Shown here in pieces: positions 1 to 64,000 of a stretch of 64,000 bases of DNA. This stretch comes from an uncultured Armatimonadota bacterium (lineage in GTDB: Bacteria; Armatimonadota; Fimbriimonadia; Fimbriimonadales; Fimbriimonadaceae). Every line of letters begins with the position of its first letter. Position 1 is the first letter of the stretch. A program made the position numbers and the translations under genes. The notes below the pieces were generated by a model. It was not told where the DNA came from. It saw nothing but the letters and a program-made list of their open reading frames with translations, and ran no database searches. Where the stretch lies: assembly GCA_903833215.1 (NCBI GenBank), contig CAILEM010000153.1, positions 186,001-250,000 of the forward strand, written 5' to 3'.

Positions 1-483
1 CTCGGCGGAGAGCTGTCCCGTTTCATCACATGGGATGATTTCGACTTCGATCCCCAACTGTCTGGCGGCATGTTCTAGCGTCAGCGATCCATTCACGAAC
101 TCGGATCGAGACGCCACGACTCGATCTCCCGGGCGTAAGGTCAGCAAATCAAAAGCCGTGTTCCACGCGCGAGTCGAGTTATCGAACAGGGCAACTTCGC
201 TTGGCTCAGCGTGAATCAGATTCGCGAGAGAATCGCAAACCGCACCGACGTTGGCTTTAGCTGCGGCTTCATAAGCCCCCATCAAAGACTCATTCGTGAG
301 ATGACCCATGACTGCGTCCAAAACCGGTTGAGGCATCAGCGAAGCGGCGGCGTTGTTGAAGTGGGTCACCAACTCACAGCCGGGAGTCTCACGCCGAGCT
401 CGTGCGAGATCGAATTCCACGGTTTGTGGTAGCCCTGCGTCAATCGTTGAATCAGAGCCAATCGGGGTGGGTGAGGTTCCCAT
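1..483 (-). CDS. Class-V aminotransferase / cysteine desulfurase-like protein, 5' part
   Basis: The reverse strand reads 161 codons from an ATG at 483 to the window edge without a stop. It gives the N-terminal third of a fold-type I PLP enzyme of the class-V aminotransferase (selenocysteine lyase/cysteine desulfurase-like) group. The stretch around residues 40-53 (HFNNAAASLMP) is the typical entry to the large domain. Residues 118-130 (RPGDRVVASRSEF) match the strand leading into the cofactor pocket. The PLP lysine lies beyond the edge. There is no clear Shine-Dalgarno before the ATG; a GTG at codon 22 is an alternative start closer to usual family N-termini. Substrate cannot be assigned. Confidence 0.75.
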   Translation of the reverse strand, partial: MGTSPTPIGSDSTIDAGLPQTVEFDLARARRETPGCELVTHFNNAAASLMPQPVLDAVMGHLTNESLMGAYEAAAKANVGAVCDSLANLIHAEPSEVALFDNSTRAWNTAFDLLTLRPGDRVVASRSEFVNGSLTLEHAARQLGIEVEIIPCDETGQLSAE

Positions 484-632
484 TTTGGGGAGTATCCCAT
501 ACACAGTTGCTGTGTTTCACTTTGAAGATTCTCTGGCGTGAATATTTACCCACTCGCCAAAGTAATCCTAAGCGAGATTCCACCTCTGGATTTCCACTCC
601 GAAATGCTCGGGAGGGTTCAATTATTCCGTTT

Positions 633-638
633 TATAAT
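633..638 (+). promoter_or_regulatory. -10 element of the ankyrin gene
   Basis: A perfect TATAAT lies nine bases before the ATG at 648. No good -35 match is seen at the usual distance. The spacing implies a leaderless or near-leaderless transcript. Confidence 0.4.
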
Positions 639-647
639 TATTGCGCT

Positions 648-1259
648 ATGCCAATTACGAGTGATGATTTTTGGGGTTCCGCGGGCCGTGGTGATCTAGA
701 GCGAATTCAATATCACCTTGACCACGGTGTGGATATTAACGCCCGAGGACAGGCTGGCATCAACGCACTTGGGTACGCCGCATTTGAGGGACATGCCTCC
801 GCAGTGCGCCTGTTGCTCGCGCGTGGTGCCGATCCAAATGGAACCGGCTATATGGACGGCATGCCTATCGGCCTGGCAGCTTGGGCAGGGCAGGCGCTGT
901 GTATTGAGCTGTTGCTTGATGCGGGAGCCGACATCAACCGTGGGCATGCGACCAACGGAGAGAGCCCATTGCATCATGCCAGCATCAAGAATCGAATCGA
1001 AGCCGTCGCCATCCTGCTAGAGAGGGGAGCCGAAGTGAATCATCGCGCATCGGACGGCGGCATAACCGAATTAATGCCAGAAGAAACACTATCTGGCGAA
1101 ACTCCACTTCACATGGCGGCGGTGGGTGGAAGCGTGGCACTTATTCTAGCGTTGTTGGCGGGCGGGGCCGATTCCTCAATACAGACTCACCGAGGCGAGT
1201 CGCCACGCGATCTGGCACGACGGATCCACCGTGAGGAAGAGATCATCGCCGCGCTGTGA
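648..1259 (+). CDS. Ankyrin-repeat protein
   Basis: The 203-residue product is almost entirely ankyrin repeats, about five, each with the xLLLxxGADxN type signature (for example LLLARGADPNG and LLLDAGADINRG). It has no signal peptide, so a cytoplasmic protein-binding role is likely; the partner is unknown. The ATG at 648 is preferred to earlier in-frame codons because a perfect TATAAT lies at 633-638, which places transcription initiation about at the start codon. No Shine-Dalgarno is visible. The gene stands alone between a minus-strand gene and a LacI-family regulator. Confidence 0.8.
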   Translation: MPITSDDFWGSAGRGDLERIQYHLDHGVDINARGQAGINALGYAAFEGHASAVRLLLARGADPNGTGYMDGMPIGLAAWAGQALCIELLLDAGADINRGHATNGESPLHHASIKNRIEAVAILLERGAEVNHRASDGGITELMPEETLSGETPLHMAAVGGSVALILALLAGGADSSIQTHRGESPRDLARRIHREEEIIAAL

Positions 1260-1311
1260 TCGGTATCCAGCCGACACCAAGCCACCCATAAGGTGAATAA
1301 TTCGAGCTTTC

Positions 1312-1340
1312 TTGCATACGAATGCAACACCTGCTACACT
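1312..1340 (+). promoter_or_regulatory. Promoter of the LacI-family gene
   Basis: TTGCAT (1312-1317) and TACACT (1335-1340) are separated by exactly 17 bases, a standard sigma-70 layout. The predicted transcription start near 1347 is only about six bases before the ATG at 1353. The -35 box is inside the upstream operator and the start site inside the downstream operator. Confidence 0.55.
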
Positions 1341-1357
1341 CTATGCATTCGTATGCA
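1313..1357. promoter_or_regulatory. Pair of LacI-type operators, autoregulatory
   Basis: TGCATACGAATGCA (1313-1326) is followed after 17 bases by its exact reverse complement, TGCATTCGTATGCA (1344-1357). Each 14-mer is itself a near-perfect palindrome with a central CG, as expected for LacI-family operators. The centres are 31 bp apart, close to three helical turns, which would suit two dimers bound on one face. The second copy covers the start codon of the regulator, so autorepression is the likely function. No other copy was noticed in the window by eye. Confidence 0.65.
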
Positions 1358-2432
1358 TGAATCTGGAACTGAGAGCGGACAGAGGAGTATCGTCACCCTC
1401 GATGACATCGCTCGTCGTGCTGGAGTCTCGCAGCCCACGGTGTCCCGGGCACTAGCTGACAGTCCGTTAATTAGCGCGAAAACCAAAGCTCGAATCCGCG
1501 AGATTGCCGATGAAGCTGGATACCAAGTCAATCTCGTCGCAAGGAGCTTGAAGACACGGTCGACTCAAACGCTGGGACTCGTCGTGCCCCAAGTGAGCAA
1601 CCCCTACTTCCCAAAGCTCATCCAGTGCTTTGCCGACACTGCCCGCGCGGCTGGGTATCACCTGCAACTCCAACTGAGTGGGGCTGACCAAGAAGCGGAA
1701 GCAGCCTGCCTCGGGTACCTCCGAGAAGTGCGAGTCGACGGCGTGTTGATTGTGACTTCGCGAGGGGGACTTCCTGCCAGGAAACAAGCTGAAGCCTTGC
1801 TCGAAGCGGGGGTTCCTGTCGTTATCTTGGGATGGGTCGAAGACTGCGAGCATTTTGATATGGTGATGGCGGATGACGCCGTCGGCGGCAGTGCCCTTGC
1901 CCAGCACTTGATCGGGTTGGGCCATACGAGGTTCGGCATCGTCGGTGCTACCCCCCATCGAGGCCACTATGACCGGCTCGTCGGCTTCCTCGCCGGACTC
2001 TCGGAAGCGGGATGTGCCGCAGAGAGTGTCGATCACTTCCCAGCAGTATCCGAAGCTGAAGCTGAAGAAGCCGTTGACATTTGGCTCGCAATGCCTGATC
2101 GACCTACCGCCCTTTTCGCTTACCGCGACGTTTTGGCGGCATATCTTGTCAAGCACCTTACAAATCGCGGGCTCTCGGTTCCAGGCGACGTGAGCATTGT
2201 GGGGTTCGACAACCTTGACCTCGCAACCTTCGTAAATCCCCAACTGACAACCGTCGATCTTCCGATCGAGGCGTTAGCTGCTACCGCCGTGAACCAACTC
2301 CTCACCCGGATCGCCGAACAGCCCATGCAAGCTGCCGTTCGGCGGGAGATTCTCACCCCTCAACTCGTTTTGCGTCAGTCCAGCGGTCCTCCGCCAGTCT
2401 CGATGCCTTGCACAAAGGAAAACAACAAATGA
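1353..2432 (+). CDS. LacI-family transcriptional regulator
   Basis: The 359-residue protein has an N-terminal LacI helix-turn-helix (residues ~16-60, with TLDDIARRAGVSQPTVSRAL). It continues into a periplasmic-binding-protein-like effector domain starting around TLGLVVPQVSNPYF. The ATG at 1353 is chosen over an in-frame GTG at 1293 because the promoter and operators lie between them. The stop overlaps the start of the next gene (ATGA at 2429-2432), so the two are translationally coupled. The effector is unknown. The coupled carbohydrate-binding protein and the nearby rhamnose genes make a sugar ligand likely, but this is inference. Confidence 0.88.
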   Translation: MHESGTESGQRSIVTLDDIARRAGVSQPTVSRALADSPLISAKTKARIREIADEAGYQVNLVARSLKTRSTQTLGLVVPQVSNPYFPKLIQCFADTARAAGYHLQLQLSGADQEAEAACLGYLREVRVDGVLIVTSRGGLPARKQAEALLEAGVPVVILGWVEDCEHFDMVMADDAVGGSALAQHLIGLGHTRFGIVGATPHRGHYDRLVGFLAGLSEAGCAAESVDHFPAVSEAEAEEAVDIWLAMPDRPTALFAYRDVLAAYLVKHLTNRGLSVPGDVSIVGFDNLDLATFVNPQLTTVDLPIEALAATAVNQLLTRIAEQPMQAAVRREILTPQLVLRQSSGPPPVSMPCTKENNK

Positions 2433-2986
2433 ACCCACTAAAACCTCGATTGTTTGCTTCGATCTTCGGCGTCGCCACGGCGGCAGCATTGTGCCTTGCT
2501 GCGTCTGGCGGCCCTGAATTCCAAGAGAGACTTGTGAACGGTAACTTTGCGAAGGGTGACCTTGGCTGGAAATTTGAAGTCAATTCCACCGCGAAAGGCA
2601 CCGCCGCGGTTGTGAAAGAAGGTCCGAACGGAGCGCCAGCCATGAAAGTTACCGTTCAGGCGATCACTGACCACGCCTGGCACCTCCAAATTTTGCAGAA
2701 GGGGATCAAATTCAAGAAAGACAACTCTTACGTCATGTCCTTCTGGGGCAAGGCAGACAGCGACGTTCAGATCAAACTCAACTTCCAGCAGGACCACGAA
2801 CCTTGGGAGCACCATGGCGCTCAGAAAGAGATCAAGCTCACCTCCAAGTGGCAGAAATTTGAGTATAAGTTCGCGGGTCCCTACGACGATCCCGAGATGA
2901 AGGTGCAGTTCACGGATCTTGCGACCAAGCCTGGGCAGACCTTCTGGTTCTCCAAGTGTTCGCTAAAGGAAGCCGCCGCCAAGTAG
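2429..2986 (+). CDS. Secreted carbohydrate-binding-domain protein
   Basis: The 185-residue product starts with a signal peptide (residues ~1-26). It then has one beta-sandwich of the CBM4/9-like type, with LVNGNFAKGDLGWKF near the start and a WQKFEYKFAGP strand in the second half. It has no catalytic domain. The ATG at 2429 overlaps the LacI stop codon and has an AAAGGA ribosome site at 2414-2419. Being cotranscribed with its regulator, it may capture the polysaccharide or oligosaccharide that the regulator senses; the ligand is not known. Confidence 0.75.
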   Translation: MNPLKPRLFASIFGVATAAALCLAASGGPEFQERLVNGNFAKGDLGWKFEVNSTAKGTAAVVKEGPNGAPAMKVTVQAITDHAWHLQILQKGIKFKKDNSYVMSFWGKADSDVQIKLNFQQDHEPWEHHGAQKEIKLTSKWQKFEYKFAGPYDDPEMKVQFTDLATKPGQTFWFSKCSLKEAAAK

Positions 2987-3023
2987 CGGATCAGCCATCC
3001 CTTGCTTGAGCTGGGAGCACCTT

Positions 3024-3055
3024 CCGGGCTGTCTTGCGACAGCCCGGTATTTCAT
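3024..3055 (+). terminator. Rho-independent terminator
   Basis: A perfect 10-bp stem, CCGGGCTGTC/GACAGCCCGG, with a TTGC loop (3024-3047) is followed by TATTTCATTT. It closes the LacI-carbohydrate-binding operon. Confidence 0.8.
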
Positions 3056-3124
3056 TTCCTTAATCTTCTAGAGCGAATTTTCTGGAGATCATTTCCGTCA
3101 CTTCTGTTGTAGAGTGAATACGTA

Positions 3125-3811
3125 ATGACTACAGTCTTAATGCTTTGTTCGGGGATATTGCTGCCGTTAACTTCGGGTGCCGGGCTCAATGTGTCGCTGA
3201 CAGAGTCAAGTCGATCAGAGCTTAAGCAGACAGTTGTCAGTCAGGGGCTTTCCACCTTGACGGATTCCACGAGTTCCACACAGGCAAAGTGGAAGATCGA
3301 ATTGACCACGTCTTTCACGTCCGAAGATTGGTCCAAATTGGGTCGAGATGGAACGATCACCATCAAGATTGGCAAACAGACTTTAGAGAAAAAGATCGAA
3401 GCGGGAGATGGTTTTAGCGCGGAAGCAAAAACGTTTAAGTTCAACTTAACCCAGCCTGTCGTTGTCAGCGAGGGTTACAAATACCTTCGACTGCCCTCCG
3501 ACCCACCTCCGAGCCCCCAACCTGCGCCCGGAACCAAGCAGGTCATTGGGTCGGGAACCTTGGAGTTCAAGGGATCACAGCTCAAGATCACATTGTCGAG
3601 TTCAGGCAGGGCCGCTCCTTCATTGGCTAGCGGGAATTTTCTGAGCCTAAGCGACGGCGGGTTTGAAGGGAAACTTCCCTTCGATATCACGATCTGTGGT
3701 CAGACTCAGCACGCTGATTTGATCATTACCGGTTCGATGAAGCGTCGGGATTACTCTCGCGAAGATGTTTCTGGCTATACGGCTCAGATGTCTTTGTCCG
3801 GAAAAGTCTGA
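3125..3811 (+). CDS. Secreted protein of unknown function
   Basis: The 228-residue product begins with a signal peptide (residues ~1-20). It continues as a Ser/Thr/Lys-rich, mostly beta protein with no family I can name. A short proline-rich segment lies near residues 125-137. The ATG at 3125 follows a TAGAGT -10-like box at 3110-3115 by nine bases, with no ribosome site, suggesting a leaderless transcript. The gene stands alone. It is probably periplasmic or surface exposed. Confidence 0.6.
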   Translation: MTTVLMLCSGILLPLTSGAGLNVSLTESSRSELKQTVVSQGLSTLTDSTSSTQAKWKIELTTSFTSEDWSKLGRDGTITIKIGKQTLEKKIEAGDGFSAEAKTFKFNLTQPVVVSEGYKYLRLPSDPPPSPQPAPGTKQVIGSGTLEFKGSQLKITLSSSGRAAPSLASGNFLSLSDGGFEGKLPFDITICGQTQHADLIITGSMKRRDYSREDVSGYTAQMSLSGKV

Positions 3812-3912
3812 GTTGTCATTGATCGCTCACGACAGACTGTGACGCCATTGCCGTCAGAATCTGTTGTGAGTGGGACGATGTAACCGTCAGTTGGTACCGT
3901 TTGATGACAGCA

Positions 3913-3941
3913 GGTAGCGTGGCACGCCACGCCCCTACGGT
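3913..3941 (+). repeat. Dispersed hairpin repeat, copy A
   Basis: This is a copy of a short intergenic repeat with consensus near TAGCrnGGCACGCCnnkCCCCTAC, also found at 57017-57041, 57075-57100 and 57171-57197. In this copy GCGTGGC-AC-GCCACGC forms a perfect 7-bp stem. Confidence 0.6.
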
Positions 3942-4011
3942 ATTGACAGAATGAGCATGATCTTTTTGGTCAAGTGTTCCCACGCGCCTGCCACCTACTA
4001 TCTCCGTGTCG

Positions 4012-4914
4012 ATGAAAAAAGTGTCACACGAATCTAACTTGGAAATGTTGGGGGACTTGGACAAGGCTGCAACTCTTGCAGATCTTGCTCACGGAGCCTT
4101 CTATAGCAAGCCACAGTTTGCAAGGGTTATCAAGAAACGCCTCGGAGAAGCCCCGATTACGGTGAGGAGGCGCCTGCTTCTTGAGCGATCAGCATTTCGG
4201 CTCAGTCACTCGAAAGAGCCGATCACGTCCATAGCTTTCGATGCAGGTTTCGAGTCTCTTGAAGGATTCTCGCGGGCCTTTCGGTCCGCTTTTGGGACGA
4301 GTCCAAGTCAGTTTCGGAAGCTATCTCCGGATGAATATCGGATAGATTTGTCCGAGCGTCTGCATTACTCTCCAACACTTGTTCATCGGCAAGGAGAAAA
4401 GCAAATGAACGTTCCTGAATTAATGACCAAGCACCATTGCTGGGAGATGCTACGGTTTCTCGATGCCTGTGAGGCGTTGCCCGATAACCAGTTGGACCAG
4501 CCCATGGCGACCTATGAACCTTACGTATGGTGTGAACATCAAGTCACATTGCGACAGATGCTCGGCCGAGCTTGTGCGTTTGCCGCACCGTGGATGGATT
4601 CCATCAATGGAGAGAAAACAGAATACGAACCCGAGACGTTAGTCGCGATGAGGGAAGCCGTCAAGATTAACGAAGAGGGCTTCCTCAAGCTGTTCGCCGC
4701 GATCGACGGAGAAGGTTCCTACGACCTCACATTCGTCGATACCCAATGCGATCCCCCCATCGTGTTCAGCTATGTTGGTGTCCTCACCCACGCCCTAACT
4801 CATGCCGCATACCGTCGGATGGTGATCTCTCAAGAACTGAGACCCCTGGGCGTTGGAATTGATCGGGTACGCGATCCGATCGATTACGTGAAAGCGGCCA
4901 GCGAACCCAGCTAG
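4012..4914 (+). CDS. AraC-type HTH fused to DinB-like domain
   Basis: The 300-residue protein joins an AraC/XylS double helix-turn-helix (residues ~15-105, with ITSIAFDAGFESLEGFSRAF and FGTSPSQFRK) to a C-terminal DinB-like four-helix domain (residues ~130-300). The HTH is normally C-terminal in AraC proteins; here it is N-terminal and the second domain is appended. The DinB-like part shows one histidine-rich helix (LTHALTHAAYRR) that could hold metal. A GTG at 4006 is an alternative start. TACTAT at 3996-4001 could be the -10 box. It may be a regulator whose DinB part senses a thiol or metal; this is inference. Confidence 0.7.
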   Translation: MKKVSHESNLEMLGDLDKAATLADLAHGAFYSKPQFARVIKKRLGEAPITVRRRLLLERSAFRLSHSKEPITSIAFDAGFESLEGFSRAFRSAFGTSPSQFRKLSPDEYRIDLSERLHYSPTLVHRQGEKQMNVPELMTKHHCWEMLRFLDACEALPDNQLDQPMATYEPYVWCEHQVTLRQMLGRACAFAAPWMDSINGEKTEYEPETLVAMREAVKINEEGFLKLFAAIDGEGSYDLTFVDTQCDPPIVFSYVGVLTHALTHAAYRRMVISQELRPLGVGIDRVRDPIDYVKAASEPS

Positions 4915-5235
4915 AACGGACGTATAAACCCGCGAGAATTCCAGGTCAAGATTGCCTACTTTGGCCTGGATTTTCGTCAACACCGACTTCGTGAATCGCG
5001 AGTCTCTCCGCCGCGTCCACTAGTACGTGTCCGGGGTGCTTGCTCACGAGCGCGAGCAAGTCGATCCCCGGCTCTAATGGCGCCTCTCTCACCAGAGGAA
5101 GCGCCATACACGATGGGCATTCCATCCGATCATCTCAAAAACTCGGCATTTCCCGCCAACGTAGCGGCCACGCCTGCAATGATTTCTTTTATGACTCCGG
5201 AATGAATTCCAGGTGGATACCGTAGTTCATCATCT
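4915..5235. other. 321-bp intergenic region
   Basis: No convincing gene was found. The minus strand has a 59-codon open frame from ATG 5125 to TGA 4946 beginning MECPSCMALPLV. It carries one CPxC knuckle but no second one, and it has no ribosome site. It could be a tiny zinc-ribbon protein or a remnant. The plus-strand frames here look random. Confidence 0.3.
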
Positions 5236-6672
5236 ATGCTTCTCGGTCTCCTTCTGCCACTCGTCCTGAAGGCAAGCCCTCCGACCTTCACCCCTGCGCA
5301 GTGGACTGCAGACCTTGAAGTGCTGCACCGAGGTCTTACCGAGGTCCACGGGGGAACTTACCGGTACACGAGTCCCAAGGAATTCGAGGCTCGATGGAAA
5401 GAATTGAAATCGGAATTCAGTCGTCCCCGAAGTCGCGCGGAGGGGTATTTGGTGCTATCGAAGTTCACGCGTTCACTGCGATGCGGCCACACGTATCTGA
5501 ATTTTTTCAACCAGGAGTCGGAGGTTCAGCAGGAGCTTTTCGCGGGCCGTGACAAACTTCCCTTCACCTTCAAATGGGTCGACGATCGCATGATCGTCAC
5601 CGAAAGTGTCCAACCGCAGTCCGATTTGCCTCGCGGAACTGAGGTTCTTTCGATCAACGGCAAGCCAGCCGCCGGCATCCTTCAAAAGCTGCTGGGTTAC
5701 ACGCGTGGCGACGGAGCCAATGACGACAAGAGACGGGCTTTGCTTCAAGTGATGGGTCGAGAAGGCATTGAGACATTCGACGTATTCTTTTCGCTCCTGT
5801 ATCCACTCAGGGAGCCTCATTTTGCCCTCCTTATTCGCCTTCCTGGCTCTAAAGAGACTTCGACCGTTACGGTCGGTGCCATTGATCTCCAGGAACGAAA
5901 CGCCAAGTTTGCCGCAGCCAGAGCAAGCATGAACACCAAACCCATATGGGCGGACAAGATGCTGGATTCACAGACGGCCTATCTTGATATGCCTAGCTGG
6001 GAGCTATACAGTTCGAAATGGGATTGGAAGACTTACCTGGACAAATTCTTCGAACGAATCACGGCAGGCAAGGTTCCCAAGCTGATTATCGACCTACGGG
6101 AGAATGAGGGCGGGAATAGCGTGAGCCGAGACATCATCCGCCACCTTGTCTCCAAGCCCACCACATTTCAGGATTTTGTCGAGCATGTCCGCTACCGAAA
6201 GATTGATGAAGCCCTGAAGCCCTACCTTTCCACGTGGGACAAATCATTCGAAGACTGGGGCAAAACCGCAGTTGAAGTGGCACCGCACGAATACGTCCTC
6301 GATCGCCATTTTGATGACTCGAAGTGGCCGTTAAAGGCAGCCGACCACCGATACGAAGGCAAAGTGATCGTGTTGATGGGACCGACCAACAGTTCCGCGA
6401 CGTTCTCATTTTTGGCAGACATGAAGCGACTCAAACTAGGGACACTCATTGGCCAACAATCAGGAGGTAATCGGCGCGGCATCAACGGCGGTGCGTTTTT
6501 CTTCCTAAAGCTCCCCAATTCGAAGCTAGAGGTAGACCTCCCTCTCATCCGTTACGAACCACGGACCCAAGAGCCAAACAAGGGAATCCGACCCGATATC
6601 TTTGTGCGTCCCACGGTAGATGCCATTGCGGAAGGGATCGATCAAGAACTCGCTGTTGCCCTCAAGCTTTGA
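5236..6672 (+). CDS. S41-family peptidase-like secreted protein
   Basis: The 478-residue product has a short signal peptide (residues 1-14). An N-terminal S41 helical region includes GHTYLN at ~85, a PDZ-like middle has RGTEVLSINGKPAAG (~130-145), and a C-terminal tail-specific-protease fold follows. The LIIDLRENEGGNS strand and the GPTNSSATFSFLADMK segment near 384 place a candidate catalytic serine. The downstream GQQSGGNRRG loop is also typical. It is likely periplasmic or surface exposed, cutting peptides from their C-termini. The ATG at 5236 has no strong ribosome site. Confidence 0.8.
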   Translation: MLLGLLLPLVLKASPPTFTPAQWTADLEVLHRGLTEVHGGTYRYTSPKEFEARWKELKSEFSRPRSRAEGYLVLSKFTRSLRCGHTYLNFFNQESEVQQELFAGRDKLPFTFKWVDDRMIVTESVQPQSDLPRGTEVLSINGKPAAGILQKLLGYTRGDGANDDKRRALLQVMGREGIETFDVFFSLLYPLREPHFALLIRLPGSKETSTVTVGAIDLQERNAKFAAARASMNTKPIWADKMLDSQTAYLDMPSWELYSSKWDWKTYLDKFFERITAGKVPKLIIDLRENEGGNSVSRDIIRHLVSKPTTFQDFVEHVRYRKIDEALKPYLSTWDKSFEDWGKTAVEVAPHEYVLDRHFDDSKWPLKAADHRYEGKVIVLMGPTNSSATFSFLADMKRLKLGTLIGQQSGGNRRGINGGAFFFLKLPNSKLEVDLPLIRYEPRTQEPNKGIRPDIFVRPTVDAIAEGIDQELAVALKL

Positions 6673-6799
6673 TCATATCTTCGGAACCGAACATCGATAG
6701 AGTGTAAAACTTCGACCTTGTGTTGGTTTTCTTTGCAGTGTGATCTTTGGCCAGCCGAAATCCGTTACAACACCTGAACTACACTTGTAGATCAAAGTG

Positions 6800-7753
6800 A
6801 TGTCCTTTCTTGCCGTGGTTGTACTTAGTCAACTAGGCTCTACCGTGCCACTTGGCGTTGCACTTGAGCGCAATTTGCAGGCGATTCCCATCCATGGAGA
6901 GCAGTTTCGCTCGACTGTCAAAAGGGTCGCTGGGCAATATCCACAGTTATTCGGGGAGCCGATGAGTTTCTTTAAGTTCCAGCACCCCGTTGGCGGAAGA
7001 GACTCGACCCTTATCTCCCTCGGTGTGGACAAGGTTGCCAATTGGTCTTTCATCGTGTTCCGGGAGGGGGCTCACACCAGGGTCGAAACTGTGAACACTG
7101 CTTCTGAAATCGAATTGGGGTCCTCCTTGCCTAAATTTGCTGCTTGGTCGGGTTCACGATTTTGCGAATTCCTGCGATTCCATGGTGGAACCGGCAACAC
7201 CGATGAGGCGCGAATGTTCGAAATCCGCCGAGGCAGTTGGCAACTCTCCAAACGCATCCAAGCCTTTGGAGAAAATGTTTGGGAGGGTGACCGGAGCCGC
7301 CTGAGCATTGTAACGTCGAACCCTGTCGACATCCGAAACACCCTGGTGGTAAGACGCCCACCACCGGGATTCGAGGATCGACTCTCACACTCAGACGTTT
7401 GGCTCGACTATCGTCAAGAGTTACAGTTTAAGGATGGGAGGTTGCGCCAGCTCTCCTTGCGAAAGATAGATACGCCGGCTGCGGTCGTTTATGACTTGCT
7501 TCGACTTAGGCGGCAAGATCTTCGCCAAGAATTCAATCGACGAGTTGCAGTCCGACTGCAAGGTCGACTGTGGAGCGTCCTATCAAGCCTAAGCCAAGAA
7601 CCTGTTCACTCAAACGGTCAGGATGCGCTCAGGGACGAAACACCTGAATTGATCGTTGGGAGCGTGATACCCCTGACCTTGACGCAGGTGCATGGGAAGT
7701 GGACCGTTACACGGATGGGGAAGACGGTGGGAAAACTCCTGAACCGATGGTGA
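6800..7753 (+). CDS. Secreted protein of unknown function
   Basis: The 317-residue product has an N-terminal hydrophobic stretch (residues ~1-20) that could be a signal peptide. The rest is soluble and mixed in composition, and I recognise no domain. It runs in the same direction as the S41 gene after 127 bp but has no operon-like spacing. A TACACT box at about 6780 may be its -10 element. The start is ATG 6800; a GTG at 6797 directly precedes it. Confidence 0.55.
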   Translation: MSFLAVVVLSQLGSTVPLGVALERNLQAIPIHGEQFRSTVKRVAGQYPQLFGEPMSFFKFQHPVGGRDSTLISLGVDKVANWSFIVFREGAHTRVETVNTASEIELGSSLPKFAAWSGSRFCEFLRFHGGTGNTDEARMFEIRRGSWQLSKRIQAFGENVWEGDRSRLSIVTSNPVDIRNTLVVRRPPPGFEDRLSHSDVWLDYRQELQFKDGRLRQLSLRKIDTPAAVVYDLLRLRRQDLRQEFNRRVAVRLQGRLWSVLSSLSQEPVHSNGQDALRDETPELIVGSVIPLTLTQVHGKWTVTRMGKTVGKLLNRW

Positions 7754-8275
7754 AGCCCCACCCCCGCAGCAGGATTAATCGGACTCTTTGCGCAGGATGA
7801 AGGTCAGTGGGCGCTGCCCACCGACATGATAGATCGCACCTATGGCGCTCTGTGGTCTCGTGCCTTGTGATTCCAGGGCGTTGCCCTTCGCTATTTTGGG
7901 GCGCACCTTTGGTGCTTTCGGACGGGTTCATCGCCAGTTCTAACCACCAAGGCTGCGATTACCGCAGGGTTCCGGAAGGAGAAAGTTCAACTCGTCTCCC
8001 TCCCTCGCAGAGCTACGGCGGACAGGCTCCTCGACGCCATAACCGTCGCGGTTCGCTCGTCGCTGGGCAGTCAGCGCGTCACTGTTTGAAGCCGAAGAGC
8101 CGAGTTTGGCGCGCGCCCAGCGATGACAAGCGATGAAGCGACGGTTCGGGACGTGGAGGAGAGACAGCCCCAGCGGTGTGAGCGTACGGACCAGTCCTCA
8201 TCCAAAAGCAGACGCAGGAACTAGACGAAGCCGTGCGGTCGATGGGCCACGAGAGGACGCGGCCCCTAAAAGCAA
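7754..8275. other. Gene-poor region rich in small hairpins
   Basis: More than 500 bp carry no credible gene. Open frames on both strands translate into Arg/Pro/Ser-rich strings typical of non-coding GC-rich repeats. The first part (7807-7915) contains four ordered hairpins, listed separately. The rest (7930-8275) holds GC-rich sequence with no homology I can name; a structured RNA is possible but I could not fold it. Confidence 0.45.
7807..7915 (+). repeat. Tandem two-hairpin repeat element
   Basis: Four short stems occur in order: GTGGGC-GCT-GCCCAC (7807-7821), GCACC-TAT-GGCGC (7836-7848), AGGGC-GTT-GCCCT (7875-7887) and GCACC-TTT-GGTGC (7903-7915). Stems 1 and 3, and stems 2 and 4, are versions of each other, so this is a two-hairpin unit repeated twice with sequence drift. 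It lies just downstream of the unknown secreted gene. Confidence 0.5.
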
Positions 8276-8304
8276 AGAGACCCGAGGTAATCGGGTCTCT
8301 TTTT
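8276..8304. terminator. Bidirectional terminator
   Basis: AGAGACCCGA-GGTAA-TCGGGTCTCT (8276-8300) is a perfect 10-bp stem followed by TTTT on the plus strand. On the minus strand it is followed by TTTGCTTTT. It terminates the Tricorn gene and would also stop reads from the left. Confidence 0.85.
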
Positions 8305-8329
8305 GCGCTCGATTGAGCTTACGTCAAAG

Positions 8330-11300
8330 TCAGGGATTGATCTTGCCGTCTTTGCCTATGGCAGGCAGCTTGGTTCGCTGCTGCTTCTTCGGCTGCTTGT
8401 CGAGTTGCTGGAGGAGGTACTTGATCGCTGCCTCTAGCTGCGGGTCTTGGCCGTCGGCGACGAGGTCGGGACGGTTGTCGACATCGATGTCAGGGTCAAC
8501 ACCGTGGTTTTCAGCAATGATCTCGTTCGTCGCGCGATCGTAGATGCTAAACGAAGGGGCCGTTACCGAGCCGCCATCGACCAACGGTGCGCCGGCACTG
8601 ATTCCGACCAGTCCACCCCAGGTTCGCTTTCCGATCAGCGGACCAAGCTTGGCTTGCTTAAACATCCACGGGAAGAAGTCTCCGCCGGATCCGGCGTAGC
8701 CATTGATGAGCATCGCCTTTGGACCTTCGATGGCCGATTCTTCAGGGTTATCCACTCCATGTCTTGGCTGGATCACAGCCTTCACCTTTCGGGCGAGGGT
8801 ATCCACGAACCAGGGCTGGATGTAGCCTCCACCGTTCCATCGCTCGTCGACGATCATCGCGTCCTTATCCACTTGTGGATAGAATCCGCGAACGAAGTCG
8901 ATCGAACCTTGAGCGGCAGTGTCGGAGATGTGCATGTAACCGATGCGACCACCGGACAGTTCCGCGACCTTCTTTCGGTTGTTCTCAACGAACTCCGTAT
9001 AGCGAAGCTGCATCTCTGTCGCAATGGGGAACACCCGGACTTTTCGTGCGCCGGTCAGACTCGCTGTCGAGTTGACAGTGAGCGTCACGCCACGTCCAAC
9101 CTTGTTCACGAGCAGTGAATCCGGGTTGGTCGTCGCTGAAACTGGCTGGCCATCGATCTCAAGGAGATAGTCCCCTGGATTGACTTCAACGGCAGGATCT
9201 CCAAGTGGTCCGATTCGACTGGAGTCGAAAGACAGACCCTTGTAGATCTTCTTGAACTTGATATGATCGCCAGCCGCCTCGTAATCGGCACCAAGGTGAC
9301 CAATAGGCACCGGACGAATGGCGACACCGAGGTCTCCACCTTGGACGTAGGCGTGGCTGGTTCCAAGTTCGCCGACCATCAAACCGAGAACGTAGCTGAG
9401 ATCCCAACGATTGTTAACGAACTTCAGATACTCGTGATAGTGCTTACCGACGGCAAGCCAGTCCATTCCCTTGAAGCTCTCGTCGTAGAAGTTGTCCTTC
9501 TCAAACCGCCAAGCTTCCCAGAAGATCTGGTTCCACTCCGCGCGAGGATCGATCGTTGCTTCGACTGCGCTCGTATCAACCTTGCCCTGACCAACCGCGT
9601 TACCTGGTCGCGCATCGATGACACCCAATGTTCCGCCGACCAGGTACGCGATCTTGGTTCGATTCTGGTTGAACGTGAGCGGTCCGACCGCGTTAGGCAG
9701 GATCGGGGCGGGCTCGCGCGAACCCATATCGAACTTCATCAGCGTTCCGTTCGTGTTGTAGAACACGCCGTTGTTTGAACCGACGAGGCCACCGTAGTTG
9801 CCGTTCGGCATAGGCAACGCCATGACTCGGTTTCCGATCCCATCGAGATCGATCTTGAGTGAATTATCGGGGACAGCGGCGGGAGCAGCACCGGGCGCGG
9901 CAGGAGCCTTGCCCTTGGGTGGAGCGCCAGCGGCAAGAGGAGCACCAGGACCCTCAGCCTCTTCATCACCAGGGGCGATCAACGGATTCGGCGTCCCTTT
10001 CGTGAGGGGGATGAAGTAGATCTTGTCCGCATTCTCGACTTTGAGGCTGAATTCGTAAGAGCCGTAAGTCGGTCCAAACGTTCGAGCAGAGACGAGATAG
10101 AGATATTTGCCGTTCAAGTCAAACGACACATTCGAATCATTGAAGTTACCGTCGGTGACCTTTGTTTTCTTGCCCGTCGCCACCTCATAGAGGTAAAGCG
10201 AGGCGAATTGATTTGACCCGGCTTCGGTGTAGGCAATCCACTTGCTGTCTGGCGAGACATCGATGCTGGTCATGCCGTAACGCGATTCGAGGGCAAGCTT
10301 GGTCTGCTTCGTGGCGAGATCAAGGATCAGATACTTGTTGTCGACCGTCGCAATGCCAAGGGATTTTCCGTCGGGAAAATACTCAAACTGCGCAATGGAG
10401 TAAGGGCTGTTCTTCGTGAGTTGGGTCGCTTCTCCGCCCGCTTGCGGCTTCGAATAGATCTCGTACTGGCCCGTTGCATCGCTCATATAAGCGATGGTCT
10501 TTCCATCTGGAGACCACTGTGCGAACCGCTCGCGAGATGCGGGCGTGTTCGTCAAATTGCGCGTATCGCCTTGCTTAGCAGGAACCGAGAAGATCTCGCC
10601 TCGCGCTTCCACAGCAAGCCTAACTCCGCTCGGAGAAAGCCCCATTGAGGTGACCTGCGTTCCGAGCGGCCGAATGTACGGACGCGCGATCAGGTTCTCA
10701 CTGGCGATATGGGGCGCGAGCCGATTCGTCGCACGTGTCGCGATATCGTAGGTGAACAGATAGCCGTCACGCTCATAAACGATGGTCTTGCCATCGGTCG
10801 ATGGGTAACGAATATCGGCATCCGTATTCTTCGTGATCTGGGTTTCAGACTTCTTGTCGAGGTTATACGAGAAGAGGTTGAGCGTTCCCGTGTCCTTGTC
10901 GCTGATGAAGTAAACCTCTCGGCCCGCAATCATCGGGAAGTACGACTGCTCTCGCTTACTCGGAAGCTCGGAGTACTTGTTCTCAACGAAGTTATAGAAC
11001 GAGATCTTGCCTTGAGTGCCACCCCGATAGTGACGCCAGTTGAAGGCGTACGAATTCATGCGGCTGTAGGCCATGGCCTTTCCATCGCCGAAGTACGATA
11101 GCTCGGCAATTTCGTTGATCTTTGTTGCTACGGGCAAACCGCCCTTCGGATCGATCAGCCAAAGTCGCGCCTGCCGGTTGATGAAGTTACCGGCAACGCT
11201 GGAGTAGGCGATCTTGCCGTCTGGCGTCCAACCCAGGCAGTTATCCGGCTCGGCATCGAAGGTCAAGCGCTTGGGCTCGCCACCCTCGATGGGAATAACG

Positions 11301-11569
11301 TAGATATTGGTGGCACCGTCGTACATGCCGGTGAAAGCAACCCACTTACCATCGGGAGAGATCTTAGGTCGAATCTCCATCCCAGGATGGCTCGTAAGTC
11401 GCCGGGCAAGTTCGCTGCCGTGCGTCTTGGTAACCCATAGGTCACCTGCATAACTGAAAACGACGGTGTCGCCGTTGATTGCTGGCGTGCGCATTAACCT
11501 AGGTTCGGTAACGTCGCCGCTCTGACCCGCCATGGCGATAGCCGCCGCAGTCACAAGGATAAGGCTCAA
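8330..11569 (-). CDS. Tricorn protease homologue (S41)
   Basis: The 1079-residue protein has a signal peptide, then two beta-propellers with repeated SPDGKWVAF/SPDGKTIAY blades (residues ~20-680), a PDZ-like domain (~780-860), and a C-terminal S41 catalytic domain. GYAGSGGDFFP near residue 957 carries the nucleophile serine, and an IVDERWNGGG strand precedes it. Tricorn enzymes process peptides released by other proteases; the signal peptide puts this one outside the cytoplasm. An Ala/Pro/Gly-rich linker is inserted near residues 525-560. The start is TTG at 11569, supported by GGAGG nine bases upstream. Confidence 0.9.
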   Translation of the reverse strand: MSLILVTAAAIAMAGQSGDVTEPRLMRTPAINGDTVVFSYAGDLWVTKTHGSELARRLTSHPGMEIRPKISPDGKWVAFTGMYDGATNIYVIPIEGGEPKRLTFDAEPDNCLGWTPDGKIAYSSVAGNFINRQARLWLIDPKGGLPVATKINEIAELSYFGDGKAMAYSRMNSYAFNWRHYRGGTQGKISFYNFVENKYSELPSKREQSYFPMIAGREVYFISDKDTGTLNLFSYNLDKKSETQITKNTDADIRYPSTDGKTIVYERDGYLFTYDIATRATNRLAPHIASENLIARPYIRPLGTQVTSMGLSPSGVRLAVEARGEIFSVPAKQGDTRNLTNTPASRERFAQWSPDGKTIAYMSDATGQYEIYSKPQAGGEATQLTKNSPYSIAQFEYFPDGKSLGIATVDNKYLILDLATKQTKLALESRYGMTSIDVSPDSKWIAYTEAGSNQFASLYLYEVATGKKTKVTDGNFNDSNVSFDLNGKYLYLVSARTFGPTYGSYEFSLKVENADKIYFIPLTKGTPNPLIAPGDEEAEGPGAPLAAGAPPKGKAPAAPGAAPAAVPDNSLKIDLDGIGNRVMALPMPNGNYGGLVGSNNGVFYNTNGTLMKFDMGSREPAPILPNAVGPLTFNQNRTKIAYLVGGTLGVIDARPGNAVGQGKVDTSAVEATIDPRAEWNQIFWEAWRFEKDNFYDESFKGMDWLAVGKHYHEYLKFVNNRWDLSYVLGLMVGELGTSHAYVQGGDLGVAIRPVPIGHLGADYEAAGDHIKFKKIYKGLSFDSSRIGPLGDPAVEVNPGDYLLEIDGQPVSATTNPDSLLVNKVGRGVTLTVNSTASLTGARKVRVFPIATEMQLRYTEFVENNRKKVAELSGGRIGYMHISDTAAQGSIDFVRGFYPQVDKDAMIVDERWNGGGYIQPWFVDTLARKVKAVIQPRHGVDNPEESAIEGPKAMLINGYAGSGGDFFPWMFKQAKLGPLIGKRTWGGLVGISAGAPLVDGGSVTAPSFSIYDRATNEIIAENHGVDPDIDVDNRPDLVADGQDPQLEAAIKYLLQQLDKQPKKQQRTKLPAIGKDGKINP

Positions 11570-11680
11570 ATAAAAATCCCTCCGCTTAACAAAGCAAGTA
11601 TGCGCCCAAGGAGGGCGCCACCGTAATACCTTTCGAGACTATTGGTGGGTTCCAAATTTTGCTATTCAGAACCCAGCCTG

Positions 11681-12838
11681 CTACTTTTCATTGCCCAAAA
11701 GCTGGCCGCCGCCCTTCGACTGGCGCCATGCATCTCGCCACCGATGAACATCGACCGTACCCATTTCTGGTTTGGGAGCCCGCTCCTCTACCGTGGGTAG
11801 AGGCGGGAACGGCTTACTGGGCGTGGTTTGATACCAATAGGCAACGCTCGCCAGGTCGAGAGTTAGGCAGTTCGCGTGCCCATGTTCGATGCTCGCACGT
11901 AGCGATTTCTTGAACCGAATCGGATCCTCGAGGTGGAATCGATATACATGGGTTCGGCCAAGCCATCCGAATCTCGGACTGTCGTTGTTGCGTCCCGGCG
12001 CCCGAGCAGTTCCGAAATACGGGTGGTTGTACTGCTCGTCGGGGCACCAGCTCTGGTTAAAGTAGTCCTCGGTCCCGGTTCCGTGTGCGCTTCCTGGCCA
12101 GGCTTCTCCATCGACAATGAACATGTCGTCTCCCTCGCCGTACCAGACTGGGGTAGGACAGTTGATGTAGTAATTGACGCCAACGTAGTGACCGGTCCCT
12201 TCCGGATTGCAGAACAGATAGTTATTCTCGTCAGTGGGGTTGTTGGGGAAGCCGCCAAAAATGGTCCACTCATTCTCTACATCACCACCCAATCCGACGT
12301 TGTCGGTCTGGCCCTCCGGCTTCGTCAATTCCTGGTGATACCAAGCGTGGAATCGTCCAATGTCCGTTCCAATTTTGGCGTGCTCTTCATAGTCGACGTA
12401 ATAGTAAAAGGCGTCAACTTCCTCAGTTCCCTGGTTCTCAACCGTGATGCGGGCTCCATCGCCAAATGGCATCGGGAAGTAGCAGACGAGGGCATTACCG
12501 TTAGCCGGTGCGGCGGCCAAGGGTTGCGAGATGAAGTTGTACTTCATTCCCCACCCTTGGCCAAAGAAATCGCCAATGGGTGACTCGACCGATGGGTGCT
12601 CTTGCCCGTCCCAGTAAGCTCGAAAGACCAAGTTACGTCGATGCAACTCGTCTTTACACGAGATCGTGATCCAAATATGCTTCACGATGCCCGCGCCGGA
12701 GATGTCGGCTAGGGTGAGGGTTTCGCCTTTAGGGATCCTGATGCAGTCGCCATTTCCGCCAGCGCGATCAAAGCTGGAGATGCGTTTGCTCTTGGCGTCG
12801 ATGATTTGAGCGAGATTGGCAAGCGGGCCATGTGACAT
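11681..12838 (-). CDS. GH172 (DUF2961) glycoside hydrolase
   Basis: The 385-residue protein is a full-length DUF2961 domain, the family now classed as GH172, whose known members act on fructofuranosides and arabinofuranosides. Conserved features include SSFDRAGGNGD near residue 21, KHIWITI near 53, and GTGTEDYFNQSW in the second half, which holds the acidic active-site region. No signal peptide is present, so it is probably cytoplasmic. It precedes the rhamnose genes and follows an orphan DUF433 gene. Exact substrate is unknown. Confidence 0.85.
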   Translation of the reverse strand: MSHGPLANLAQIIDAKSKRISSFDRAGGNGDCIRIPKGETLTLADISGAGIVKHIWITISCKDELHRRNLVFRAYWDGQEHPSVESPIGDFFGQGWGMKYNFISQPLAAAPANGNALVCYFPMPFGDGARITVENQGTEEVDAFYYYVDYEEHAKIGTDIGRFHAWYHQELTKPEGQTDNVGLGGDVENEWTIFGGFPNNPTDENNYLFCNPEGTGHYVGVNYYINCPTPVWYGEGDDMFIVDGEAWPGSAHGTGTEDYFNQSWCPDEQYNHPYFGTARAPGRNNDSPRFGWLGRTHVYRFHLEDPIRFKKSLRASIEHGHANCLTLDLASVAYWYQTTPSKPFPPLPTVEERAPKPEMGTVDVHRWRDAWRQSKGGGQLLGNEK

Positions 12839-12882
12839 GCCCTATTTTCCCTGTTTAGGAATCGAGAAGGTTTGCGAAAGCC

Positions 12883-13104
12883 CTATAAAGTTAGGGACTG
12901 GCGCTCAGGTGCAATCATCCGCTCAGCACCTTGCTCAAGAAATGCGATGACAACGTCTCTCGTAACTGAAGGGAACTCGCTTAGGAAGGTGTTGACCGTT
13001 TCACCCGTCTCAATAAAGTCAAGCAATGTTTGAACAGGAACTTTGCTGCCAGCAAACACAGGCGTGCCCCACATGATATCTGGGTCAACGGTGACTGTCT
13101 TCAT
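12883..13104 (-). CDS. DUF433 antitoxin-like protein
   Basis: The 73-residue product matches the short DUF433 family: TVDPDIMWGTPVFAGSKVPV is the usual N-terminal signature, followed by a short helical stretch. DUF433 proteins are normally antitoxins encoded next to a DUF5615 PIN-like toxin. No such toxin lies on either side here; the downstream gene is GH172. It may be an orphan antitoxin or have another regulatory role. Confidence 0.75.
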   Translation of the reverse strand: MKTVTVDPDIMWGTPVFAGSKVPVQTLLDFIETGETVNTFLSEFPSVTRDVVIAFLEQGAERMIAPERQSLTL

Positions 13105-13126
13105 GCCCTACATTCTATAGCAACTC

Positions 13127-13155
13127 TTGTCAGAGTGTTAGGTGTTCTTCATACT
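13127..13155 (+). promoter_or_regulatory. Promoter of the rhamnose aldolase operon
   Basis: TTGTCA (13127-13132) and CATACT (13150-13155) are 17 bases apart. This gives a leader of about 65 bases to the ATG at 13226. The TGCATaCGaATGCA operator of the LacI gene is not present here. Confidence 0.4.
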
Positions 13156-13225
13156 TCCCAAAAAACGTCCGATTTGGAATAGAATGAACGCGTTTATCGG
13201 GCAACCTTAGATTCGAATAGCCATC

Positions 13226-15391
13226 ATGAACCTTAGATATTTACAAGATCGCTGGAATGAAACTGATACACAGGGAATGGACGAAGCTGATCTCCTCCGA
13301 TATCGGTCCAACCTCCTCGGAGCCGACCTCCGGCTCACCAATTTCGGCGGAGGAAATACCTCGGCCAAGATCGTGGAACAGGATCCCATTACGGGTGAAT
13401 CCGTCCTCGTTCTTTGGGTGAAAGGCAGCGGCGGGGATCTAGGAACAATCCAGCGCGATGGCTTCGCGACACTCTATCAGGACCGACTGTTGGCACTCAA
13501 AGGAAAATACCAAGGCGTCCATGAAGAGGATGCAATGGCAGACAAATATGCCCTCTGCACGTTTGCCAACAACCCGAGAGCAGCCAGCATCGACACTCCG
13601 TTGCACGGCTTCTTGCCATATAAACATGTCGACCATCTTCATCCCGACTGGGCGATCGCGCTGGCCGCTTGCGGAAATGGCCCTGAGCAACTCAATCGCC
13701 TCGAATCAGAGTCTGGAATCAAGCTGGCATGGTTGCCTTGGAAGCGTCCAGGATTCGAGCTGGGACTATGGCTTGAGGAGGCTGTCATAGCAAACCCAGG
13801 TTTGGATGGCGTCATTCTGGGTTCCCATGGACTCTTCACATGGGGAGGAACGAGCCGCGAGTCCTACCTAAATACACTGAGGGTCATTGACGGAATCGGC
13901 AGTTATCTCCTGCCTCGCATCGAAGCGAAAGGGAAACACCTGTTCGGCGGAGCCGTTCATGAGCCAAAAATCGACCGTGAGGAACTTGCCAATGAACTTC
14001 TACCGGTTCTTCGTGGCCATGTCGGTAGCGTCATCGGTCACTTCGACGGCGGCGAGACGGTGCTTCAATTTGTGAACAGCGCGCGTGCCAAAGCTCTTGC
14101 CTGGCAAGGAACGAGTTGTCCCGATCATTTCGTGCGCACCAAGGTCCGCCCCCTCTTCATTGAGTGGGATGGAAATGACGTTCAAGACGTCATCCAAGCG
14201 ATACCTTCCGCTTTTGCCGACTACCAACGGGACTATGAGGCGTACTACGAAGCAAACAAGCGACCGGATTCTCCGGCGATGCGGTCGGCTTCACCCACTG
14301 TCGTGCTGATCCCCGGTATCGGAATGTTTAGCTTTGGAAAAAGCAAAGCCGAAGCCCGGATCACCGGAGAATTCTATGTCAATGCAATCCACGTAATGGA
14401 AGGTGCCACTGCGTTGGACGATGCCTTGCCGGCCCAATCCAGCATTGATCCAAACCGCATCGTCGACAACTACGTCGCCTTGCCCCCATCGGAAGCATTT
14501 AACATCGAGTACTGGGCGTTGGAGGAAGCGAAGTTGAAGCGCATGCCACCGGAAAAGCCTCTCAGTCGAAAGGTTGCCGTCTTGGTGGGAGCGAGCCCTG
14601 GCATCGGCCACCATGTTGTCGAGCAACTGCTTACGGCAGGTGCCCATGTTGCGGTTGCAGACATCAATCCGGATGTCGTCACCGAGACAGTGACCCATTT
14701 CCAAAAGAAGTTCGGTCACGAGTCCGTCACCGGCATCTCAGTCGATATCACCGAAAAGTCGTCGGTGGCAAAGGCATTCCGCGATGTCATCCGCAATTTC
14801 GGTGGCGTCGACATCGTGATCAACCTCGCCGCGATTTTCATAACATCGGACTCAGATACCGGACAAAACACCGAGGCGCAGTGGCGAAAGACGCTTGACA
14901 TTAACCTCGTCGGCAACGTGACGTTGGCGTACGAGGCACAAAAAATCATCTCGAAGCAAAGATCGAACGGCAGCATCGTGCTGACGAGTAGCGCTAATGG
15001 CGTCGTCCCCAAAAAGGGCAGCCTTGCCTACGATGTGAGTAAGTCGGCCCTCAACCACCTGGTACGCGAACTAGCCCTTGAGCTATCCCCACATATCCGA
15101 GTCAACGCGGTCGCACCCGCGACCGTCGTTGAAGGCTCACAGCAATTCCCTCGAGAACGGGTTGTCAGTTCGCTAGCGAAGTATCAGATCGACTTCGCGG
15201 AGTCCGAATCACTAGAAGATTTAAGATCCAAACTTGCACATTTCTACGCGACAAGAACGCTTCTCAAGGTGCCAGTTAGCCCCGCGAAGGTGGCCGAGTC
15301 GATTGTCCATCTTGCTTCCGATTCGACGTCTCTCACCACCGGTCACATCTTCCCCGTCGACGCGGGGCTTGCAGAAGCGTTTCTTCGATAG
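13226..15391 (+). CDS. rhaE: Bifunctional rhamnulose-1-P aldolase / lactaldehyde dehydrogenase-type SDR
   Basis: The 721-residue protein fuses a class II aldolase domain (residues ~1-420) to a C-terminal short-chain dehydrogenase (~450-721). The aldolase part has the zinc histidines HVDHLHPD near 134 and GSHGLFTWGG near 200. The SDR part has the VGASPGIG cofactor loop near 453 and AYDVSKSALNHLV with catalytic Tyr/Lys near 602. The family cleaves L-rhamnulose-1-phosphate to dihydroxyacetone phosphate and L-lactaldehyde, and oxidises the lactaldehyde. Length and order match known bifunctional enzymes. A rhamnosidase gene follows after 17 bases. The symbol is by family role only. Confidence 0.9.
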   Translation: MNLRYLQDRWNETDTQGMDEADLLRYRSNLLGADLRLTNFGGGNTSAKIVEQDPITGESVLVLWVKGSGGDLGTIQRDGFATLYQDRLLALKGKYQGVHEEDAMADKYALCTFANNPRAASIDTPLHGFLPYKHVDHLHPDWAIALAACGNGPEQLNRLESESGIKLAWLPWKRPGFELGLWLEEAVIANPGLDGVILGSHGLFTWGGTSRESYLNTLRVIDGIGSYLLPRIEAKGKHLFGGAVHEPKIDREELANELLPVLRGHVGSVIGHFDGGETVLQFVNSARAKALAWQGTSCPDHFVRTKVRPLFIEWDGNDVQDVIQAIPSAFADYQRDYEAYYEANKRPDSPAMRSASPTVVLIPGIGMFSFGKSKAEARITGEFYVNAIHVMEGATALDDALPAQSSIDPNRIVDNYVALPPSEAFNIEYWALEEAKLKRMPPEKPLSRKVAVLVGASPGIGHHVVEQLLTAGAHVAVADINPDVVTETVTHFQKKFGHESVTGISVDITEKSSVAKAFRDVIRNFGGVDIVINLAAIFITSDSDTGQNTEAQWRKTLDINLVGNVTLAYEAQKIISKQRSNGSIVLTSSANGVVPKKGSLAYDVSKSALNHLVRELALELSPHIRVNAVAPATVVEGSQQFPRERVVSSLAKYQIDFAESESLEDLRSKLAHFYATRTLLKVPVSPAKVAESIVHLASDSTSLTTGHIFPVDAGLAEAFLR

Positions 15392-15408
15392 AACCAGGTC
15401 AACCCAAC

Positions 15409-17802
15409 ATGCGCGTTCAACTTCAATCACAGCCATTTCCCGTCGATCCAAAGACATTGCCCTGGGAGCATCGTGGCCAATGGCCCTGCAAATGGGTGCA
15501 TAGCCCGAAATCCGGAGCGACACCCCATGTCACCGCCTATCGGCTTCAATTCCAAGTCGTTGAGGCAGCTACTGTGCGCGTCCATGTCACCGCCGATGAG
15601 CGGTATGAGTTGTTCCTCGATGGCACCCGAATCGGACGTGGCAGTGAGCGCGGAGATGCCAATAACTGGTTCTTTGAGTCCTACGATCTGGACTTGTCTC
15701 AAGGTGACCATACAATCGTTGCCCGTGTATTCAGTCTTGGTGACTCTGCTGCGTTTGCCCAGATGACAGTTCGACCTGGCTTCTTGCTGTGTCCTCAAGA
15801 ACATGCCTGGCAAGAGAAGATCGGCACCGGAAAGGCTCGGTGGGAAGCAAAACCGTTAGGCGGCTATCGCTTTGAGAGTCCGCAAGTCGCTTGGGGAACG
15901 GGAGCCAAGCTATCCATCCTGGGCGACCAATTTGATTGGGGGTTTGAGCATGGAATCGGGACGGGATGGCTTCCCGCAGAGATCGGGGGAGCAGGCGTCA
16001 CCCAGGCCGCTAACGATCAGGGCCCGTCTCAGTACCTTGCCCCAGGGCAACTGCTCCCTCAACTTGAGCGGCCATGGACACTCGGTCTTGTTCGACATGT
16101 CGCAAACAGTCCTTCGGCTCATACCGCTCCCATTGCCATTAACCATGCCGATGACTTACCCGCCGAACATGTAACTTGGCACCAGCTACTGCGTGAAGCC
16201 AAAAAGCTCATCGTGCCTGCGCACACACGCAAGCGTGTGATCATCGACTTAGAAGACTATGTTTGCGCTTACCCGGAGGTGGTTGTCTCTGGTGGAAAGG
16301 GCGGATCGGTTCGAATTCACTGGCAAGAGGCTTTGTACTCCAAGCTGAATACCGCTGAAAAGGGGAACCGAAACGAAATCGAGGGCAAGTTCTTCACGAA
16401 CTCCTGGAACACCCAAGACGGCGTTGGAGACACCTTCGTTACCGATGGCGGGTCACACCGCAGGTTCGAAACGCTTTGGTGGGAGTGCGGCCGCTACGTC
16501 GAGATCCTTGTCGAAACCGTTGATGAGTCATTGCAGATTGATTCAATAAGATTCCTCGAAACTCGGTATCCCATCGAGATGGAGGGGCACTTTGAAACGA
16601 ATGACCCTCGTTTCCGCGAACTCACACCGATCATGGTCCGGGTGCTCCAAATGTGCTCGCATGAGACTTATATGGATTGCCCATTCTACGAGCAGCTCCA
16701 GTACATCGGTGACACTCGCCTTCAGGTTTTGGCCACCTACTGCCTGACTCACGATGACCGGTTGCCACGAAAAGCCTTGGCAATGTTCGACGCCTCGCGG
16801 TTGCACTCGGGCCTTACCCAGTCAAGGTATCCCAGTCGCGTTCGACAGATCATCCCCCCCTTTTCTCTGTGGTGGGTCGCCATGGTTCACGACTTCCTCA
16901 TGTGGCGAGACGACCTTCAGTTCGTCAAAGCTCTCATGCCCGGAGTCCGGGCGGTCTTGGATGCGTATCGAGGCTATATCAACGAAGATGGATTCCTGAC
17001 CGCTGTCGAGGGATGGAACTTCGCCGATTGGGTACCCAATTGGAACGGTGGAGTTCCTCCCGACGGAACTTCGGGCGTGAGTGCCGTGCTCAACTATCAG
17101 GCAGCGCTTGCGTTCCTACTCGCCAGCGATCTAGAAAACGCGGTTGGCGAGCGTGAAATGGCGATCCACCACCGAAATACTTCGCACAGAATCTCTCAAG
17201 TTTCCAACCGTCACTTCTGGGACGAGCGGCGTGGACTCTTGGCCGACGACCTTGCTCACTCCCATTGGAGCGAGCACACTCAGTGTCTCGCCGTCCTCGG
17301 AGGGCAACTTTCGAAGCATCAACATGACCGCATTGCGCAAAGCCTCCTTACCGATCCAGAGATTGAACGAACCACCATCTACTTCTCCCACTATCTGTTC
17401 GAAACTTTGCACGCATTGAACCGGCCAGACAAGATCCAAGAACGGCTCGAGATGTGGTTCGGATTGAAGGCGCTTGGGTTCAAGACAACGCTTGAGCATC
17501 CCGAGCCGAGCAGGTCGGATTGTCATGCTTGGGGGGCACATCCGCTGTATCACTACTATGCCTCGTTCCTCGGCATCCGCCCGACAAGTCCAGGGTTCAA
17601 GACTCTCACCATTCGACCTCAATTCGGATCACTCGAATGGATCCGCGGCGATCTCCCTCATCCCAAAGGGCTCATCACTGTAGAACTGCATCAAGAGCAA
17701 GCCGGATTGGTCGGTGCGATCACGCTGCCTGAAGGAGTCACGGGAACACTTGAGCATGCGGGCCGGACGATTCACTTAACCGGCGGCAGGCAATCTATCT
17801 AG
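15409..17802 (+). CDS. Cytoplasmic alpha-L-rhamnosidase (GH78)
   Basis: The 797-residue protein has N-terminal beta-sandwich domains and a central (alpha/alpha)6 barrel of GH78. YMDCPFYEQLQYIGDTR near residue 422 matches the DCPxxExxxxxGD active-site signature, with the Glu retained. It has no signal peptide, so it should act inside the cell on imported rhamnosides. It is shorter than the exported GH78 enzyme of this window. It is 17 bp downstream of the aldolase gene and certainly cotranscribed. Its last bases overlap the convergent GNAT gene. Confidence 0.87.
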   Translation: MRVQLQSQPFPVDPKTLPWEHRGQWPCKWVHSPKSGATPHVTAYRLQFQVVEAATVRVHVTADERYELFLDGTRIGRGSERGDANNWFFESYDLDLSQGDHTIVARVFSLGDSAAFAQMTVRPGFLLCPQEHAWQEKIGTGKARWEAKPLGGYRFESPQVAWGTGAKLSILGDQFDWGFEHGIGTGWLPAEIGGAGVTQAANDQGPSQYLAPGQLLPQLERPWTLGLVRHVANSPSAHTAPIAINHADDLPAEHVTWHQLLREAKKLIVPAHTRKRVIIDLEDYVCAYPEVVVSGGKGGSVRIHWQEALYSKLNTAEKGNRNEIEGKFFTNSWNTQDGVGDTFVTDGGSHRRFETLWWECGRYVEILVETVDESLQIDSIRFLETRYPIEMEGHFETNDPRFRELTPIMVRVLQMCSHETYMDCPFYEQLQYIGDTRLQVLATYCLTHDDRLPRKALAMFDASRLHSGLTQSRYPSRVRQIIPPFSLWWVAMVHDFLMWRDDLQFVKALMPGVRAVLDAYRGYINEDGFLTAVEGWNFADWVPNWNGGVPPDGTSGVSAVLNYQAALAFLLASDLENAVGEREMAIHHRNTSHRISQVSNRHFWDERRGLLADDLAHSHWSEHTQCLAVLGGQLSKHQHDRIAQSLLTDPEIERTTIYFSHYLFETLHALNRPDKIQERLEMWFGLKALGFKTTLEHPEPSRSDCHAWGAHPLYHYYASFLGIRPTSPGFKTLTIRPQFGSLEWIRGDLPHPKGLITVELHQEQAGLVGAITLPEGVTGTLEHAGRTIHLTGGRQSI

Positions 17803-18613
17803 TCATTGATTCCCATCGGTAGATCGATCGGTTAAACAACTCAACAAATCCGGCACGTTTAAGGTTGTTCAGGCTTGACTCCAGGAATCGATAGGTTTCG
17901 GAAACGAGGTCGGTACAGCCGAGCGAATGGGCCAGGCTTAAGCGGGCAGAGATAAGAGCGGTTTGCGCACCTTGGTTTTGATACGGCTCCAACGTTTTTC
18001 CATTGCCTAGGTACCCAAGGTCTTCGTGGACATAGAGGCTGCCCGTCGCCGCTGGCACATCATCACGCGTTGCCAGGAGTGTGTGGAAGTTTGGTGAACC
18101 AATCATATCCACGGTGGCTGGCGCATAGCCGAAGTCATCACCACACTCCATGACGACAGTGCTCAATCGCTCTGCGTGGGCATCTGTGCAGACATCGATT
18201 TGGAAACGAGAATCACTCATCTCAAGAGGCGTTGCTGGACGCCAAAGTACCGACAGGTCGACCATATTTACTAAGCCAAACTCTGTAAGCCATGCGCGGA
18301 TCTCGTCCGCTTGGTCACTTGGACTGAGATAGAAAAAGAAGCGGTCGACATTTGCAGCCCGATAGATCTCCACAATCTCCGCAAGGATCGCTCGGCTAGC
18401 GAGCCCCGACGTGCCGAAGTGTTCGACATGGTTCGAATTTACACTCGGATAGAGTTTGTCGTTGCTGGGATCAATGGTGACGGTTGCATCCGCCATCGTC
18501 CGGGGCACGGGCCACGGACGATGCGGATGTAACATCGCTTGTCGCGTCGATATCTCACGGCCAACCCAATGCTGCAGCAAAGCCAACCGTTGAGCAAGAA
18601 CTTCGGGGCTCAC
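17795..18613 (-). CDS. GNAT-family acetyltransferase
   Basis: The 272-residue product has a C-terminal GNAT fold: ATGSLYVHEDLGYLGNGKTL, then a poorly conserved acetyl-CoA loop around YQNQGAQTALISARL, then LVSETYRFLESSLNNLKRAGF near the end. The N-terminal ~130 residues resemble a degenerate second GNAT or substrate-recognition region. The substrate is not known. The start is a GTG at 18613. It converges on the rhamnosidase gene with an eight-base overlap. Confidence 0.7.
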   Translation of the reverse strand: MSPEVLAQRLALLQHWVGREISTRQAMLHPHRPWPVPRTMADATVTIDPSNDKLYPSVNSNHVEHFGTSGLASRAILAEIVEIYRAANVDRFFFYLSPSDQADEIRAWLTEFGLVNMVDLSVLWRPATPLEMSDSRFQIDVCTDAHAERLSTVVMECGDDFGYAPATVDMIGSPNFHTLLATRDDVPAATGSLYVHEDLGYLGNGKTLEPYQNQGAQTALISARLSLAHSLGCTDLVSETYRFLESSLNNLKRAGFVELFNRSIYRWESMTR

Positions 18614-18637
18614 ATACGTAGCCTATCAGCTTTGGGT

Positions 18638-20953
18638 TCAGCCCGCAAATGGAGTCTTGCTGAGATACACCTTGAAGCTTTTGACTTTGGCAGAGTTGGA
18701 CTCCTGCCGAGGAGTCAAACGCACTCCTGCAGCCGTGACTTCGACTCCCAAGTCAATCACCACACGGTGCGGATTGGGCGTGTGGTCTACGCTCCATACC
18801 GAATGCCAAAGGGTATCGAGGTCGCCATCGAGAAGGTTATCAGCTGACCCATCCTCGGCTCCGGCCTCTTCACTATCGACGTAAGCGATTTTCCACTTTG
18901 ATCGATCAAGTAAGAACCCGTCGGTACCGATGATGTCAAATTCGCTGAATGAAGCAAACGTCTCATCTGCAAATGTGGATTCAGTTTCGAGACAGACGTA
19001 CCTTCCAGATTTCGGCGCAAACTTGAATCGCTGAGCGGCGTCGCCCTTGGCCATCTCACCACTGAGGACGACATCCTCGGCGCTGGGATGGGGCACAGCC
19101 GAAAGCTGCGTTCGGGTCCTCTTGGCGGCCTTAGCTTCACGCTTGAGATCCGTCAAGATCGGTTCTGCAAGCCCCTCGATGGAAGGCGCAGCTGTCTTTA
19201 CCTGCTCAAAGACGAGAACTTCGTTCTGTCCTTTGTGCAGCCACACACCTGGAACATAAAGGGTTTGCTGAGGTCCGATCCACCAATAGCGGCCAAGGTT
19301 ATGACCGTTAATCCAAACCACTCCCTTCGTCCATCCTCTCAAATCAAGGTAGGCATCGCCTGTGGTCTTCAGTTCGAACAGCCCCTTGTAAAACGTAGGT
19401 CCGTCGCCTCCCTTTCCATCTAGAGTTAGCTTAGAGGGGTTTAGCATCGGGAGGCTGTAGTTCTCCCATCCCTTGATCTCGGCCCCTGCATAAAGCACGG
19501 AATCCGTAATTCCTTTGTGGTTGTCGGGAATTTTGCCGCCGTAGTTGATCCTGCCGCAGTTCTCAACCAGGATGTCGAGTTGCACGTCTCCAGCAGGAAT
19601 CACCAAGTCGGTCGTTTGCTGTTTTCGGCGGCGATCGAGCGTCGTGGCAACTTTTCCGTTCACCATCACAACCGCAAAGTCGCGCAAATCCTTGAGTTCA
19701 AGAACGCCCTGCTTGGGTCCTTTGAGGTGCGTTCGATACAGCACAAAGCCATAGGCTTGATGAAGGGCTTCAAGCGTCTTCGGAATATCGGACGCGACCG
19801 GCTTCGGCAAGGAACCGAACAGGCTTCCCGTCTTCTCCAGGTTAAATCGTGGGATCGTAACGACTGGGATCGTGGGAGGCAGGACTGGAGGGGTCGTACC
19901 GGTTAGCTTGGTGATCGCATCGCGAAACTCGAAGAACTTCTTGCGTGGACGGCCCGCTTCATCGAGAGGGGCATCGTAATCGTAGCTCGTGATATCCGCT
20001 TGGAAGTTTCCGCCGTAGTTGGCTCCATTCATGAACCCGAAGTTCGTTCCACCGTGGAACATATATAGGCTCACCGAGACTCCGTTCTTGACGAGTTCGG
20101 AGAAGCTGTGTACACCTCCGCTTGTCAGAGACTTTGGCTCACCCCAGTGGTCCAGCCAACCTGGATAGAACTCGGGAACGATGTAGGGTCCGCCTGGGGT
20201 GTATTTGTCGGCAGTCTGGACGGTATCTGGCCATCCACCACCGTTCACTCCCGCCACTGTTCCTGGAATCCAGGCACTCGCAAGCTGCGAACTACCTTCA
20301 GCGACATACAGAGGAACTTCGTAGCCAACCTCTTTCAGGTCATCTCGAACCTGAGCCATATACTCCTTGTCATGCCCGTAGGAGCCGTACTCATTCTCGA
20401 CCTGGACCATGATGATGTTTCCGCCTTGGGTGACCTGAAGCGGTGCCGTTTGATTGGCCATCTCCTTGAGATACCGCTTGCCATATTTCATGAACTGCGG
20501 CTCTTTACTGCGGACAACCAGACCCGGCTCGTTAAGAAGCCAGTACGGATACCCACCGAACTCCCACTCCGCGCAGACATAGGGCCCGGGACGCAACATA
20601 ACCCACAGGCCCTCTTGCTGACATAGGCGAACAAATTTCGCGACATCCGCGTTGCCCTTGAAATCGAACTTGCCCTTCTCAGGCTCGTGGACATTCCAGA
20701 ACTCATAGACTGAGATCGTATTGAGACCCATCGCCTTGGCCATCTGGATGCGCTGAAGCCAATACTCCTTGGGTACACGCGCTGGATGAATCTCTCCAGC
20801 CATGATTAGGAACGGCTTTCCGTCGAGAACGAACTTACCGTTTTCGACCTTAAATGTGTGAGTGGGAGCCTGACCCTTTGGAGTCGGCTTCGAGGCACCC
20901 GAAGCAACCACCATTGTCAAAGCCGACAGGATCGAACAAACCTGAGTGAGCAT
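18638..20953 (-). CDS. Secreted beta-galactosidase (GH35) with discoidin-like C-terminus
   Basis: The 771-residue protein has a signal peptide (residues ~1-20) and a GH35 barrel beginning FKVENGKFVLDGKPFLIMAGE. VQVENEYGSYG near 183 carries the acid/base Glu, and the PEFYPGWLDHWG stretch near 258 carries the nucleophile Glu. Beta-sandwich domains follow, and the final ~130 residues look like an F5/8 type C (discoidin) carbohydrate-binding module. It should remove terminal beta-galactose from polysaccharide side chains outside the cell. It runs alone with a 230-bp upstream region containing CCGAA-N10-TTCGG at 20970-20989. Confidence 0.9.
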   Translation of the reverse strand: MLTQVCSILSALTMVVASGASKPTPKGQAPTHTFKVENGKFVLDGKPFLIMAGEIHPARVPKEYWLQRIQMAKAMGLNTISVYEFWNVHEPEKGKFDFKGNADVAKFVRLCQQEGLWVMLRPGPYVCAEWEFGGYPYWLLNEPGLVVRSKEPQFMKYGKRYLKEMANQTAPLQVTQGGNIIMVQVENEYGSYGHDKEYMAQVRDDLKEVGYEVPLYVAEGSSQLASAWIPGTVAGVNGGGWPDTVQTADKYTPGGPYIVPEFYPGWLDHWGEPKSLTSGGVHSFSELVKNGVSVSLYMFHGGTNFGFMNGANYGGNFQADITSYDYDAPLDEAGRPRKKFFEFRDAITKLTGTTPPVLPPTIPVVTIPRFNLEKTGSLFGSLPKPVASDIPKTLEALHQAYGFVLYRTHLKGPKQGVLELKDLRDFAVVMVNGKVATTLDRRRKQQTTDLVIPAGDVQLDILVENCGRINYGGKIPDNHKGITDSVLYAGAEIKGWENYSLPMLNPSKLTLDGKGGDGPTFYKGLFELKTTGDAYLDLRGWTKGVVWINGHNLGRYWWIGPQQTLYVPGVWLHKGQNEVLVFEQVKTAAPSIEGLAEPILTDLKREAKAAKRTRTQLSAVPHPSAEDVVLSGEMAKGDAAQRFKFAPKSGRYVCLETESTFADETFASFSEFDIIGTDGFLLDRSKWKIAYVDSEEAGAEDGSADNLLDGDLDTLWHSVWSVDHTPNPHRVVIDLGVEVTAAGVRLTPRQESNSAKVKSFKVYLSKTPFAG

Positions 20954-21183
20954 GTCATAGCTAGGTTATCCGAACATACAGCCATTCGGTATTGGGCCTT
21001 AAGTCGGGTTGATGTTTGCCTCTAAAGCGAGACGAAATTTGCCTGTTAAGTTCCTCGCGAGATGTCCAACACTATTTTTGTGGAACATTCGGAAAAACCG
21101 AACACACAAATGATTAAAGGGGTAGGACAATAGAGTGTGGCCACCAGAGCCATACGGGCAAACTGCCCTTGGAGGTAACGTTG

Positions 21184-21402
21184 ATGACGAATCGAAGCCG
21201 AGCTTGGCGCCGCCGAAAGGCGAGATTGATTCTGGGAAAGATCCAAGGCACAAAGGACTGGATCATCAACCAATTCGAGGATTCGAAGACAAAGCCGGGG
21301 GTTGCTGTAAAACCACGCAAAGCCTTCAAAGCCAAGAAAGCGCAAGACCTCCGACGAGCCTGGCAACTCAACGAAGATCTCGTTGACGGCATCGCCGGAT
21401 AA
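21184..21402 (+). CDS. Small basic protein of unknown function
   Basis: The 72-residue product is strongly basic (RSRAWRRRKARLILGK at the start, several KK/RK pairs) and has no signal peptide. It may bind nucleic acid. The ATG at 21184 has a strong GGAGG site at 21171-21175. A GGGCA-AAC-TGCCC hairpin (21156-21168) lies just upstream of it. A clear terminator follows. I recognise no family. Confidence 0.6.
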   Translation: MTNRSRAWRRRKARLILGKIQGTKDWIINQFEDSKTKPGVAVKPRKAFKAKKAQDLRRAWQLNEDLVDGIAG

Positions 21403-21432
21403 CATCTGCTTCGATCCGGAAGCAAATAAATG

Positions 21433-21465
21433 AGAGCTGGCCTAATCGCGCCAGCTCTTATTTTC
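21433..21465 (+). terminator. Rho-independent terminator
   Basis: A 9-bp stem AGAGCTGGC/GCCAGCTCT (21433-21441 and 21450-21458) with an eight-base loop is followed by TATTTT. It terminates the small basic gene. Confidence 0.8.
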
Positions 21466-21808
21466 ATTCTGGGTTAATGTGTCTCTGCAAATCCATCGCA
21501 CCGTGCAGAACGCGCAACACATAAATTCCTTCCGGAAAGACCTCATAGATAATCCGGTGTGTGTACCTAGCAACTGGCCATTTGACTGTTACGAGAAACT
21601 TCCTCGGTCGGTCAGCAACTGGCCGCCCGCGACTTAGATCGTCAGCCGTTCTCTGGGCTTCATCTGTGATAAATTCGATATAGCGTTCAGCCTGATCCCA
21701 TCCCCACTCGCGGGTAGTGTGGGTATGGATTTCTGCCAAATCAAGGGCGGCCTCTTGACTGAAGAGGATTAGGCGCTGAGGATAGTTGGGGCCGCTGCTT
21801 GCATCCAT
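21464..21808 (-). CDS. ParE/RelE-family toxin
   Basis: The 114-residue protein has the ParE/RelE plasmid-stabilisation fold: AALDLAEIHTHTTREWG near the N-terminus, a central helix, and YTHRIIYEVFPEGIYVLRVLHG as the C-terminal strands. ParE members poison gyrase and RelE members cut mRNA; which applies here is not clear. Its start lies inside the upstream antitoxin gene (40-base overlap), as usual for such pairs. Confidence 0.8.
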   Translation of the reverse strand: MDASSGPNYPQRLILFSQEAALDLAEIHTHTTREWGWDQAERYIEFITDEAQRTADDLSRGRPVADRPRKFLVTVKWPVARYTHRIIYEVFPEGIYVLRVLHGAMDLQRHINPE

Positions 21809-21945
21809 GCTTCCGTTCGTTTCCTGGCTGATTCGCGAACTTCTTGGGCGGACATTCCCTTGCCCGGCTCGTAAGGTGCCACTGCATCAATGGCGGCCAA
21901 ATCCTCCGCTGTGAGCGTCACCGGTTCCTTTTCATTGTTGTTCAT
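21769..21945 (-). CDS. Antitoxin partner of the ParE-type toxin
   Basis: A 58-residue frame runs from ATG 21945 to TAA 21769 with an AGAGGA site upstream. It begins MNNNEKEPVTLTAEDLAAID and has a basic helix (ESARKRTEAW) near the C-terminus. It precedes and overlaps the toxin gene. Size, order and overlap match antitoxins of ParE/RelE pairs, although I cannot place it in a named family. Confidence 0.65.
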   Translation of the reverse strand: MNNNEKEPVTLTAEDLAAIDAVAPYEPGKGMSAQEVRESARKRTEAWMQAAAPTILSA

Positions 21946-22013
21946 GGCTGTCCTCTCTCACTGAATAATACGCTGATTTTGTCTCATAGTCACACGAGTA
22001 TGCGAACGAGCCC

Positions 22014-22979
22014 TTACTTAGCCGCGCTTGGCTTACGTGCCGATGACAGTCGCTCCACGAAATTGCCGGATAGGACGGCGATCACCAAAAGGCTACCGAT
22101 AACCACGAGTTGGTATTCGGCTTTCACGTTTGCGACACCCATTCCAATTCGTAAGACGGCGACCAGGAACAGGGCGAGTACCGTTCCAAGGATGGAACCT
22201 CGGCCTCCATTGATGCTTGCACCACCCAACAAGACAGCCGTGATAGCATCAAGCTCCAGGCCATTCGCGTGATCAAATCGTGCGACCCCCAACCGTGAGT
22301 CCATGAGGAGCGCAGCTGCGGCGGCCATTAACCCGGAGAGGGCAAACACGCCGAGCTTCACTTTCGCAGCTGGGATTCCGGAATAGAAGGAAGCTGTTTC
22401 GTTGGTCCCAATCGAGAAAACCCATCGGCCAAATAGAGTGCGATGAAGCAAGACGCCAAGAATCAGCGCGGTCACCAGGAAGATCACGAGAGGGATCGGG
22501 ACGTGACCGGGCAAGTACTGAGTGTCCAAACCCGCGAAGCCGGCATTTACCTTTGCCGAGTTCGGACCCAAAAGCACCTGAGCGATACCCCGATAGACAG
22601 CCATGGTGGCAAGAGTCACAACGAACGATGGCAGCTTGGCTTTGGATATCAAGAATCCGTTGATCGCGCCAAGGATCACACCCAGCCCAATGGCAACTGC
22701 ACATGCGCTCGGTGTCGCCCAGCCCGACTCCATGAGCTTCGCGGTAACGCAGGCGACCAAGACCGTCATCGACGCCACCGACAAGTCGATGTTGCCACTG
22801 ACGATCACAAAGGTCATGGCCAAAGCCAAGAGGCCCGTTTCGACATACTGAGTCGACGAGTCGAGGAGGTACTTGGGGTCGAGGAAGTACTTGGACTCCA
22901 TCGCGCCTGCAATGAATCCGAAAACAAGGAGAATCGCGGGCACCATCTCAGGGCGAATCTTGAAGCCTTTGCGGTTCAT
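22014..22979 (-). CDS. rhaQ: Sugar ABC transporter permease (RhaQ-like)
   Basis: The 321-residue protein is a BPD_transp_2-type permease of the ribose/rhamnose importers. It has about eight to ten membrane segments and the conserved DAITAVLLGGASINGGRGS loop near the C-terminus. The ATG at 22979 overlaps the stop of the preceding permease gene as ATGA. It is the last gene of a four-gene overlapping unit starting with an exported rhamnosidase. Rhamnose specificity is inferred from that unit. Confidence 0.8.
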   Translation of the reverse strand: MNRKGFKIRPEMVPAILLVFGFIAGAMESKYFLDPKYLLDSSTQYVETGLLALAMTFVIVSGNIDLSVASMTVLVACVTAKLMESGWATPSACAVAIGLGVILGAINGFLISKAKLPSFVVTLATMAVYRGIAQVLLGPNSAKVNAGFAGLDTQYLPGHVPIPLVIFLVTALILGVLLHRTLFGRWVFSIGTNETASFYSGIPAAKVKLGVFALSGLMAAAAALLMDSRLGVARFDHANGLELDAITAVLLGGASINGGRGSILGTVLALFLVAVLRIGMGVANVKAEYQLVVIGSLLVIAVLSGNFVERLSSARKPSAAK

Positions 22980-23977
22980 GATCCCACCTCCGAGAGCTTG
23001 CCGAGCCACTTCTTCACACCCGAGTCAAGAATCAATGCGACTAGGATCACCAGGCCATAGACCAGTTTCTGCCAGGTCTCATCGATGCCCAGAACGGCCA
23101 AGGCGACGTTAATCGTCCCGAGCAGTAAGCACCCAAGGAGAACTCCAGGCACCGTACCAGATCCGCCAAACACGTTTGTTCCACCGATAACGACGGCGGC
23201 AATCACGATCAGTTCGAAACCTGTACCCGCCGAACCTGGATTCACGAAACCATATCGCGACGCGTAAAGCACCCCTGCGAGTCCGGCGAAGGCCCCGCAG
23301 ATCGTATAGACGATGAACGTGACCTTTCTTACCGGAATACCCCGGAGCATGGCTGCATCAGGATTGCTGCCAATCGAGAAAATGTCTCGCCCAGTTCGGG
23401 TTTGCTTGAGTAGGTATGCGGTGATGATTGAGGCGACAACCGCCCAAACAAGTAGCCAAGAGACCGTTACTCCCCCGACCTTGATCGGCCCGTTCATAGT
23501 CCAGTTGACAAGTGCATCAGGGATATCGTTGGATGCCACTTGGTCCCCTTTGCTCACGATGAACACAAGCCCTCGATATGCACTGAGTGTTCCTAGGGTT
23601 GCGATGATGGGCGGAATCTTGAGCCACGCGATGAGCCCGCCATTGAACGCCCCTAATACAGCGCCAATCGCCAATCCTATTCCCGCCCCAACGAAGACAT
23701 TGAGTCCAGCGTGGTCGCGGAAGAGCATGCCGACGATGATGCCTGCCAAGCCCATCGTGGACCCAACCGACACATCGATACCCCGTGTGAGGATGACGAG
23801 CATCTGCCCCATCCCAACCACGGCGAGGAGCGGTATCCATAGTAGGATGCTGTTGAGATTCTTGGCCTCAAGAAAATGATGGTCCTTCGTCCATGCCGCT
23901 AGCACGACCGCAAGCAATAGCACGATCGTTCCCGCTTCGCGAAGAGTCGAAAGCTTTTTGGCCAGGTCAGAGCGCAT
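22976..23977 (-). CDS. rhaP: Sugar ABC transporter permease (RhaP-like)
   Basis: The 333-residue protein is the second BPD_transp_2-type permease. It has a RGIDVSVGSTMGLAGI motif near 75, about ten membrane segments, and IVIAAVVIGGTNVFGGSGT near 260. The chosen ATG at 23977 overlaps the ATPase stop by 11 bases; an upstream in-frame start at 24070 would add an implausible arginine-rich leader. It should pair with the RhaQ-like permease to form the importer channel. Confidence 0.8.
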   Translation of the reverse strand: MRSDLAKKLSTLREAGTIVLLLAVVLAAWTKDHHFLEAKNLNSILLWIPLLAVVGMGQMLVILTRGIDVSVGSTMGLAGIIVGMLFRDHAGLNVFVGAGIGLAIGAVLGAFNGGLIAWLKIPPIIATLGTLSAYRGLVFIVSKGDQVASNDIPDALVNWTMNGPIKVGGVTVSWLLVWAVVASIITAYLLKQTRTGRDIFSIGSNPDAAMLRGIPVRKVTFIVYTICGAFAGLAGVLYASRYGFVNPGSAGTGFELIVIAAVVIGGTNVFGGSGTVPGVLLGCLLLGTINVALAVLGIDETWQKLVYGLVILVALILDSGVKKWLGKLSEVGS

Positions 23978-25478
23978 GTGCCTCCTGACCGGTGGCGGCG
24001 AGCATGATCGTCTCCTGGGTCGCTTCGCCAGGTTCAAAGGTTCGGACCAACCGGCCCTCGCGCAGGACAAGAATTCGTTCGCTGACGGTGAGGACCTCCT
24101 GAAGGTCGGAAGAAATCATGAGGATGGCGAGACCGCCATCGGCGAGTTCACGCATCAACCGGTGCACTTCTGCCTTGGCACCAACATCGACACCTCGCGT
24201 CGGCTCGTCAAGGATGAGCACCTTGGGCTCCGTCATCAGCCATTTGGAGAGCACAACTTTTTGCTGATTGCCACCTGAGAGGTCGCGCACGGACTGGTCG
24301 ACATCCCTCAAGGCGATTCTCAGCTTGCCCACGTACTCTTGTGACCGCGCACGTATCGCCTTTCGATCGATCAGGGCGGTCTTCGTCATGCCACGAAGGA
24401 CGGCCAAGCAAGCGTTTTCACAGATGCTGATTGGCATCAGAAGGCCGTGGTGCTGTCGGTCTTCGGGAACAAGCGCAAACCCGTGCTTCATTGCATCTTG
24501 AGGATTTCGAGCGTTCACTTCAACGCCATCGATGAAGACAGCACCACCTGTCTTGTGCGTAATGCCAAAGATCGCGCGAGCAACATCGGTCCGCCCCGCA
24601 CCGACCAAGCCGGCCATACCGACGATCTCTCCCTTTCGAACATTGAAGCTCACATCGGAGAATATCTTGCCTTGGCAAAGCCCCTTTAGTTCGAGCATCA
24701 CTTTCCCTTGGGAGTGTTCAGCAGGGGTGAATCTCTCTGAAGCCAGTTCACGACCCACCATCATGCGGATGATGTCGGGCACTCCACATTCGCTTGGCAA
24801 ACGCTCTCCAACCTTGTCACCATCGCGCAGCACCGTGATGCGGTCACAAATCTGAAAGATCTCATCGAGTCGGTGACTCACAAAGGCGATGGCACAGCCT
24901 TGATCACGAAGCTTGCGGACGATCACGAAGAGTTCGGCGACTTCCTTCGGGGTTAGGGATGCCGTGGTCTCATCCAGAATGAGCACCTTTGCATCCTGCG
25001 AAAGAGCCGCCGCCAATTCAACCATCTGCTGATCGGCAACGCTAAGTCCGCTCACCTTGGCTTTGGGGTCGAGAGCGACACCCAGCGAACTCAACAGCTC
25101 GCCTGCCCGAGTTCGCATTGCAGCCCAATCCACGCGCTTCATCCCTTTTGTAGGTTGACGACCTACAAAGATATTCTCGGCGACATCAAGGTCTGGAAAA
25201 GTCAGGGGCTCTTGATGAATGAGGGCAACACCCAATTCCATCGCTTGTCGAGGACTGCCTAATGACCGGGCAACTCCCCCAATCGAGATAGTGCCCGCCG
25301 TGGGCCGGTAGATACCGGCGATCAGCTTGCCAAGCGTCGATTTACCAGCCCCGTTCTCTCCAATGAGGCCATGAACCTCGCCGGGGAAGAGGTCGATGTC
25401 GACCCCTTTGAGGACTTCCACGCCCGCAAAAGCCATTCGGATTCCACGGGCGCTTACGATCGGCTCTGCGGAGTTCAC
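23967..25478 (-). CDS. rhaT: Sugar ABC transporter ATPase (RhaT-like), two nucleotide-binding domains
   Basis: The ~503-residue protein has two ATP-binding cassettes, as in RbsA/MglA/XylG. The first has Walker A GENGAGKST and a VLILDETTA Walker B. The second has a degenerate Walker A (GLVGAGRTD) but retains LSGGNQQK and VLILDEPTRGVD. It should drive import of rhamnose or a rhamnoside. A GTG at 25478 overlaps the rhamnosidase stop as GTGA and is preferred; an in-frame ATG at 25526 would extend it by 16 residues. Confidence 0.85.
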   Translation of the reverse strand: MNSAEPIVSARGIRMAFAGVEVLKGVDIDLFPGEVHGLIGENGAGKSTLGKLIAGIYRPTAGTISIGGVARSLGSPRQAMELGVALIHQEPLTFPDLDVAENIFVGRQPTKGMKRVDWAAMRTRAGELLSSLGVALDPKAKVSGLSVADQQMVELAAALSQDAKVLILDETTASLTPKEVAELFVIVRKLRDQGCAIAFVSHRLDEIFQICDRITVLRDGDKVGERLPSECGVPDIIRMMVGRELASERFTPAEHSQGKVMLELKGLCQGKIFSDVSFNVRKGEIVGMAGLVGAGRTDVARAIFGITHKTGGAVFIDGVEVNARNPQDAMKHGFALVPEDRQHHGLLMPISICENACLAVLRGMTKTALIDRKAIRARSQEYVGKLRIALRDVDQSVRDLSGGNQQKVVLSKWLMTEPKVLILDEPTRGVDVGAKAEVHRLMRELADGGLAILMISSDLQEVLTVSERILVLREGRLVRTFEPGEATQETIMLAATGQEAHAL

Positions 25479-28400
25479 CGTGTGAGCATAGTCCTGAAGT
25501 GATACGTTCCACCACCAAGATCGCACGTTAGGTCGCTCGTGTGAGGCTTAACATTGCGAATGCCAACCGCTTTGGCAACCGGACGACCACTTTCTGTGAC
25601 CGTTCTGGAGTCGCTGGAGGGCAGCACCAACGTGGCGTAGGTATTCGCCGGAACCGTAACATCGAGAGTGAAAACGCCGTTTGCCGACTTGTGCCACTCT
25701 GATTTCACAACGCCGTGGATCGTGTCCAAAGAACCCTTGGCGTAGGTCATTCCACCGCCAGGAGCCGGGTGGAGCATCACATGATGGTAACCAGGATCGG
25801 CAGGATCGTAGTCGATTCCGATCACCCAGTTGTACATCCACTCTCCGACCGAACCGAGAGAGTAGTGGTTGAACGAGTTCATGCCCGGGTCTTGGAAGCC
25901 CTTATCAGCTCTCCAGCCATCCCAACGCTCCCAAATCGTGGTCGCGCCCTGTCGGATGGAATAGCCCCAAGATGGGTAAGTATCGGTGTTGAGCAGCTTG
26001 TAGGCGATATCGGTTCGACCATTTTCTGTGAGTGTTGGGCATAGGTAGCCGACGCCGACAAAACCGGTGGAAAGGTGCCCCTTTCGATCCACGAGGATGT
26101 GGTGCGAGAGCTTCTCCATCGCAGGTGCGATCATTTTCTTCGGCAACAGGCCAAAGTGAAGCGCTAAAACGTAGTCGGTCTGCGAATCGCCTTTGATCGT
26201 TCCATCCGCCGAAACGAACTGCTGATTGAACGCGACTTTGATTTCACTGAGGAGCTTGGTATATTTCTCGGCCTGAGCCTTCTTACCAAGGACCTTTGAA
26301 ATCTGAGCCATAAGATCGGTGCTGCGTGCAAAGTAGGCGGTTCCGATGACGTCGCGGGGCGTGTCGTCTTGCACGTTCAGCCAGTCGCCAAAGTTGTTGT
26401 TCGCTCGATTCACCCAAATGTGATTGGGGTTTGCTTCGTCGATGTACTTGATCCATCGAGCCATCGAATCGTATCGGGCTTCGAGGATCCGAGTGTCACC
26501 ATAAGCCTGATAGATCGTCCAAGGCACGATCACGCCAGCATCGCCCCACGCGGGAGCGCCATCACTGTTGTCGACAAGTCGCGGGGAAACATCCGAATAG
26601 CCGCCCTTCACGGACTGAGCATCCTGCACGTCGCGCGTCCATTTGGTCATGAATCCAGCAATGTCGTTGTTATAAGTTGCGGTTCGAACGAAGATCTGCG
26701 CGTCGCCCATCCAGCCTAAACGCTCGTCACGCTGTGGACAGTCGGTAGGAACGTCGACGTAGTTGCCACGCTGCCCCCAGAAGATGTTCTTGGCAAGTTT
26801 GTTAACGAGAGGGCTGCTGCACTCAAACTCTCCGACAACCGGATTATTCGATCCGATCACAACACCGGTGATGGCATCCATTCCCGGCTTGCCGGGGTAG
26901 CCAGTGACTTCCACATACCGGAAGCCATGGAAAGTAAATGAAGGCTCATAGACCTCGGTTCCGTTACCACTCAAAATATACGTGTCAGTGGCCTTGGCGC
27001 TTCGAAGGTTTGTTGTGTAGATGGAGCCGTCCGGCTTCAACATTTCGGCAAATCGCAATCGCACCGAGGTGCCAGCCGGGCCCTTCACTTTTAGCCGAGC
27101 GTAGCCGACCATGTTCTGTCCCAGATCGTAAATGAAACTGCCCTTCGGCATTTGCCGAATCGACTGCGGATGCAACTCCTCGAGTTTTTCAACCGATGCA
27201 GACTGCTGAGCGTTGATCGCGATATTCGTGAGCGGCTGAACGAAAGGCTGTTCCCAGCCTTTGTCCGTATTGAAGATTGTGGCCCAAGCATCTTTGCCAG
27301 GCCTAACGATCACGAAGGGTTTCCCAATTGGTCGAGATGCCTTTCCTGGTCTCCTCTGCGAGTAATAGAAGACAAGACTTTTGTCTGTCAAGGAAGCACG
27401 TGCCTCTTTTCGCGCATCGTAAGTCTCGCCATTTAGAAGGTCATCGCTTACGATGGGTCCAGTTCCAACACGCCACGATTCATCGGTGGTGATCCTCTCA
27501 ACAGTCCCGTTGGCGTGCGTCAACTCAAGCTGAGCTAGACCCAAAGGTTGCGGGCCGTAGTTCTGACCGGCAGTCCAACCAACTCTCCCCGTGTACCAGC
27601 CGTTGCCGATGATCATTCCGATCACATGGGGGCCACGTTTGAACCGGTTAGTAACGTCGTATGATTCGTATTGAACGCGCTTTTTGTAATCCGTCCAGCC
27701 TGGACGAAGCAGGTCGTGGCTGACGGGCAAGCCGTCAATGTAAAGCTTGTAGAGTCCAAGGGCGCTCGCGTAAACACGAGCCTTCACCACAGGTGATGTA
27801 ACAACGAACTCTTTGCGCAAGTACGGAGTGGGACCGTTGTCAATCGGTGCCGTTGGCTTGCCCCAAGGGGCCATTCCGACGGGGCCTACGACAAAGGCAC
27901 TCTGCCACCCGCTGGAAGAAGTCTTGGCCGCCTCCCAGGTTCGATTGGTTGTGATCGTTTGGATCGCCCCATCGGCATACTTGATCTTGGCTACTGCGGC
28001 GATTCCCGCTTTCCCGGCATCATTTATGCCCTCAATCAGAAACTCGTTTGAAGTGGGCTTGAGGAACGGCTTCAGGTCAAAGCTATGTACTCGTTCCCAG
28101 CTGTCGCCGGCACCAACGGACTTACCGTTGAGGGTGACCTTGAAATGGTCGTCTGCCGAAATCACCAGTGATGCCGAATCAATCTTTGCGCTACCCACAA
28201 GAGAGAATTTTTTGTGGACAAACGCAGAGCCTTTCGGCATGTTTCCTTCGCCATCGGCTTCCGAGAACCAGATCCAGTTGGCTCCATCGAGAGTGGGAGG
28301 GTTCGATCCAGCCTTATGGATTCCGATCCATTTACCCTTCCAATCCGATCGATTGAGAAGACCCATCTCCCAGGAGGCGCTCCCGGCCGAATCTTTACGT

Positions 28401-28774
28401 AACCCCTTAGCATCCCAAACCTGGACTTTCCAGAAGGCTTGTTGACGACTGGCCAGCGGCTTACCCGCGTATACAACGTGTGTACTCTGATCGGAAGCGA
28501 CCTTGCCGCTATCCCACAGGTCCGCTTTACCTTGTCGGAGCTTTGCGGCCGAACTGGCGACCAGGATTCTGTACGCGGCTTGACGAGCCCCGCGCTCTGC
28601 CGAAACATCAACCCAACTCAGTCGAGGGTGGGTCTCCTCTATCCCAATCGGGTTGTTTAGGTACTCACTACGCAGGTTTACGGGGGTAAGGCCGCCTGCA
28701 TTCGCCATCACAAGGGAAACCAGAAAAGTCATCGACATCAAGACGCTCCAAAACCGTTCGACACAGTTTGCCAT
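25475..28774 (-). CDS. Exported alpha-L-rhamnosidase (GH78)
   Basis: The 1099-residue protein has a signal peptide (residues ~1-26). N-terminal beta-sandwich domains begin NLRSEYLNNPIGIEETHPRL, and a central GH78 barrel contains the classical VPTDCPQRDERLGWMGDAQ signature near residue 675. A C-terminal beta-sandwich follows. It removes terminal L-rhamnose outside the cytoplasm. The ATG at 28774 has an AGGAG site eight bases upstream. It heads a unit with the importer ATPase and permeases, coupling hydrolysis to uptake. Confidence 0.92.
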   Translation of the reverse strand: MANCVERFWSVLMSMTFLVSLVMANAGGLTPVNLRSEYLNNPIGIEETHPRLSWVDVSAERGARQAAYRILVASSAAKLRQGKADLWDSGKVASDQSTHVVYAGKPLASRQQAFWKVQVWDAKGLRKDSAGSASWEMGLLNRSDWKGKWIGIHKAGSNPPTLDGANWIWFSEADGEGNMPKGSAFVHKKFSLVGSAKIDSASLVISADDHFKVTLNGKSVGAGDSWERVHSFDLKPFLKPTSNEFLIEGINDAGKAGIAAVAKIKYADGAIQTITTNRTWEAAKTSSSGWQSAFVVGPVGMAPWGKPTAPIDNGPTPYLRKEFVVTSPVVKARVYASALGLYKLYIDGLPVSHDLLRPGWTDYKKRVQYESYDVTNRFKRGPHVIGMIIGNGWYTGRVGWTAGQNYGPQPLGLAQLELTHANGTVERITTDESWRVGTGPIVSDDLLNGETYDARKEARASLTDKSLVFYYSQRRPGKASRPIGKPFVIVRPGKDAWATIFNTDKGWEQPFVQPLTNIAINAQQSASVEKLEELHPQSIRQMPKGSFIYDLGQNMVGYARLKVKGPAGTSVRLRFAEMLKPDGSIYTTNLRSAKATDTYILSGNGTEVYEPSFTFHGFRYVEVTGYPGKPGMDAITGVVIGSNNPVVGEFECSSPLVNKLAKNIFWGQRGNYVDVPTDCPQRDERLGWMGDAQIFVRTATYNNDIAGFMTKWTRDVQDAQSVKGGYSDVSPRLVDNSDGAPAWGDAGVIVPWTIYQAYGDTRILEARYDSMARWIKYIDEANPNHIWVNRANNNFGDWLNVQDDTPRDVIGTAYFARSTDLMAQISKVLGKKAQAEKYTKLLSEIKVAFNQQFVSADGTIKGDSQTDYVLALHFGLLPKKMIAPAMEKLSHHILVDRKGHLSTGFVGVGYLCPTLTENGRTDIAYKLLNTDTYPSWGYSIRQGATTIWERWDGWRADKGFQDPGMNSFNHYSLGSVGEWMYNWVIGIDYDPADPGYHHVMLHPAPGGGMTYAKGSLDTIHGVVKSEWHKSANGVFTLDVTVPANTYATLVLPSSDSRTVTESGRPVAKAVGIRNVKPHTSDLTCDLGGGTYHFRTMLTR

Positions 28775-28886
28775 CTTCGAGACTCCTGTGTACGGTAGGA
28801 ACGTTCAATTCAGTGACACGGATATACAATCATCAACGTAGAACTTATCCACAAAAGGCCATTTGGATCGCCTAAGCTATACACAT

Positions 28887-29576
28887 ATGGAACCCGTCAC
28901 CGTTGTCGGCCCCAAGATCGTCACCTTCAAGGAAGTTCGAGCCAACCCCAAGATCCGAAAATTGATCGATGGCGCGAATGAAGTGATGAAGTCGATGGGC
29001 TATACCGAGCACGGCCACCGACATATTGGAGTGGTCACGTCCATAACTCGGTACATCCTCGAGCATCAGAATCTATCTCCACGCGAAATTGAACTGGGTC
29101 AGATTGCGGCCTATATGCACGACATCGGTAACTCGATCGCACGGCTCAATCACCCGATGCACGGAGCCGCGATGGCGTTTACGATTCTGAATGAACTCGG
29201 CATGGATGCTGCCGAGATCTCACCCATCCTTGGCGCAATCGGCAACCATGAAGAACTCACCGGCGGCCCAGTTTCCGTTATCTCGGCAGCCTTGATCATT
29301 GCTGATAAGAGCGATGTCCACTTCAGCCGGGTACAAAACCCAATTCTCGAAACGTTCGATATTCACGACCGGGTGAATTACGCAGTACAGAAGAGCCGTG
29401 TCGAAATCAAACAGGAATCTCAAACGATAGAGCTCACTCTAGAGATCGACTCCAAGCAGGCGACGGTGATGGAGTACTTTGAGATCTTTCTCTCAAGAAT
29501 GGTCATGTGCCGCCAAAGCGCTGAACTGCTAGGATATCGGTTCACCCTCAACGTGAACGGCCTCTACTTAGAATAA
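28887..29576 (+). CDS. HD-domain phosphohydrolase
   Basis: The 229-residue protein has an HD domain with metal ligands HGHRHIG near residue 44, YMHDIGNS near 75 with the His-Asp pair, and further histidines at HPMHG and GNHEE. It lacks the GYP signature of c-di-GMP phosphodiesterases. The substrate is probably a nucleotide or phosphoester, but unknown. The ATG at 28887 is chosen; a TTG at 28863 is in frame. It is divergent from the rhamnosidase unit. Confidence 0.8.
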   Translation: MEPVTVVGPKIVTFKEVRANPKIRKLIDGANEVMKSMGYTEHGHRHIGVVTSITRYILEHQNLSPREIELGQIAAYMHDIGNSIARLNHPMHGAAMAFTILNELGMDAAEISPILGAIGNHEELTGGPVSVISAALIIADKSDVHFSRVQNPILETFDIHDRVNYAVQKSRVEIKQESQTIELTLEIDSKQATVMEYFEIFLSRMVMCRQSAELLGYRFTLNVNGLYLE

Positions 29577-29708
29577 ACAGGCGAGATTTGGGACCATTGT
29601 CCCAGTTTCGCATTGTAACGGTAATGTAACGGCTCCGTAACCATACGCCTGTTATTAATCTCCAGCGCAGTCTATGACAATAAGGTCTAGAGGCGAAAGG
29701 AGAGAACT

Positions 29709-32700
29709 TTGAAAAGGATTATTTCCAACCTTGTCAGGAGGTTTACCGAGCGTTTGACGCCAAACATGGCGCTGGCCATAGCAAGCAGTCCGTCAACGCC
29801 ATCGAGCCAGCACCTGATTGAAAGCGAGCAACGAATCAGCTCATTCAACAACCGCTCAACGTCGAGCGACCGTTGGACCGTGGGAAAGCGGCTATTGAGG
29901 ATCCTAACGATTGTGGTCGCGATGCCGCTTGGTATCGCTTCTGCCCAAACGGTTACGATCGCGCCAACGGGTTATGTCACCACAGGTCTCGGCGGAAAGG
30001 TTCAATTCACTGCCACCGTCACCGGCCTCACTAACAAAGACGTCTCATGGTACGCCGGCGGAAAGCTAGGCGGAAATGCCACGGCCGGAACCATCAGCGC
30101 TACCGGCTTATACACGGCACCGACAGCCATACCTGGGCAAAATCCAGTCGCGATTAAGGCAGTCTGCAAGGCAAGCGCCACAACCACGTGCACGCAGTAT
30201 ATTTGCCTGCTCGATCCAGGCCCAACGATCACTGCGGTGACGCCAAATCCCATTTCGACCGGAAACCTCTCGGTCACTATCACGGGTTCTGGGTTCAAGC
30301 AGTACGCAACTGTCATTGATACTTCCAACGGCTCCCCCGTCCAGCTTTCCACGACTTCGGTATCGCCGAATTCGGTAACGGCAACCGGGTGGCAGGCTAA
30401 CGCACCGTCGGCAACGTTTACCGTCATCAATCCCGGCTCGACGCCAAGTAATGCGATCACCGTTCCGATCAGCAACGGAGTCAAGACCTACAGTCTTTCC
30501 GTAACGGGCGGAACTGGGGGCGGCAACTATGCCGCCGGAACCGTGGTGGCGATCAACGCTAACGCACCTCCTGCAGGGCAAGTGTTCGTCAATTGGACCG
30601 GTTCACCTGTCGCCAACCCATCGGCTGCGAGCACAAGTATTACGATGCCCGCCGCAAACGCCGCCGTCACAGCAAACTTTGCAAACGGCACGACCAAATA
30701 CAATCTCACCGTTAACAACGGGTCCGGAAGCGGCAGCTATACCGCTGGGACCGTCGTTACGATCACAGCAAACACCCCTCCTGCGGGCCAAGTCTTTCAG
30801 AACTGGACCGGCGCGGCTGTCGCGAACGCGAATGCAGCAACCACGACCCTCACGATGCCAGGTGCTGCTGCAAGCGTGACTGCCAACTACCAAGCGGCGG
30901 CAACGATTCCGTTCCCGGTAACTTCCCACCCACGGCTTTGGATCACGCCTGCCGACCTTCCCCGCCTTCAAGGTTGGGCAAACCCATCGAATCCGGTTTA
31001 CGCCACTGGCATGATGCCCTTGCTCAACCAGTGCGTCAACCTCTATCAGACCCAATTCTTCCCAGGTGGCGTTGCAAACGCCAACTACCCAGATCCAGGC
31101 GACACTCAGGGCTACCAAGGCTGGCTGACCGAAGATGTTGGATTCATCCTGGCGTTCAATTCGCTCATCGATCCGGTTCCGGCAAACCGAATCAAGTACG
31201 CGCAGTACGCACGCAACCTCCTGATGTACGCCATGAATCAGGCGGCCCTTGGCGTTCAATCAGGTGCCCCATTCCGCGATCCCTTGTTCCCTGTTTACAA
31301 CCGGGCAAACGAGAGCGGTGCGCAGTGGCCACTCATCGTGGACTGGATCTATAGCGCAAAGGACGGCCAAGGCAATGCGATCCTCACCGCCGCAGACAAG
31401 GCTACGATTCGCAGTGTGTTCCTCATCTGGGCGAACGAATGCATCAACGCCTACACAACCGGTGGCGATCACCCATCTCCGATCGGTGCTGAGAATAGCT
31501 TCTCACTCATCGGAAACGGCACGGCTGCCTATCGGATGGCAAGCAACAACTACTATCTCGGTCATGCTCGCATCCTCACGATGATGGGTCTGAGTTTCGA
31601 TCCTTCGGACGACCCGACGATCGACATCACGAAATCGCCGGCTGTCACCGGTAACTCCCTTCGCAGCTACATCATGAATGGCATCGGAGCCTGGCTCTAC
31701 CAGGTGTACGCAATGATGGGAGACCCACAAACGGTTAAGGCAGACTACGGCCTTCCCGGAAACGGAAGCAACTTCGGTCTCGCAAGCGGCGGACTTCCTC
31801 CTGAAGGAATGCTCTACGGCCACTCGTACGGCTTCCTGCTCGGTCAACTCCTCGCAATCCAGACGGCTGGATTCAATGACACCACGATCTCTGGACCTCA
31901 GGTCAAGTTGATCAACGCACCGGTATGGGATAGGTTTGTGACGGGATTCATCTCATCACTTACGCCCACTGCAACCGTTCCTGCAAGTGAAGTTTGGCTG
32001 GGTCCTGTCTATCAGATGGCAAGCTACGGAGACCTTCTGCGTCTCTACATCACTCCGGACTTCATGCAGCCGTTTGCGCTTCTCGCGCTTTTAGAGCAGC
32101 AACAGGGCCAGGCGACGCACCTCAATGCGGCTCGCTGGTTCGCAACGAGTGCGGTTCCGAACTCGGTGACTTACAACGTCAGCCAGCCATGGACTTGGGG
32201 CGTTGCCCAGTCGGTTCTGTACTACATGCTTCTCGATCCGACCGCGGGTCCTTCGAGTGACCCTCGACCAACCTTCCCTCTCAACTACCTCGATCCAGCA
32301 GCGGGCCGTGTGCTTGCTCGAACAGACTGGACTTCGAACGCCACATGGTTCGATTATCGCGCCAGTTGGGAATCGATCAACCACCAGGACGGAGACGGAG
32401 GACAGTTTGAGTTCTTCCGAAAGGGCGAGTGGCTGACCAAGGAGATGAGCAACTACGATAACAACGCGGTTGGCATGACCACGTACTATCACAATGGCCT
32501 CGCACTCCAAAACTGGAGCGCAAATGGTACACCCAACCTCAACTGGTTCGAAAGCGGCGAGTGGGCCAATGGAAGCAACTGGATTCTCGGCCTGAATGCA
32601 GGTGACCCCGTCACAGTAGCAAGTAACGGCACTGGATATAGCTACGCATCTAGCGACCTGACGAACTTGTACAACCGACCCAACATATGGGCGCCAGCAA

Positions 32701-33350
32701 CCGGCGCAACCGACATTACACAGGCCACGCGTTCCATCATCTGGCTCAACGCGGACTACATCGTTGTGTACGATCGCGCGACGTCCATTCACTCAGGTCT
32801 GTTCAAGACCTTCAATCTGAGCTTGGCAAATCCGCCGGTTATCAACGGAAATGTTGCGACCGAAACAATGGCGGATGGTCAGAAGCTGTTCGTACAGTCA
32901 TTGCTGCCTCAGAATGGAACGTTGACTGCTGCGTATGCCGCTGGCAACCTCAATCCCCACTCAGAACTTGACCCGATGCAATACGTGCTATCGGTTCAAG
33001 ACAAGACACTTCCCACGGATACCCGCTTCCTGCATGTTCTGCAAGGTGCCGACAGCTCTGCGACGATGGCTCAGGCCACCTACGTAACTAGCGCCTCTGG
33101 CACAGCATTCGATGGAGCAGTGTTTAGTAACAACGCGGTGTTCTTCCCAACAAATGCAAAGGCGGCGATTGCCACCACAACATTTATCGTCCCCGCTAAC
33201 GTTCACACGTTCGTTATTGCTGGACTCGGTGCGAACACCAACTACGGCCTTGCCGCAGTCGCGGGCCCCAACGGAACAACCGTGACCCTAACGGTCGGCG
33301 GTGCGGGTTCCACTTCCGACAATGCTGGCTTGTTGAAGGTGGCCATCTAG
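29709..33350 (+). CDS. Very large secreted heparinase II/III-like lyase candidate
   Basis: The 1213-residue product starts at a TTG with a strong AAAGGAGAG site (29697-29705). Residues 1-80 form an unusually long leader, with the membrane segment at ~63-80 ending in SAQ. Then come an Ig-like domain (~80-160), an IPT/TIG-like domain (~162-252) and two divergent InlB B-type repeats of about 71 residues (259-329 and 330-400). The large C-terminal part begins HPRLWITPADLPRL and looks like an alpha/alpha toroid plus beta-sandwich of the heparinase II/III kind. An INHQDGDGGQFEFFRKGEWL stretch matches the sandwich. A polysaccharide lyase function is inferred. Confidence 0.7.
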   Translation: MKRIISNLVRRFTERLTPNMALAIASSPSTPSSQHLIESEQRISSFNNRSTSSDRWTVGKRLLRILTIVVAMPLGIASAQTVTIAPTGYVTTGLGGKVQFTATVTGLTNKDVSWYAGGKLGGNATAGTISATGLYTAPTAIPGQNPVAIKAVCKASATTTCTQYICLLDPGPTITAVTPNPISTGNLSVTITGSGFKQYATVIDTSNGSPVQLSTTSVSPNSVTATGWQANAPSATFTVINPGSTPSNAITVPISNGVKTYSLSVTGGTGGGNYAAGTVVAINANAPPAGQVFVNWTGSPVANPSAASTSITMPAANAAVTANFANGTTKYNLTVNNGSGSGSYTAGTVVTITANTPPAGQVFQNWTGAAVANANAATTTLTMPGAAASVTANYQAAATIPFPVTSHPRLWITPADLPRLQGWANPSNPVYATGMMPLLNQCVNLYQTQFFPGGVANANYPDPGDTQGYQGWLTEDVGFILAFNSLIDPVPANRIKYAQYARNLLMYAMNQAALGVQSGAPFRDPLFPVYNRANESGAQWPLIVDWIYSAKDGQGNAILTAADKATIRSVFLIWANECINAYTTGGDHPSPIGAENSFSLIGNGTAAYRMASNNYYLGHARILTMMGLSFDPSDDPTIDITKSPAVTGNSLRSYIMNGIGAWLYQVYAMMGDPQTVKADYGLPGNGSNFGLASGGLPPEGMLYGHSYGFLLGQLLAIQTAGFNDTTISGPQVKLINAPVWDRFVTGFISSLTPTATVPASEVWLGPVYQMASYGDLLRLYITPDFMQPFALLALLEQQQGQATHLNAARWFATSAVPNSVTYNVSQPWTWGVAQSVLYYMLLDPTAGPSSDPRPTFPLNYLDPAAGRVLARTDWTSNATWFDYRASWESINHQDGDGGQFEFFRKGEWLTKEMSNYDNNAVGMTTYYHNGLALQNWSANGTPNLNWFESGEWANGSNWILGLNAGDPVTVASNGTGYSYASSDLTNLYNRPNIWAPATGATDITQATRSIIWLNADYIVVYDRATSIHSGLFKTFNLSLANPPVINGNVATETMADGQKLFVQSLLPQNGTLTAAYAAGNLNPHSELDPMQYVLSVQDKTLPTDTRFLHVLQGADSSATMAQATYVTSASGTAFDGAVFSNNAVFFPTNAKAAIATTTFIVPANVHTFVIAGLGANTNYGLAAVAGPNGTTVTLTVGGAGSTSDNAGLLKVAI

Positions 33351-33360
33351 AGACAGAACT

Positions 33361-33399
33361 GCTCCTTGAGGCAAAAGCTGTTTCAAGGGGCAATTCTTA
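33361..33399. terminator. Weak convergent hairpin
   Basis: GCTCCTTGA (33361-33369) pairs with TCAAGGGGC (33383-33391) with one wobble and a 13-base loop. AATTCTTAT follows. It lies in the short convergent gap between the lyase-like gene and the SARP regulator gene and may terminate both; the U-tract is poor. Confidence 0.35.
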
Positions 33400-33404
33400 T
33401 GAGA

Positions 33405-36254
33405 TCAGTTTTGGCTAAGAGCTTCCTTAGCCATCACGACGGCAAGCACGCAAACTGTTGCGTGCGAGTCCGATGAAAGGAGAGCTTTCCAGCCGGGATG
33501 CATCGGACCGGCTGGAATTCCACCCAGTGCAAAGTAAACAGCATTTGCGTAGTCGGCCTTTCCATGTCGATCAAGTTCCTCCGCTAACGCCTTGAGTGAG
33601 CGTTGAAGTTCCTCTTTCGACGGATTAAATTGCGTCAATCGAAAGACATCTTCTATCGCGGCAATCATCGTCGTATGATCGTCCTGCTGGGATGCCCAGG
33701 CCATTTGCATTCGGGCTACTTCCAACTGCATGGGTGGTGATCCCATCCGGTTCGCTAAAGCACTCGCTTCCGCAAGCACTTCTCGATTATCACCCTGAGA
33801 CTGATTCATCTCGGCAAGAATCAGGAGCGTATCCAAGAGCATGTCTTGGATTCCGGTTTCGCGAAGCCTACGAACTCCTTCTCTAAGAAGCGGAACTGCG
33901 GCCTCAGGGCGACCAACCTTTCGATAGAGGCGTGCCAGGTCACCATAGCTCCGAGCTTGCTCGGTCAGGTCCGTGGTCTGTTGCCGCAGGGCAAATACTT
34001 CTTCTCCGACTCGAATGGCTTCTGCTGTCTGCCCCATATCGGCCAAACCCATGGCATAGAAGCAAAGTCCAATACATCGCAGATCTCGCTTTGTCGTTTT
34101 GTCAGCGGCTTCCTTTGAAATCTCGGCTGCTCTTTGAAGGTCCCTATGGATGACGACGCTGGCCGCGTAATTAATGCTGACCCAGGCATGGCCATTGATA
34201 TTTCCACTGTCGTGGTTGATTCGGAGCGATTCTAGGAACGCTCGCTCGGCAACGTCAAGATGGCCGGTGATCGTCAATGCAGTTGCCGCACCAAGCCAAA
34301 CCTCTCCAGCCAGTTCACTGTCGATGCACTCAGCGCCAACTTCGGCGGCACGCAGTAGTAAGTCGGCTTGCTCCGATGGATTTCCTCGGGCACAAACAGT
34401 ACGCCAAGTGCTAACCGCTAGCCTTCCGGCGATCGCGTGGTCATTCGAAATAGCCCAATCAAGGCCCCGTACTAGGTTAGGAAGTTCGGCTTGAACGGCA
34501 TTGAAAGCGTACTCTTGGTTCGGGCCAACCATCATCCTTGATTTCTCAAAAGCCCAATCCACCACGGCCCGCCAGGTACGAAATTCGATATCAGCGCGGT
34601 CCTCCGTGTTGGTCATGTTCCGGATGGCATACGCGATTGGGTTTGGAACTCGATATCGACGGCGGGGTCCATCATCGTGCACCGTAATCAGACACTGCTG
34701 TTCCAGGGCCCTCCAAATTTCCGTAGGACTATGCGGCGCGGCGAGACTCCCGGCGAGGTCCACGGACGCCCCATCCAGAAGTGCCAATGCGACAAACACC
34801 TCGCGCGCGCTATCAGGTAGACCAGCCGCCATCAACATCACCGCGAGTCCCACCGTCTGATCATCGGGAAGTAATTCCTGCGAATACTCGCTCAGCGCCT
34901 CATCCAGATCTCTCAACACCTGATCCGCGGTGTGGATCATCAATCGAGAGGCGAAGACTTTCAAAGCAGAAGGAAGTCCATCTGAGTACCGCGCCAATTG
35001 AGCGAGATCGCGGAGATCTGCTTCACTCGGTGTGGAATTGCTCTGTTCGAGCAACTTTGAGAGCAGGATTTGAACCGACGGGCACGCCCGAATCTCCGGA
35101 GGTTCGTCCGCAATCCCAGGGACCGAAAGCGGATTGACCAATATCTCCGTAATATTGTCCGCCTGAAGCCTCATTCTTGATTCACCCAACACCCTCCAGC
35201 CACACTCGGTGGCGCTTCGAACTGCATCAAGCGCATCCGAACGGTAGGTTTTCGGGTCAGGAATGAAAAGGCCATCTTCCACAGGAAGTGGTGTTCCACC
35301 GAACTGAATGGGGAAGTCATTAGCCTTCGAGAATTGCCAAGCGGCTTCCTTGACCAAATGTGTCTTACCGACGCCCACGGCTCCAACGAGCACAACGGAC
35401 GCACCCGGCCGAGCGATACTCGACTGGATGGACTCCAGCAACTCAGACCGGCCGTAGAGAGGCAAAGGGCGCGCTACTGCCGGGCGGGCGGTGACCTCAG
35501 TCGGAATCTCCTCAAGTATCGCTTCCTGAGTTGTTCCAGCCATCAAAGCCCGAAGGGATGACGGCGCATGGCGGCCCAGTTCACGAAACATCATCGCGTC
35601 AAATTCAAAAAACGCCTGTCTCGCCTGGGGGTGCAAGCCGTAATCGGCATAGCGCTTGATAAGACTGGTGTTGGCCTCTAAGTCGAGAGGAGCGTGCCGC
35701 ACGGCATTCATCGTGGCCCTCAGAGATTCCTCGACCTCACCGATCCCTTGAAGCACATCGGCAAGACTAAGCCATGCCCGCCTTGCTTTATCCTCATACT
35801 CACGGCGGATGGCCACCACCCAAGGCTCTTGATAACCGGTCAGGAACGGTCCGCTGAGTAGTTCCACCGCAGCTTGGAGTTTGTTGGCTCGCTCTTTTGT
35901 GTCCTCGGTCAGCTGTGAAGCAGCAATTGCTTCATCAAACATTTGCAGGTCCGTCATCAAGAATCCAGATTCGATCTCCACCCACTGCCGATCTGAAAAC
36001 AAGTGACCGTCCAAACCTCCAATGGACTGTCGCAAACGCCGAAGTTCTTGACGCAAGCGAAGGCGGGTCAGGTCTTGGAAATCGTCTGGCCAAAGCATTT
36101 CAGCCAATTCATCGCGTCCGACACGGTTTTCGCGCGAGATAGCCAGACGCGCAAGAATGAGCGCCGATCTCTTGGTTGGAAACTTGGTATAGCACTCCGC
36201 GCCCGATTCCAACCTTAGCGCACCAAACAAGCGCAATACGAATGAGACGGACAT
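33405..36254 (-). CDS. SARP/BTAD-type regulator with ATPase and TPR regions
   Basis: The 949-residue protein has an N-terminal winged-helix DNA-binding domain (residues ~1-100, starting RLFGALRLESG). A bacterial transcriptional activator (BTAD) domain follows (~110-245). An AAA/NB-ARC-like ATPase has Walker A GAVGVGKTHL near 290, and a long alpha-helical TPR-like tail runs from ~570 to 949. This is the AfsR-like layout. The target genes are not adjacent in any obvious way. The 3' end is convergent with the lyase-like gene. Confidence 0.85.
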   Translation of the reverse strand: MSVSFVLRLFGALRLESGAECYTKFPTKRSALILARLAISRENRVGRDELAEMLWPDDFQDLTRLRLRQELRRLRQSIGGLDGHLFSDRQWVEIESGFLMTDLQMFDEAIAASQLTEDTKERANKLQAAVELLSGPFLTGYQEPWVVAIRREYEDKARRAWLSLADVLQGIGEVEESLRATMNAVRHAPLDLEANTSLIKRYADYGLHPQARQAFFEFDAMMFRELGRHAPSSLRALMAGTTQEAILEEIPTEVTARPAVARPLPLYGRSELLESIQSSIARPGASVVLVGAVGVGKTHLVKEAAWQFSKANDFPIQFGGTPLPVEDGLFIPDPKTYRSDALDAVRSATECGWRVLGESRMRLQADNITEILVNPLSVPGIADEPPEIRACPSVQILLSKLLEQSNSTPSEADLRDLAQLARYSDGLPSALKVFASRLMIHTADQVLRDLDEALSEYSQELLPDDQTVGLAVMLMAAGLPDSAREVFVALALLDGASVDLAGSLAAPHSPTEIWRALEQQCLITVHDDGPRRRYRVPNPIAYAIRNMTNTEDRADIEFRTWRAVVDWAFEKSRMMVGPNQEYAFNAVQAELPNLVRGLDWAISNDHAIAGRLAVSTWRTVCARGNPSEQADLLLRAAEVGAECIDSELAGEVWLGAATALTITGHLDVAERAFLESLRINHDSGNINGHAWVSINYAASVVIHRDLQRAAEISKEAADKTTKRDLRCIGLCFYAMGLADMGQTAEAIRVGEEVFALRQQTTDLTEQARSYGDLARLYRKVGRPEAAVPLLREGVRRLRETGIQDMLLDTLLILAEMNQSQGDNREVLAEASALANRMGSPPMQLEVARMQMAWASQQDDHTTMIAAIEDVFRLTQFNPSKEELQRSLKALAEELDRHGKADYANAVYFALGGIPAGPMHPGWKALLSSDSHATVCVLAVVMAKEALSQN

Positions 36255-36565
36255 CTATTTTGCAGTGTGGCCGAAAATAGTGCATTCATGGGTCTTTTGG
36301 TACACACATGAACACAAACATATAAAGGGACGAATCACACACCTCTGCAGTTTTCCTCACCTCTCAAATCGAGTTTCGCCGGGATCATTCGCAAAGCAAG
36401 TCATAATGGAACGTCGTAATACTTCGATCTGAATTTTCTCTGGCAAAGCCAAATCCCTCGCGTGAACGAGCGATTTGAACTTGTTCAGGAGGTTCAAAGG
36501 TGGAGTAAGAACGCTGTCATGAAAACTCGGTACAGCTTAGAACTTAAACACACGGGTATCCACAT
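36255..36565. other. 311-bp intergenic region
   Basis: Divergent promoter region between the SARP regulator and the nitronate-monooxygenase-like gene. It contains a 35-codon frame on the plus strand from GTG 36462 to TGA 36569 (starts MNERFELVQEVQRW). Its stop overlaps the next gene's ATG as ATGATG. It could be a leader peptide. No other gene is seen. Confidence 0.3.
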
Positions 36566-37999
36566 ATGATGGGATCACCACAAATTATTCAGGGCGGTAT
36601 GGGTGTGGCCGTATCCTCCTGGAGACTAGCCCGCGCTGTTTCTCAGTGCGGTCAGCTCGGAGTCGTCAGTGGAACAGGCCTTGACGCGGTTCTTGCCCGC
36701 CGCCTCCAGGTCGGAGATCCAGACGGACAGATGCGAGTCGCTCTGGATGCCTTCCCAATTCCAGAGATGGCCCAAAGGATCCTGAATCGCTACTTCGTGC
36801 CCGACGGGAAGAAGAGCAACAAGCCTTTTAAGAGCAAACCGATTGCGGTTCAGAACTCGTCCAAGTTCCTTTTGGAACTCACCGTCGTCGCTAATTTTGT
36901 TGAGGTCTTTCTTGCCAAAAAGGGCCACAACGGGTTGGTGGGAATCAACCTGCTTGAAAAAATCCAGATGCCCACACTGCCTTCGCTCTACGGCGCGATG
37001 TTGGCTGGCGTAGACTATGTGTTGATGGGAGCCGGAATTCCCAGAGCAATCCCGGCAATGCTGGACAAGCTGTCGCAGCTTCAACCCACCCAGCTAAAGC
37101 TGGACGTCCAAGGTGCGCAACCGGGCGAAGAATTCATGGTCGACTTCGACCCAGCTCATTTCACACCTGAGGGTGTAACAAGTCTTCCACGTCCCAAGTT
37201 TTTGGCGATCATTGCTTCCTCCACTCTTGCCATCACACTGGCGAGAAAGAGCACGGGCAAAGTGGACGGATTCGTCGTCGAAGGCTGGACGGCAGGCGGA
37301 CACAACGCCCCACCTCGCGGTGCGATGCAACTGGATGAGAATGGGGAACCCATTTATGGGCCACGAGACGTTCCAGATCTTGCCGAAATCGCAAAACTTG
37401 AGCTACCTTTCTGGCTCGCAGGTTCCTATGCAGACCCAGCGAAGCTCCAAGAAGCCCTCTCGATGGGTGCTGCTGGCATTCAGGTAGGAACCGCATTTGC
37501 CTTCTGTGAAGAGTCAGGCATCGATCCAGACGTTCGGACCCGGGCCATCGAAAAATGCCTCAGGGGCGAAGGTAGTGTTCACACGGATCCTCTCGCATCA
37601 CCAACCGGCTTCCCTTTCAAGGTCTTTAATCTCGAAGGCAGTCTTTCGGATGACCAAGCTTACGAAGGGCGAACGCGGATTTGTGACCTCGGCTACCTAC
37701 GACAGGTCTACCGAAAAGACGATGGCACTGTCGGCTACCGCTGCCCTGCCGAACCTATTGAGGACTTTGTTGAGAAGGGTGGGAAGGAAGAGGAAACCGT
37801 TGGACGCAAGTGTGTCTGCAACGGACTATTTGCAACGATAGGTCTGCCCCAAATTAGGAAGGACGGACAAATTGAACCCACTCTCATCACGGCGGGCGAT
37901 GATGTCGCGAACCTGATCAAGTTTGTTCGCCCCGGTTCCACGAGCTACCACGCATCTGACGTGGTTGCTTTCCTCCTCGGAGAAAAGAGCAAAGGTTAG
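36566..37999 (+). CDS. Nitronate monooxygenase / 2-nitropropane dioxygenase-like flavoenzyme
   Basis: The 477-residue protein is an FMN TIM-barrel of the nitronate-monooxygenase superfamily. IIQGGMGVAVS at the N-terminus is the flavin-binding strand, and the EGWTAGGHNAPPRG segment has the catalytic-type His near 245. SMGAAGIQVGTAFAFCEES binds the phosphate. It is longer than standard NMO enzymes; the C-terminal ~100 residues contain cysteines (CNGL, CDLGY, CPAEP) and may fold separately. PfaD-like enoyl reductases are a related alternative. The gene is isolated. Confidence 0.8.
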   Translation: MMGSPQIIQGGMGVAVSSWRLARAVSQCGQLGVVSGTGLDAVLARRLQVGDPDGQMRVALDAFPIPEMAQRILNRYFVPDGKKSNKPFKSKPIAVQNSSKFLLELTVVANFVEVFLAKKGHNGLVGINLLEKIQMPTLPSLYGAMLAGVDYVLMGAGIPRAIPAMLDKLSQLQPTQLKLDVQGAQPGEEFMVDFDPAHFTPEGVTSLPRPKFLAIIASSTLAITLARKSTGKVDGFVVEGWTAGGHNAPPRGAMQLDENGEPIYGPRDVPDLAEIAKLELPFWLAGSYADPAKLQEALSMGAAGIQVGTAFAFCEESGIDPDVRTRAIEKCLRGEGSVHTDPLASPTGFPFKVFNLEGSLSDDQAYEGRTRICDLGYLRQVYRKDDGTVGYRCPAEPIEDFVEKGGKEEETVGRKCVCNGLFATIGLPQIRKDGQIEPTLITAGDDVANLIKFVRPGSTSYHASDVVAFLLGEKSKG

Positions 38000-38020
38000 A
38001 TCCTACGTCGCCGAATAAGC

Positions 38021-38068
38021 AAAGAAGCCGGGAGCTTGGACTTGGTCCAGGCTCCCGGCTTCTTTGTT
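38021..38068. terminator. Bidirectional terminator
   Basis: AAAGAAGCCGGGAGC (38021-38035) pairs perfectly with GCTCCCGGCTTCTTT (38051-38065). An inner TGGAC/GTCCA stem extends it. It separates the convergent NMO-like and hsp20 genes. Confidence 0.88.
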
Positions 38069-38072
38069 CTTC

Positions 38073-38495
38073 CTAATTTGTCGTTCGCCCAGAAATTCGC
38101 TTCTTGGGCATATGAACTTTCAGGACCCCGCGTTTGTACTTTGCCGTCGCGTTAGAGACATCAACCTTATCGTTCAACGGAATACGACACATGAAATCTC
38201 CAAATCGACGTTGCATCTGAATATATTCCTCGGCATCCTCAGAGTCGTGATCGAAATCACGGCATCCGCCAATGCACAAAACATCGTCGTGCCACGAGAA
38301 TTGAAGCGCATCTTCATCAACTCCGGGGAGGTCAATATAAGCAACGTATTCGCGCGGCGTATCCTTCAGATCGATGGGAGGGTGATAGCAACCGCCTTGG
38401 ACGTCGTCGCCGTCCTGAAACTGGACGGGTTGTGTGACGGCCTTTCGGATCACGTCTTCGATTGATGCTGTAGGGTCTGTACTCAATGTGGTCAT
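38073..38495 (-). CDS. Hsp20/alpha-crystallin small heat-shock protein
   Basis: The 140-residue protein has an alpha-crystallin domain (residues ~40-135): EYVAYIDLPGVDEDALQFSW at the start, FGDFMCRIPLND in the middle, and KYKRGVLKVHMPK at the end, matching the A-x-x-x-n-G-v-L motif. It is an ATP-independent chaperone holding unfolded proteins. It is divergent from a LuxR/PAS regulator and heads a cluster of stress genes. The TTCCTGGAGATG context puts GGAG very close to the ATG. Confidence 0.9.
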   Translation of the reverse strand: MTTLSTDPTASIEDVIRKAVTQPVQFQDGDDVQGGCYHPPIDLKDTPREYVAYIDLPGVDEDALQFSWHDDVLCIGGCRDFDHDSEDAEEYIQMQRRFGDFMCRIPLNDKVDVSNATAKYKRGVLKVHMPKKRISGRTTN

Positions 38496-38576
38496 CTCCA
38501 GGAAATGCCTGCGAGTTTCAATTCTTCGCCATCCTGATCGAAGTCACAAGTCGTCAAAGATGAGTCAGGATTCCTT

Positions 38577-38611
38577 TGTCATGGTTTCTACTGACACGTA
38601 CCTTGTATCAT
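38577..38611 (+). promoter_or_regulatory. Candidate operator and -10 box of the LuxR/PAS gene
   Basis: TGTCA-N10-TGACA (38577-38596) is an inverted repeat where a -35 region would sit. TATCAT (38606-38611) lies seven bases before the ATG at 38619, suggesting a leaderless transcript. The element may also act on the divergent hsp20 gene. Confidence 0.4.
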
Positions 38612-38618
38612 AGGGCTA

Positions 38619-39299
38619 ATGGATCAACGCCCACCGATCATGGCTGAGACTTTATCGGACCGTGAACGCCAATTGGTCGTCCTCGCTTCAAAAGGTTTGA
38701 CGGATACCGCCATCGCCCATAAACTGGGAATCAGCCTTGCAACCGTCGGTACCTACTGGGGGCGTGTACGCATAAAGTTTGGACCCCTCAACCGTACGGA
38801 GTTGGTCGCAGTTTTTCTCCAAGAGCAAGCCGCCACAGTTGTTGAAGGCCTTAGGGCAGAAAACAAAGTCCTCCTAGAAACTCTTGACGAGAAGTCGAAG
38901 ACCGAGTCGATGCTAAAGACAAGCCTTGAGCTTTTTCGCGGGCTAGTCGAAACGGCTCCCGATGCGATCTTACTTGTCAATGAAACCGGACTTATTCAAC
39001 TTGCCAACCAGCAGTCTGAAGAGATGTTCGGCTATGGTAGCGGAGAGATGTTGGGACTCCAAGTTGACATGCTCGTTCCAATCAGGTTCCGGCCCAATCA
39101 CCCCGAGAACAGGGATGCGTATCACATAAATCCCGTCAAGCGACGCATGGGTGAGCACATGGCCACCTACGCCGTCAGGAAGGATGGTTCTGAGTTCCCA
39201 ATGGCAACCGCCTTAAGCGCTACCGAAACGCACAACGGTTTGCTCGTCACCTGTATCGTTAGGGACTTGACTGACACCCTCGACCTATTCGCAAAGTAG
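38619..39299 (+). CDS. LuxR-type HTH plus PAS sensor regulator
   Basis: The 226-residue protein has a LuxR-type helix-turn-helix at its N-terminus (residues ~12-70, LSDRERQLVVLASKGLTDTA). A short coiled-coil (~75-105) follows, then a C-terminal PAS domain (~107-220, with GLIQLANQQSEEMFGY). The order is reversed from usual LuxR regulators. The PAS domain may sense redox state or a small ligand. It likely controls the flanking stress and phosphoketolase genes; this is inferred from position. An ATG at 38640 is an alternative start. Confidence 0.8.
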   Translation: MDQRPPIMAETLSDRERQLVVLASKGLTDTAIAHKLGISLATVGTYWGRVRIKFGPLNRTELVAVFLQEQAATVVEGLRAENKVLLETLDEKSKTESMLKTSLELFRGLVETAPDAILLVNETGLIQLANQQSEEMFGYGSGEMLGLQVDMLVPIRFRPNHPENRDAYHINPVKRRMGEHMATYAVRKDGSEFPMATALSATETHNGLLVTCIVRDLTDTLDLFAK

Positions 39300-39427
39300 T
39301 CCGCTTCGCAAAAAGATCAGAACTTCTGATTCCATGGCGTTAAGATTTTACGACGCTCGCCGACAATCTTCGCATAGGCCATTTTCAGGCAGAGAATTAC
39401 TTGCTCTTGTGCTAGTAACTCACCGAG

Positions 39428-39988
39428 ATGGACCTGCGGACGATCATGGAATCTTATTCTCACCACAATCAGTTTGTAGCCGAGTTTCGTTTTCGAGGCG
39501 CAGCCGAGGAAGCCATTCGAGAACTTGGGGAAGCCAAATTCAACCTAAGGCAGTTCTCAATAGTTGCTCGCAAGGGAAATCCGTTACTCCTGGATGAGAT
39601 GCACGATCGACCTACCAAGGTAGCGTCAGGTTGGCGAGACCTTCAATCTCTTTGTTCAACTCTTTCAGGAATTCTGCTGGCACCCACCGATGTCTACATT
39701 GGGGGAGTCGGAAGCGTTTTTGTGGCGGGCCGAGCGGTAACAAGTATCGACCAAGCAATCGCAAATGCGTCGAATGATGGTGGCCACGACACACTCCGCC
39801 GGATGTTCCTTCGGATGGGCATCTCCAACGAAAGAGCCAAGTTCTACGCGACATCCGTAGAAGACGGAAACTTTGTCCTGGTATTCGCTGGAAACGATCG
39901 TGAACTGAACCAAGCCAGATCGTTGGTGTCGCCGTTCAGCACAACCTATCTCGAATATAGCGAACACAATCTTCCGATTGCGGTCTAA
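39428..39988 (+). CDS. General-stress (YflT/17M-like) domain protein
   Basis: The 186-residue soluble protein begins with a ferredoxin-like unit: FRFRGAAEEAIRELGEAKFNLRQ resembles the general-stress 17M domain. A glycine-rich turn (YIGGVGSVFVAG) is in the middle and GISNERAKFYATSVEDGNF near the end, also as in that family. Function is unknown; family members are induced by heat or other stress. It lies between a PAS regulator and the phosphoketolase gene. Confidence 0.6.
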   Translation: MDLRTIMESYSHHNQFVAEFRFRGAAEEAIRELGEAKFNLRQFSIVARKGNPLLLDEMHDRPTKVASGWRDLQSLCSTLSGILLAPTDVYIGGVGSVFVAGRAVTSIDQAIANASNDGGHDTLRRMFLRMGISNERAKFYATSVEDGNFVLVFAGNDRELNQARSLVSPFSTTYLEYSEHNLPIAV

Positions 39989-40060
39989 TTTCTCGGTACC
40001 GACTTTGCTCAATAGCTCACTGTTGGGCAGATATGCCGGTACTCCCACGAGAAATTTGAG

Positions 40061-42445
40061 ATGCGAAACGTTTGCGATACCGTATCCTCGTCTTCTTCCA
40101 TCGACAATCAAGAACTGCTCAGAATTGATGCCTACTGGAGGGCAGCAAACTATCTGTCCGTCGGTCAGATCTATCTTCTGAACAACCCTCTCCTTACGGA
40201 GCCCCTACAACATTCCGACATCAAACCTCGCCTACTGGGGCATTGGGGAACAACACCGGGGCTGAACTTTATCTACGCCCACATGAATCGGGCGATCAAA
40301 CTTTACGACCTTGACGCCATCTTCGTATGTGGTCCTGGTCACGGTGGACCTGGAGTGGTTGCGAACGCCTACCTTGAAGGTACTTACAGCGAGGTCTATC
40401 CTGCGATCTCAAAGGACACTGAAGGGATCCGGCGCCTGTTCAAACAGTTTTCTTTCCCTGGTGGCATTCCCAGCCATGTCGCGCCTGAAACACCTGGATC
40501 CATCCATGAAGGTGGAGAACTTGGTTATGCCCTCTCACATGCATTCGGGGCCGCGTTCGATAATCCTGATCTGTTCGTTTGCTGTGTCGTTGGCGACGGC
40601 GAGGCAGAAACGGGCCCGCTTTCGACTGGATGGCACGGGATCAAATTCCTGAATCCCGCAACGGACGGCGTTGTCCTTCCAATCCTGCACCTGAACGGCT
40701 ACAAAATCGCCAACCCAACCATCTTTGGAAGGATGTCTGACAGCGATCTGGCCGCCTTCTTTACAGGGCTGGGATATGAACCAGTATTTGTTGAAGGGAG
40801 CGATCCGATCCCGACTCACGATCTCATGGCGAAATCTATGGACGCTGTCGTTGCGAAGATCGATGAGATTCAACAAGCTGCAAGAGGAGGTCAGTCACCC
40901 GATTGCCCCCGATGGCCAATGATCATCCTTCGCACGCCGAAGGGATGGACAGGCCCCAAGGTGGTCGACGGCTTGCCAAGTGAAGGCACCTGGCGATCCC
41001 ACCAAGTACCCATCGCACATATGGAGAAGCCAGGGCACCTTGAGCTTCTCGAGCAATGGCTAAAGAGTTATCGACACGAAGACTTGTTCGACGCCACAGG
41101 AACGCTAATACCTGAGCTAGCCGAACTTCCCCCGAAGGGCCTCCGGCGCATGAGTGCCAACCCCCACAGCAACGGCGGGTTACTGCGCAAAGACCTCGTA
41201 CTGCCTGATTTTCGAGACTATGCGGTCAAGATCTCAAGCCCTGGCAAGATTCAGGCCGAGTCGACCCGTGCAGTGGGTTACCTTCTCCGCGATGTCGTAA
41301 AGCTGAACATCGAGGAGCGAAATTTCCGCGTATTCGGCCCCGACGAAACCGCGTCAAATCGACTGGATGCCTTGTTCGAAGTCACGAATCGCGTTTGGAT
41401 GGAAACGATTATCGAAGGCGATACTAGCCTTGCCCAAGACGGGCGAGTGATGGAGGTGCTCAGCGAGCACAACTGCCAAGGCTGGCTGGAGGGGTATCTC
41501 CTCACTGGAAGGCACGGGTTCTTCTCTTGCTACGAGGCGTTCATCCACATAATCGACTCGATGTTCAACCAGCACGCGAAGTGGCTGAAGGTCACACGAC
41601 ACATTCCGTGGAGGAAGCCGATCTCGTCGCTCACCTATCTCCTGACTTCCCACGTGTGGCGCCAGGATCACAACGGGTTTTCCCACCAAGACCCAGGGTT
41701 CATCGACCACGTGGTTAACAAGAAAGCCGAAATCGTGCGTGTTTACCTTCCTCCCGATGCGAACACGCTGCTATCGGTCACTGACCACTGCCTTCGCAGT
41801 AAGAACTATATCAATGTCATCGTAGCCGGTAAGCAACCGCAGCTTCAGTTCCTAGAAATGGACGCAGCCGTGAGGCATTGCCAGGCAGGCATCGGAATCT
41901 GGGAATGGGCCAGTAACGACCAAGGAGGCGATCCTGACGTCGTAATGGCATGTGCTGGCGATGTGCCGACGCTGGAAACACTGGCGGCTGTCGCAATTCT
42001 GCGAGAACATTGCCCGAATCTCAAGGTCAGGGTCATCAACATCGTCGATCTGATGGCGCTTGAACCACCTAAAGAGCATCCGCATGGTCTCGGCGACGCC
42101 GAATTCGACTCGCTGTTCACCACCGACAAACCGGTTGTGCTGTGTTATCACGGCTATCCGTGGCTCATTCATCGACTCACATATCGCCGTACCAACCACG
42201 GGAATATCCACGTTCGGGGATACAAAGAAGAGGGCACGACAACTACGCCGTTTGACATGTGTGTGATGAACGAGATCGACCGATTCCACTTGGTGGGTGA
42301 CGTCATCGATCGAGTCCCATCTCTGGGTTACCACGCAGCGTATACGAAGCAGTGGGTTCGAGATCAATTGATGGATCACAAGGCTTATATTCGCGAGCAT
42401 GGCGACGACAAGCCTGAAATTCGAGACTGGGTCTGGCCCTATTGA
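40061..42445 (+). CDS. xfp: Phosphoketolase
   Basis: The 794-residue protein is a full-length phosphoketolase. [11 protein letters not shown] near residue 90 and [10 protein letters not shown] near 185 are the thiamine-diphosphate and substrate motifs. It splits xylulose-5-P (and often fructose-6-P) with phosphate into acetyl-P plus glyceraldehyde-3-P (or erythrose-4-P). The acetate kinase gene starts four bases after its stop, so the two form an operon. The ATG at 40061 has a weak GAG site. Confidence 0.95.
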
Positions 42446-42449
42446 GACG

Positions 42450-43631
42450 ATGAATATCCTCAGCCTAAACCCAGGTAGCTCAAGTCTGAAGTTTGGGCTC
42501 TTCAGCCTGGATGATACGGGAAATCCGACTCCGCTCATCCGGGGCTCACTTGAACAACTCGGTTCGCCGAGTGCAAATCTCACAACGACGGATGGCACCG
42601 GCAAAGCGTCTAGCTCAGACGTCGGACCTGTAAAGCTCTCCGAGGCGGTAAAACACGCCGTTGACGAATGCCGTCAGCACGGCACCATATCCGCCGTCGG
42701 ATGTCGCGTCGTCCACGGGGGAAATGCTTTTTCACATCCAACCGTGGTTGATCAAGCGACACTTGCGACCATAAAGTCGCTGGCCCCACTGCATAACGCC
42801 CGCGATGTCGAATCCATCGAAGCTGCGAGAAAGGTGCTCGGCGAGATTTCTATCGTGGCGGTGTTCGATACCGCGTTTCACCAGACACTTCCCAAGATTG
42901 CATCGACCTATGCCCTGCCGCGTGAATTGATTGAGAGCCACCACCTTCGGCGTTTTGGCTTCCATGGAATCTCCTACCAATACGTGTCGGAGAGGCTACG
43001 ATCGATCAACGGGCACAACTTCGAAAAGCTCGTTATTTGCCATCTCGGAAACGGCGCCAGCGTCTGCGCGGTCCGCAACGGTCAGAGTATCGACACCAGC
43101 ATGGGCATGACCCCTCTTGAAGGTCTGGTGATGGGGACGCGCTCTGGGGATGTCGATCCCGGATTGATTCTGTATTTGGAGCGAGAAGCGCATATCCATA
43201 TGCGCGAACTCGACAAGATGCTCAACTCCGCGAGTGGACTGCTAGGCCTGTCGGGACTCAGCGGTGACGTGAGAGAATTGGAGCAGGCAGCGAAAGATGG
43301 AAATCGAGACGCAAAACTTGCGATTGATGTCTTTGTTTATCGCGTCGCCAAATACATCGGAGCGTACGCTGTCGCACTGCAGGGCCTTTCCGCAATCGCC
43401 TTCAGTGGCGGCATCGGGGAGCACTCGGCAACCATCCGCCAACGTGTGTGTGACATGCTTCGATTTCTTGGCGTCGCTGTTTCTCAAGATTACAGGGGCT
43501 CTCAGCCTATTCCGGGAGTAACTCGAATGGACCAATATGGGCCGGTTACGGTCTGGGTCGTCAAGACCGATGAGGAGGCACAGATCGCTAAGGAAACAAG
43601 AAGCGCAATCCTCGGTTCTGCACTTCAATGA
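42450..43631 (+). CDS. ackA: Acetate kinase
   Basis: The 393-residue protein has NPGSSSLKFGLF at the N-terminus, FDTAFHQTLP near 145, FGFHGISYQYVS near 175, and HLGNGASVCAV near 205, all standard for acetate kinase. It turns acetyl-P and ADP into acetate and ATP. With phosphoketolase it yields ATP without oxygen. The ATG at 42450 is chosen because it starts the conserved MNILSLNPGSS; an upstream frame overlaps the phosphoketolase gene. Confidence 0.95.
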   Translation: MNILSLNPGSSSLKFGLFSLDDTGNPTPLIRGSLEQLGSPSANLTTTDGTGKASSSDVGPVKLSEAVKHAVDECRQHGTISAVGCRVVHGGNAFSHPTVVDQATLATIKSLAPLHNARDVESIEAARKVLGEISIVAVFDTAFHQTLPKIASTYALPRELIESHHLRRFGFHGISYQYVSERLRSINGHNFEKLVICHLGNGASVCAVRNGQSIDTSMGMTPLEGLVMGTRSGDVDPGLILYLEREAHIHMRELDKMLNSASGLLGLSGLSGDVRELEQAAKDGNRDAKLAIDVFVYRVAKYIGAYAVALQGLSAIAFSGGIGEHSATIRQRVCDMLRFLGVAVSQDYRGSQPIPGVTRMDQYGPVTVWVVKTDEEAQIAKETRSAILGSALQ

Positions 43632-43723
43632 ACCTGTCCTATAAAAGTCTGACTCGGAACAAACGACTGCGTAAACGGCTCTTTTAGGTCTAGTCTAAAA
43701 ACAAATATCCAGGAGAATTCGCT

Positions 43724-44617
43724 ATGAAATGCGTCGTAGGCGTTGATTTAGAAAGGCGGTCCGGCACCGCCATTGATCTGCTGGGTCGACTTCAATTTTC
43801 GCTGGACGAGACACTGCTCGTCCACGTCACTGAGCCAGCTCAACTCACGATGCCGTACAGCGCGTATGGCATGTTTGCCGAAACCGATCAGATCTATGAC
43901 ATGCTCCGAAAGTCGGGAGAGAATGTTCTGGCTGAGGCAAATGTCGAGGCCGTGAAGCAGAATCTCAATCCCAAGACCGAGATGTGCGAAGGCTTCCCGA
44001 CAGCAACCCTATGCGAACGTGCCGATCAGATAGGCGCAAGCTTGATTGCGGTCTCGTCAACAGTTCGAGGAACCATTAGTGCCGTCTTTGGCGGAAGTGT
44101 TGCCCGAGGACTCACCATTGCTGCCCACCAATCGGTCCTCGTCGCTCGTGAAGATGCTTTGACCGATGAACCGATCCGAGCTGTGTTTGCAACGGATCAG
44201 TCGCCGTACTGTGGCGAATGCGTCAAAGAGATCGTGAAATTTGCACCCAAGGGGATATCCCACTTGACCTTGCTCACTGTTCACGAGCGTGCAAAGCACG
44301 AGCATCACCTTTCGCTAATTCGTCACAACGACGCCCATCGCGTGATGGAAGAAGCCCACCAGAACCTCACAGATCGAGGCAACGACATCGCGAAGTGGCT
44401 CAGCGAATCCGGCATCCCGACTAACTCTATAGTGGAATCGGGGCATGTCGATGAGATGATTCACAAAACGATGAAAGAAACCAAAGCCAACCTTCTCATC
44501 GTTGGCTCCCAGGGCCATGGCTTCCTCGATCGAGTCATGGTTGGCAGTGTCTCGCTCCACCAAGTCATTAGCGAACGTTATCCCGTGCTACTTCTTAGGA
44601 TTCCCAAGGCTCACTAA
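43724..44617 (+). CDS. Tandem universal stress protein
   Basis: The 297-residue protein has two UspA domains, residues ~1-145 and ~150-295. The second has an ATP-type GSQGHGFLDRVMVGSVS motif (G-2x-G-9x-G-S/T). The first is less conserved but has STVRGTISAVFGGSVARG. USPs bind ATP or act in stress tolerance. The ATG has an AGGAGA site. It follows the phosphoketolase operon by 92 bases and completes the stress cluster. Confidence 0.88.
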   Translation: MKCVVGVDLERRSGTAIDLLGRLQFSLDETLLVHVTEPAQLTMPYSAYGMFAETDQIYDMLRKSGENVLAEANVEAVKQNLNPKTEMCEGFPTATLCERADQIGASLIAVSSTVRGTISAVFGGSVARGLTIAAHQSVLVAREDALTDEPIRAVFATDQSPYCGECVKEIVKFAPKGISHLTLLTVHERAKHEHHLSLIRHNDAHRVMEEAHQNLTDRGNDIAKWLSESGIPTNSIVESGHVDEMIHKTMKETKANLLIVGSQGHGFLDRVMVGSVSLHQVISERYPVLLLRIPKAH

Positions 44618-44753
44618 TCTTCATTTCAACATGCGCTCACGTCTCCGCTGTGCCGTATTCTCAGCCGATGGCTCGCCAAGGAGAGGTCTTTCATTTCTGA
44701 CTCTCGCTCCCGATTACTCGGGGCTGGAGGCAATTGCCTCATTGACTAGGCAG

Positions 44754-45371
44754 TCACCTGATCTGCATCAGTTGACTGTCGAGGTCCTTCCACGCTTTGC
44801 GGAGTTCCGCTGTCCGACGCTTCACACGAGTGCGATCGGAGTTACTTGATATCCCAATCTTTCGGATCGAAGATGCGATCTGTGACACTAATCCCAATCG
44901 ATCGTTCGCCTCAAATAGATCGATGAGTGCAGGAAGTGCAGCAGGGTTGCCAATCTGCCCAAGTGCACAGATAGCATTGCCACGGGCGATGGATTTTGAC
45001 TTCGCTAGGGCAATCAAGCCAGGCACAGCCGGTTGAAATCGACGGCCCCCGAGTTCGTACGCGGCCATACCCGTAACTTCAGAGTCGGAGTCATTGAGCG
45101 CTGACAGAACCGCATCCAGGGCTACTTTTGTTTTTACTCCCTCAGAAAGCCCGACGACAGCGTAGAAACGTGTTCGAACGTCCTTCGACTTCATTTCTAC
45201 AAGTAAGCCAGACATATTTGCCACTCCTGCCGAGAGCAGCTTCTTCATTGCCAGCTCGTGTGACTTACCACCCTCTCCTTCGGTAGCGGCAGCTTCCTTC
45301 GCTAGACCCACATGCTGGCCCAACAAGATTGGCAACAAGGCGATTACCACAGATATTGAATTGCGACACAT
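44754..45371 (-). CDS. Secreted HEAT-repeat protein
   Basis: The 205-residue protein has a signal peptide (residues ~1-24) followed by short HEAT repeats (for example ALNDSDSEVTGMAAYELG and GNAICALGQIGNPAALPAL). A basic C-terminal tail ends the protein. It is probably a periplasmic scaffold or binding protein. The partner is unknown. It is convergent with the universal stress protein gene. Confidence 0.75.
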   Translation of the reverse strand: MCRNSISVVIALLPILLGQHVGLAKEAAATEGEGGKSHELAMKKLLSAGVANMSGLLVEMKSKDVRTRFYAVVGLSEGVKTKVALDAVLSALNDSDSEVTGMAAYELGGRRFQPAVPGLIALAKSKSIARGNAICALGQIGNPAALPALIDLFEANDRLGLVSQIASSIRKIGISSNSDRTRVKRRTAELRKAWKDLDSQLMQIR

Positions 45372-45439
45372 GAATCCACCCTAGATCGGAAACGAATCAC
45401 TTCGAAATTACCTGAGCCTGCAAGAACACTGAGGCGCAT

Positions 45440-46012
45440 ATGCTTGCAGAAAAGGAAGCCTGCAAACCCGTTTGGTATAACCACCAAATGGGTGGCTTGG
45501 AGATTGAGATTCAGCGACTCATAACTCTTGACGGTATCGGAACGTTGGCCGAAATTGCCCGAGCCGAGGGATTTCGCATGGTCGATCGGCTACGCCGTGA
45601 GTGGGCAGACGGCACTCAGTGCTTTAACCAGCCGGGTGAGCAGTTGTTTGGTGCCTATGTCTCCGGACAACTGGTGGGGATCGGCGGCGTGAACCGGCAG
45701 GACGCCACCACCGGTCGGGTCCGCAGGGTGTACGTCCTACCCGATTTCCGGCGACGCGGAGTCGCTACCGTCCTACTGCAGAAAGTCATTGAGTTGAGTC
45801 GAGGACACTTCTCCCTGTTGGTCCTTCACACCGATAACCCCGATGCATCTTTCTTTTACGAAGCGAGCGGATTTGCTCGTCTTGTCGGCGAGCAACCGAC
45901 GGCTATCACACACCGCATGAGTCTAGAGGAAGCGCGCTCCGACAACCAATTTCGAGTTATTTCCACCCGAGTAGGGTCCTTCGTCCAAAGTCATGAGGCA
46001 GATGAACCCTAA
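45440..46012 (+). CDS. GNAT-family acetyltransferase
   Basis: The 190-residue protein has a GNAT fold with RVRRVYVLPDFRRRGVATVL (acetyl-CoA-binding loop) near residue 95. HTDNPDASFFYEASGF follows as the C-terminal motif. Substrate is unknown. The ATG at 45440 has a GAGG site; MGGLEIE at 45488 is an alternative. Its stop is two bases before a possible downstream gene. Confidence 0.8.
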   Translation: MLAEKEACKPVWYNHQMGGLEIEIQRLITLDGIGTLAEIARAEGFRMVDRLRREWADGTQCFNQPGEQLFGAYVSGQLVGIGGVNRQDATTGRVRRVYVLPDFRRRGVATVLLQKVIELSRGHFSLLVLHTDNPDASFFYEASGFARLVGEQPTAITHRMSLEEARSDNQFRVISTRVGSFVQSHEADEP

Positions 46013-46014
46013 CG

Positions 46015-46293
46015 CTGAATCTCAACATCTATCCAGGAGGCGATATCGTCGCAAAGGGCCTTGCCGACCTCGAGCAGGGACTTCGGACTGAAGAAGCTCT
46101 CTTGGTGATGGTCGCTGGTCCACGACTCCGTGGCTTGGGCTTTGAGTTTCATGGACTCGATTCCGTTACGCGACCCTACGAGCATGCGCTCTATGAAGCC
46201 ATTCAAGAGCGTTTGCCAAGCGGGGCTCACAGTGCCTACAACGCCTTGATTCAGCGCATCGTCAGCTTCGCCAACTCCTACCACGGCCAGTAG
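46015..46293 (+). CDS. Conserved small protein with likely CTG start
   Basis: A 92-codon frame starts two bases after the GNAT stop. If CTG 46015 is the start, it begins MNLNIYPGGDIVAKGLADLE. It contains EALLVMVAGPRLRGLG and a C-terminal HSAYNALIQRIVSF that resembles small bacterial proteins of unknown function ending in a H-x-x-YNALxRRLVSF motif. The first ATG in frame (46102) would lose a third of it. A GTG-started antisense frame (46009-46284) is less likely. Translational coupling to the GNAT gene is probable. Confidence 0.5.
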   Translation: MNLNIYPGGDIVAKGLADLEQGLRTEEALLVMVAGPRLRGLGFEFHGLDSVTRPYEHALYEAIQERLPSGAHSAYNALIQRIVSFANSYHGQ

Positions 46294-46409
46294 GTGCTCA
46301 GTGCGATCTCATCAATTTTGGAAAGAAACGCAAAACGTAGCGTTTGCAATGGCCCAATTGCTCATAGTTAGAAGGGAGTGATGGTCTCACGACGAGATTG
46401 AAGCAAGGC

Positions 46410-46643
46410 ATGTTGACCACGATTTTTGGTTCGATAATCCTTTTCGAAATCCTGTGCATTCCAGGACTCGTCTTCCTTGAACGGAGAGGCAAACTGCGAA
46501 ACTCCAGACAACTTGGTAGAGCGATGGGAATGACTTTGGCCGTGTCGCTCTTCTTGCTCGTCATGGCCGCGAACCATGAATTCTTACACCGAAAACAACC
46601 TCAATTGAGGCCCCACGCTTCGACCGGCTCTAGAGCGACCTAA
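46410..46643 (+). CDS. Small membrane protein
   Basis: The 77-residue frame has two hydrophobic segments: residues ~3-23 (TIFGSIILFEILCIPGLVFL) and ~40-55 (AMGMTLAVSLFLLVMAA). A basic loop lies between them and a basic tail follows. An AAGG site lies just before the ATG at 46410. The amphipathic layout supports a real membrane protein; function unknown. Confidence 0.45.
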   Translation: MLTTIFGSIILFEILCIPGLVFLERRGKLRNSRQLGRAMGMTLAVSLFLLVMAANHEFLHRKQPQLRPHASTGSRAT

Positions 46644-46783
46644 CTAAGGCACTGGATCGTAGAAGTGTGATTAAGCGAATGTTCGAGGCACTACGCTGTC
46701 TTTTATCTACGTAGACCACATTGGCTGGTGGCAATAGGTCGGTGTTAAACTGAAATCTCTGCCCTTCTTTGGCTTGCAAAGGT

Positions 46784-48274
46784 ATGAAAACGCTCTCTAG
46801 AGGATTTGTCGCGGTCTGCTTTGCGCTTACAGCCTGTATTGGCTCAGCGCAGCGAATCTCCAAGCTGACTTTTGCACCTTCTTCCGTGATGGGAGGAGGT
46901 ATGGCGACGGCAACGGTTGAAATTACGCCGAAGGCGGCCAAAGCCCCTGTCGTCATAACTTTGACCAGTTCGGACAAAATTTCATCGGTGCCGGCAAAGG
47001 TTGAGATCGCAGTCGGTGCGGCTACAGCGACATTCCAGGTGACCACTACTGCTGTGGAAACAGACACTTCCTCCGTGATCACGGCGACCACGGCAAAGGC
47101 ATCGGTCACGGCGAACCTCTCGATATTGAGTCCCAAGGTCATCAAGATGACTTTGGCGCCGACGTCGGTGATGGGCGGAACCGCTTCGACTGCCACGATC
47201 GAGTTGAATGCAAAGGCAGGAGCCACACCAGTGACGGTTGCCCTGAAGTGTTCAAACGCTATATCTACAGTGCCCGCGACCATGCAAGTGGCGGCAGGCG
47301 CAAATACGGCAACATTTCCTGTAACCACCTTGGTTACGGCGAACGATACTTCTTCACAGGTCACGGCGACCGTTGGCAAGAGTTCGATTACCTCAAGCAT
47401 CAACGTGCTAACGCCAAAGATCATTAAGATCACTTTGGCACCCAACTCGGTTCCAGGCGGAACTCCGCCGACGGCTACTGTCGAACTCGCCGCCAAAGCT
47501 GGAAGCCTGCCCGTTGAGGTCAAACTCAAAAGCTCGAATCCTAATTTCACGGTGCCTCCAACCATGACGGTTGCGGCGGGCACGAATACGGGAACCTTTC
47601 CTGTCACCACAGTCGCTGTCGCGACAGATGCGACTACCCAAATCACGGCAACTGTGGGCAAGACAACGGCTACGGCAACGCTCAACGTTTCCTCACCCAA
47701 GCCGGTTGATTTTGCATTTAGCCCAGCAAGTGTTCAAGGAGGATCGCTGTCTACAGGAACGGTGAAACTGAATGCGCCCGCACCTGTCGGAGGATTCAAA
47801 GTGGAATTCGCGGCGAATTCGCCATTTTGGGGTGGACCCAAAACCTTGATTATCCCTGCTGGAGCCACATCTGCAATGCTCCCCGTAACGACAGTTCCCG
47901 TCGTCGGCGCAACCGACGTCAGCATTAGCGTCAGCGGTGGCGGACATCGGATCGTCACCTCACTGAAGGTCACTCCCCCGGTCTTCACGACTTTCCAACT
48001 TGACGCATCGACCGTCACGGGAGGAAGCGTCGTAAAAGGCACGTTTTCGATCAACGCGCCTGCCCCGAAAGAAGGATTTCGAGTTAAAGTCTCAAGTGAT
48101 AACGAGCTCGCAAAAACCCCTGGTTACGTCACAATTCCTGCCGGAGGCACCACTGCCAAGTTCGAGATTCAGACTAAACGGGTGACTAGCTCCAAGATCG
48201 TAAGAATCACCGCAGGCGGATCTGGTGCATGGGTCGAGCTCTCGATCTCAATCGAGCCAGCGAAGGGCGGCTAA
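46784..48274 (+). CDS. Secreted protein of five Ig-like repeats
   Basis: The 496-residue protein has a signal peptide (residues 1-22) and five tandem repeats of about 92 residues. Each starts with a motif like LTFAPSSVMGGGMATATVE and ends with TTxVxxDTSSxVTATxGK. They begin near residues 27, 119, 211, 303 and 395; the last two are more divergent. They are beta-sandwich, Ig-like. The layout suggests a surface or adhesion protein. The ATG at 46784 has an AAAGG site. The repeats account for a long antisense frame. Confidence 0.78.
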   Translation: MKTLSRGFVAVCFALTACIGSAQRISKLTFAPSSVMGGGMATATVEITPKAAKAPVVITLTSSDKISSVPAKVEIAVGAATATFQVTTTAVETDTSSVITATTAKASVTANLSILSPKVIKMTLAPTSVMGGTASTATIELNAKAGATPVTVALKCSNAISTVPATMQVAAGANTATFPVTTLVTANDTSSQVTATVGKSSITSSINVLTPKIIKITLAPNSVPGGTPPTATVELAAKAGSLPVEVKLKSSNPNFTVPPTMTVAAGTNTGTFPVTTVAVATDATTQITATVGKTTATATLNVSSPKPVDFAFSPASVQGGSLSTGTVKLNAPAPVGGFKVEFAANSPFWGGPKTLIIPAGATSAMLPVTTVPVVGATDVSISVSGGGHRIVTSLKVTPPVFTTFQLDASTVTGGSVVKGTFSINAPAPKEGFRVKVSSDNELAKTPGYVTIPAGGTTAKFEIQTKRVTSSKIVRITAGGSGAWVELSISIEPAKGG

Positions 48275-48275
48275 G

Positions 48276-50306
48276 CTACGGCAATCGGCCGAGATTGTGG
48301 GTAATGGCCACGTACTCCCTCGGGTCGATTGAGAGCTCTTCGAGGAAATTCGATAGGCGTCCTCGGAGGATGGGCGACTCGACTGTGATGGTGGCTTTGG
48401 TCACCGTAAGTTGCTCGCGAACGATAAGTTCAAACACCCGATGCTGACGCTTGCGATCCTGCTCGATACTTCGGATCAGCGCTGTCACGGCACGAGGACT
48501 GGAGGCGATGAATGCTTGCTCAAGGAGCGGACCAACGCGAGGTTGCTCCAACAATGACCGCGCAGCGTTCATTCGAACGACGGAATCTTCATCGTTCAGT
48601 GCATGGAAAAGCGTTGGCGTAAGCTCTTTCCAACGGAGCCGGCCGATTGCCACTGCGAGTGAAGCGCGTACCCGCAGTTCGGGACTTGAAACCAATGCGC
48701 GGACGTACGAGATGACCTCCGCACGCTCCAAGTCGTCGGCATCGGCTGGAACCATTCGCAGGGCACGAACAACCTGATCCGTGTCGTTCGAAATGAGCCC
48801 CATCATGACTTCGTCGATCGGCACCTTCTCGGTCGAGACTTTCGCCTTTGTCTGATCTTCGGCCCCCATGTCGCCGATTCCTTCGAGGTGGGCAGTGTTA
48901 TCCCACTTCACGGCGGCGCGCCCACGTCGTGAGTCGCTAAACACCTTTAATGCTCGGAACGTCGCAAGGCCGTTTAGGACGTTACCAACGATCAACCTTG
49001 GCACCGACATCAATCCAGGCCCAATTCCATAGGTCAACCCCACCCACGTGATCCGCTGAGTCAAGCGCAGAACCATGAAGAACGAGCAGAACGATACGAG
49101 GTGCGCAAGAGACGTATCTGGGACCAGAACTGGGAGTAGCTTAAGGCCGATCCAACCAGCTTGGCCCATCGCGAAGACAATGAAATAGAGGAGAACAAAA
49201 TAGCCAAGGAACGAAGCAGAAGCGGCAACGAAGACTTTCCGATCTTTGACGAAGTTCTCCTTCATCAGCCAACTGCCTTCCCATCCCGACTGCTCCCACT
49301 CCTGAAGAGAGATGCCGATGATCCATCGCGACTTTTGTCGCACCGAGCGAGTCCAATCCATGGGGAAGTACGACCAGTTCGATACGAATAGAGGTCGCTT
49401 GCATAGGGGCACCCACCAAGGAGACTTATCATCGCCAAGCAGGACGTTGACGAAAACCGACTTCAAGCCTGCTTCCCGAATCTTCTTTGACATCGAATAG
49501 TCCTCTGTCATGGAAGATTCGTTGAATACATGCCCGTCATGCTCGTCGGCGAGGTAGTCAATTACCTTTCGCGAAAATCCGGTTCCCGTCCCTGCATAGG
49601 GTACGAAGCCTGAGATCTTCTCACGAACCGGCACATCCTTCATGTGGTTCTCGCTGAATTCATCAGCGTAGATCCAGTGGACCCATTTGTTCCATTTCGT
49701 TGGAAAAGGCAAGATTGGAATTTGAACGACGTCCACGCCAGGAATTAGGTAGTTGTGCAGCAAGAACTCTTGAGGATGAACCCAGTCCTCCGCGTCGTGC
49801 ATGAGGATGATGTCGAAATTGATCGCGTTGGTGTCCTCGTAGGAGCGTAGTGCGGCAAGCACGTTATGCAAGCAGTCGGCCTTTGTTGTTGGTCCTGGTC
49901 GTGCCGTCACGACCTTGAGGATTTGCGGATACTCCTTGGCCAACCGATCGACACACGCCTGGGTGGCAGGATCGTTTGGGTAGGTCCCGACGAAAATTGA
50001 ATAGTTATCGTATTCGACCCGCTTGATGATGTTGTCGACCATGCTCGCGACGACCTCGCCTTCGTTCCAAGCGGGAACCATGACGGCAATGCGTTGCTGC
50101 TCGCGTGCCCTTAGTCTTTCCAGGGTTAGTCGGGGTGAATTCTTGTAGGTGTACCTCCGCCAAAACCGAAGCCAATATGCTCCGATATCGTAAACAAAAT
50201 CCTGCGTTCCGCTCAGGAAATAGACGACGGCAACAAACCACGTTAAGCCTGCGAAACAGTCTCTTAGGAGAATCAGGACGTCGTCAGCTTCGAGTCTAAA
50301 TTCCAT
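48276..50306 (-). CDS. NfrB-like membrane glycosyltransferase with HEAT-like tail
   Basis: The 676-residue protein has an N-terminal membrane segment (~15-35). A family-2 glycosyltransferase domain (~70-330) carries AVMVPAWNEGEV, the HDAEDW acidic motif near 169, SMTEDYSMSKK and QKSRW near 322 (Q-x-x-R-W-like). Further membrane segments (~365-470) follow. The last ~170 residues are HEAT-like. NfrB-type enzymes act in c-di-GMP-linked polysaccharide export; this one has HEAT repeats instead of a PilZ or MshEN domain. It is preceded by a small zinc-ribbon membrane gene. Confidence 0.82.
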   Translation of the reverse strand: MEFRLEADDVLILLRDCFAGLTWFVAVVYFLSGTQDFVYDIGAYWLRFWRRYTYKNSPRLTLERLRAREQQRIAVMVPAWNEGEVVASMVDNIIKRVEYDNYSIFVGTYPNDPATQACVDRLAKEYPQILKVVTARPGPTTKADCLHNVLAALRSYEDTNAINFDIILMHDAEDWVHPQEFLLHNYLIPGVDVVQIPILPFPTKWNKWVHWIYADEFSENHMKDVPVREKISGFVPYAGTGTGFSRKVIDYLADEHDGHVFNESSMTEDYSMSKKIREAGLKSVFVNVLLGDDKSPWWVPLCKRPLFVSNWSYFPMDWTRSVRQKSRWIIGISLQEWEQSGWEGSWLMKENFVKDRKVFVAASASFLGYFVLLYFIVFAMGQAGWIGLKLLPVLVPDTSLAHLVSFCSFFMVLRLTQRITWVGLTYGIGPGLMSVPRLIVGNVLNGLATFRALKVFSDSRRGRAAVKWDNTAHLEGIGDMGAEDQTKAKVSTEKVPIDEVMMGLISNDTDQVVRALRMVPADADDLERAEVISYVRALVSSPELRVRASLAVAIGRLRWKELTPTLFHALNDEDSVVRMNAARSLLEQPRVGPLLEQAFIASSPRAVTALIRSIEQDRKRQHRVFELIVREQLTVTKATITVESPILRGRLSNFLEELSIDPREYVAITHNLGRLP

Positions 50307-50313
50307 GGGCTTG

Positions 50314-50919
50314 CTACTTACTGCGCTTACGATAGCCGGACTTGGCAGAAGCGAAGTTACTCGCGTTTCCTCCGAGCAGCACCTGCTTGATCTTGCTGTT
50401 CGCTAGCTCATGGACTTCAAAAATCGTAGCGGACTGGAAGGTGACGGGATCGATCACGACCTGGCATCTAGGGCAGTATCGCAGCCGAGCCCAGACCCTT
50501 TTCCTTTGGAGATAGGCCCGGTATCGTTCCCAATGGGCCTGCAAGAGAACGCTATCCTCATTCGCGGCAAGTCGAGATTCCAATCTCCAATTGGAGATCC
50601 CGACGAAGATCGCGATTACCACCGATACGAGCATCAAAGTCGGGCTTGGAAGGTTTCCGGTCAATGCAAATGAGCCTGCTGCGATCAAAGCGATCCAGAA
50701 TAAGCCGAATGCGACGCTATTGCGAAGCCCTGTTCGATGCCGCTTCGAAATCGGTCGAATCAGTCGCTTGGGAGGTTGAAGCCACTCAACCATATCCGAA
50801 GAGAATTGGCTCGATGGCTTGTCCACCAAATCCAACAGTTCGGCCATCGTCGACACTTCTGGGTTGCCACACCGCGGGCAACTGTTATGCTTGCTTGGAC
50901 TCATCTGACTCGTAGGCAT
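50314..50919 (-). CDS. Zinc-ribbon membrane protein
   Basis: The 201-residue protein has two CxxC pairs (SCPRCGN near 14 and YCPRCQV near 148), which suggest one zinc ribbon each or a split site. It has two membrane segments (~70-87 and ~92-110). The gene precedes the glycosyltransferase by seven bases and is in the same operon. It may help the glycosyltransferase assemble; this is inferred from position. Confidence 0.65.
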   Translation of the reverse strand: MPTSQMSPSKHNSCPRCGNPEVSTMAELLDLVDKPSSQFSSDMVEWLQPPKRLIRPISKRHRTGLRNSVAFGLFWIALIAAGSFALTGNLPSPTLMLVSVVIAIFVGISNWRLESRLAANEDSVLLQAHWERYRAYLQRKRVWARLRYCPRCQVVIDPVTFQSATIFEVHELANSKIKQVLLGGNASNFASAKSGYRKRSK

Positions 50920-50951
50920 AACAGTTGTCGGCTAAATAGGATTGAAACCTA

Positions 50952-52064
50952 CTATGGGTTGACGGATTTTCTGGCTCCCGTTGGAATTTTCCCCGTTGAC
51001 CATTGCTCATTCAGGCGGATCTGCCTGAATAAGGATTTGAAGCATGCGCTTGATTCCACCGCCGACTTTTCTTGCTTTTTATCGCCGTCGTAGGCGCGAA
51101 TGAAAGCTTCTGCCTCACACCAAGTCGTGTGTAGTATGCCTTTGGCATTTTGCGACAAAGTGCCGTTGGCAGACTTTCGGAGAGATTCGATGAATGCGAG
51201 TTGTTGCAAGGCGAGATCAGTTCTTCGCCAGGGTGAGGCAACGACAGGTAGCCCCGTCACAGCAAAGAAAGCAGGCGTTGGTTCTGCATGTTCATAGTGC
51301 CAGTCGCAGATAACGATATCCCTTGGAACCTTGTTGATGGCGGTGTAGGTTCCATTCGTGCTTGCTTCCCACTCACCCAAACCATTCGAGCGTCCGTCGA
51401 GGAACCGATCTCCCCACATCCACATCTGGCGCTTGGATTTTTGGAGATGATCATGGAGGACGTTCACTTCGCCGGCAAACACATCGGCGGAATTCTTCCC
51501 TTTGCAATTCGGACAATCTGGGTCAGCAAGGATAAACACCTCATCGAGTCCGGTATGAAAAGCATCGGCTTCGCAAGCATCACAAAGTTCGTCGATGAGG
51601 TCAAAAATGAAAGCGTGCAACCCTGGTGCATTCGGGCAATAGCTTCGGCAATAGATGCCCTTATTGTTGGGATACTTCCCGCGTGTTTCGTCGAACTCAG
51701 GGTGAGCGATAAGCAGCGATTCCGTCGTCTTGTCCCATGACTGATGTCCAAGCAGATTGATCTGCGGAATCAGCCGAATATGCGCATCTTTGCAGGCCGA
51801 TACAATCTCCTGGACCTGAGGGATGGAATAAGCATCTCCATCGGCAACCTCTGGATGCTTCTTAAATTTGAATCGATAGTCAAACTCCAACACTAAGGTA
51901 TTCACGCCTTCCTTAGGCAGTGACTTTCGAATAAAGTTTGTGAGCATCCCAATGTTCGAAGTTTTTGGGGCTGATAGATGAAGGCCTTTCACAGGAAGGG
52001 GCTGCACCCCACCCTTGGTCGCCCCCTGCAAGATTCCAAGAACGAAGACTGCGGTACCGATCAT
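50952..52064 (-). CDS. GH20-like glycosidase
   Basis: The 370-residue protein has a hydrophobic N-terminus (IGTAVFVLGILQG) that may be a signal peptide. A GH20-like barrel follows, with LIPQINLLGHQSWD near 98 and AFHTGLDEVF near 169, matching the H-x-G-x-D-E motif. The nearest relatives are GH20 proteins, but the sequence lacks the usual GGDE and is short. The ATG at 52064 is chosen over 52094. It is divergent from a full GH20 gene. Confidence 0.65.
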   Translation of the reverse strand: MIGTAVFVLGILQGATKGGVQPLPVKGLHLSAPKTSNIGMLTNFIRKSLPKEGVNTLVLEFDYRFKFKKHPEVADGDAYSIPQVQEIVSACKDAHIRLIPQINLLGHQSWDKTTESLLIAHPEFDETRGKYPNNKGIYCRSYCPNAPGLHAFIFDLIDELCDACEADAFHTGLDEVFILADPDCPNCKGKNSADVFAGEVNVLHDHLQKSKRQMWMWGDRFLDGRSNGLGEWEASTNGTYTAINKVPRDIVICDWHYEHAEPTPAFFAVTGLPVVASPWRRTDLALQQLAFIESLRKSANGTLSQNAKGILHTTWCEAEAFIRAYDGDKKQEKSAVESSACFKSLFRQIRLNEQWSTGKIPTGARKSVNP

Positions 52065-52135
52065 GTCTGGACTATACACCGGTAACGCTACCAACCCACC
52101 GATTCCCCTTGATGGCTGCTAGACTCGAATCACCT

Positions 52136-54310
52136 ATGATCGGACTGATTCTTGGCTACGTGTTCGGTGGCGCGCCGTTTCCAACCACCGTGGCTAATCC
52201 CCTGAAATGCATACCTACCCCGACGTCGGTCGCACGGTTGGGTGGTGCGATACCGATGAAAGGAATTGATATTGTGTCGACTAATCGGAAGCTGGATGGG
52301 ATCGCCAATGTGTTGGCGGGAGACCTTTCCGCAGTTACGGATCAGGTTATCACCGTTAAGACCAAGCCAATAACGCGGGCCATTGTATTGCGCCTTACGC
52401 CAGACGGCCCGAAAGAGTCGTACACCATTGAGGCCAAGTCCAATATCACCGTCACGGCGAAGACCCCCCAAGGGATTTCTCACGCGGCGGCGACTTTACT
52501 CCAACTCATCGAAAAATCGAATGGTAAATGCCGGATTCCCCGCTTCGTACTAAACGACACACCAAAGTCTTCCTACCGGGGAATGATGATCGACGTTGCG
52601 CGTCGCTACCACTCCATCGATGTCCTCAAACAGTGTGTGGTGCTTTGTCATCTATACAAGCTGAACTACTTGCAGCTTCACCTCTCCGATGATCAGGCTT
52701 TCACGTTCCCCAGCACGGCGTTCCCAAAGATCTCCACTCAGAACCAACATGGTGGTCCCGCCTACACTCTTACTCAACTCAAGGATCTGGTTCGATTTGC
52801 TGACGATCACGGCGTAACCGTCGTGCCGGAAATGGACATCCCTGGTCATTCGGGGATGCTCAATCGAACGATGCCAGATCTTTTCAAGATCAAGGGCACG
52901 AAGCCATACGAGCATCATGCGACGATTAACTTCGTCAATCCTGCCGTGCTGCAGGCCGTCGATAAGCTTATTGGCGAGATGTGCGATGTCTTCCATTCAT
53001 CGCCCTATTTCCATATGGGCGGCGACGAAGCGGACATCTCCCTTGTTGACCAACACCCCGACTTCCAATCGGCGTTTTCCAAACTTGGCTTGCCCCCTCA
53101 CTCCCAACAGGAGCTATTTCGACGCTTCATTGGCCAAGTAAACGATATCGTCAAGAAAAAGGGCAAAAAGCTTATTGTATGGGAGGGTTTTGGGCGTGAC
53201 ATGACATCGAAATTTCCGATTTCGAAAGACATCCTTGTGATGGAATTTGAAAACTCCTATTACCTACCCCAAGAGCTCGTTGCCGACGGATACTCACTCG
53301 TCAACGCATCTTGGACACCACTTTACGTCGTCAATCGTCATGTGTGGCCAGCCCGCAAAGTCTTTGATTGGAATTTGAACACTTTTGGAAGGTTCTCAAA
53401 TCTCTACGCCACCACCACATGGATGCAATCAAAGAGCACATCTCATATTGAGGGCTCTCAACTCTGTTCATGGGAGGGTCCAGAAGAGCTAGAGATCCAG
53501 AACTTGAGACGTCTTTCGGCGGCAATGTCGGAAAGATCCTGGAGTTCGTCTAGCGGTACCTATGCCGAGTTTGAGTCCAAGCTAGGCGCGACCGATTCGC
53601 TTCTCACCAAGTTGATCCAAACTGTCGAAATCGTATCAAGCACACTGGATGCCAAGGATCCCAACGGCTACGATGTCCCGTGTTTCACACGTCCACTAAC
53701 GATTAAGCTAAGCGGCAGGGATGGTTGCCAGGTCCGATACACGCTGGACGGAAAGCCTCCAACCGACAAGTCACCCCAATTCACAAAACCGTTCTTGCTC
53801 AATCAGACCACCACCATTCGAGCCGCTCTGTATGGGGCGGCTGGACGAATTGGATTCGAGAGTTCCGCCGCGTATTACTACGTTCCACCTCACGTGCCCA
53901 ACTTGGCAACCGGAAAGCACGTCATCGTGTCGGGCGGAACCCAAAGCCCGCAAAATCCTGAACTCGTGGTGGATGACAATCTGGACCTCAACTCCAGTTG
54001 GTGGGCAACCCCAGCCCCTCAATGGCTGCAAGTTGATCTTGGGAAGACTCTCCCCATCGGACGAGTTGAAGTTTTCCCCTATTGGGATGGTCGGCGCTAC
54101 TATCAGTACCTTGTCGAAATCAGCGTGGATGGAAAAACGTGGAAACAAGTTGCTGACCGATCACAAAACACGACGCCCGCCAGTTCCCAGGGCGACGAAA
54201 TCAAGTTCGCCCCGACATCGGCAAGATACGTAAGAGTGACCCTTCTGAAAGGAAGCGCCAACGAAGCCGTCCACCTCGTGGAGCTACGCGTGTGGGGTGC
54301 CACCCAATAA
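52136..54310 (+). CDS. Secreted beta-N-acetylhexosaminidase (GH20) with discoidin-like C-terminus
   Basis: The 724-residue protein has a signal peptide (residues ~1-18). An N-terminal GH20b domain precedes a GH20 barrel: HLSDDQAF near 182, VPEMDIPGHSG near 225, and HMGGDEAD near 298 with the catalytic Asp-Glu pair. A chitobiase-type C-terminal domain is near 520-590, and a final discoidin-like module with LDLNSSWWATPAPQWLQVDLG completes it. It removes terminal N-acetylhexosamine residues. The ATG at 52136 is preferred because the earlier frame has no signal peptide. Confidence 0.9.
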   Translation: MIGLILGYVFGGAPFPTTVANPLKCIPTPTSVARLGGAIPMKGIDIVSTNRKLDGIANVLAGDLSAVTDQVITVKTKPITRAIVLRLTPDGPKESYTIEAKSNITVTAKTPQGISHAAATLLQLIEKSNGKCRIPRFVLNDTPKSSYRGMMIDVARRYHSIDVLKQCVVLCHLYKLNYLQLHLSDDQAFTFPSTAFPKISTQNQHGGPAYTLTQLKDLVRFADDHGVTVVPEMDIPGHSGMLNRTMPDLFKIKGTKPYEHHATINFVNPAVLQAVDKLIGEMCDVFHSSPYFHMGGDEADISLVDQHPDFQSAFSKLGLPPHSQQELFRRFIGQVNDIVKKKGKKLIVWEGFGRDMTSKFPISKDILVMEFENSYYLPQELVADGYSLVNASWTPLYVVNRHVWPARKVFDWNLNTFGRFSNLYATTTWMQSKSTSHIEGSQLCSWEGPEELEIQNLRRLSAAMSERSWSSSSGTYAEFESKLGATDSLLTKLIQTVEIVSSTLDAKDPNGYDVPCFTRPLTIKLSGRDGCQVRYTLDGKPPTDKSPQFTKPFLLNQTTTIRAALYGAAGRIGFESSAAYYYVPPHVPNLATGKHVIVSGGTQSPQNPELVVDDNLDLNSSWWATPAPQWLQVDLGKTLPIGRVEVFPYWDGRRYYQYLVEISVDGKTWKQVADRSQNTTPASSQGDEIKFAPTSARYVRVTLLKGSANEAVHLVELRVWGATQ

Positions 54311-54313
54311 CCG

Positions 54314-55156
54314 CTATGCCTCGGCAAAAACGGTTTGCTTAATCCCAATCTCCTCACATAAGCGAAGGAGGTCGGGGATCGGAATCCCTTGTGCTTTTTC
54401 GCCCGCAGGCAAATTCATGAACTCGTAACGAGCTCCCGTTTCAGCGTATTCGATCAGGTCGCAGGCTTTTTGGACCGAGCCAGAATATCGGGCGATCGTT
54501 CCATGACACGCCCAAACGATGACTCTGTGTTTATGGGAGAGTTCGAGCGTTGCACGCATCAAGGAATCGGAGCCGGGTGCTAAAAGTGGGGCTACCCCGA
54601 TGCCATCGTACAGCATGTGAATCAATTCAGGGTGCCAACGCAGAATTCGCTTGTTCATGCCCATCGTATCTCGACAACCATCCGTGTGGCTAAGGAAGGT
54701 GAGATGCAGGGGCTGAGCATGAATCACCGTATGAATCTCTCCAGTTTTTGCAGCGTGATGTTGGTGTAGCGCCAAATGCGTGTTCAGCTCGGAGGTGGGT
54801 TTTTCAAACATTCGGGATGGGCTGGCATGAACTCGTAACGCATTTCCCCGATCAAGAACTTCTACCAGCGCAACATTGGCTTCGGTCGAAGACTGCAATT
54901 CTCTTAGCCGACGCCCAGAACCCGTCACCGCGATCCATGCGCCAGCCAACTCCGGAACTTCCACTGGGGAGGGCATTTCCCAATTGTCTGAAAAGCGACC
55001 ATCGGGTGTCGTATTCCTTGCGTATAGCACCGAAATGTTTCCCGCCGCCCCTTCTGAGGCCTCGATGTTTGATAACCGCGTACCGGCGGTTGCGATGGAA
55101 GTGCAGATATCGTCGAGGGTCTCAAACGCATGTTGCGAAGCTGAAAGATGGACCAT
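54314..55156 (-). CDS. rhaD: RhaD-like class II aldolase
   Basis: The 280-residue protein matches E. coli RhaD-type rhamnulose-1-phosphate aldolase along its length: ITVTGSGRRLRELQ-type stretch, PTSELNTHLALHQH with the catalytic-type Glu, and LLAPGSDSLMRATLE. WACHGTIARYSGS carries the third zinc histidine. The zinc pair motif is HAQ where E. coli has HCH (HAQPLHL), so one ligand is changed to Gln. A neighbouring His could compensate. An AAAGGAGA site precedes the ATG. It converges with the GH20 gene four bases away. Confidence 0.7.
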   Translation of the reverse strand: MVHLSASQHAFETLDDICTSIATAGTRLSNIEASEGAAGNISVLYARNTTPDGRFSDNWEMPSPVEVPELAGAWIAVTGSGRRLRELQSSTEANVALVEVLDRGNALRVHASPSRMFEKPTSELNTHLALHQHHAAKTGEIHTVIHAQPLHLTFLSHTDGCRDTMGMNKRILRWHPELIHMLYDGIGVAPLLAPGSDSLMRATLELSHKHRVIVWACHGTIARYSGSVQKACDLIEYAETGARYEFMNLPAGEKAQGIPIPDLLRLCEEIGIKQTVFAEA

Positions 55157-55252
55157 GTTCTCCTTTTATATTGAGGCTACCTCGGCCACGACTCTTCTGA
55201 GCAGGTGATTGTTCCCTCGCCAAAGTTAGCTCAATGGAAGTAGGATGGAGCG

Positions 55253-56995
55253 GTGTCGACATTGATGTTGCTCGCCCCTTTGTTGTTGCTTCCAGCAACG
55301 ATTCCGACGCCACTTCCCTCTGGACGGGCGATGGTCAAACGAATATTGTTTCTGGGTGATAGCATCACTTACTCGGGCGGTTATGTCGATCGAATCGACG
55401 AGTATTTCCATCGCACCCACCCGAAAGACCATCCGCTCATCGTCAATCTCGGTTTGCCGAGTGAGACCGTTTCTGGACTGACAGAGCCCGGCCACGCCGG
55501 TGGCGCCTTTCCGAGACCCGATCTGCACGAGCGACTGGATCGAGCCCTCGCCAAGTTCAAACCCGAGCTAGTCATCGCCTGCTATGGAATGAATGACGGC
55601 ATCTATCATCCTTTCAACGAAGAGCGATTTGAGAAATATCAGCAGGGCATTCTCTGGCTCGGCGCACAAGTAGCCCGTGCCGGGGCCAATTTCTGTTTGC
55701 TGACACCGCCGCCCTTTGATCCTCAGCCGGTGAGAGGCGACCTCTGGCCAGCAGGGAAAGGCACTTATCCATCTGGACACACCTATGAAGGGTACGACGA
55801 GGTGCTTTCACGCTACTCTCGTTGGCTTGTTTCCCAAAGATCGAAAGGGTTGCGCGTGATCGATATTCACACACCACTCAACGCATACCTGTCTCTTCGA
55901 CGAAAGACCGATCCAAAGTTTGCTTTCTCAGGAGACGGCGTTCACCTCGACGCCATCGGACACAATTTGATCGCGCGCGAAATCCTTAAGGACTGGAAGG
56001 TGCCAGAGGGCGACCTTCCTCCCATCGAACAACCTCAGTTGCCAGCGAGGGAAACCCATGCCTACTGGCGCTTCGTGAACATCATTCATGAGAGGCAGAT
56101 GTTGCTGCGAGATGCGTGGTTAAGCAACGTCGGTCACAAACGTCCGGGACTTCCGCAAGGATTGCCACTTGGCACTGCTCAAGAATCGGCCAAGCAGTTT
56201 GATGCCAGCCTTGCCTCCTTCTCATCACAAGTTCCACCGGTCTTTCCGGGACCTCGTACTGACTATCATGGATTCGATCGATTTGACTTTGACGTCGATG
56301 GAATCTCAGTCATCGTTGTCAATCCGAAGGAGATCGATTCAAAGGCAAATCGTCCCTGGATTTGGAGAGCGGAATTCTTCGACCACAGACCGGAACTTGA
56401 CTTGGCTCTTTTGAACAAGGGCTTTCACTTGGTTTATATGAATGTCGGGAATACATTTGGCGCGCCGTCCGCAATGAGACACTGGGATGCGCTCTACAAC
56501 TTGTTAACCAAGACGTACGGTCTCTCTCGAAAGCCCACACTTGAAGGCCTATCACGTGGAGGGCTATACATCTATAACTGGGCGGCAAAACATCCGAACT
56601 GCGTATCTGTACTCTATGGCGATAACCCGGTGTGCGATTTCAAGAGTTGGCCAGGCGGTAAGGGCACAGGCCCAGGAAGTCCTGGCGATTGGCAGAAGCT
56701 CCAGGCGGACTATGGATTCACATCAGAGGCGCAGGCCTTTGCGTATAAGTTCAATCCCATCGACAACCTCGCCGCACTGGCAAAGGCCAAAGTTCCGATT
56801 ATCCATTGCGCGGGAGACGCTGACGAAGTCGTCCCCTATGCTGAAAACACAGTCGTTCTAAAACAGAGATATGAAAAGCTTGGCGGCCAGATCAAGGTGA
56901 TCGTGAAGCACGGATTCAAACATCATCCCCACGGCCTTGACGATCCTACTCTGTTGGTTGATTTCATCTTAGCGCACACAGACCTCAGATCCTAA
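55253..56995 (+). CDS. SGNH hydrolase fused to alpha/beta hydrolase
   Basis: The 580-residue protein has a signal peptide (residues ~1-24). The first domain is an SGNH/GDSL hydrolase: FLGDSIT near 34, YGMNDG near 110 and GDGVHLD near 228. The second (~270-580) is an alpha/beta hydrolase: LEGLSRGG near 433 (Gly-x-Ser-x-Gly), CAGDADEVVP near 521 and HHPHGL near 558. Both triads look complete. It probably removes acyl or acetyl groups from polysaccharides. The GTG at 55253 or the ATG at 55265 may be the start. Confidence 0.82.
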   Translation: MSTLMLLAPLLLLPATIPTPLPSGRAMVKRILFLGDSITYSGGYVDRIDEYFHRTHPKDHPLIVNLGLPSETVSGLTEPGHAGGAFPRPDLHERLDRALAKFKPELVIACYGMNDGIYHPFNEERFEKYQQGILWLGAQVARAGANFCLLTPPPFDPQPVRGDLWPAGKGTYPSGHTYEGYDEVLSRYSRWLVSQRSKGLRVIDIHTPLNAYLSLRRKTDPKFAFSGDGVHLDAIGHNLIAREILKDWKVPEGDLPPIEQPQLPARETHAYWRFVNIIHERQMLLRDAWLSNVGHKRPGLPQGLPLGTAQESAKQFDASLASFSSQVPPVFPGPRTDYHGFDRFDFDVDGISVIVVNPKEIDSKANRPWIWRAEFFDHRPELDLALLNKGFHLVYMNVGNTFGAPSAMRHWDALYNLLTKTYGLSRKPTLEGLSRGGLYIYNWAAKHPNCVSVLYGDNPVCDFKSWPGGKGTGPGSPGDWQKLQADYGFTSEAQAFAYKFNPIDNLAALAKAKVPIIHCAGDADEVVPYAENTVVLKQRYEKLGGQIKVIVKHGFKHHPHGLDDPTLLVDFILAHTDLRS

Positions 56996-57016
56996 TCCCA
57001 CAGCAGCGAGCAACGC

Positions 57017-57197
57017 GTAGGGAAGAGGCGTGCCTCGCTACTTGCTATTTAGTTAGGCAACCCAAATTTGGGCTGGTACGGCACGCCTGCCCCACCACGA
57101 CCAGCACATTTGTGTGGGTAGAGAACGTGCCTAGATATACTTTGATAGGTGTTTTAACGCAAATTTGCGTTAGCACGGCACGCCCTGCCCCTACAGA
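57017..57197. repeat. Cluster of three dispersed hairpin repeats
   Basis: Three copies of the repeat seen at 3913 lie in this 211-bp gap: an inverted copy at 57017-57041 (stem GAGGC-AC-GCCTC), and direct copies at 57075-57100 and 57171-57197. The two direct copies are each preceded by an A/T palindrome: CCCAAATTTGGG (57061-57072) and the perfect 18-mer TAACGCAAATTTGCGTTA (57155-57172). No gene lies here. Confidence 0.65.
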
Positions 57198-57206
57198 ACT
57201 TAGCAT

Positions 57207-57776
57207 TCAATCCTTCGGGAAATTCGAATCCTTTATGAGAGCTTCGATCTGCTGCCAATGATATTTGTTGTGTTGAACGGTCGCGTCTAGGTAAGCAATC
57301 ACCGACGGTCGCGCATTGCCGGCTGGAGAAGAAACGCGCAATCCCCTCAGCTGTTTCTCATCGGCAAAGTTGAGGACGATCTCAAACGCGTCGAACTCCT
57401 CATAGAGTTTTTCAACCAAGTGATGAGGAGAGCCATGGTGTTCCACCGGGATGAATATTCGGGGAACGGGAAGTTTAAAACGTGCGCCCGGGCTCAGAAG
57501 TTGAACAACAAGGCGATCACTGAACGAGTAGGGGAGCTCTTGGGTCTTTTCATCGCCGGCAGGTGGTGCCGCCAAAAGCACTCTCATAAAGGCCGGACTC
57601 GTTGCCACATGGACCTTAATGAGGTGATCCAACACCAAAGCAATCGACCACGTCTTGGCGTCGGGAGACCAACGCAATTGGGAATCAGAAAGCTGGTCAA
57701 GCTTGTCATGGCAAGCTTGGATAAGGGAGCGTTGTCGATGAGCGATGATCTCTAGTTGATGTCGAAGCGTAGCCAT
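57207..57776 (-). CDS. DinB-family protein
   Basis: The 189-residue protein is a four-helix DinB/YfiT-like domain with the metal-type histidines in VLDHLIKVH near 50 and TVQHNKYHW near 168. These proteins often act as metal-dependent thiol transferases. The substrate is unknown. It stands alone, in the same direction as the DUF4127 gene upstream but 78 bases away. Confidence 0.75.
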   Translation of the reverse strand: MATLRHQLEIIAHRQRSLIQACHDKLDQLSDSQLRWSPDAKTWSIALVLDHLIKVHVATSPAFMRVLLAAPPAGDEKTQELPYSFSDRLVVQLLSPGARFKLPVPRIFIPVEHHGSPHHLVEKLYEEFDAFEIVLNFADEKQLRGLRVSSPAGNARPSVIAYLDATVQHNKYHWQQIEALIKDSNFPKD

Positions 57777-57854
57777 CTGCTTGTCTCCAAGTAGCCGACA
57801 ATCGGTTCTACGTATGAGACGGGTCCTGGCGTTGCAAAAGTTGGAATCTGAGGC

Positions 57855-59435
57855 TTAAGACTCGGCTGCAACCTGAATATGGAATTCAAGCCGTACTTCG
57901 TAAGGCCTTGGCCAAGGCAGCCAAGCTTTCGCTCCATCGATTCCTGTAAACCGATACTGGCTCTCGCCTACCGAGAAAGTGCGATTCAGGAATCCCTGTT
58001 CAAAGAATGTTCTCAACTGTCGAAGAAGATCTCTCGCTACGTAAGTGTTGACCTCGTCCCACTCATCTCCGTAGATCTCTTCATGATGGTCGGGTTCGAT
58101 CAAAGCGTAGGCAGATGGCCTTGTGTACTTGTGATAAGCGTAATCGTTGACAAAGCGGTGGATCAAAAATTCGCGTTGAGCAACCTCCCTTGTCAGAGGA
58201 TCAACTGTAGATCGCTTCGCAAGAAGGTAAACATTTGCGGCTGGAATGCTGGTTCCGATGGTGTTTCCTGCGGTATTCCAGCCCGCATACGAGAGTAGCC
58301 GCATGAGCCGACCTTGCTGCCAAAGGACGCTAAACAGGGCAGGATCACCAGTGCCGTCATCGCCGAGATTGATATCTGCAACGGCGACGGGTAATCCCTT
58401 ATCGAGGTCTGCCTTCATGTGATCGATGAAGTCTCGGAACGGGATATCTTTGCGCTTGGGGGTATTTAGATAGAGCGTGTAGTCATAAACCCCATCCGGT
58501 CCTACGGGTCGGGCTCCACTAGCAAGTAACTGCTGCGAAAGACTATCTTCGATCTTGATCGACTCAAAGTTGGCAAATTGCTTTCGAGCATCATCATCGG
58601 AATAGATGACTCGCACTTTCGGTGTCCACTTGGCTTCTCTCAGAAGGGCTCGACTGAGCAAAACGCTTGAATTCTGGTCGACACCTTCGCAGAAGTACAC
58701 CTTGAAGCCTAAATCGGATTGGCGTACAAGCTGCTTTAGCTCCTTCGTTTCCTTAACATGCGGTCCATAAGTGCGGGCGTCATCTTGGCCGATGACGAGA
58801 AAGTCGATACAGGAGTCGTTGGCCATCTGCACCAGCTTCTTCTGGATGTCGTGGTTTCGCTCCCTTGTTTGCTCGTATTGATCGATATCTTCTTTGGGGA
58901 TTGATCGACGAACTTCGATCAGATTCTGTCGAAAATCCGGGTTTGGGTCTCGTTCGACACGATCCTTGAGTTCTTCATAGCGGGCAATTTTGAGCCTAAC
59001 TTTCGAGGCCTTACGCGTCGCAGTCGGCGTAAGCCGCATGGTCGCACTAAAGAGATAGAGCTTAACTCGGGGATTTTTTCGTTTGATATCCACGAGCCGT
59101 TGGAGCCTGCGCATTGCAACGACGGTAGACACATCATAGACTCGCGATGCAATCAGCCCACCGTAGCAAATCATGTCGGTGCTGACGATGAGCGACGACA
59201 CATCCTTAAGGCTTTGATCTTCAAGCCAATCGAGTATCCGGTCAGGGTTACCCTGAGTGGTAAATCGTCCGAGTGCCTCATAGGTAGGCATCCGAACCTC
59301 CACTCCGTCGATCTTTCCAATCAGCTGGGCAAATTGACCAGCGGCAGGACGGCTATCAAGAGGTACGAGTAAGATCCGTTCTGCACGCGCTACTACCGCC
59401 ACCATCACCAGCAGCAGACAAACGAACGACCTCAT
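57855..59435 (-). CDS. DUF4127 protein
   Basis: The 526-residue protein has a signal peptide (residues ~1-17) and then the DUF4127 domain throughout, with ILLVPLDSRPAAGQFAQLIG at the start. Family function is unknown; members are extracellular and lie near sugar or phosphate genes. It follows pstA by 59 bases on the same strand, in the place where pstB is usual. The ATG at 59435 was chosen because it gives a proper signal peptide; an upstream in-frame ATG at 59477 also exists. Confidence 0.8.
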   Translation of the reverse strand: MRSFVCLLLVMVAVVARAERILLVPLDSRPAAGQFAQLIGKIDGVEVRMPTYEALGRFTTQGNPDRILDWLEDQSLKDVSSLIVSTDMICYGGLIASRVYDVSTVVAMRRLQRLVDIKRKNPRVKLYLFSATMRLTPTATRKASKVRLKIARYEELKDRVERDPNPDFRQNLIEVRRSIPKEDIDQYEQTRERNHDIQKKLVQMANDSCIDFLVIGQDDARTYGPHVKETKELKQLVRQSDLGFKVYFCEGVDQNSSVLLSRALLREAKWTPKVRVIYSDDDARKQFANFESIKIEDSLSQQLLASGARPVGPDGVYDYTLYLNTPKRKDIPFRDFIDHMKADLDKGLPVAVADINLGDDGTGDPALFSVLWQQGRLMRLLSYAGWNTAGNTIGTSIPAANVYLLAKRSTVDPLTREVAQREFLIHRFVNDYAYHKYTRPSAYALIEPDHHEEIYGDEWDEVNTYVARDLLRQLRTFFEQGFLNRTFSVGESQYRFTGIDGAKAWLPWPRPYEVRLEFHIQVAAES

Positions 59436-59494
59436 TGAGCTAATAAAATACCCTGCTATCCCAGGGTTAGGCCCCAATAAGGCTGATCCATGCG

Positions 59495-60370
59495 CTACCT
59501 CCGCAACCGTGAGCGTGCCCGAAGGTAAATTGCGGCAGAATTCAGAACGAGCAAAGCGATCATTAGAACCAAGATCGCTGTGGCTGCTACTTGGTTGAAC
59601 CCTTCTTTGGCATCGCCAGCCCAGTCAAATATCTTGATGGGTAAGACAGTGTAATGATCGCTAACCCGCTGGGGCGCTCCTGCGACATAGGCAGCGGCTC
59701 CAACAACAATGAGAGGCGCCGTTTCGCCAATCGCGCGTGAAATGGACAGGATAATTCCCGTAAAGATCCCCGGGGCGGCAGAGGGCAAGACTTGGTGAAA
59801 AATCGCCTGCCAATAGGTTGAGCCAAGTGCCAAGGAACCATCTCGGTACCCTTTCGGAACTGCACGAAGGGCCTCCTGGGTTACGATGATCACCATCGGC
59901 AGGATAAGAAGGCTCATGGTAAGCGCCCCCGACAAGACGCTCTCCCGAAAAGAGAGCCAACGCACAAAGACAGCCAGCCCCAGCATTCCGTACACAATCG
60001 AGGGCACCCCAGCGAGATTGGCGATGTTAAGCTGAATGAACTCCGACAAGCGGCTCTTTCTTGTATTGAACTCTTCGAGGTAAATCGCAGCAGCGATTCC
60101 CGTTGGGACGGCAATGGCTGTGGTCAATGCCATGACGTAGGCGCTACCAGCAATCGCGGGCCAAATTCCTGTTTTCCCAGGACGGGATGAGAGGCTCGAG
60201 CGGATGAAAGTCAGGCTGAGTCTCCCCATTCCATCGACAAGGATTTTGTAGAGAAATAGAACCAGGATCAGAACGCCGATCGATGCGGCAAAAAAGCATA
60301 GCGTCTGAAAAATCCGATCCGCTCGTTTGCGCCTGGCCAGACGCTTTCTCGCCGCGATATCAACGATCAT
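59495..60370 (-). CDS. pstA: Phosphate ABC transporter permease PstA
   Basis: The 291-residue protein has six membrane segments typical of PstA. The EEF loop (IYLEEFNTRKSRL) and LALGSTYWQAIFHQVLPSAAPG with the EAA-type motif identify it. It forms the phosphate channel with PstC. Its ATG overlaps the pstC stop as ATGA. No pstB follows; a DUF4127 gene is next. Confidence 0.92.
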   Translation of the reverse strand: MIVDIAARKRLARRKRADRIFQTLCFFAASIGVLILVLFLYKILVDGMGRLSLTFIRSSLSSRPGKTGIWPAIAGSAYVMALTTAIAVPTGIAAAIYLEEFNTRKSRLSEFIQLNIANLAGVPSIVYGMLGLAVFVRWLSFRESVLSGALTMSLLILPMVIIVTQEALRAVPKGYRDGSLALGSTYWQAIFHQVLPSAAPGIFTGIILSISRAIGETAPLIVVGAAAYVAGAPQRVSDHYTVLPIKIFDWAGDAKEGFNQVAATAILVLMIALLVLNSAAIYLRARSRLRR

Positions 60371-61293
60371 GAATACACCTGCCGGAACTTCTTAACGAGG
60401 CGCGTTGCGACAAGATTCATTACCATCGTGAAGCCGAACAACGTAATCCCAACTGCAAATATTGAGTTGTAGCGAACGGTTCCGACACCTGCATCGCCCT
60501 TACTCGTCGAAACGATATAGGCAGTCATCGTCTCAATTGCTTTGGCCGGGTTGAAGGCGAGGGTCGGATTTGAGCCTGCAGCGAGGGTCACCGCCATCGT
60601 TTCGCCAAGTGCTCGAGAAAGGGCAAGGATAAACGATGCCATGATCCCCGAGAGCGCTCCCGGCACGACGATTTTAGTTGTGACCTCCATCTTCGTCGCG
60701 CCTAGTCCATAGGCACCTTCTCGAAGAGCGCGTGGAACTGCCGAAATCGCATCTTCGCACAGCGACGAAACGAGAGGAAGGATCATTATCCCAACCACGA
60801 TCGCACCCGAGAGAGCGTTGGAACTTTGGATTTGGGGGAGAACGTGCCGGAGCAGTGGGGTTACGAAAAAAAGACCGAAATATCCGTAGACCACTGTTGG
60901 AATGCCAGCAAGCAATTCAAGCGTGGGTTTCAGGAAATTCCTTAGTTTTAACGGCGCATATTCACTCAGGAAGATCGCGCTGAGTAACCCGAGTGGCACT
61001 GCGAAAAGTCCAGCACCCACCGTAATGATTAGGGTGCCCACGATCAGAGGCAGGATGCCAAATTTCCCCGGTTCCGGCGTTGGCTGCCACACTGTTCCAG
61101 AGAAGAACTCTGCAGGGCTAACTTCCTGAAAGAAAGGGATCGACTGACTGATGAGGACCGTGATGATGCCTATGGTGGTCAGAACCGACACGAGCGCACA
61201 TAGGAAGCAAATCCACTTCACTACTGCTTCACTCACACCGCGGATTCCGAATGTACGCCGATAGCGTGCCGAGGTAGAAAGCTTCAAGCTCAT
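60367..61293 (-). CDS. pstC: Phosphate ABC transporter permease PstC
   Basis: The 308-residue protein has six membrane segments. LSEYAPLKLRNFLKPTLELL and YGLGATKMEVTTKIVVPGALSG give the EAA-type loop. It overlaps the pstS stop as ATGA at the 5' end and pstA at the 3' end, so all three are cotranslated. Confidence 0.93.
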   Translation of the reverse strand: MSLKLSTSARYRRTFGIRGVSEAVVKWICFLCALVSVLTTIGIITVLISQSIPFFQEVSPAEFFSGTVWQPTPEPGKFGILPLIVGTLIITVGAGLFAVPLGLLSAIFLSEYAPLKLRNFLKPTLELLAGIPTVVYGYFGLFFVTPLLRHVLPQIQSSNALSGAIVVGIMILPLVSSLCEDAISAVPRALREGAYGLGATKMEVTTKIVVPGALSGIMASFILALSRALGETMAVTLAAGSNPTLAFNPAKAIETMTAYIVSTSKGDAGVGTVRYNSIFAVGITLFGFTMVMNLVATRLVKKFRQVYS

Positions 61294-62336
61294 TCTCGAT
61301 TCCCCTTCCCTTGACCTGCCTTCGAATAGAGGTCGACTAACCTGGCTCCAGGTGCAAGATGAGCGAAAACCGTACCGGTTTGCTCGGCAAGAACGCGGGC
61401 AACCACCGCATCATGTAATTCCTTCGGCAGACCAACGTAACTCGACTCCCGCACATCCTTATCACCAACACCCCCTAGCGCGAATTGAACAAAGGCTTTC
61501 ACTTGGGGCTTCAGATCATACGATCTCTTGCTGACATACAGGAATAGCGGCCTTGAGAGTGGGGCATACGCTCCGCTTGCAATCGTATCGGCTGATGGAG
61601 TGATGGGTCCTCGGCCCGCATCAACAGGAACGACACGCACCTTGTCTCGATTCTGCTCGTAGTAGTTGAAGCCGGCGTATCCGATTGCATATTTCTCACC
61701 CGCAATCGCCTGAATAATAGTGTTGGGCTCCTGGTCCTTTTGGCAATCTTCCCTGAGATCGTCCCGCTTACGGTTAATGGTTTCAGTGAAATATTCATAG
61801 GTCCCGTGGTTATCGGTTGGGCTATGAAAAACGATCTTCTCGTGAGGGAAATTGGGGCGGATATCGCTCCAGTACGTTACAAGACTCTGCTGGTTCCAAG
61901 CCCTCTTCAGTTCAAGTGTCGTGAGCGAGTCAACCCAATCATTCTCTGGATTCACGATGATTGAAACCCCGTCGTAAGCAATCGGAATCTCGATGTAGTC
62001 AATGGCTTTGGATTTGAGTGCGGCATCTTCTTCCGGTTGAATCGGCCTTGAGGCGGTGGCGATGTCTATCTCGCCTCGCTCAAATTTCTGGAAGCCGCTA
62101 CCGGTGCCCGACTTGTTCACGGTCGGATTACTACCCGGATGGTCGTGTGCGAAATCTTCGGCAATCGCCTCTACGATCGGAAATACAGTAGAACTTCCAT
62201 CGATGGTCAACGTTGTTGCATCGAAATAATGTGCTCGGCTGGGTTCACTGAATTCTTGTCTGCAGCCGCAAGTGAGAATGCAAATGCCGATTGAGAGCGA
62301 AATCGCTCCAACCACCAAAACCAAATGCCTCATCAT
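61290..62336 (-). CDS. pstS: Phosphate-binding lipoprotein PstS
   Basis: The 348-residue protein has a lipoprotein-type signal (SIGICILTCGC) and the phosphate-binding fold: IDGSSTVFPI and KSGTGSGFQKFERGEIDIATASR give the usual ligand loops. It captures phosphate for the importer. The ATG at 62336 or 62333 is preferred over 62372 because it directly precedes the signal peptide. It heads the pstSCA operon. Confidence 0.9.
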   Translation of the reverse strand: MMRHLVLVVGAISLSIGICILTCGCRQEFSEPSRAHYFDATTLTIDGSSTVFPIVEAIAEDFAHDHPGSNPTVNKSGTGSGFQKFERGEIDIATASRPIQPEEDAALKSKAIDYIEIPIAYDGVSIIVNPENDWVDSLTTLELKRAWNQQSLVTYWSDIRPNFPHEKIVFHSPTDNHGTYEYFTETINRKRDDLREDCQKDQEPNTIIQAIAGEKYAIGYAGFNYYEQNRDKVRVVPVDAGRGPITPSADTIASGAYAPLSRPLFLYVSKRSYDLKPQVKAFVQFALGGVGDKDVRESSYVGLPKELHDAVVARVLAEQTGTVFAHLAPGARLVDLYSKAGQGKGNRE

Positions 62337-62387
62337 TCCATCGCTTCGCACTGTTTCCGCGTCAAAAAACAAACCTACCGATTGTCT

Positions 62388-62421
62388 ATTAAGCGTTTGT
62401 TAAGAAGCTTAACCCGTTAAG
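62388..62421 (-). promoter_or_regulatory. Candidate Pho-type box of pstSCA
   Basis: On the minus strand several TTAA-core repeats occur in a row: CTTAAC, GTTAAG, CTTAACA and CTTAAT. The last two TTAA(C/T) cores are 11 bases apart, resembling the TTAACA-N5 repeats bound by PhoP. On the plus strand GTTAAG-AAG-CTTAAC (62399-62413) is an inverted repeat. This could be a phosphate-responsive operator. Confidence 0.4.
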
Positions 62422-62455
62422 TTCGACGGATGCATCCGGAACCGGATAAACTGCT

Positions 62456-63457
62456 GTGAATATGAGGCGCGAATGGAGCGGCTGGATAAAGACGCGCCAG
62501 TGGAGTGAATTCGAAAAGCTGGCCAAGACGGAGCCTTCGCAATCGCTGGCGGATACCGTTGCCGAACTGGAGCTAGGTTTCCCAGATAAGCCCGACAAAA
62601 GAGCATTGAGGAAGATCCTTTTCCTTCTGTCGCTATCGGGCTACGAGCCGCGGCAGATTGACGAGCCGTTCAACGCCTCGATGCTCGAGGTCCCGCCGCT
62701 GCTGTTTGCCTTTATGGTCAGTCCCGATGGGGCAGGCGATACTGTCCTCACGTATGGGCGCGAGGAGCACGGGCGAGTTTCGTGGCTGATCGTGCACCTA
62801 ACCTACCGGGATGGAATCACCCGGGCGATTGAAGACACTACAACCATAGAAGAAGCGCAGACCAGGTTACTTCGGCTTAGAAATATGACGCCGAAGCCAT
62901 GTATTTCATCAGAAATTCCGGTCGATTTTGCTCTCTCGTCGATTGCCCAAGCTGTTCCAAGAACCAGAAACCTGCCTCCAGTCATGGCCTATTGGCGTGC
63001 GAAACTCCCCAAGGACTTTTCAACACCGCACCCTGCCCAAGAACTTGAAGCAAAGAACCTCACGTCTGATGAACTTCACACATTGATGACAGAGCTCGAA
63101 CCCACGCGGTCTTGGCGATTAGAGTTAGGTGCCCTAGCACCTGCGCTCGAAGAAATGGTTCATAGTCACGAGAATCAGCAGTTGGATTTCAATGACTCTG
63201 AAGCCTGGCACCGCGTTCTGGAGCCGCACCGTGAGTATCTGTTCGCGCCGGAAACGTTGGCCGATCATCGACGAAGATTGCTTGACCTAGCCTACGTCAT
63301 GCACCTGAAAGGGGATTCCCGTGTCGGTGAAGTGATGGCAATTGCGAAAGACCTCGATGCTTACGGCCACAACAGTGTGTATGGCAAAACTCTGGCAGCC
63401 CGAACCCTGATTTTGCTGGTAGAAACGATTAGAAGACAAAACGCAAAGGAGCGCTAA
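62456..63457 (+). CDS. Conserved-looking protein of unknown function
   Basis: The 333-residue soluble protein has no signal peptide and no domain I can name. It is helical, with charged stretches such as RRRLLDLAYVMHLKGD near the C-terminus. It is divergent from pstS. The GTG at 62456 or ATG at 62462 may be the start. It lies 36 bases before a metallophosphoesterase gene and may be in the same operon. Confidence 0.6.
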   Translation: MNMRREWSGWIKTRQWSEFEKLAKTEPSQSLADTVAELELGFPDKPDKRALRKILFLLSLSGYEPRQIDEPFNASMLEVPPLLFAFMVSPDGAGDTVLTYGREEHGRVSWLIVHLTYRDGITRAIEDTTTIEEAQTRLLRLRNMTPKPCISSEIPVDFALSSIAQAVPRTRNLPPVMAYWRAKLPKDFSTPHPAQELEAKNLTSDELHTLMTELEPTRSWRLELGALAPALEEMVHSHENQQLDFNDSEAWHRVLEPHREYLFAPETLADHRRRLLDLAYVMHLKGDSRVGEVMAIAKDLDAYGHNSVYGKTLAARTLILLVETIRRQNAKER

Positions 63458-63493
63458 GAAGCAACAAGCGGTTTTTAGCCGTAGGACGAGTTC

Positions 63494-64000
63494 TTGCCAC
63501 CAAAGCCAACCCTTAAACCCACGCGTCGCGACCTCCTGAGGTGGATGACTGCTGGTGCCGTCACCGCGATGGCACCACTATCCTTTGGTAGCTACTGCAC
63601 CGGCCTAATCAGCGTTGAACACCACGAGCTTTCTCTCCCAAAGTGGGACGCAGATGGATTTCGGGTTGCTCTCTTGGCAGATTTGCATACCAATACCGTT
63701 GAGGAAGTGATTCATGCGAAGCAAGCAATAAGGCTTGCGATTGAGCAAAAGCCTGACCTTATTGCCATACCAGGTGATTTTGTCAACATCAGTGAGCCTA
63801 CGCATCTGCACTTCGTTAGAGAATCGCTCGAACCGTTGCATGATGCAAAATGCCCAGTCGTTGCGACATTGGGCAATCACGACTACAACTGCAGGCACAT
63901 CGAAGGGATCATTGACGCCATCCGGACCTCACCCACCGTGTTGCTGCGAAACCAAGCGATTGAGGTCAAGGGCGTGACTGTTGCTGGGATTGATGATGCA
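63494..64000 (+). CDS. Tat-exported metallophosphoesterase, 5' part
   Basis: A frame from TTG 63494 reads open to the window edge (169 codons). It has a twin-arginine signal (PTRRDLLRWMTAGAV), then calcineurin-like phosphoesterase motifs: LLADLHTN (D-x-H), IPGDFVN (GD) and LGNHDYN (GNHD). These are the first three metal-binding blocks; the rest lie beyond the edge. It resembles membrane-associated YaeI-type enzymes. A GGACGAG site precedes the TTG. Confidence 0.75.
   Translation, partial: MPPKPTLKPTRRDLLRWMTAGAVTAMAPLSFGSYCTGLISVEHHELSLPKWDADGFRVALLADLHTNTVEEVIHAKQAIRLAIEQKPDLIAIPGDFVNISEPTHLHFVRESLEPLHDAKCPVVATLGNHDYNCRHIEGIIDAIRTSPTVLLRNQAIEVKGVTVAGIDDA

Follow-up and report, generated by a model that had tools for sequence, protein, structure and literature searches.

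What kind of element is the short hairpin repeat at 3913-3941, and is it the same thing that recurs near 57 kb of this stretch of DNA (the window, 64 kb, G000:C153:186001-250000, with G000 the source genome)? The initial annotation had described it from these places as a dispersed repeat with one inverted copy, and a search with TAGCRNGGCACGCCNNKCCCCTAC recovered 3915-3938 (+, 0 mismatches), 57017-57040 (-, 1 mismatch) and 57171-57194 (+, 0 mismatches), while 100 shuffles gave no match at all. Across the source genome (6.22 Mb in 168 contigs) GGCACGCCNNNCCCCTAC had 43 exact matches and its reversed control 0, so that the repeat is genomic and not a local coincidence. The motif that was first noticed is a genuine repeat, and that observation is confirmed.

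Aligning the copies revealed that this motif makes up just one arm of an element, here named W, that measures ~80 nt. Two GTAG-tagged palindromes (consensus GTAGGGGC-xyGGC-GT-GCCyx-GCT) face one another in inverted orientation across a linker of ~37 nt, with GTAG on the outside at each end, which gives a full form of GTAGGGG-[C/A]GAGGC-GT-GCCTC-GCTTCTTGCTGCCGCTGTRACTGACCAACGTTGGGTTAGC-xyGGC-AC-GCCyx-GCCCCTAC, often with TCCGKT on its 5' side and ACCGGA on its 3' side. A short palindrome that carries the tetranucleotide GTAG at its foot is the mark of GTAG-REPs and REPINs, and, as read from its sequence, the architecture of W is that of a GTAG-REP head-head dimer, that is, a REPIN. The copies had been taken as single units, and we rejected the single hairpin as the unit of repetition since it is the inverted pair that recurs.

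Placed back on the window with a covariance model (R1, built from 21 full W elements), the copies resolve into two elements and one further unit. The first element, at 3864-3944 on the minus strand (G000:C153:189864-189944:-, 31.2 bits), has one end intact and the other decayed, and its intact GTAG-REP GTAGGGGCGTGGCGTGCCACGCT, at 3916-3938 (-) by motif match and as a member of the stem-unit set used below, is the copy from which the annotation started. The second, at 57011-57102 on the plus strand (G000:C153:243011-243102:+, 39.4 bits), is a full REP dimer, and the copies at 57017 and 57079 are its two ends: a left REP, GTAGGGAAGAGGCGTGCCTCGCT, at 57017-57039 (+; motif match and stem-unit set) and, within the model match, a degenerate right REP at 57078-57096 (-; CGGCACGCCTGCCCCACC on the plus strand), which is the extra copy annotated there. 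The copy at 57171 is a further REP unit, GTAGGGGCAGGGCGTGCCGTGCT, at 57172-57194 (-; motif match and stem-unit set), with an imperfect, broken stem and no well-preserved partner by eye. Elsewhere in the window, an inverted repeat of 22 nt, 95% complementary and closed by a 3-nt loop, lies at 38020-38066, directly after the ORF at 36566-37999.

To the annotation, two differing stems, GTGGC/GCCAC and GAGGC/GCCTC, implied compensatory base changes. Both stems are present as described, but the window copies alone do not make the case: folded singly as 30-31-nt DNA, none of the four did better than shuffles (z -1.39, -0.05, -0.08 and -0.70), so that the argument for the hairpin rests on the genome-wide set. 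Of eight whole W elements folded in silico as DNA, five gave a clear structure (z -2.47 to -4.45) and three a weak one (z -0.54, -0.54 and -1.79), both window elements being among the three. For the genome-wide set we gathered 92 REP units by the tag and positions 11-18, with one mismatch allowed in each, and kept the 76 that were uninterrupted, the other 16 being broken by an element described below (Y). The search motif leaves stem pairs 9-20 and 10-19 free; these were Watson-Crick in 68/76 and 69/76 units vs shuffled means of 35 and 30, and pair 11-18, which is partly fixed by the motif, in 71/76 vs 52; pairs 7-22, 8-21 and 12-17 did not beat shuffles in these 76 units. The stem takes many versions, including GAGG/CCTC, AGCG/CGCT, AGGG/CCCT, GGGG/CCCC, ATGG/CCAT, AAGG/CCTT, ACGG/CCGT and GACG/CGTC. 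Over the 21 full elements (alignment A1) the covariation score was 0.157 vs 0.066 shuffled and paired cells made up 88.8% vs 83.8%, each with 0/500 shuffles as high; pairs changed on both sides (113/500) and further pair types (143/500) were not in excess. Changes on both sides fell in 4 of 6 pairs of the right hairpin and in none of the left helix, partly because these elements were gathered with the left REP as search motif, its left stem fixed to 5 mismatches. The stems are thus kept by paired changes, as in GTAG-REPs and REPINs, and the hairpin with compensatory changes first proposed from the window is supported genome-wide.

Counting with R1, we found at least 85 matches in the source genome, 18 of which are the same place on the opposite strand by hand count, which leaves at least 67 places, with a slight overlap in two pairs of them, a lower bound from scoring the best 150 of 1965 first-look candidates. 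Among 61 genomes R1 matched four, namely the source genome (at least 65 matches) and, weakly, three of the same order, G039 (at least 5), G049 (at least 2) and G056 (at least 2); it matched none of 36 other genomes of the family, 19 congeners and 17 further members, at the best 70 candidates per genome and under stricter filters. Exact pattern matching over these 61 genomes agreed, the only other genomes with matches being G049, G055 and G056. On inspection the order-level R1 matches turned out to be GTAGGGG palindromes different from W and were rejected: in G039 they are 66-nt dimers whose loop reads GCTTGC, in G049 and G056 palindromes of 28 nt. The dimer of G039, which belongs to another family of the order, is a compact 66-nt head-head form unlike W, GTAGGGGCGTAGCTTGCTACGCC...GGCAGGGCAAGCCCTGCCCCTAC (loci L114, L117, L119 and L120). 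An exact scan of wider genome contigs, which may omit the source genome records and is uninformative, gave two single matches in Chloroflexi-type MAGs (L082 and L083), and an Rfam search of four W loci had no match up to E 1. Five of the copies near contig ends (L009, L012, L060, L065 and L066) share the 3' end of a duplicated protein gene, a terminator-like hairpin and W, and by eye these copies cease to resemble one another at the right end of W, which gives the impression that W delimits the duplicated segments.

How the units are paired bears on what W is. Neighbouring REP units (<=120 nt apart) stood head-head in 24 cases, head-tail in 11 and tail-tail in 0, and the members of doublets (n=62) were more alike than singlets (n=60), at 0.763 vs 0.598 with 0/500 permutations as extreme, a comparison in which the singlets may include chance matches from the loose motif that would lower their identity. 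The inverted doublet is the conserved unit of W, and pairing and likeness of this kind are among the properties that, in the excerpts available, served Bertels and Rainey to define REPINs (PMC3116915). With a probability that we put at roughly 80%, W is a REPIN (GTAG-REP dimer): a miniature mobile element, not autonomous, that a transposase of the RAYT group moves. In single-stranded DNA each palindrome, or the whole element, is predicted to fold, and an HUH single-strand transposase of the RAYT group would recognise GTAG together with the hairpin and move or copy W into a new gap without target duplication; we infer this type of movement from the architecture, the lack of evident target duplication and the known chemistry of RAYTs. 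The cognate transposase may have been lost or left unassembled; alternatively, W may be served in trans by one of the three RAYTs of this genome. Decay would leave single REPs, of which 3916 would be an example, and the palindromes would then serve as landing sites, with Y observed at the palindrome axis and presumably inserted there.

The strongest competitor would make W the MITE of a double-strand (DDE) transposon, the ends TCCGGT-GTAGGGGC being terminal inverted repeats of a lost insertion sequence. Many copies do have extended inverted ends of the form TCCGKT...ACCGGA, and the immediate flanks (offset 0) share a slight excess of bases right at the ends, 0.50 vs 0.33 nt with 9/200 shuffles as high. 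A longer target duplication is not evident, however: the longest direct repeat in the flanks was 3.12 vs 3.00 nt shuffled, with 61/200 as high, among 26 elements that are not all independent, since a duplicated gene flank is common to five and a flank of repeat X, described below, to three. The internal palindromes, moreover, covary, for which a DDE end has no need. We have set this explanation aside for want of a clear target duplication in those 26 elements, and consider it unlikely.

Somewhat less probable still is that W acts mainly at the RNA level, terminating transcripts or stabilising mRNA at the 3' side, and is kept by selection at gene ends, its spread being secondary. The positions of W are what gives this idea its appeal, along with the kept stems. 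That the copies lie in gaps only, as annotated, is true within the window, where by a crude gene call all are intergenic (the 3811/4006 gap is tandem, the 56995/57207 gap convergent), but not throughout the genome, where W is a dispersed, many-copy and mostly extragenic element with 7/63 clusters overlapping a crude ORF call. Classifying 46 of the 63 clusters by the same crude call (the other 17 being 10 at contig edges and the 7 overlapping ORF calls) gave 25 convergent, 16 tandem and 5 divergent gaps, vs 10, 22 and 10 among the window's own gene pairs (n=42), so that convergent gaps are enriched, 25/46 vs 10/42 (Fisher p=0.005), and W sits mainly 3' of genes. Such a REP-like position is, however, also what one would predict if promoters and genes had been cleared of the element; neither window locus shows a terminator-like site, our search for a rho-independent terminator at them having yielded no candidate; and the failure to find W in the 36 other family genomes (best 70 candidates each) argues against a conserved role. 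As for the paired stem changes themselves, template-switch correction of imperfect palindromes at replication converts one-sided changes to paired changes and could also produce them, so that selection for the hairpin, as annotated, is a fair but not a forced inference; as a full explanation of W it is very improbable, for it leaves dispersal, the GTAG tag and inverted pairing unexplained.

If W is a REPIN of this kind, a RAYT might be expected beside it, and the initial annotation had pointed to a RAYT-type transposase as a possible neighbour. The source genome has seven Y1 transposases. Four of them (L031-L034) score best against the IS200/IS605 model, three exceeding its cut-off, and the other three, L035, L036 and L037, score best against the NCBIfam model for REP-associated tyrosine transposases (RAYT), at 78.5, 84.3 and 79.2 bits against a cut-off of 80 bits, just below which L035 and L037 fall; by eye, all three retain the H-x-H motif. 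The pointer to a RAYT is therefore half right, for each of these RAYT-like genes adjoins a GTAG repeat, but a different one and never W: within 300 bp on each side, again by eye, L035 has the hairpins GTAGTCGGCGGTGATCGTACCGACG in both orientations, L036 has GTAGCCGCCGGATGTTTCGTGCCGGCG inverted about the gene and L037 has GTAGTCGACGTCTCCGTGGCGTCG in the same orientation. None of these three repeats occurs in the window at up to 5 mismatches. Likewise, no W copy was found in the flanks of the seven Y1 genes, which covered about 1.5 kb per side (491 bp on one side at L033), and no RAYT flanked by W turned up among 37 transposase loci, 29 of them from relatives. Because none of the seven Y1 loci carries it, W is an orphan in this 168-contig assembly, and its link to RAYTs would be one of kind only. 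According to the accessible parts of PMC3733652, REPtrons are missing in other species too.

Many W copies are broken at the palindrome axis by a second repeat, Y, which is ~175 bp long (e.g. L016:1520-1694; 174-175 bp in 16/24 complete copies) and has no gene. Y ends on both sides in 19-bp inverted repeats, TAATGTCAAACAGTTTTGG, terminal inverted repeats such as a DDE-type MITE would have, and inside it GTAGCCGCCGGATGGCTTGTGCCGGCG and GTAGCCGCGGCATGGTTTGTGGCCGCG lie in inverted orientation as a REP dimer of a type other than W, GTAGCCGCCGGATGGCTTGTGCCGGCG being close to the repeat that adjoins the RAYT L036. Searching the source genome returned at least 60 matches to Y, at least 37 of which have 40 or more matched bases (hand count, best 40 of 68 candidates scored), and 56 Y ends at up to 3 mismatches. 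Among the examined loci with enough flank (51 distinct ends, 24 complete copies), 50/51 ends abut a W half-palindrome at its axis, the exception being one end at L182. As many of these loci had been fetched via W itself, we counted separately the loci first fetched by Y (L160-L182), where 22/23 ends abut a W half-palindrome.

Y may duplicate ~10 bp at the axis. Over the 24 complete copies, a direct ten-base repeat fits better in 15 and the inverted form in 6 (L160, L166, L167, L169, L171 and L172), while L073 and L165 tie and L182 fits neither; the axis being palindromic, direct and inverted forms differ at 2 loop bases only. In five copies (L165, L166, L167, L169 and L171) an outer REP end borders Y to the left and to the right alike. 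A variant axis can flank a single copy at either end, as AGGCTCTCC does at L161 and GGGCGCKCCC at L073, and Y occurs in left and right W palindromes and in both orientations, which together suggest repeated insertion of Y rather than the copying of one ancestral composite. At L067 two like-oriented Y copies occupy adjacent W palindromes, an arrangement that is a possible parent, by deletion, of the outer-outer form. Gene-less Y-like copies are present in the congener G004 (189-192 bp, with a different interior) and once in the congener G007 (about 204 bp), and by eye inverted-repeat-like flanks are seen at 1/3 complete G004 copies and at the G007 copy, the others not being clear. As to an autonomous parent of Y, no widely spaced end pair emerged when up to 3 mismatches were allowed across 37 genomes, nor, with 1 mismatch at most, in the listed places of 113 genomes.

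It is possible, if on balance doubtful, that Y is a palindrome-seeking miniature transposon whose transposase would choose the axis of an extruded REP hairpin as its almost sole target, by structure and with loose sequence demands rather than only as AGGCGTGCCT, and that REP populations would, by the same tentative account, be a harmless docking ground in which three layers (REP dimer in Y in REP dimer) are nested by two or three unrelated enzymes. The idea of a docking ground for other elements comes from Y itself carrying a REP dimer that resembles the repeat of a different RAYT. Were Y to recognise hairpin structure, it would provide a natural read-out of palindromes extruding in living cells.

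A third repeat, X, meets W at its outer end. At the contig ends of C29, C75 and C155 the similarity to W stops after the outer-end CCCCTA and a common new sequence of at least 116 bp follows (L011 1579-1694, L024 1580-1695 and L071 2119-2253); these are the only 3 places of X in the source genome, and 3/3 follow CCCCTA at contig ends. X is assembled over 116-135 bp only, and the sole IS110 gene found sits on another contig. From its position, X is perhaps an IS110-type element with a CT core. In its accessible parts, PMC11208160 describes REPs as targets of IS110-type elements and the recombination of IS621 around a CT core.

Comparison with known systems places W among elements already described, as far as the available portions of the cited papers go. 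It is closest to the GTAG-REP families of Di Nocera et al. 2013 (PMC3733652), to which we liken it by architecture and not against their 24 consensus sequences: these too have a GTAG end and a short palindrome with complementary stem variants, form head-head dimers (theirs with 20-100 bp spacers), lie 3' of genes and occur as several families per genome, and the same source mentions REP dimers within longer palindromes for A. variabilis, T. roseum and H. neapolitanus. The REPINs of Pseudomonas fluorescens SBW25 (Bertels and Rainey 2011, PMC3116915) resemble W in their better conserved inverted REP doublet, remnant-like singlets and compensatory changes; there REP groups lie near specific RAYTs, whereas we found no RAYT with W alongside in the source genome. 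With TnpA-REP of Stenotrophomonas maltophilia (Corneloup et al. 2021, PMC8266576) W shares the perfect GTAG palindrome, which that enzyme recognises single-stranded; its biochemistry is known, while W is known from sequence alone. Our literature search for REPs in Armatimonadetes found no paper, which says nothing sure on this lineage. Turning to Y, the insertion sequences ISPsy8 and ISRm22 (Tobes and Pareja 2006, PMC1525189) similarly insert at the symmetry axis of REP palindromes, with all copies in REPs, but they give 3-bp and 6-bp repeats, whereas Y is ~175 bp, gene-less and perhaps duplicates ~10 bp and, unlike them, carries a REP dimer of another type; a literature search on MITEs inserted in REPs with target-site duplication returned no title on such nesting. 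W belongs to a kind of element already known from other bacteria and the family itself is new, adding a REPIN family seen in one species only, with its mobiliser missing, whose repeats serve as the nearly exclusive site for another gene-less element; the nesting of Y in W is less ordinary than W itself and is a possible new variant among these systems.
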